A stretch of DNA of 10,316 bases, from NCBI GenBank assembly GCA_030670605.1, contig DAOVBK010000031.1, positions 1-10,316 of the forward strand. The letters run 5' to 3'. This stretch comes from Candidatus Stahliibacteriota bacterium (lineage in GTDB: Bacteria; Hydrothermota; Tepidihabitantia; SM23-42). Shown here piece by piece: positions 1 through 10,316 of this stretch. The notes under the pieces are model-generated. The model saw only the letters and a list, made by a program, of their open reading frames with translations. It was not told where the DNA came from and did no database searches. The number at the start of each line of letters is the position of its first letter. Within the stretch, counting starts at the first letter, position 1. The translations under genes were made by a program, and so were the position numbers.

Positions 1-702
1 ACTGTTCAAGGTATTCTTGAATTCCTCGGGATTCCCTATACCGGTTCTGGTGTACTCGGTTCATCTATTGGAATGAATAAAATAATTACAAAGCAATTGT
101 TTGAGGTACGTGGCGTGGCAACCCCACCGTACTGCTACGGAACAGACATGAGCGTTACAGCGGCTGTACGAAATCTAGGCCTACCGATCGTTATCAAACC
201 GCACGCCGAAGGTTCAAGTGTCGGTGTCACCATCGCAACGTCACGAAAAGAAGCAGAAAAGGCAGCAAAACGGACGCAGGGAACGTATGGAGACGTGTTC
301 TTCGAAAAATACATCCCCGGCATGATGGCAACATGTGGTATTCTCAGTGGCATACCCCTGCCGGTTCTTGAGATAGCTCCAAAAAAGAGAAAATTCTACG
401 ACTATAAATCAAAGTACACCGAAGGTATGACAGAATATGTTGTGCCTGCCCGTATTTCTTCCCGTAAGTACCAGAGATTGCAGGACTATGCGCTCACTGC
501 CCATCAAGCAATCGGTGCGCATGGATTTTCGCGTGTCGATTTTGTTCTCGACAAAAATCACAATCCCTACGCACTCGAGGTCAATACTATCCCTGGTCTG
601 CTCATGGGATCAAATCTTCCGCTTGAAGCCCAGGCGATTGGCCTGACCTATGATGACCTTACCTTTGAAATATTGAAAACGTCCCACGATAGATCTAAGT
701 GA
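1..702 (+). CDS. ddl: D-alanine--D-alanine ligase, C-terminal part (5' end outside window)
   Basis: This is an ATP-grasp ligase that joins two D-alanines for peptidoglycan precursor synthesis in the cytoplasm. The frame is open from base 1. The first in-window residues, TVQGILEFLGIPYTGSGVLG, are the classic Ddl segment upstream of the ATP-grasp domain, so the ATG at 73 is internal. The ATP-binding lysine region IVIKPHAEGSSVGV lies at about 187-228. The SKY tyrosine motif in YDYKSKY (about 397-417) matches D-Ala-D-Ala ligases rather than VanA-type D-lactate ligases. The metal ligands VDF and LEVNT lie at about 535-585, and the family-typical GSNLP segment follows. The stop overlaps the next gene by 4 nt (GTGA), suggesting translational coupling. 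The N-terminal third is missing only because of the window edge. Family assignment is very secure. Confidence 0.94.
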   Translation, partial: TVQGILEFLGIPYTGSGVLGSSIGMNKIITKQLFEVRGVATPPYCYGTDMSVTAAVRNLGLPIVIKPHAEGSSVGVTIATSRKEAEKAAKRTQGTYGDVFFEKYIPGMMATCGILSGIPLPVLEIAPKKRKFYDYKSKYTEGMTEYVVPARISSRKYQRLQDYALTAHQAIGAHGFSRVDFVLDKNHNPYALEVNTIPGLLMGSNLPLEAQAIGLTYDDLTFEILKTSHDRSK

Positions 703-1496
703 ACAACATCCAGAAGAAAAACGAGTTCATTGGTCTGAAAAAATATACACATGCACAACGCAAGACGATCATTGATGACCTCATTATTCCACAGCTAAAA
801 ATGGAGCTTGGCGATAATCTCATTGCGATTGCCGCCGATGGCTCCTTTGCCCGTAATGACGATACTGATTATTCTGACATCGAATTGATGGTCTTTGTGA
901 AGGATACAACAGCTCTGCCACGCGGAGTTGGTAAAATATACAAGGGGGTGCTTATCGATATAGCGTTTGTGACTGAAAATGAGTACTACCAGCACGTTCT
1001 CGAACCAAACCCTCACTGGTTTCTCTCCGGGTCAGACACGCTACTACCGCTTCTGAATACTCGATTCATCAAGGAAGTACAGAAATATGAAGTAAGAACA
1101 CTGTCACAGAAGTGCTTGAGCTGTGCACATAATCAGCTCTTCGAAGTCCAAGAATCATTTGGCAAACTGTTTTCTGCAATACACAAGAAGAACAAGGAGA
1201 ATCTCTTGCCGGTGTTGGCTGACGCTACGATGCAGACGCTCAAACTGCTCGCATTCATGAATGCGAAACCGTATACGACGCTCGGTTCATTCATAACACA
1301 GGCACGAAGTTTTTCCGTAAAACCCGATGGTTTTGATGAGTTCATAGATCTCATTGTCAATGCCCGTTATCTTGACCTCGAGTGCCTTGATATGCGGGTA
1401 CGAACCATGTTTGCCGGCATCGAGAGATATTTTCACCAAAAGGTTGGCAAAAACATGTATGATGGTGATCTCGCACAGCTCATCAAGAAGAAATAG
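699..1496 (+). CDS. Kanamycin nucleotidyltransferase-like protein
   Basis: This 265-residue protein resembles the KNTase/ANT(4') family along its whole length. GSFAR (48-52) followed by YSDIEL (58-63) is the nucleotidyltransferase signature, with S49, D60 and E62 as nucleotide and metal residues. D87 in LIDIAF aligns with the third acidic residue of KNTase. The motif ESFGK (152-156) matches the catalytic EYAGK of KNTase (Glu145 and Lys149). In the C-terminal domain, YTTLGSFITQA (192-202) and PDGFDEF (209-215) align with YTTSASVLTEA and PSGYDHL. The start is GTG overlapping the ligase stop. There is no Shine-Dalgarno sequence, so coupled translation is likely. Known relatives adenylylate aminoglycosides. 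Here the chromosomal setting next to a cell-wall gene leaves the true substrate open. The motif alignments were made from memory. Confidence 0.8.
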   Translation: MNNIQKKNEFIGLKKYTHAQRKTIIDDLIIPQLKMELGDNLIAIAADGSFARNDDTDYSDIELMVFVKDTTALPRGVGKIYKGVLIDIAFVTENEYYQHVLEPNPHWFLSGSDTLLPLLNTRFIKEVQKYEVRTLSQKCLSCAHNQLFEVQESFGKLFSAIHKKNKENLLPVLADATMQTLKLLAFMNAKPYTTLGSFITQARSFSVKPDGFDEFIDLIVNARYLDLECLDMRVRTMFAGIERYFHQKVGKNMYDGDLAQLIKKK

Positions 1497-1507
1497 TCAA
1501 TATACAC

Positions 1508-1516
1508 AGAAGGAGG
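1508..1516 (+). promoter_or_regulatory. Strong Shine-Dalgarno site for the SPFH gene
   Basis: AGAAGGAGG sits 6 nt before the ATG at 1523 and is nearly a full match to the anti-Shine-Dalgarno sequence. It fixes the start of the SPFH gene. It also shows that this genome uses conventional leadered initiation, in contrast to the two leaderless-looking starts at 4537 and 5136/5139. Confidence 0.85.
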
Positions 1517-1522
1517 TTTTGT

Positions 1523-2464
1523 ATGTTTATACTTGGTTTACTTCTTATCGTCGCCCTCTTCGTGTTCCGGGCGACCTATAAGGTAAGACCTGAAGACCTA
1601 CGTATGCAAGACAAACTCAGAGTCCGTTCGCTTGGTACCTTTGGCGGTGCTGTACTGGCAATCGTACTGATTATCGCATCACTCATCCGCATCGTACCAC
1701 CTGGCTCAGTCGGTGTGCAAATACTCTTTGGCAAAGTACTCACACAATCAACGCTGTCCGAAGGTTTGAACGTGGTTAACCCATTTGTGAATCTTGAGAT
1801 AATGAGCATCAGGACGCAGGCGTATACGATGTCAGTTGCACCTCAGGAAGGACAGCGATACGGTGATGATGCCATTATGTCGCTCACTAAGGACGGGCTG
1901 GAAGTCAAGATGGACCTCACGGTCTGGTATCATCTTATGGCAACGGAAGCAGCAAACGTCTTTCAGAAAATCGGAAAGGATTACGTCATCAAAATTGTCA
2001 GACCAGCAGCACGCACGGCAATCAGGAACACGACCGTAAAATACCCGGCAGTTGCAATCTATTCAGAAAAACGGGAAGAAGTACAAACAGAAATCACCAA
2101 AGAGCTTCAAGAGGATTATGAGGGACGCGGTATTGTGCTCGAGAAAGTACTGTTGCGAAATATTAGCTTACCAGCAAAGGTTAGAGATGCAATTGAAGCG
2201 AAAGTCGAAGCAGAACAAGATGCGCAGAAGATGGAATTCGTGCTCCTCAAAGAAAATAAGGAAGCAGAGCGGAAGGAAATCGAGGCAGGAGGAATTGCGG
2301 CAGCGCAGCGGATCATTGCACAATCACTTATTGGCGAGCGCGGACGGGCATATCTTTCATGGAAGTATCTGGATAACCTCAAGAGCCTCTATCAGTCACC
2401 GAACAATACAATTGTCATCTCACCATTTGACAAAAGCTTCATACCGCTTTTGCAAATAAAATAA
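1523..2464 (+). CDS. Prohibitin-like SPFH/band 7 membrane protein
   Basis: This 313-residue protein has two N-terminal hydrophobic segments (about 1-16 and 39-58). They are followed by the family's opening motif VPPGSVGVQILFGKV (58-72) and a band 7 domain. An alpha-helical, charged, probably coiled-coil stretch follows (about 190-255, rich in E, K, A and Q). The C-terminus has the prohibitin-like layout YLSWKYLDNLKSL, then SPNNTIVISPF. SPFH proteins assemble into large membrane rings or cages that often modulate membrane proteases such as FtsH. No partner protease is visible here. The gene lies 26 nt after the nucleotidyltransferase gene on the same strand and may share its transcript. The family call is secure; the specific role is unknown. 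Confidence 0.9.
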   Translation: MFILGLLLIVALFVFRATYKVRPEDLRMQDKLRVRSLGTFGGAVLAIVLIIASLIRIVPPGSVGVQILFGKVLTQSTLSEGLNVVNPFVNLEIMSIRTQAYTMSVAPQEGQRYGDDAIMSLTKDGLEVKMDLTVWYHLMATEAANVFQKIGKDYVIKIVRPAARTAIRNTTVKYPAVAIYSEKREEVQTEITKELQEDYEGRGIVLEKVLLRNISLPAKVRDAIEAKVEAEQDAQKMEFVLLKENKEAERKEIEAGGIAAAQRIIAQSLIGERGRAYLSWKYLDNLKSLYQSPNNTIVISPFDKSFIPLLQIK

Positions 2465-2485
2465 AAAGTCAAACTAAAGACACGC

Positions 2486-2524
2486 GCGGATGGTATTCTA
2501 CATGCTGCCATCCGCACTCTTTTT
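2486..2524 (+). terminator. Rho-independent terminator after the SPFH gene
   Basis: GCGGATGG (2486-2493) and CCATCCGC (2508-2515) form an 8-bp stem with a 14-nt loop, followed by a run of five Ts (2520-2524) after ACTC. It lies between convergent genes. The right arm and most of the loop lie within the last codons and stop of the minus-strand Nudix gene. On the minus strand the same stem is followed by a weaker T-rich stretch, so it may act in both directions. Confidence 0.72.
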
Positions 2525-2893
2525 GAAAAAGGATAGATCTGCCGTAAACATCTTACCGAGCTTCTGCATATCCTCGAACCTCACCCACCGGTATTCCTTT
2601 ACTTCTTCTGGATTTGGTGTCACCACAGTATTCAGTTGCTCAGCATACCACCAGTGTATGAGATATTGCTTATCTTCAGTGTAGCACTGCCACATCTTCT
2701 TGACCGGACGCACGTTCAAACCCATTTCTTCCCGTGCCTCGCGCATGACGGCCTCAGCTTGCGTCTCGCCGGGCTCGACAGCGCCGGTTATGGGACACCA
2801 GTAATCCTCGGCTTGGCCCTTTTTTGCTCGCTTGATGAGAAGGAACGTTCCATTTTTCTCAAGCACAACAGCAACTGCGTCTTTTATCACCAT
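2498..2893 (-). CDS. Nudix hydrolase
   Basis: This 131-residue protein carries a complete Nudix box at residues 37-59: G-x5-E-x7-REAREEMGL, reading GAVEPGE followed by REAREEMGL. It therefore has all the metal-binding glutamates used to hydrolyse nucleoside diphosphates linked to another group. The exact substrate cannot be read from the sequence. The frame stays open upstream to about 3118, but that part lies antisense-frame to the 3' end of the neighbouring sorting-domain gene and looks non-coding. The ATG at 2893 gives a normal family length and begins directly with the first beta strand (MVIKDAVAVVLE). Only a weak AAAGAG-like ribosome site precedes it. It follows the sorting-domain gene by 37 nt on the same strand and is probably co-transcribed with it. 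Its last codons overlap the terminator stem. Confidence 0.88.
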   Translation of the reverse strand: MVIKDAVAVVLEKNGTFLLIKRAKKGQAEDYWCPITGAVEPGETQAEAVMREAREEMGLNVRPVKKMWQCYTEDKQYLIHWWYAEQLNTVVTPNPEEVKEYRWVRFEDMQKLGKMFTADLSFFKKSADGSM

Positions 2894-2930
2894 AACGAAA
2901 AGCTCTTTGACTGGAAACGCATGCGTGCCG

Positions 2931-3992
2931 CTAACGCACAAGAAGCATCTTACCAACGCGGGACGATACATCAGTAACCGCACGATACACATAGATGCCA
3001 CCGGGCAGAGGATGCCCATGTTCATCGGTGCCGTCCCACAGGATTGTGTGCGTGCCGGCTGGCTGCATACCAGAAAACGTTCTGACGAGTTCACCGATTG
3101 CATTGTATATGTGAACACTGATGGAGCTCGCCCTATTAAGCGTATAAGTAATCGTGACGTGGTCGGAGAATGGCGTTGGATAATGCAGGAGCGAAGGCAT
3201 AACTACATCGTCCACTTCTTGAATGCCAGTCGAGAAATCAACAAGACGTTCAAGCGATTGTGCTGAAGTGAAGTGTTGATTCGTCTCGTCCGGAAGACTA
3301 AGCACACACACAACACCATCATAGTTTTCTGCAACAAACGCGTGGCTTATGTGTGTCGTCGTATCGAAAAATATGGGGTACCCGGCAACGAACATCGTCA
3401 TAACGCAGGTGTCAAAATCACAGACACGCAGGCAGTCAAATGTATTATACGGTATAGTAACAGTACCGAATGCATCACAAACCTGCCAGCCGTAGTGCTC
3501 GTATGTTACCGAATCTACACCGCCATCTTCAATCGTATAGTGAAAACCAAAATGGCGGCTGTCTCCATACTGTATGGGCAATGGCGCCGAATCTGGCGGT
3601 ACATACTTCCACAACCACAGATCGCCCATTGCGGTTCCACCAAGGCCCAGTGATATCATTGCATCAGCATAAAGACCATAGTGCTGATAGATAATATCGG
3701 TCAGCTCCTGCTGCATATAGACAAGATTCACATTCGTGAATGAATCAATGAATGGTGATGATGAAGGCGCGACAATGACTATTGTATCATTCTCCGGGCC
3801 CATTGGTTGTGTTGTAAAATACCATGTCTGCGGACCGCCGGTCGTACCGAGGTCCACAGTGACCGTACTTCGGGAGTTTTTTACCCACCGTGTTCCAATG
3901 TCGTGCGGGATTTCTGTCCAATCAACAATAATCTGACTGAATCCAGCATTCACACCTATGCCAACAAGCACGCATATTATCAACGTTCTCAT
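2931..3992 (-). CDS. Secreted protein with C-terminal T9SS type A (Por) sorting domain
   Basis: This 353-residue protein begins with a Sec signal peptide (MRTLIICVLVGIGVNAGFSQ). It then has about 230 residues with no family I recognise, rich in aromatic and beta-prone sequence. The last 99 residues are a sorting/FlgD-Ig-like domain, with these motifs in order: YPTPFSDHVTITYTL, VHIYNAIGELVRTF, AGTHTILWDGTDEHG, LPGGIYVYRA and the terminal KMLLVR. Such domains direct proteins through the type IX secretion system to the outer surface. The middle YP-T-PFS replaces the more usual YPNPFS. I chose the ATG at 3992 because AGGAGG lies 4 nt upstream. The adjacent ATG at 3995 is almost on top of that site, and the in-frame extension to 4076 runs through the promoter. 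Confidence 0.85.
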   Translation of the reverse strand: MRTLIICVLVGIGVNAGFSQIIVDWTEIPHDIGTRWVKNSRSTVTVDLGTTGGPQTWYFTTQPMGPENDTIVIVAPSSSPFIDSFTNVNLVYMQQELTDIIYQHYGLYADAMISLGLGGTAMGDLWLWKYVPPDSAPLPIQYGDSRHFGFHYTIEDGGVDSVTYEHYGWQVCDAFGTVTIPYNTFDCLRVCDFDTCVMTMFVAGYPIFFDTTTHISHAFVAENYDGVVCVLSLPDETNQHFTSAQSLERLVDFSTGIQEVDDVVMPSLLHYPTPFSDHVTITYTLNRASSISVHIYNAIGELVRTFSGMQPAGTHTILWDGTDEHGHPLPGGIYVYRAVTDVSSRVGKMLLVR

Positions 3993-3995
3993 CAT

Positions 3996-4003
3996 ACCTC
4001 CTT
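3996..4003 (-). promoter_or_regulatory. Shine-Dalgarno site of the sorting-domain gene
   Basis: On the minus strand the sequence reads AAGGAGGT followed by ATGATG. The spacing to the second ATG (3992) is 4 nt after AGGAGG and to the first (3995) only 1 nt, which favours the second ATG as start. Confidence 0.75.
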
Positions 4004-4048
4004 TTCGTACAAATGTGCTCACAATGGTTGTGTGTCTACGCGTAAGTA

Positions 4049-4076
4049 AGTATCGCAAAAAATAATAAGAAGTCAA
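4049..4076 (-). promoter_or_regulatory. Putative sigma-70-type promoter of the sorting-domain/Nudix pair
   Basis: On the minus strand TTGACT (4076-4071) is followed after 16 nt by GATACT (4054-4049). This leaves roughly a 50-nt leader before the ATG at 3992. The -10 box matches consensus at 4 of 6 positions. The 16-nt spacer equals that of the two stronger promoters at 4504 and 5106, which supports the call. No operator is evident. Confidence 0.45.
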
Positions 4077-4099
4077 GAATGGATGTGGAAACTCGACAA

Positions 4100-4139
4100 C
4101 GCAGAGTACGCAGAATCATCGCAGAGAGCGCAGAAAATC
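4100..4139. repeat. Degenerate CGCAGA tandem repeat
   Basis: The core CGCAGA occurs four times, at 4100, 4109, 4120 and 4129 (spacings 9, 11, 9), with A/G-rich linkers. It is intergenic, with no coding evidence on either strand. Its origin is unknown; similar short CGCAGAG-type runs occur between genes of several uncultivated bacteria (general impression, not checked). Confidence 0.6.
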
Positions 4140-4150
4140 GTACTGGTGAC

Positions 4151-4207
4151 TCGTATTTCGTATTCGTAGAATTGGCTAATCGCTAATGGCATATGGCCAA
4201 TTGAGAT
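4151..4207. repeat. Two short heptamer runs with a terminal inverted repeat
   Basis: TCGTATT occurs twice in tandem (4151-4164). From 4168 there are heptads in register: AGAATTG, GCTAATC, GCTAATG, GCATATG, GCCAATT. The outer parts of the second run also form an inverted repeat (AATTGGC 4170-4176 with GCCAATT 4196-4202), so it could fold. No gene is apparent here. Confidence 0.5.
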
Positions 4208-4213
4208 TGCCGT

Positions 4214-4247
4214 GGGACTTCGTCCCTTCCGCCAAAAAAGAGGCGGA
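4214..4247. other. Two adjacent small hairpins
   Basis: GGGAC/GTCCC (4214-4218 with 4222-4226, 3-nt loop TTC) is immediately followed by TCCGCC/GGCGGA (4228-4233 with 4242-4247, A-rich 8-nt loop). There is no T-tract on the plus strand, and no plus-strand gene ends nearby. On the minus strand the loop supplies a T run inside the structure rather than after it. The preceding TGAGATTGC (about 4202-4210) resembles TGAGATTAC at 5001-5009 in the palindromic repeat further right, so this may be a decayed relative of that family. The rest of the gap, about 4248-4422, shows no gene or clear structure to me. Confidence 0.4.
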
Positions 4248-4422
4248 CATCTCGGCATGCTCGATATTTCCAACACGCGTAATGACTGACCTGACACCCT
4301 GGTTTCCTGATATTCACCCCGCTGGAGACTGACGACATCCAACTATTACTGCTGCATTCCCAACACGATAGTATGTTTCCAGACCTGCAACTGAAGATCG
4401 TATCTCTAACGGCATTCACCTC

Positions 4423-4488
4423 CTGATAACCTGATACGCTGATTATCTATCATGCATCACGCATCCTGCATCCCGTATCTCGTATCAC
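4423..4488. repeat. Abutting 8-mer and 7-mer degenerate tandem arrays
   Basis: Three 8-mers, CTGATAAC, CTGATACG and CTGATTAT (4423-4446), run directly into heptads: CTATCAT, GCATCAC, GCATCCT, GCATCCC, GTATCTC, GTATCAC (4447-4488), consensus roughly GYATCNC. There are no unique spacers, so this is not a CRISPR array. The array ends 15 nt before the -35 box of the next promoter. Confidence 0.65.
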
Positions 4489-4503
4489 GAGTACGCTGCT
4501 CTA

Positions 4504-4531
4504 TTGACACCGTAGCAAAGATTCCTATAAT
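4504..4531 (+). promoter_or_regulatory. Consensus promoter of the DUF2007 gene, apparently leaderless
   Basis: TTGACA (4504-4509) and TATAAT (4526-4531) are both perfect consensus hexamers separated by 16 nt. The ATG at 4537 begins only 5 nt after the -10 box. Transcription would be expected to start at or within a base or two of the start codon, leaving no room for a ribosome-binding site. No Shine-Dalgarno sequence is present. Confidence 0.85.
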
Positions 4532-4536
4532 TTCTC

Positions 4537-4761
4537 ATGCTGAAACGTGTCTATAAAGCACCAGATGAATTCACTGCAATAACCCTGCGGGAAATGCTCA
4601 AAAGTCAGAACATCGATGCAATCATCAAAGCGTACGAGACAAGCTGGCTCGATGGTCTTCCTAAAATGATGAAAGGAGGATGGGGAGACGTCTTAGTAAG
4701 AGAAGAAGATGAAAAAGAAGCAAAAGAATGCATCGACGAGTTTCTGCAGAATACTGCATAG
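4537..4761 (+). CDS. Small DUF2007-type protein
   Basis: This 74-residue protein looks like the DUF2007 (putative signal-transducing) family. It has an N-terminal MLKRVYKAPDEFTAITLREML strand-helix unit, then a LKSQNIDAII strand. It ends in the typical GGWGDVLVREEDEKEAKECI segment (47-66) with a short final helix. The fold is a small ferredoxin-like alpha/beta domain of unknown biochemical role, sometimes fused to or near membrane and peptidase genes. The start at 4537 is fixed by the promoter 5 nt upstream and the absence of any other in-frame ATG nearby. The gene stands alone on its transcript. Its stop codon directly abuts the terminal repeat of the mobile element at 4762, so insertion just missed the coding region or trimmed its natural 3' end. 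Confidence 0.75.
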   Translation: MLKRVYKAPDEFTAITLREMLKSQNIDAIIKAYETSWLDGLPKMMKGGWGDVLVREEDEKEAKECIDEFLQNTA

Positions 4762-4911
4762 TGGGGTCAAATCTCTACTTTGAACATTCACTTACAATAA
4801 ACCTCTTTGTCCTTTGATACTTGTCCGCAATAGATAAAACCTCGATTATTCCACATGTGCATGCGTCCTCTACAATGCATCTCTTGGAGAAAACTGATGT
4901 TCAAAGTAGAG

Positions 4912-5080
4912 GGCGTGTTGCTCAAATCCCTTTTTGTCATTGCGAACCCCGACCATTAAGAATTGTAATGGTAGGGGTGTGGCAATCTCATTATATTTCA
5001 TGAGATTACTTCGTCGCTACGCTTCTCGTAATGACATTTTAGAATTCCACATGCCTGAATTCGATTTGGGCAACACGCCC
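4912..5080. mobile_element. Inner miniature element with TAGAG target duplication
   Basis: GGCGTGTTGCTCAAATC (4912-4928) and GATTTGGGCAACACGCC (5063-5079) are inverted repeats with a single mismatch. The element is flanked by TAGAG at 4907-4911 and again at 5081-5085, the expected footprint of a target-site duplication. Boundaries are ambiguous by one base, because GGGCG/CGCCC ends with a 4-bp TAGA duplication fit equally well. At about 169 bp it cannot encode a transposase and must have been moved in trans. The inner ends lead into a further palindromic repeat at 4936-5035. Confidence 0.75.
4936..5035. repeat. Palindromic GTCATTGCGA-type intergenic repeat
   Basis: GTCATTGCGA (4936-4945) and TCGTAATGAC (5026-5035) are inverted repeats (9 of 10). 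Inside are two more hairpins. One is ACCCCGACCATT/AATGGTAGGGGT (4946-4957 with 4967-4978, one mismatch). The other is AATCTCAT/ATGAGATT (4984-4991 with 5000-5007). The string GTCATTGCGA, then GGCAATCTCA, then TGAGATTACTTCGTCGCT resembles a palindromic repeat motif seen in many unrelated bacterial genomes (recollection). The whole RNA could fold into a cruciform and might limit read-through between the DUF2007 gene and the next operon. Confidence 0.65.
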
Positions 5081-5105
5081 TAGAGATTTGACCCCATGCA
5101 ATTTG

Positions 5106-5133
5106 TTGACATTCCATAGCGTGTCGCTATAAT
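5106..5133 (+). promoter_or_regulatory. Consensus promoter of the lipoprotein/ABC-importer gene run, apparently leaderless
   Basis: TTGACA (5106-5111) and TATAAT (5128-5133) are both perfect, with a 16-nt spacer. Two ATGs follow at 5136 and 5139; the second is exactly 5 nt from the -10 box, as in the promoter at 4504. There is no Shine-Dalgarno sequence. The -35 box begins 10 nt after the end of the mobile element. No cobalamin riboswitch fits between promoter and start. Confidence 0.83.
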
Positions 5134-5135
5134 AG

Positions 5136-6080
5136 ATGATGAGGTATCTACTCTGCGTACTACTTATTATCCCCCTGCTCTTGAACTGCCCGAAGAAATA
5201 CACACCGAAGGTCGATAAGATCCAAGTCTACTATCTCGGCTCGCTTTACGAGGATATATACCGTGAACCACCTCTCTTATCAGGAACACCGGCAATGAAG
5301 GGTATTGTCATCGGACATCTTGAAACAGAACCTCCCATCCTTAGATACATCCTCGGTAAACTCGGCTTTTTCGCACTGCTCGATGAGTTTCCTATTGACT
5401 ATGTCATGAGCGACACGCTCGTCTACAACGTCCATTACCTCTCAATACCAAGAGACCTCGGGTACGGAATCAAAAACTACGAAGGCATACGCTTTGCCAT
5501 CGCGCGCAGAGGTTCTGACAGCCTCACAATCAATGATGAAGTACAGCTCACCCTCATAAAACAACGCAGTGATATCTTGTGGCTTATTGACAACGATTTC
5601 ATTAAAACTACGCCGCGAAGGATCGACTTTTATGTTGAAAACCGCCAACTGGCAGATACAAGTATTGCCGCACTTGAGGTCGAACCAGATACTGTATTAA
5701 TGAACAAGGTCGCAGCGTTCCGAAACCGCCTCGACACGCTCCTCAGTACAACGTTCATCCTTGCCGGCGAGGACCTCAGTGAATTCATACTGTCAACCAT
5801 TGCCGAACGAGTAGATGTCAACGTGATTGCCTATCCACCAAGTATGGTCGTTGTGCAACCGCAGTCAGATACAGTAACGCTTTTCGAAACGATCAATAGC
5901 ATTGATTGGACAGTACGAATGCAAAAGGTTACAGACATGGCAAACAAAGACGTATCACAGCTTGTGGATGAAAGTGGCTACACACTGTGGGGACGTGTGC
6001 AGAAAACGAATACGTGCCTTGTTCCGGATGTCCAGGGGAAAAATCTTTTTGATTTATTCTATCCCCTTGAGGGAGAGTAG
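5136..6080 (+). CDS. Unrecognised lipoprotein
   Basis: This 314-residue protein starts with a short lipoprotein-type signal: basic MMR, hydrophobic YLLCVLLIIPLLL, then N-C at residues 17-18. The lipobox LLNC is atypical because of Asn before the cysteine, but the charged KKYTPK just after it fits a lipidated N-terminus. The remainder (DKIQVYYLGSLYEDIY onward) is a soluble alpha/beta-looking domain with no motif I recognise. It contains many Asp/Thr-rich turns and a C-terminal stretch, YTLWGRVQKTNTCLVPDVQG. Translation may begin at ATG 5136 or, judging from promoter spacing, at ATG 5139. It is first in a same-strand run leading into a membrane protein and an ABC importer, which suggests an envelope role but does not define one. 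Confidence 0.7.
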   Translation: MMRYLLCVLLIIPLLLNCPKKYTPKVDKIQVYYLGSLYEDIYREPPLLSGTPAMKGIVIGHLETEPPILRYILGKLGFFALLDEFPIDYVMSDTLVYNVHYLSIPRDLGYGIKNYEGIRFAIARRGSDSLTINDEVQLTLIKQRSDILWLIDNDFIKTTPRRIDFYVENRQLADTSIAALEVEPDTVLMNKVAAFRNRLDTLLSTTFILAGEDLSEFILSTIAERVDVNVIAYPPSMVVVQPQSDTVTLFETINSIDWTVRMQKVTDMANKDVSQLVDESGYTLWGRVQKTNTCLVPDVQGKNLFDLFYPLEGE

Positions 6081-6734
6081 GTGACGCGCATGCGTGTGCA
6101 CTGGCGAAGACTGATTTGGGTCATTTTCATCTGTGCGTACAGTGCGCTTTTCTTCTACAATCTATTGAACCCCTTTTCCAACTGGCACATACCATACGTA
6201 TACACACTGGTGCTCATTATCTGGCTTTGTTTCGAATACTATGAGAAACGGTTGTTTTTTCAAACGGGCTTTGCACCGCTCCCTGCATATAGCTGGCCTC
6301 TCCGAGCGGCTTTTGCGCTCTTTTTCTATTCATCCTTGGTCATTGGTATTTCGACAATCGTGTGGTGGCACAGCAATCAAATACCATTGTATCCCGTTGT
6401 ACACGTATTTGGATTCATCGCACTCATTGCCTCAGTCATACTCAGAAGACGGATGTTGCATAACAAAAACGTCACCAGGAAAACGATTTCACAGTTCTAT
6501 GTAGGTATTCTTCTGTTAATCGCTTCGCTTGCGCTTGGCTACGGTTCGCTGCTTCTTGTTGCGTATGTGCTCGTGATCGGATGTCCACTCGTGCTGCTCA
6601 TGAGACACCATGAGTACACACTACTTGCGACAGTAGAGGCGTTTGCCCAAACACACAAGAAGAAGAACCGTGAAGAGCTATGGCAGTTCTATATTGAAAA
6701 GCAGCAGAAAAAGACAAAAAGGAAACGAAAGTAG
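6081..6734 (+). CDS. Six-helix integral membrane protein, possibly ICMT-like fold
   Basis: This 217-residue protein has about six membrane segments (roughly 11-29, 36-53, 72-95, 104-122, 138-154, 157-174) and a very basic, cytoplasmic-looking tail ending KKTKRKRK. The layout of the last third, ISQFYVGILLLIASLALGYG followed by a helix and RHHEYTLLATVEAF, loosely recalls isoprenylcysteine carboxyl methyltransferase-type membrane enzymes. There RHPxYxG precedes a helical hairpin and an EE-x2-L-x3-F segment. The His-Pro of that motif is missing, so this is a weak structural suggestion only. The start is GTG at 6081, right after the upstream stop, with GGGAG-like bases upstream; ATG at 6090 is an alternative. 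Being contiguous with the lipoprotein gene implies co-translation. Confidence 0.65.
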   Translation: MTRMRVHWRRLIWVIFICAYSALFFYNLLNPFSNWHIPYVYTLVLIIWLCFEYYEKRLFFQTGFAPLPAYSWPLRAAFALFFYSSLVIGISTIVWWHSNQIPLYPVVHVFGFIALIASVILRRRMLHNKNVTRKTISQFYVGILLLIASLALGYGSLLLVAYVLVIGCPLVLLMRHHEYTLLATVEAFAQTHKKKNREELWQFYIEKQQKKTKRKRK

Positions 6735-6786
6735 TATCTTTTTCTGTTTTTCAATTTCTCGTACCGTCATCTCACGCTTTCTCACT

Positions 6787-7656
6787 ATGAAGGATATGTT
6801 TCACCATACCATCAGTGATAGCAGACGGACACACGGAGTACAGAAGCATAAAAAGTACACAAAGCTATTCCCATACATATTCTTGTCTGTTATTTTTCTG
6901 CTCGCGTGCGAACGCACCACGCACTCCGAGGGTATGCGCGTCGTATCGCTCTCACCAGCAATGACAGAGATTATCTTCGCGCTCCATGCAGAAGATGCCC
7001 TCGTCGGCGTAACAACATTCTGCGATTTTCCTGAACGCGCGCAGCAAAAGAGCACGGTCGGTGATTTTTCGAATCCGTCAATCGAAAGAATTATCGCGCT
7101 TAAGCCGAGCCTCGTCATCATTAATCTTCCGGAACAGTCGAGAATACAGAAGCAACTCGAACAACTCAACATACCGGTTTTTACTTCCTCACCGACATCG
7201 CTGCGTGTTCTATACACAGAAGTCACTGAATTTGGACGATTGCTGAACAGACATGCTGAGGCAGAATCACTTGTCCGTTACATGCAGACGAACATACGAC
7301 CGCACACGACAGGAGCGGCAACCATGGTATACATAGAGCTCTCACCACGTCCACTCGTCACGATCGGCGGACAGAGCTATCTCAATGAAATGCTCGAGAT
7401 GGCAGGTGGCATGAATATTTTTTCGGATCTCGCGAAACCGTATCCGGTTGTTGGTCAGGAAGCGATCATAAAACGAAACCCGGAGATCATCATCGTGTTA
7501 CACCCGGGACGCATCGCTGATCGATTGGGATGGCAGCGCATCACCGCCGTCAGGAACAATAGAATCTATACTGACCTCGATGAAGACCTGCTCATGAGAC
7601 CAGGTCCCCGTCTCGTTGACGGGTTTCGCGCACTTGTGAAGTGTATCCATGAATAA
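6787..7656 (+). CDS. btuF: BtuF-like substrate-binding lipoprotein of an ABC importer
   Basis: This 289-residue protein has a lipobox, FLLAC (Cys41), after a hydrophobic core (27-40). The mature region starts with the helical-backbone (TroA/BtuF) signature RVVSLSPAMTEIIFAL (51-66), then LVGVTTFCDFP and VGDFSNPSIERIIALKPSLVI. The C-terminal lobe contains GGQSYLNEMLEMAGG and NPEIIIVLHPG, as in cobalamin and siderophore binders. It would capture a corrinoid or iron-chelate ligand outside the inner membrane and deliver it to the permease. The exact ligand is uncertain. It overlaps the permease gene by 8 nt. No ribosome-binding site precedes the ATG at 6787; the ATG at 6796 is an alternative start. 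The N-terminal region before the hydrophobic core is unusually long (about 26 residues). Confidence 0.86.
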   Translation: MKDMFHHTISDSRRTHGVQKHKKYTKLFPYIFLSVIFLLACERTTHSEGMRVVSLSPAMTEIIFALHAEDALVGVTTFCDFPERAQQKSTVGDFSNPSIERIIALKPSLVIINLPEQSRIQKQLEQLNIPVFTSSPTSLRVLYTEVTEFGRLLNRHAEAESLVRYMQTNIRPHTTGAATMVYIELSPRPLVTIGGQSYLNEMLEMAGGMNIFSDLAKPYPVVGQEAIIKRNPEIIIVLHPGRIADRLGWQRITAVRNNRIYTDLDEDLLMRPGPRLVDGFRALVKCIHE

Positions 7657-8554
7657 GTTCATACCTATTATTATCGTCTTTATCATTGCAATTGTGATCG
7701 GTATTTTTGTCGGACCAGCAGCACCGAGCGCGGAAATAATGCAATTACGTCTGTCCCGCGTGATCCTCGGTATCTGTGCTGGCGGCATACTGGGCTTCTG
7801 TGGCGCAATCCTACAGGGTCTTTTTGGCAATCCGCTTGTTGAACCGTACACCCTCGGTTCAGCATCTGGTGCTGCGCTTGGCGGTTCTATTGGGATTCTT
7901 CTATTCGGTACGATTAGCCCGGTCTTTGCTTTTGTTGGTGCACTCGGTGTCGGGCTTTTTGTCTATACCATTGCCCGCCGCAAAGGAGGGTTTTTGCGGG
8001 ACCGGCTGATCCTCGCGGGTGTCGTTATGAGTTTCTTGTGTTCATCACTGGTCATGATCGTCATGGTCATGGGTGGACGCGAGCTCTATGAAATCCTCTA
8101 CCTTTTAATGGGGTATCTTGGCATTATCATTAATGCGACAAATCGCTTTCTTGTCATCTTTCTCATCGTTATGTCGCTTATACTCGTCGTCTATTTGTAC
8201 CGGTACTACAGAGAACTCGACATTATCTCTCAAGGATTAGAAACCGCGACCGGACTCGGCATTGATGTCCAGAAAATCTCCATCATTATTTTCTTCACGA
8301 CCTCGCTCATCATTGGGCTGACCGTATCTGTCGTCGGTGCCATCGGTTTTGTTGGACTCGTCATTCCACATATTGCACGGCTCCTGTTCGGACCACGACA
8401 TATATACAACTTGCCTGCTTCCTTCATTCTCGGGGCAACATTCCTGCTCCTCGCTGATACGCTAGCACGTACGATAACCGTCTATGAGCTGCCCGTCGGT
8501 GTTGTCACATCATTGATCGGCGTACCGTTTTTCATTTATATCTACCGAAAGTAG
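7649..8554 (+). CDS. btuC: FecCD/BtuC-family ABC importer permease
   Basis: This 301-residue polytopic permease has the family blocks in order. RLSRVILG is at 34-41, LQGLFGNPLVEPYTLGSASG at 55-74 and the coupling segment GAIGFVGLVIPHIARLLFG at 230-248. LADTLART (268-275) and ELPVGVVTSLIGVPFF (280-295) complete the set. It is slightly shorter than E. coli BtuC (326), with a compact N-terminus. Permeases of this family form a homodimeric channel for vitamin B12, haem or iron-siderophores. The tight overlap with the binding protein and the 1-nt gap to the ATPase show a complete importer operon. Confidence 0.92.
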   Translation: MNKFIPIIIVFIIAIVIGIFVGPAAPSAEIMQLRLSRVILGICAGGILGFCGAILQGLFGNPLVEPYTLGSASGAALGGSIGILLFGTISPVFAFVGALGVGLFVYTIARRKGGFLRDRLILAGVVMSFLCSSLVMIVMVMGGRELYEILYLLMGYLGIIINATNRFLVIFLIVMSLILVVYLYRYYRELDIISQGLETATGLGIDVQKISIIIFFTTSLIIGLTVSVVGAIGFVGLVIPHIARLLFGPRHIYNLPASFILGATFLLLADTLARTITVYELPVGVVTSLIGVPFFIYIYRK

Positions 8555-8555
8555 A

Positions 8556-9359
8556 ATGGTAGTCATCGAAGCACACAACATTCACTTTGCGTACAATGCG
8601 GAAAATGTAATATGCGATGTATCTGTTTCCATCGAGCACAGTGCATTTCTTGCGATCATCGGTCCGAATGGCGCGGGGAAATCAACACTCTTACGAATTC
8701 TCGGCGGCGTACTCAAACCCCAGCACGGTATTGTGTGTATGTTTGGTCAAAGTATCAATGCCGTGGAGAGAAAAACACGCGCCCAGCACATCGCATTCGT
8801 ACCACAGGAGACATACTTTGCATCCGATTTTTCGGTCGAAGAGATCGTCTCCATGGGCCGATATCCATATATCAGCGCGTTTCAACGTGAACAGAGGACC
8901 GACCGAGAAGCAATAGAACATGCGCTCGAATACACAGAGACACTGCAGTTCCGCACACGACAGATTAATTCCCTTTCTTCTGGTGAACGCCAGCGCGTTG
9001 TGCTTGCCCGTGCCTTAGCACAGGAGCCGAAAATACTTCTCCTTGATGAACCAACCAGTCATCTTGACCTCAGACATCAGCATGCCATTATGGAGATGCT
9101 TAAACGGTTGAATACGGAGGGACTCACCGTGATCACCGTGCATCACGATCTGAATCTCGCGGGTCTTTACTGTGAACACCTTCTTCTCATGAATGAAGGA
9201 ACTGTCTATGCGGAAGGAACACCTCAGTCACTTCTCTCCGAATCAGTGCTGCACGATGTGTACAAGACAGACGTAACCGTTGTACAGCACCCGCACAAAA
9301 ACATTCCACAGATTTTCTTACGTCCGAAAGGAGATGACCATGAAAATCATACACCATAA
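8556..9359 (+). CDS. btuD: ABC importer ATPase (BtuD/FepC family)
   Basis: This 267-residue protein has an intact nucleotide-binding domain. Walker A GPNGAGKST is at 36-44, the Q-loop Gln at 84, the signature LSSGERQ at 140-146 and Walker B LLLDEP at 161-166. The D-loop SHLDL is at 168-172 and the switch histidine lies in HHDLN (196-200). The segment MGRYPYISAF (100-109) after the Q-loop is typical of the B12/siderophore-transporter subgroup. All catalytic residues are present, so it should energise import with the permease one base upstream. The last 20 nt overlap the start of the YjbQ gene, whose ribosome-binding site lies within this coding sequence. Confidence 0.93.
   Translation: MVVIEAHNIHFAYNAENVICDVSVSIEHSAFLAIIGPNGAGKSTLLRILGGVLKPQHGIVCMFGQSINAVERKTRAQHIAFVPQETYFASDFSVEEIVSMGRYPYISAFQREQRTDREAIEHALEYTETLQFRTRQINSLSSGERQRVVLARALAQEPKILLLDEPTSHLDLRHQHAIMEMLKRLNTEGLTVITVHHDLNLAGLYCEHLLLMNEGTVYAEGTPQSLLSESVLHDVYKTDVTVVQHPHKNIPQIFLRPKGDDHENHTP
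9327..9333 (+). promoter_or_regulatory. Shine-Dalgarno site deciding the YjbQ start
   Basis: AAAGGAG lies 6 nt before the ATG at 9340 but directly abuts the ATG at 9334, so 9340 is the better start. The site is inside the ATPase gene, consistent with operon translation. Confidence 0.75.
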
Positions 9360-9759
9360 GCTCACGAAAAAAACAAAAGGAAGCGGAGATCTCATAGACA
9401 TCACACAAGAGATCTCACATGCACTCCACAAATCAGGTCTCAAGAACGGAATGGTGACGGTGTTCAACATTGGTTCGACTGCCGCAATCACCACGTTCGA
9501 GTTTGAGCCGGGTCTTATTCACGACATACAAGAACTTTATGAGAAGCTCGTGCCCTCGAAAAAACATTATGCGCATGATGAAACGTGGGGTGATGCGAAC
9601 GGTTTCAGCCACCTGCGTGCAGCACTTCAGGGGCCATCGCTCACCATACCCTTTGAGAATGGCGAGCTGCTTCTTGGAACGTGGCAACAGGTTGTTCTCG
9701 CCGAATTCGACAACCGACCCCGACAGCGGCAGATTGTTGTCCAGACGATCGGTGAATAG
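9340..9759 (+). CDS. YjbQ/UPF0047 family protein
   Basis: This 139-residue protein is the usual family size. Family blocks seen are KNGMVTVFNIGSTAAITTFE (35-54), HYAHDETWGDANGFSHLRAA (76-95), GPSLTIPFENGELLLGTWQQ (98-117) and VVLAEFDNRPRQRQIVVQ (118-135). In this subgroup GSTAAI replaces the HTTAAI of E. coli YjbQ. Family members form small trimers. Some can substitute for thiamine-phosphate synthase when overproduced, but the natural function is unsettled. The gene is the last of the importer operon, overlapping the ATPase gene by 20 nt. It ends 1 nt from the stop of the convergent nuclease gene, leaving no room for an intergenic terminator. Confidence 0.9.
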   Translation: MKIIHHKLTKKTKGSGDLIDITQEISHALHKSGLKNGMVTVFNIGSTAAITTFEFEPGLIHDIQELYEKLVPSKKHYAHDETWGDANGFSHLRAALQGPSLTIPFENGELLLGTWQQVVLAEFDNRPRQRQIVVQTIGE

Positions 9760-9760
9760 G

Positions 9761-10316
9761 CTACTCGATCACCTCAATCTGTGATGTGCTCTTGAGAATG
9801 ATCTCTGGCTTTCCCTTGTACTCCTTGATCAACCCTCGTACCCTGACCCTACGATTCAAATAGTATTCTTCGGGATGCGGCGGGAATGCAGCAAAATCAC
9901 TCGCAAATATGACCGCGGTAAAATATTTTCTCCAGTCTTCATGGAAATTGAGAAAACAGACCTTGCCGGTGTTGTTGGACGCGACAATAAGGCCTTCAAC
10001 CGTCTTAACCTGGCCATAATACTTGTCTGCTGAGCGCCACGAAACCGCGTCATTCTTCCCAGGTGTATACACCTTCGTGCGTGTGTATGCTGTGTCCGGC
10101 ATCTGGAAAACAGGAAATGACCAGAGCCCTCGACTATTACGGATGGCTGTTTTCTCCAGGGCTTCGAGCTCTCGTCTGTACAGCGTGTCCGGCGGATAAC
10201 ACCGTGTCTCTGCATACCCCATCCGGATGAGTTCTCCATTCACAAACAGACCGTCAACATAGACGTACCGCAAGAGCCGGTCATATTCATCTGTATTTGT
10301 GACATCTGCCTCGAGC
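9761..10316 (-). CDS. Staphylococcal-nuclease-like protein with C-terminal extra domain (N-terminus outside window)
   Basis: The frame is open to the right edge and reads LEADVTNTDEYDRLLRYVYV, then DGLFVNGELIRMGYAE. This is the second half of an SNase domain: the Arg in YDRLLRY corresponds to Arg87 of thermonuclease, and YRRELEALEKTA and GLWS close the fold. The metal-site aspartates would lie upstream, outside the window, so activity cannot be judged. A linker leads to a second domain of about 85 residues (VEGLIVASNNTGKVCFLNFH, FTAVIFASDF, LNRRVRVRGLIKEYKGKPEI). It looks like an OB-fold nucleic-acid-binding module, an arrangement seen in other bacterial SNase proteins. The protein probably cuts DNA or RNA, perhaps outside the cell. 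It is convergent with the YjbQ gene. Confidence 0.87.
   Translation of the reverse strand, partial: LEADVTNTDEYDRLLRYVYVDGLFVNGELIRMGYAETRCYPPDTLYRRELEALEKTAIRNSRGLWSFPVFQMPDTAYTRTKVYTPGKNDAVSWRSADKYYGQVKTVEGLIVASNNTGKVCFLNFHEDWRKYFTAVIFASDFAAFPPHPEEYYLNRRVRVRGLIKEYKGKPEIILKSTSQIEVIE

Follow-up and report, generated by a model that had tools for sequence, protein, structure and literature searches.

An IS1182-type miniature element with a preference for TIRYT-type ends in a WOR-3/Stahlbacteria lineage

Introduction

A stretch of 10,316 nucleotides from a Candidatus Stahliibacteriota genome, referred to here in its entirety as the window, contains a long inverted repeat between two genes, one arm of which is split by other DNA. 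The question that this locus raises is whether one mobile element landed within another and, if so, whether it did so by accident. The window lies on contig C19 of the genome (G000; 1.75 Mb, 294 contigs, 79% complete).

Results

The DUF2007 gene of the window (4537..4761, + strand; PF09413 at 28.6 bits, cut-off 25.7) ends in a stop codon that directly abuts what we term the outer element (4762..5096). Beyond this element stands a TTGACA/TATAAT promoter-like site (5106..5133, + strand), recognized by eye and recurring in relatives, which belongs to a downstream gene for a 314-aa protein (5136..6080, + strand). The latter gene is found near DUF2007 in relatives as well, and its product has no Pfam family match. 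Farther along, the binding-protein, permease and ATPase genes at 6643-9359 presumably form an ABC transporter of the cobalamin/iron type. Degenerate short-period text (catcacgcatcctgcatcccgtatctcgtatcacgag) occupies 4440-4510, and text of similar appearance was noted by eye close to the promoter-like site of genome G011.

The locus was compared in 12 relatives that carry both neighboring genes on one stretch, comprising 11 members of the family and one of the order (G032). No outer-type end lies in the gap between DUF2007 and the downstream gene (about 52-514 bp) in 11 of these 12; the single conserved block in relatives, which the original prediction had named as the outcome that would speak against insertion, is thus not what the relatives contain. 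Likewise, no outer-type end is present within 976-1100 bp after DUF2007 in G015, G016, G024 and G026. In G011 (L358) the gap spans 2 kb and holds a different, 91-bp outer-type pair directly after the DUF2007 stop codon; G011 and the window either inherited one old insertion or were hit separately at a hot spot.

The left terminal repeat of the outer element (4762..4787, + strand, 26 bp) consists of TGGGGTCAAATC, TCTA and CTTTGAACAT in that order, and is followed by a 109-bp interior (4788..4896) with no relative in its own genome or in the 100 genomes searched with the window sequence. The right terminal repeat is in two pieces: an inner half ending in TAGA (4897..4910, - strand) and an outer half starting with a second TAGA (5081..5096, - strand), the two TAGA copies (4907..4910 and 5081..5084) forming a target-site duplication. 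Without the insert and one copy of the duplication, the element measures 161 bp. Compared letter by letter, the 26 bases of 4762-4787 are the exact reverse complement of 4897-4911 joined to 5086-5096. The perfect 26-bp inverted repeat predicted on removal of the inner DNA is therefore borne out in every letter, and it is well outside chance expectation. An independent repeat search of the window returned arm pairs matching at 16/16 and 15/15 positions, along with 18/19 for the inner element. The same 26-mer also stands uninterrupted elsewhere in the genome (G000:C240:18182-18207).

Ends of the outer family are of the TGGGGTCA type. Counted as TGGGGTCAAATCTCNANNTTNNACA-type ends with up to two mismatches, relatives of the left terminal repeat number 21 in the genome of the window and are present in all 10 genomes searched, nine of which were chosen since they were already known to contain such an end; the reversed pattern gave 0 matches in each. 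The loci examined hold 42 non-redundant outer-type elements with inverted paired ends: 31 measure 57-611 bp and 11 measure 1033-1070 bp. The count uses a self-set score threshold, takes in some low-scoring pairs, and includes two from a gammaproteobacterial locus (L033) of another phylum. Uninterrupted outer copies, which had been sought as support, thus exist as 42 paired-end relatives, none of them a 161-bp copy. Over 14 columns, the two ends of one element differ by 2.07 mismatches against 4.98 between different elements. Variants of the form GGGGTCAG exist among the paired ends. The motif GGGGTCA occurs in the ends, and its next base is A, not C or G, in all 33 ends of the training set described below, whose selection favored this feature.

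The 11 full-length elements of 1033-1070 bp have paired ends of approximately 26 bp, and in each of them a transposase gene is flanked by these long terminal inverted repeats, not by GTAG REPs. A Y1-type open reading frame (MARPLRIQFPGAFYHVTCRGNERR...) is present in 11/11. All eight proteins submitted to Pfam matched Y1_Tnp (PF01797) at 42-53 bits (cut-off 23); these come from L178, L182, L187-L190, L192 and L138, the last via L191, which is the same element. The Y1 assignment of L129, L131 and L132 is from resemblance and the HFH motif only. The genome of the window contributes two of the 11, one with an open frame (L182) and one with a broken gene (L178). HFH and YxHxN motifs were found in eight of nine sequences searched, the exception being L333. 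Matches to the REP-associated transposase model NF047646 (44-60 bits in 3/3 proteins) are under its cut-off of 80; TIGR00362 matches weakly in 2/3 proteins, and PF08299 weakly (22.1 bits, cut-off 31.5) in one of the eight full-length-element proteins scanned, one of which is an N-terminal piece. A Y1/HUH gene between outer-type ends provides the transposase that the original prediction hoped to find sharing the outer end.

HUH enzymes are expected to leave no target duplication. None of the 42 paired elements is flanked by a 4-9 bp duplication, which fits this expectation; flank repeats of 2 bp and 3 bp occur in 6/42 and 2/42, with shuffled means of 3.5 and 1.1. Overall, the outer family fits the published TIRtron/TIRYT description (PMC3733652, PMC6006769).

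Two side observations concern these ends. At L193 (640-1633), two outer-type ends in the same orientation, approximately 1 kb apart, flank a non-transposase open reading frame (MNSIHFEKAIVKTPGRSLANG...), which we take to resemble dimethylargininase-type enzymes. In a WOR-3 chromosome (L071, L194), the same 26-bp end together with a ribosome-binding-like site stands ahead of a small open reading frame at two places, in partly masked sequence.

The inner element (4911..5080) is an IS1182-type miniature element of 170 bp with ends GGGCGTGTTGC (GGGCG...CGCCC) and terminal repeats GGGCGTGTTGCTCAAATC (4911..4928, + strand) and GGGCGTGTTGCCCAAATC (5063..5080, - strand). In an alignment of 12 complete copies, the borders GGGCG and CGCCC are sharp and the flanks differ. 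An alternative end, TGGGGTCAAATCTCTAGGGCG, suggested by extended window matches and seen in L257, was dropped on account of the differing flanks of the other copies. In the window alone, 170 bp with TAGA is indistinguishable from 169 bp with TAGAG, one G being common to both. Across the 12 complete copies, however, a 4-bp duplication is exact in eight and has at most one mismatch in 11, compared with means of 1.58 and 6.75 for shuffled partners (P 0.00005 and 0.009), and no copy has an exact 3-, 5- or 6-bp duplication with borders at GGGCG/CGCCC. The border of L259 was shifted manually two bases inward (small deletion) for both duplication and target scoring. The unit first described, 4912-5080 with TAGAG, therefore holds in that the duplication is real, and is best read as 4911-5080 with TAGA; the 5-bp form was dropped because 4 bp is exact in 8/12 copies and 5 bp in none. 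Independent inner copies with short duplications, another anticipated line of support, are likewise present, the length being 4 bp.

Copies were collected with three queries: the window sequence, the inner end and the inner body. The complete ones are the window copy, six from G010 (L258, L262, L263, L264, L269, L270), three from G023 (L257, L259, L260) and two from G024 (L261, L266), hence four genomes of one family including G000. A further 11 are single-ended (L265, L267, L268, L271-L274, L276, L326, L333, L340), some of which stop at a contig end. Body-search matches covering CATTGCGA repeats alone were excluded from the counts, as was L235 in G039, which is one of 27 places outside the family and G105 that match the inner-end pattern. 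The 22 of these 27 places that were examined have neither a partner end (0) nor a nearby outer-type end (0) and look like chance matches; a reversed inner-end pattern, used as control, gave 8 matches, all outside the family.

Inside the inner element, a palindromic unit (TGTCATTGCGA...CAATCTCA; 4935..4990, + strand) is followed by a second, inverted one (5001..5036, - strand). TGTCATTGCGA is retained in 12/12 complete copies, and the inverted partner is altered in L266 and L270. Such units occur outside inner elements in G000 as well (L002, L003, L005) and thus constitute a third repeat layer within the second; their TCGCAATGAC motif is also present in the DUF2007 gap of G029, G030 and G031. 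L257 is unusual in that its duplications are mismatched (TCTA/TAGA), and outer halves of the target end lie on both sides of its inner copy (501-670). It could derive from recombination between two inner copies, one in each end of a single outer element, and L262 may be the product of a similar event.

Target sites were scored with a position weight matrix built from the 33 distinct sequences among 57 uninterrupted ends that match TGGGGTCAAATCT with at most one mismatch and carry ACA at columns 23-25. These ends are a selected set from loci other than those tested, partly in the same genomes, and the background of 47,448 positions includes the tested loci. Joined empty sites were scored at a locked position; of the four readings given by two strands and two duplication copies, the best was kept. 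Ten of the 12 joined sites fall in the top 0.011% of background, or up to ~0.05% given the best of four readings; the weak targets are L262 (0.19%) and L264 (0.6%). When 41 offsets were tried on both strands, the best fit lay at the duplication itself (offset 0) in 11/12, L264 being the exception. The duplication occupies columns 13-16 (TNNA) of the outer end. A half-site ranking in the top 0.1% (best of two) is present in 9/11 single-ended copies; the misses are L276 and, by score, L333. The latter copy, from another family of the phylum, adjoins a Y1 transposase gene (PF01797, 38.1 bits), on the far side of which an end of the form AGGGGTCAGGCA-TTGA-CAATTGACAATT places the same TTGA at columns 13-16, as judged by eye.

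The joined sites are diverse. Their end subtypes differ (TCTACTTTGAACAT, TCGAAACTTGACA, TCAACATTCAACAT and others), the duplicated letters vary (TAGA, TCGA, TTGA, TCAA, TTAA, TGAA), and the inner element is found in both orientations relative to the outer end. The inner family has a strong, reproducible preference for columns 13-16 of outer-family ends, and accordingly resides mainly on other mobile elements. Target recognition is probably performed by the transposase. The original prediction of two successive insertions by non-autonomous elements stands, and the two elements are unrelated; beyond it, their nesting is not accidental, and the inner element prefers outer ends.

The target is also a palindrome, albeit an imperfect one. 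The axis of symmetry of the 33 distinct ends lies at columns 14/15: the complementary fraction of flank pairs is 0.66 there and 0.09-0.31 at ten alternative centers. The 4-bp duplication is centered on this dyad. The joined targets have 5.08 of 10 complementary pairs against 2.56 in background, and 0 of 100,000 draws of 12 sites scored as high; this symmetry partly restates their being outer-type ends. When folded as single strands, the window variant and two of four others place the duplicated bases in the loop; two of the five variants fold poorly. Symmetry is low at L269 (2/10) and L262 (3/10), and the sequence of L269 still matches the outer family.

A full-length partner of the inner element was found in G105, which lies outside the family and in the same phylum (WOR-3/Stahlbacteria). 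This 1916-bp insertion sequence has the same ends as the inner element (compared with GGGCGTGTTGCCCAAATC, 18/18 identical at the right end and 16/18 at the left) and is flanked by the duplication TCTT, so that a length of 4 bp is common to both. Its transposase matches NF033551 at 329.7 bits (cut-off 270), together with PF13751 and PF05598; an IS1182 gene sharing the inner end, which had been looked for, is therefore present in the phylum. Its target ranks at 13.5% of background, i.e. outside outer-type ends, which counts against the preference. The search for autonomous partners outside the family yielded this element and one single-ended copy in G147. A search for IS1182 transposases found none in the window's own genome (79% complete), and among 22 genomes of the same family only G016 gave a match, a partial one. 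In a raw scan of 13 IS1182-type loci, seven (including G105:C336) showed an inverted pair with a 4-5 bp repeat. A DUF6788 gene lies within the same ends as the IS1182 transposase of the G105 element (L275, 1613-1978). L295, another IS1182-type insertion sequence in G105, lies between flanks that form a perfect 12-bp inverted repeat around a central 4-bp repeat, CATG; these flanks could equally belong to its own ends.

Several other explanations for the split repeat were weighed. The inner and outer parts could be one composite element that spread as a unit, with the repeated junction reflecting common descent: the junction does recur in several genomes, and window matches extend beyond the inner borders. 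The joined sites nevertheless differ in end subtype, duplicated letters and further flanks, and L260 and L270 (as well as L264, should the scored reading of its weak site be correct) are oriented opposite to the window copy. On these grounds we rejected descent as a composite unit, which is very unlikely. Two independent random insertions, their recurrence stemming from the way in which copies were gathered, are extremely unlikely. The first copies did come from a search with the window sequence, which favors copies beside outer ends; however, the inner end alone, free of outer sequence, retrieves the same copies, the column that holds the duplication is the same in 11/12, and the 22 examined of the 27 extra pattern places lack both a partner end and a neighboring outer-type end. 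That the block is a regulatory hairpin or a conserved gene for a structured RNA, given that long inverted repeats have the capacity to fold, has next to no probability and was rejected on the combined evidence of Rfam and the gap comparison. The window has no Rfam match at gathering score; with E up to 1, the sole match in 4700-5160 is at 4702-4749, within the DUF2007 gene and below gathering score; and the outer-type end is missing from the gap in 11/12 relatives and from ~1 kb after DUF2007 in the four others.

A more serious rival holds that the inner element recognizes any palindrome or hairpin, as IS1272 does, TIRYT ends being merely common palindromes. It would account for the symmetry of the joined targets about the duplication (5.08 against 2.56 of 10) and for the perfect 12-bp inverted flanks of the IS1182-type element at L295, and it has a precedent in IS1272, which targets hairpins without sequence conservation according to PMC5678879 and PMC4923244. 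Yet 10/12 targets share outer-family sequence, and L269 (2/10) and L262 (3/10) are barely symmetric, the former still matching by sequence. We consider this explanation unlikely, though well above the others in standing.

Discussion

We regard as highly probable a two-step nested insertion between the DUF2007 gene and the next promoter-like site, in which the inner family homes to columns 13-16 of outer-family ends. In the first step, a short element with 26-bp RAYT/TIRYT-type inverted ends would have landed directly after the DUF2007 stop codon, mobilized in trans by an HUH single-tyrosine transposase without target duplication. In the second, the 170-bp miniature element, moved in trans by an IS1182-family DDE transposase, would have entered the dyad of the right outer end, duplicating the four central bases TAGA and presumably disabling that end. 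The assignment of transposases, HUH for the outer and IS1182 for the inner element, is a prediction from shared ends and gene content; in particular, mobilization of the inner element by an IS1182 transposase is suggested by the ends of the G105 element.

Both partners resemble known systems, with differences. The outer element is like TIRYT/TIRtron elements (PMC3733652) and TnpA-REP subclass 2.1 (Quentin et al. 2018, PMC6006769): a Y1/HUH gene sits between long inverted repeats, the ends have a GGGG-W-S-A core, and gene-less repeats are scattered in the genome. A DnaA-like helix-turn-helix gives a weak match, under the cut-off, in 1/8 proteins here. Against the published motif GGGGWSAS, the eighth base of the ends here is mostly A; unlike the TIRYT ends described there, those found here are imperfect palindromes that serve as insertion targets. 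The term WOR-3 is absent from PMC6006769.

REPINs of the RAYT system, attributed to Bertels and Rainey in 2011, reportedly have two inverted terminal repeats and are thought to be mobilized in trans by a tyrosine transposase. The outer element is likewise short with two inverted ends, but these are not GTAG-tagged REPs, and several full-length transposase elements with matched ends exist here.

For the inner element, the closest comparison is IS1272 of the IS1182 family, which is reported in PMC5678879 and PMC4923244 to replace a hairpin without duplication or target sequence. An IS1182-family transposase (here in the G105 element) and palindromic targets are common to both systems; here, in contrast to those accounts, 4 bp are duplicated, the hairpin retains both arms and most targets have sequence in common. 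Stem-loop replacement of the IS1272 type is accordingly not what is found, as both target halves are retained alongside the 4-bp duplication. PMC5678879 also draws a loop-duplicating pathway as one possible outcome for IS1272, and it is this alternative that the inner element would seem, by analogy, to follow. Insertion sequences selective for repeated palindromes have been reported: in Tobes and Pareja 2006 (PMC1525189), IS3, IS110, IS4, IS256 and IS5 family sequences are highly selective for REPs, whereas the target here is a mobile-element end and the inserted unit a miniature element. IS1182 has 0 occurrences in PMC1525189. Insertion at a fixed position in a repeated palindrome is seen for the inner copies and not for the single full-length G105 element. 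An IS1111-type recombinase insertion sequence is said to specialize on the ends of Tn21-family transposons; both cases involve specialization on the ends of another mobile family, here by an IS1182-type element on the ends of tyrosine-transposase elements. Our searches of an open-access library brought up no paper on IS1182-type elements in TIRYT ends and none combining WOR-3, insertion sequence and transposase. Both halves of the behavior have precedents, in IS1182 elements drawn to palindromes and in insertion sequences that go for REPs or transposon ends; their combination looks new.

Together, these results give a clear case, from a candidate phylum that has been little studied, of one mobile family landing on the ends of another. 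RAYT/TIRYT systems in this lineage take the form of full elements with matched ends. They join two loosely linked observations, palindrome-seeking by IS1182 elements and the seeking of REPs or transposon ends by insertion sequences. More tentatively, and as a possibility rather than an expectation, the IS1182-type lineage may have specialized in parasitizing tyrosine-transposase elements. Its transposase would read the terminal dyad, perhaps in the form of an extruded hairpin with a 4-nt loop that is cut and duplicated, and the splitting of those ends would silence the mobility of the elements. The approximately 20 natural sites, which vary in both sequence and symmetry, make the question of sequence or hairpin a testable one for a DDE transposase.
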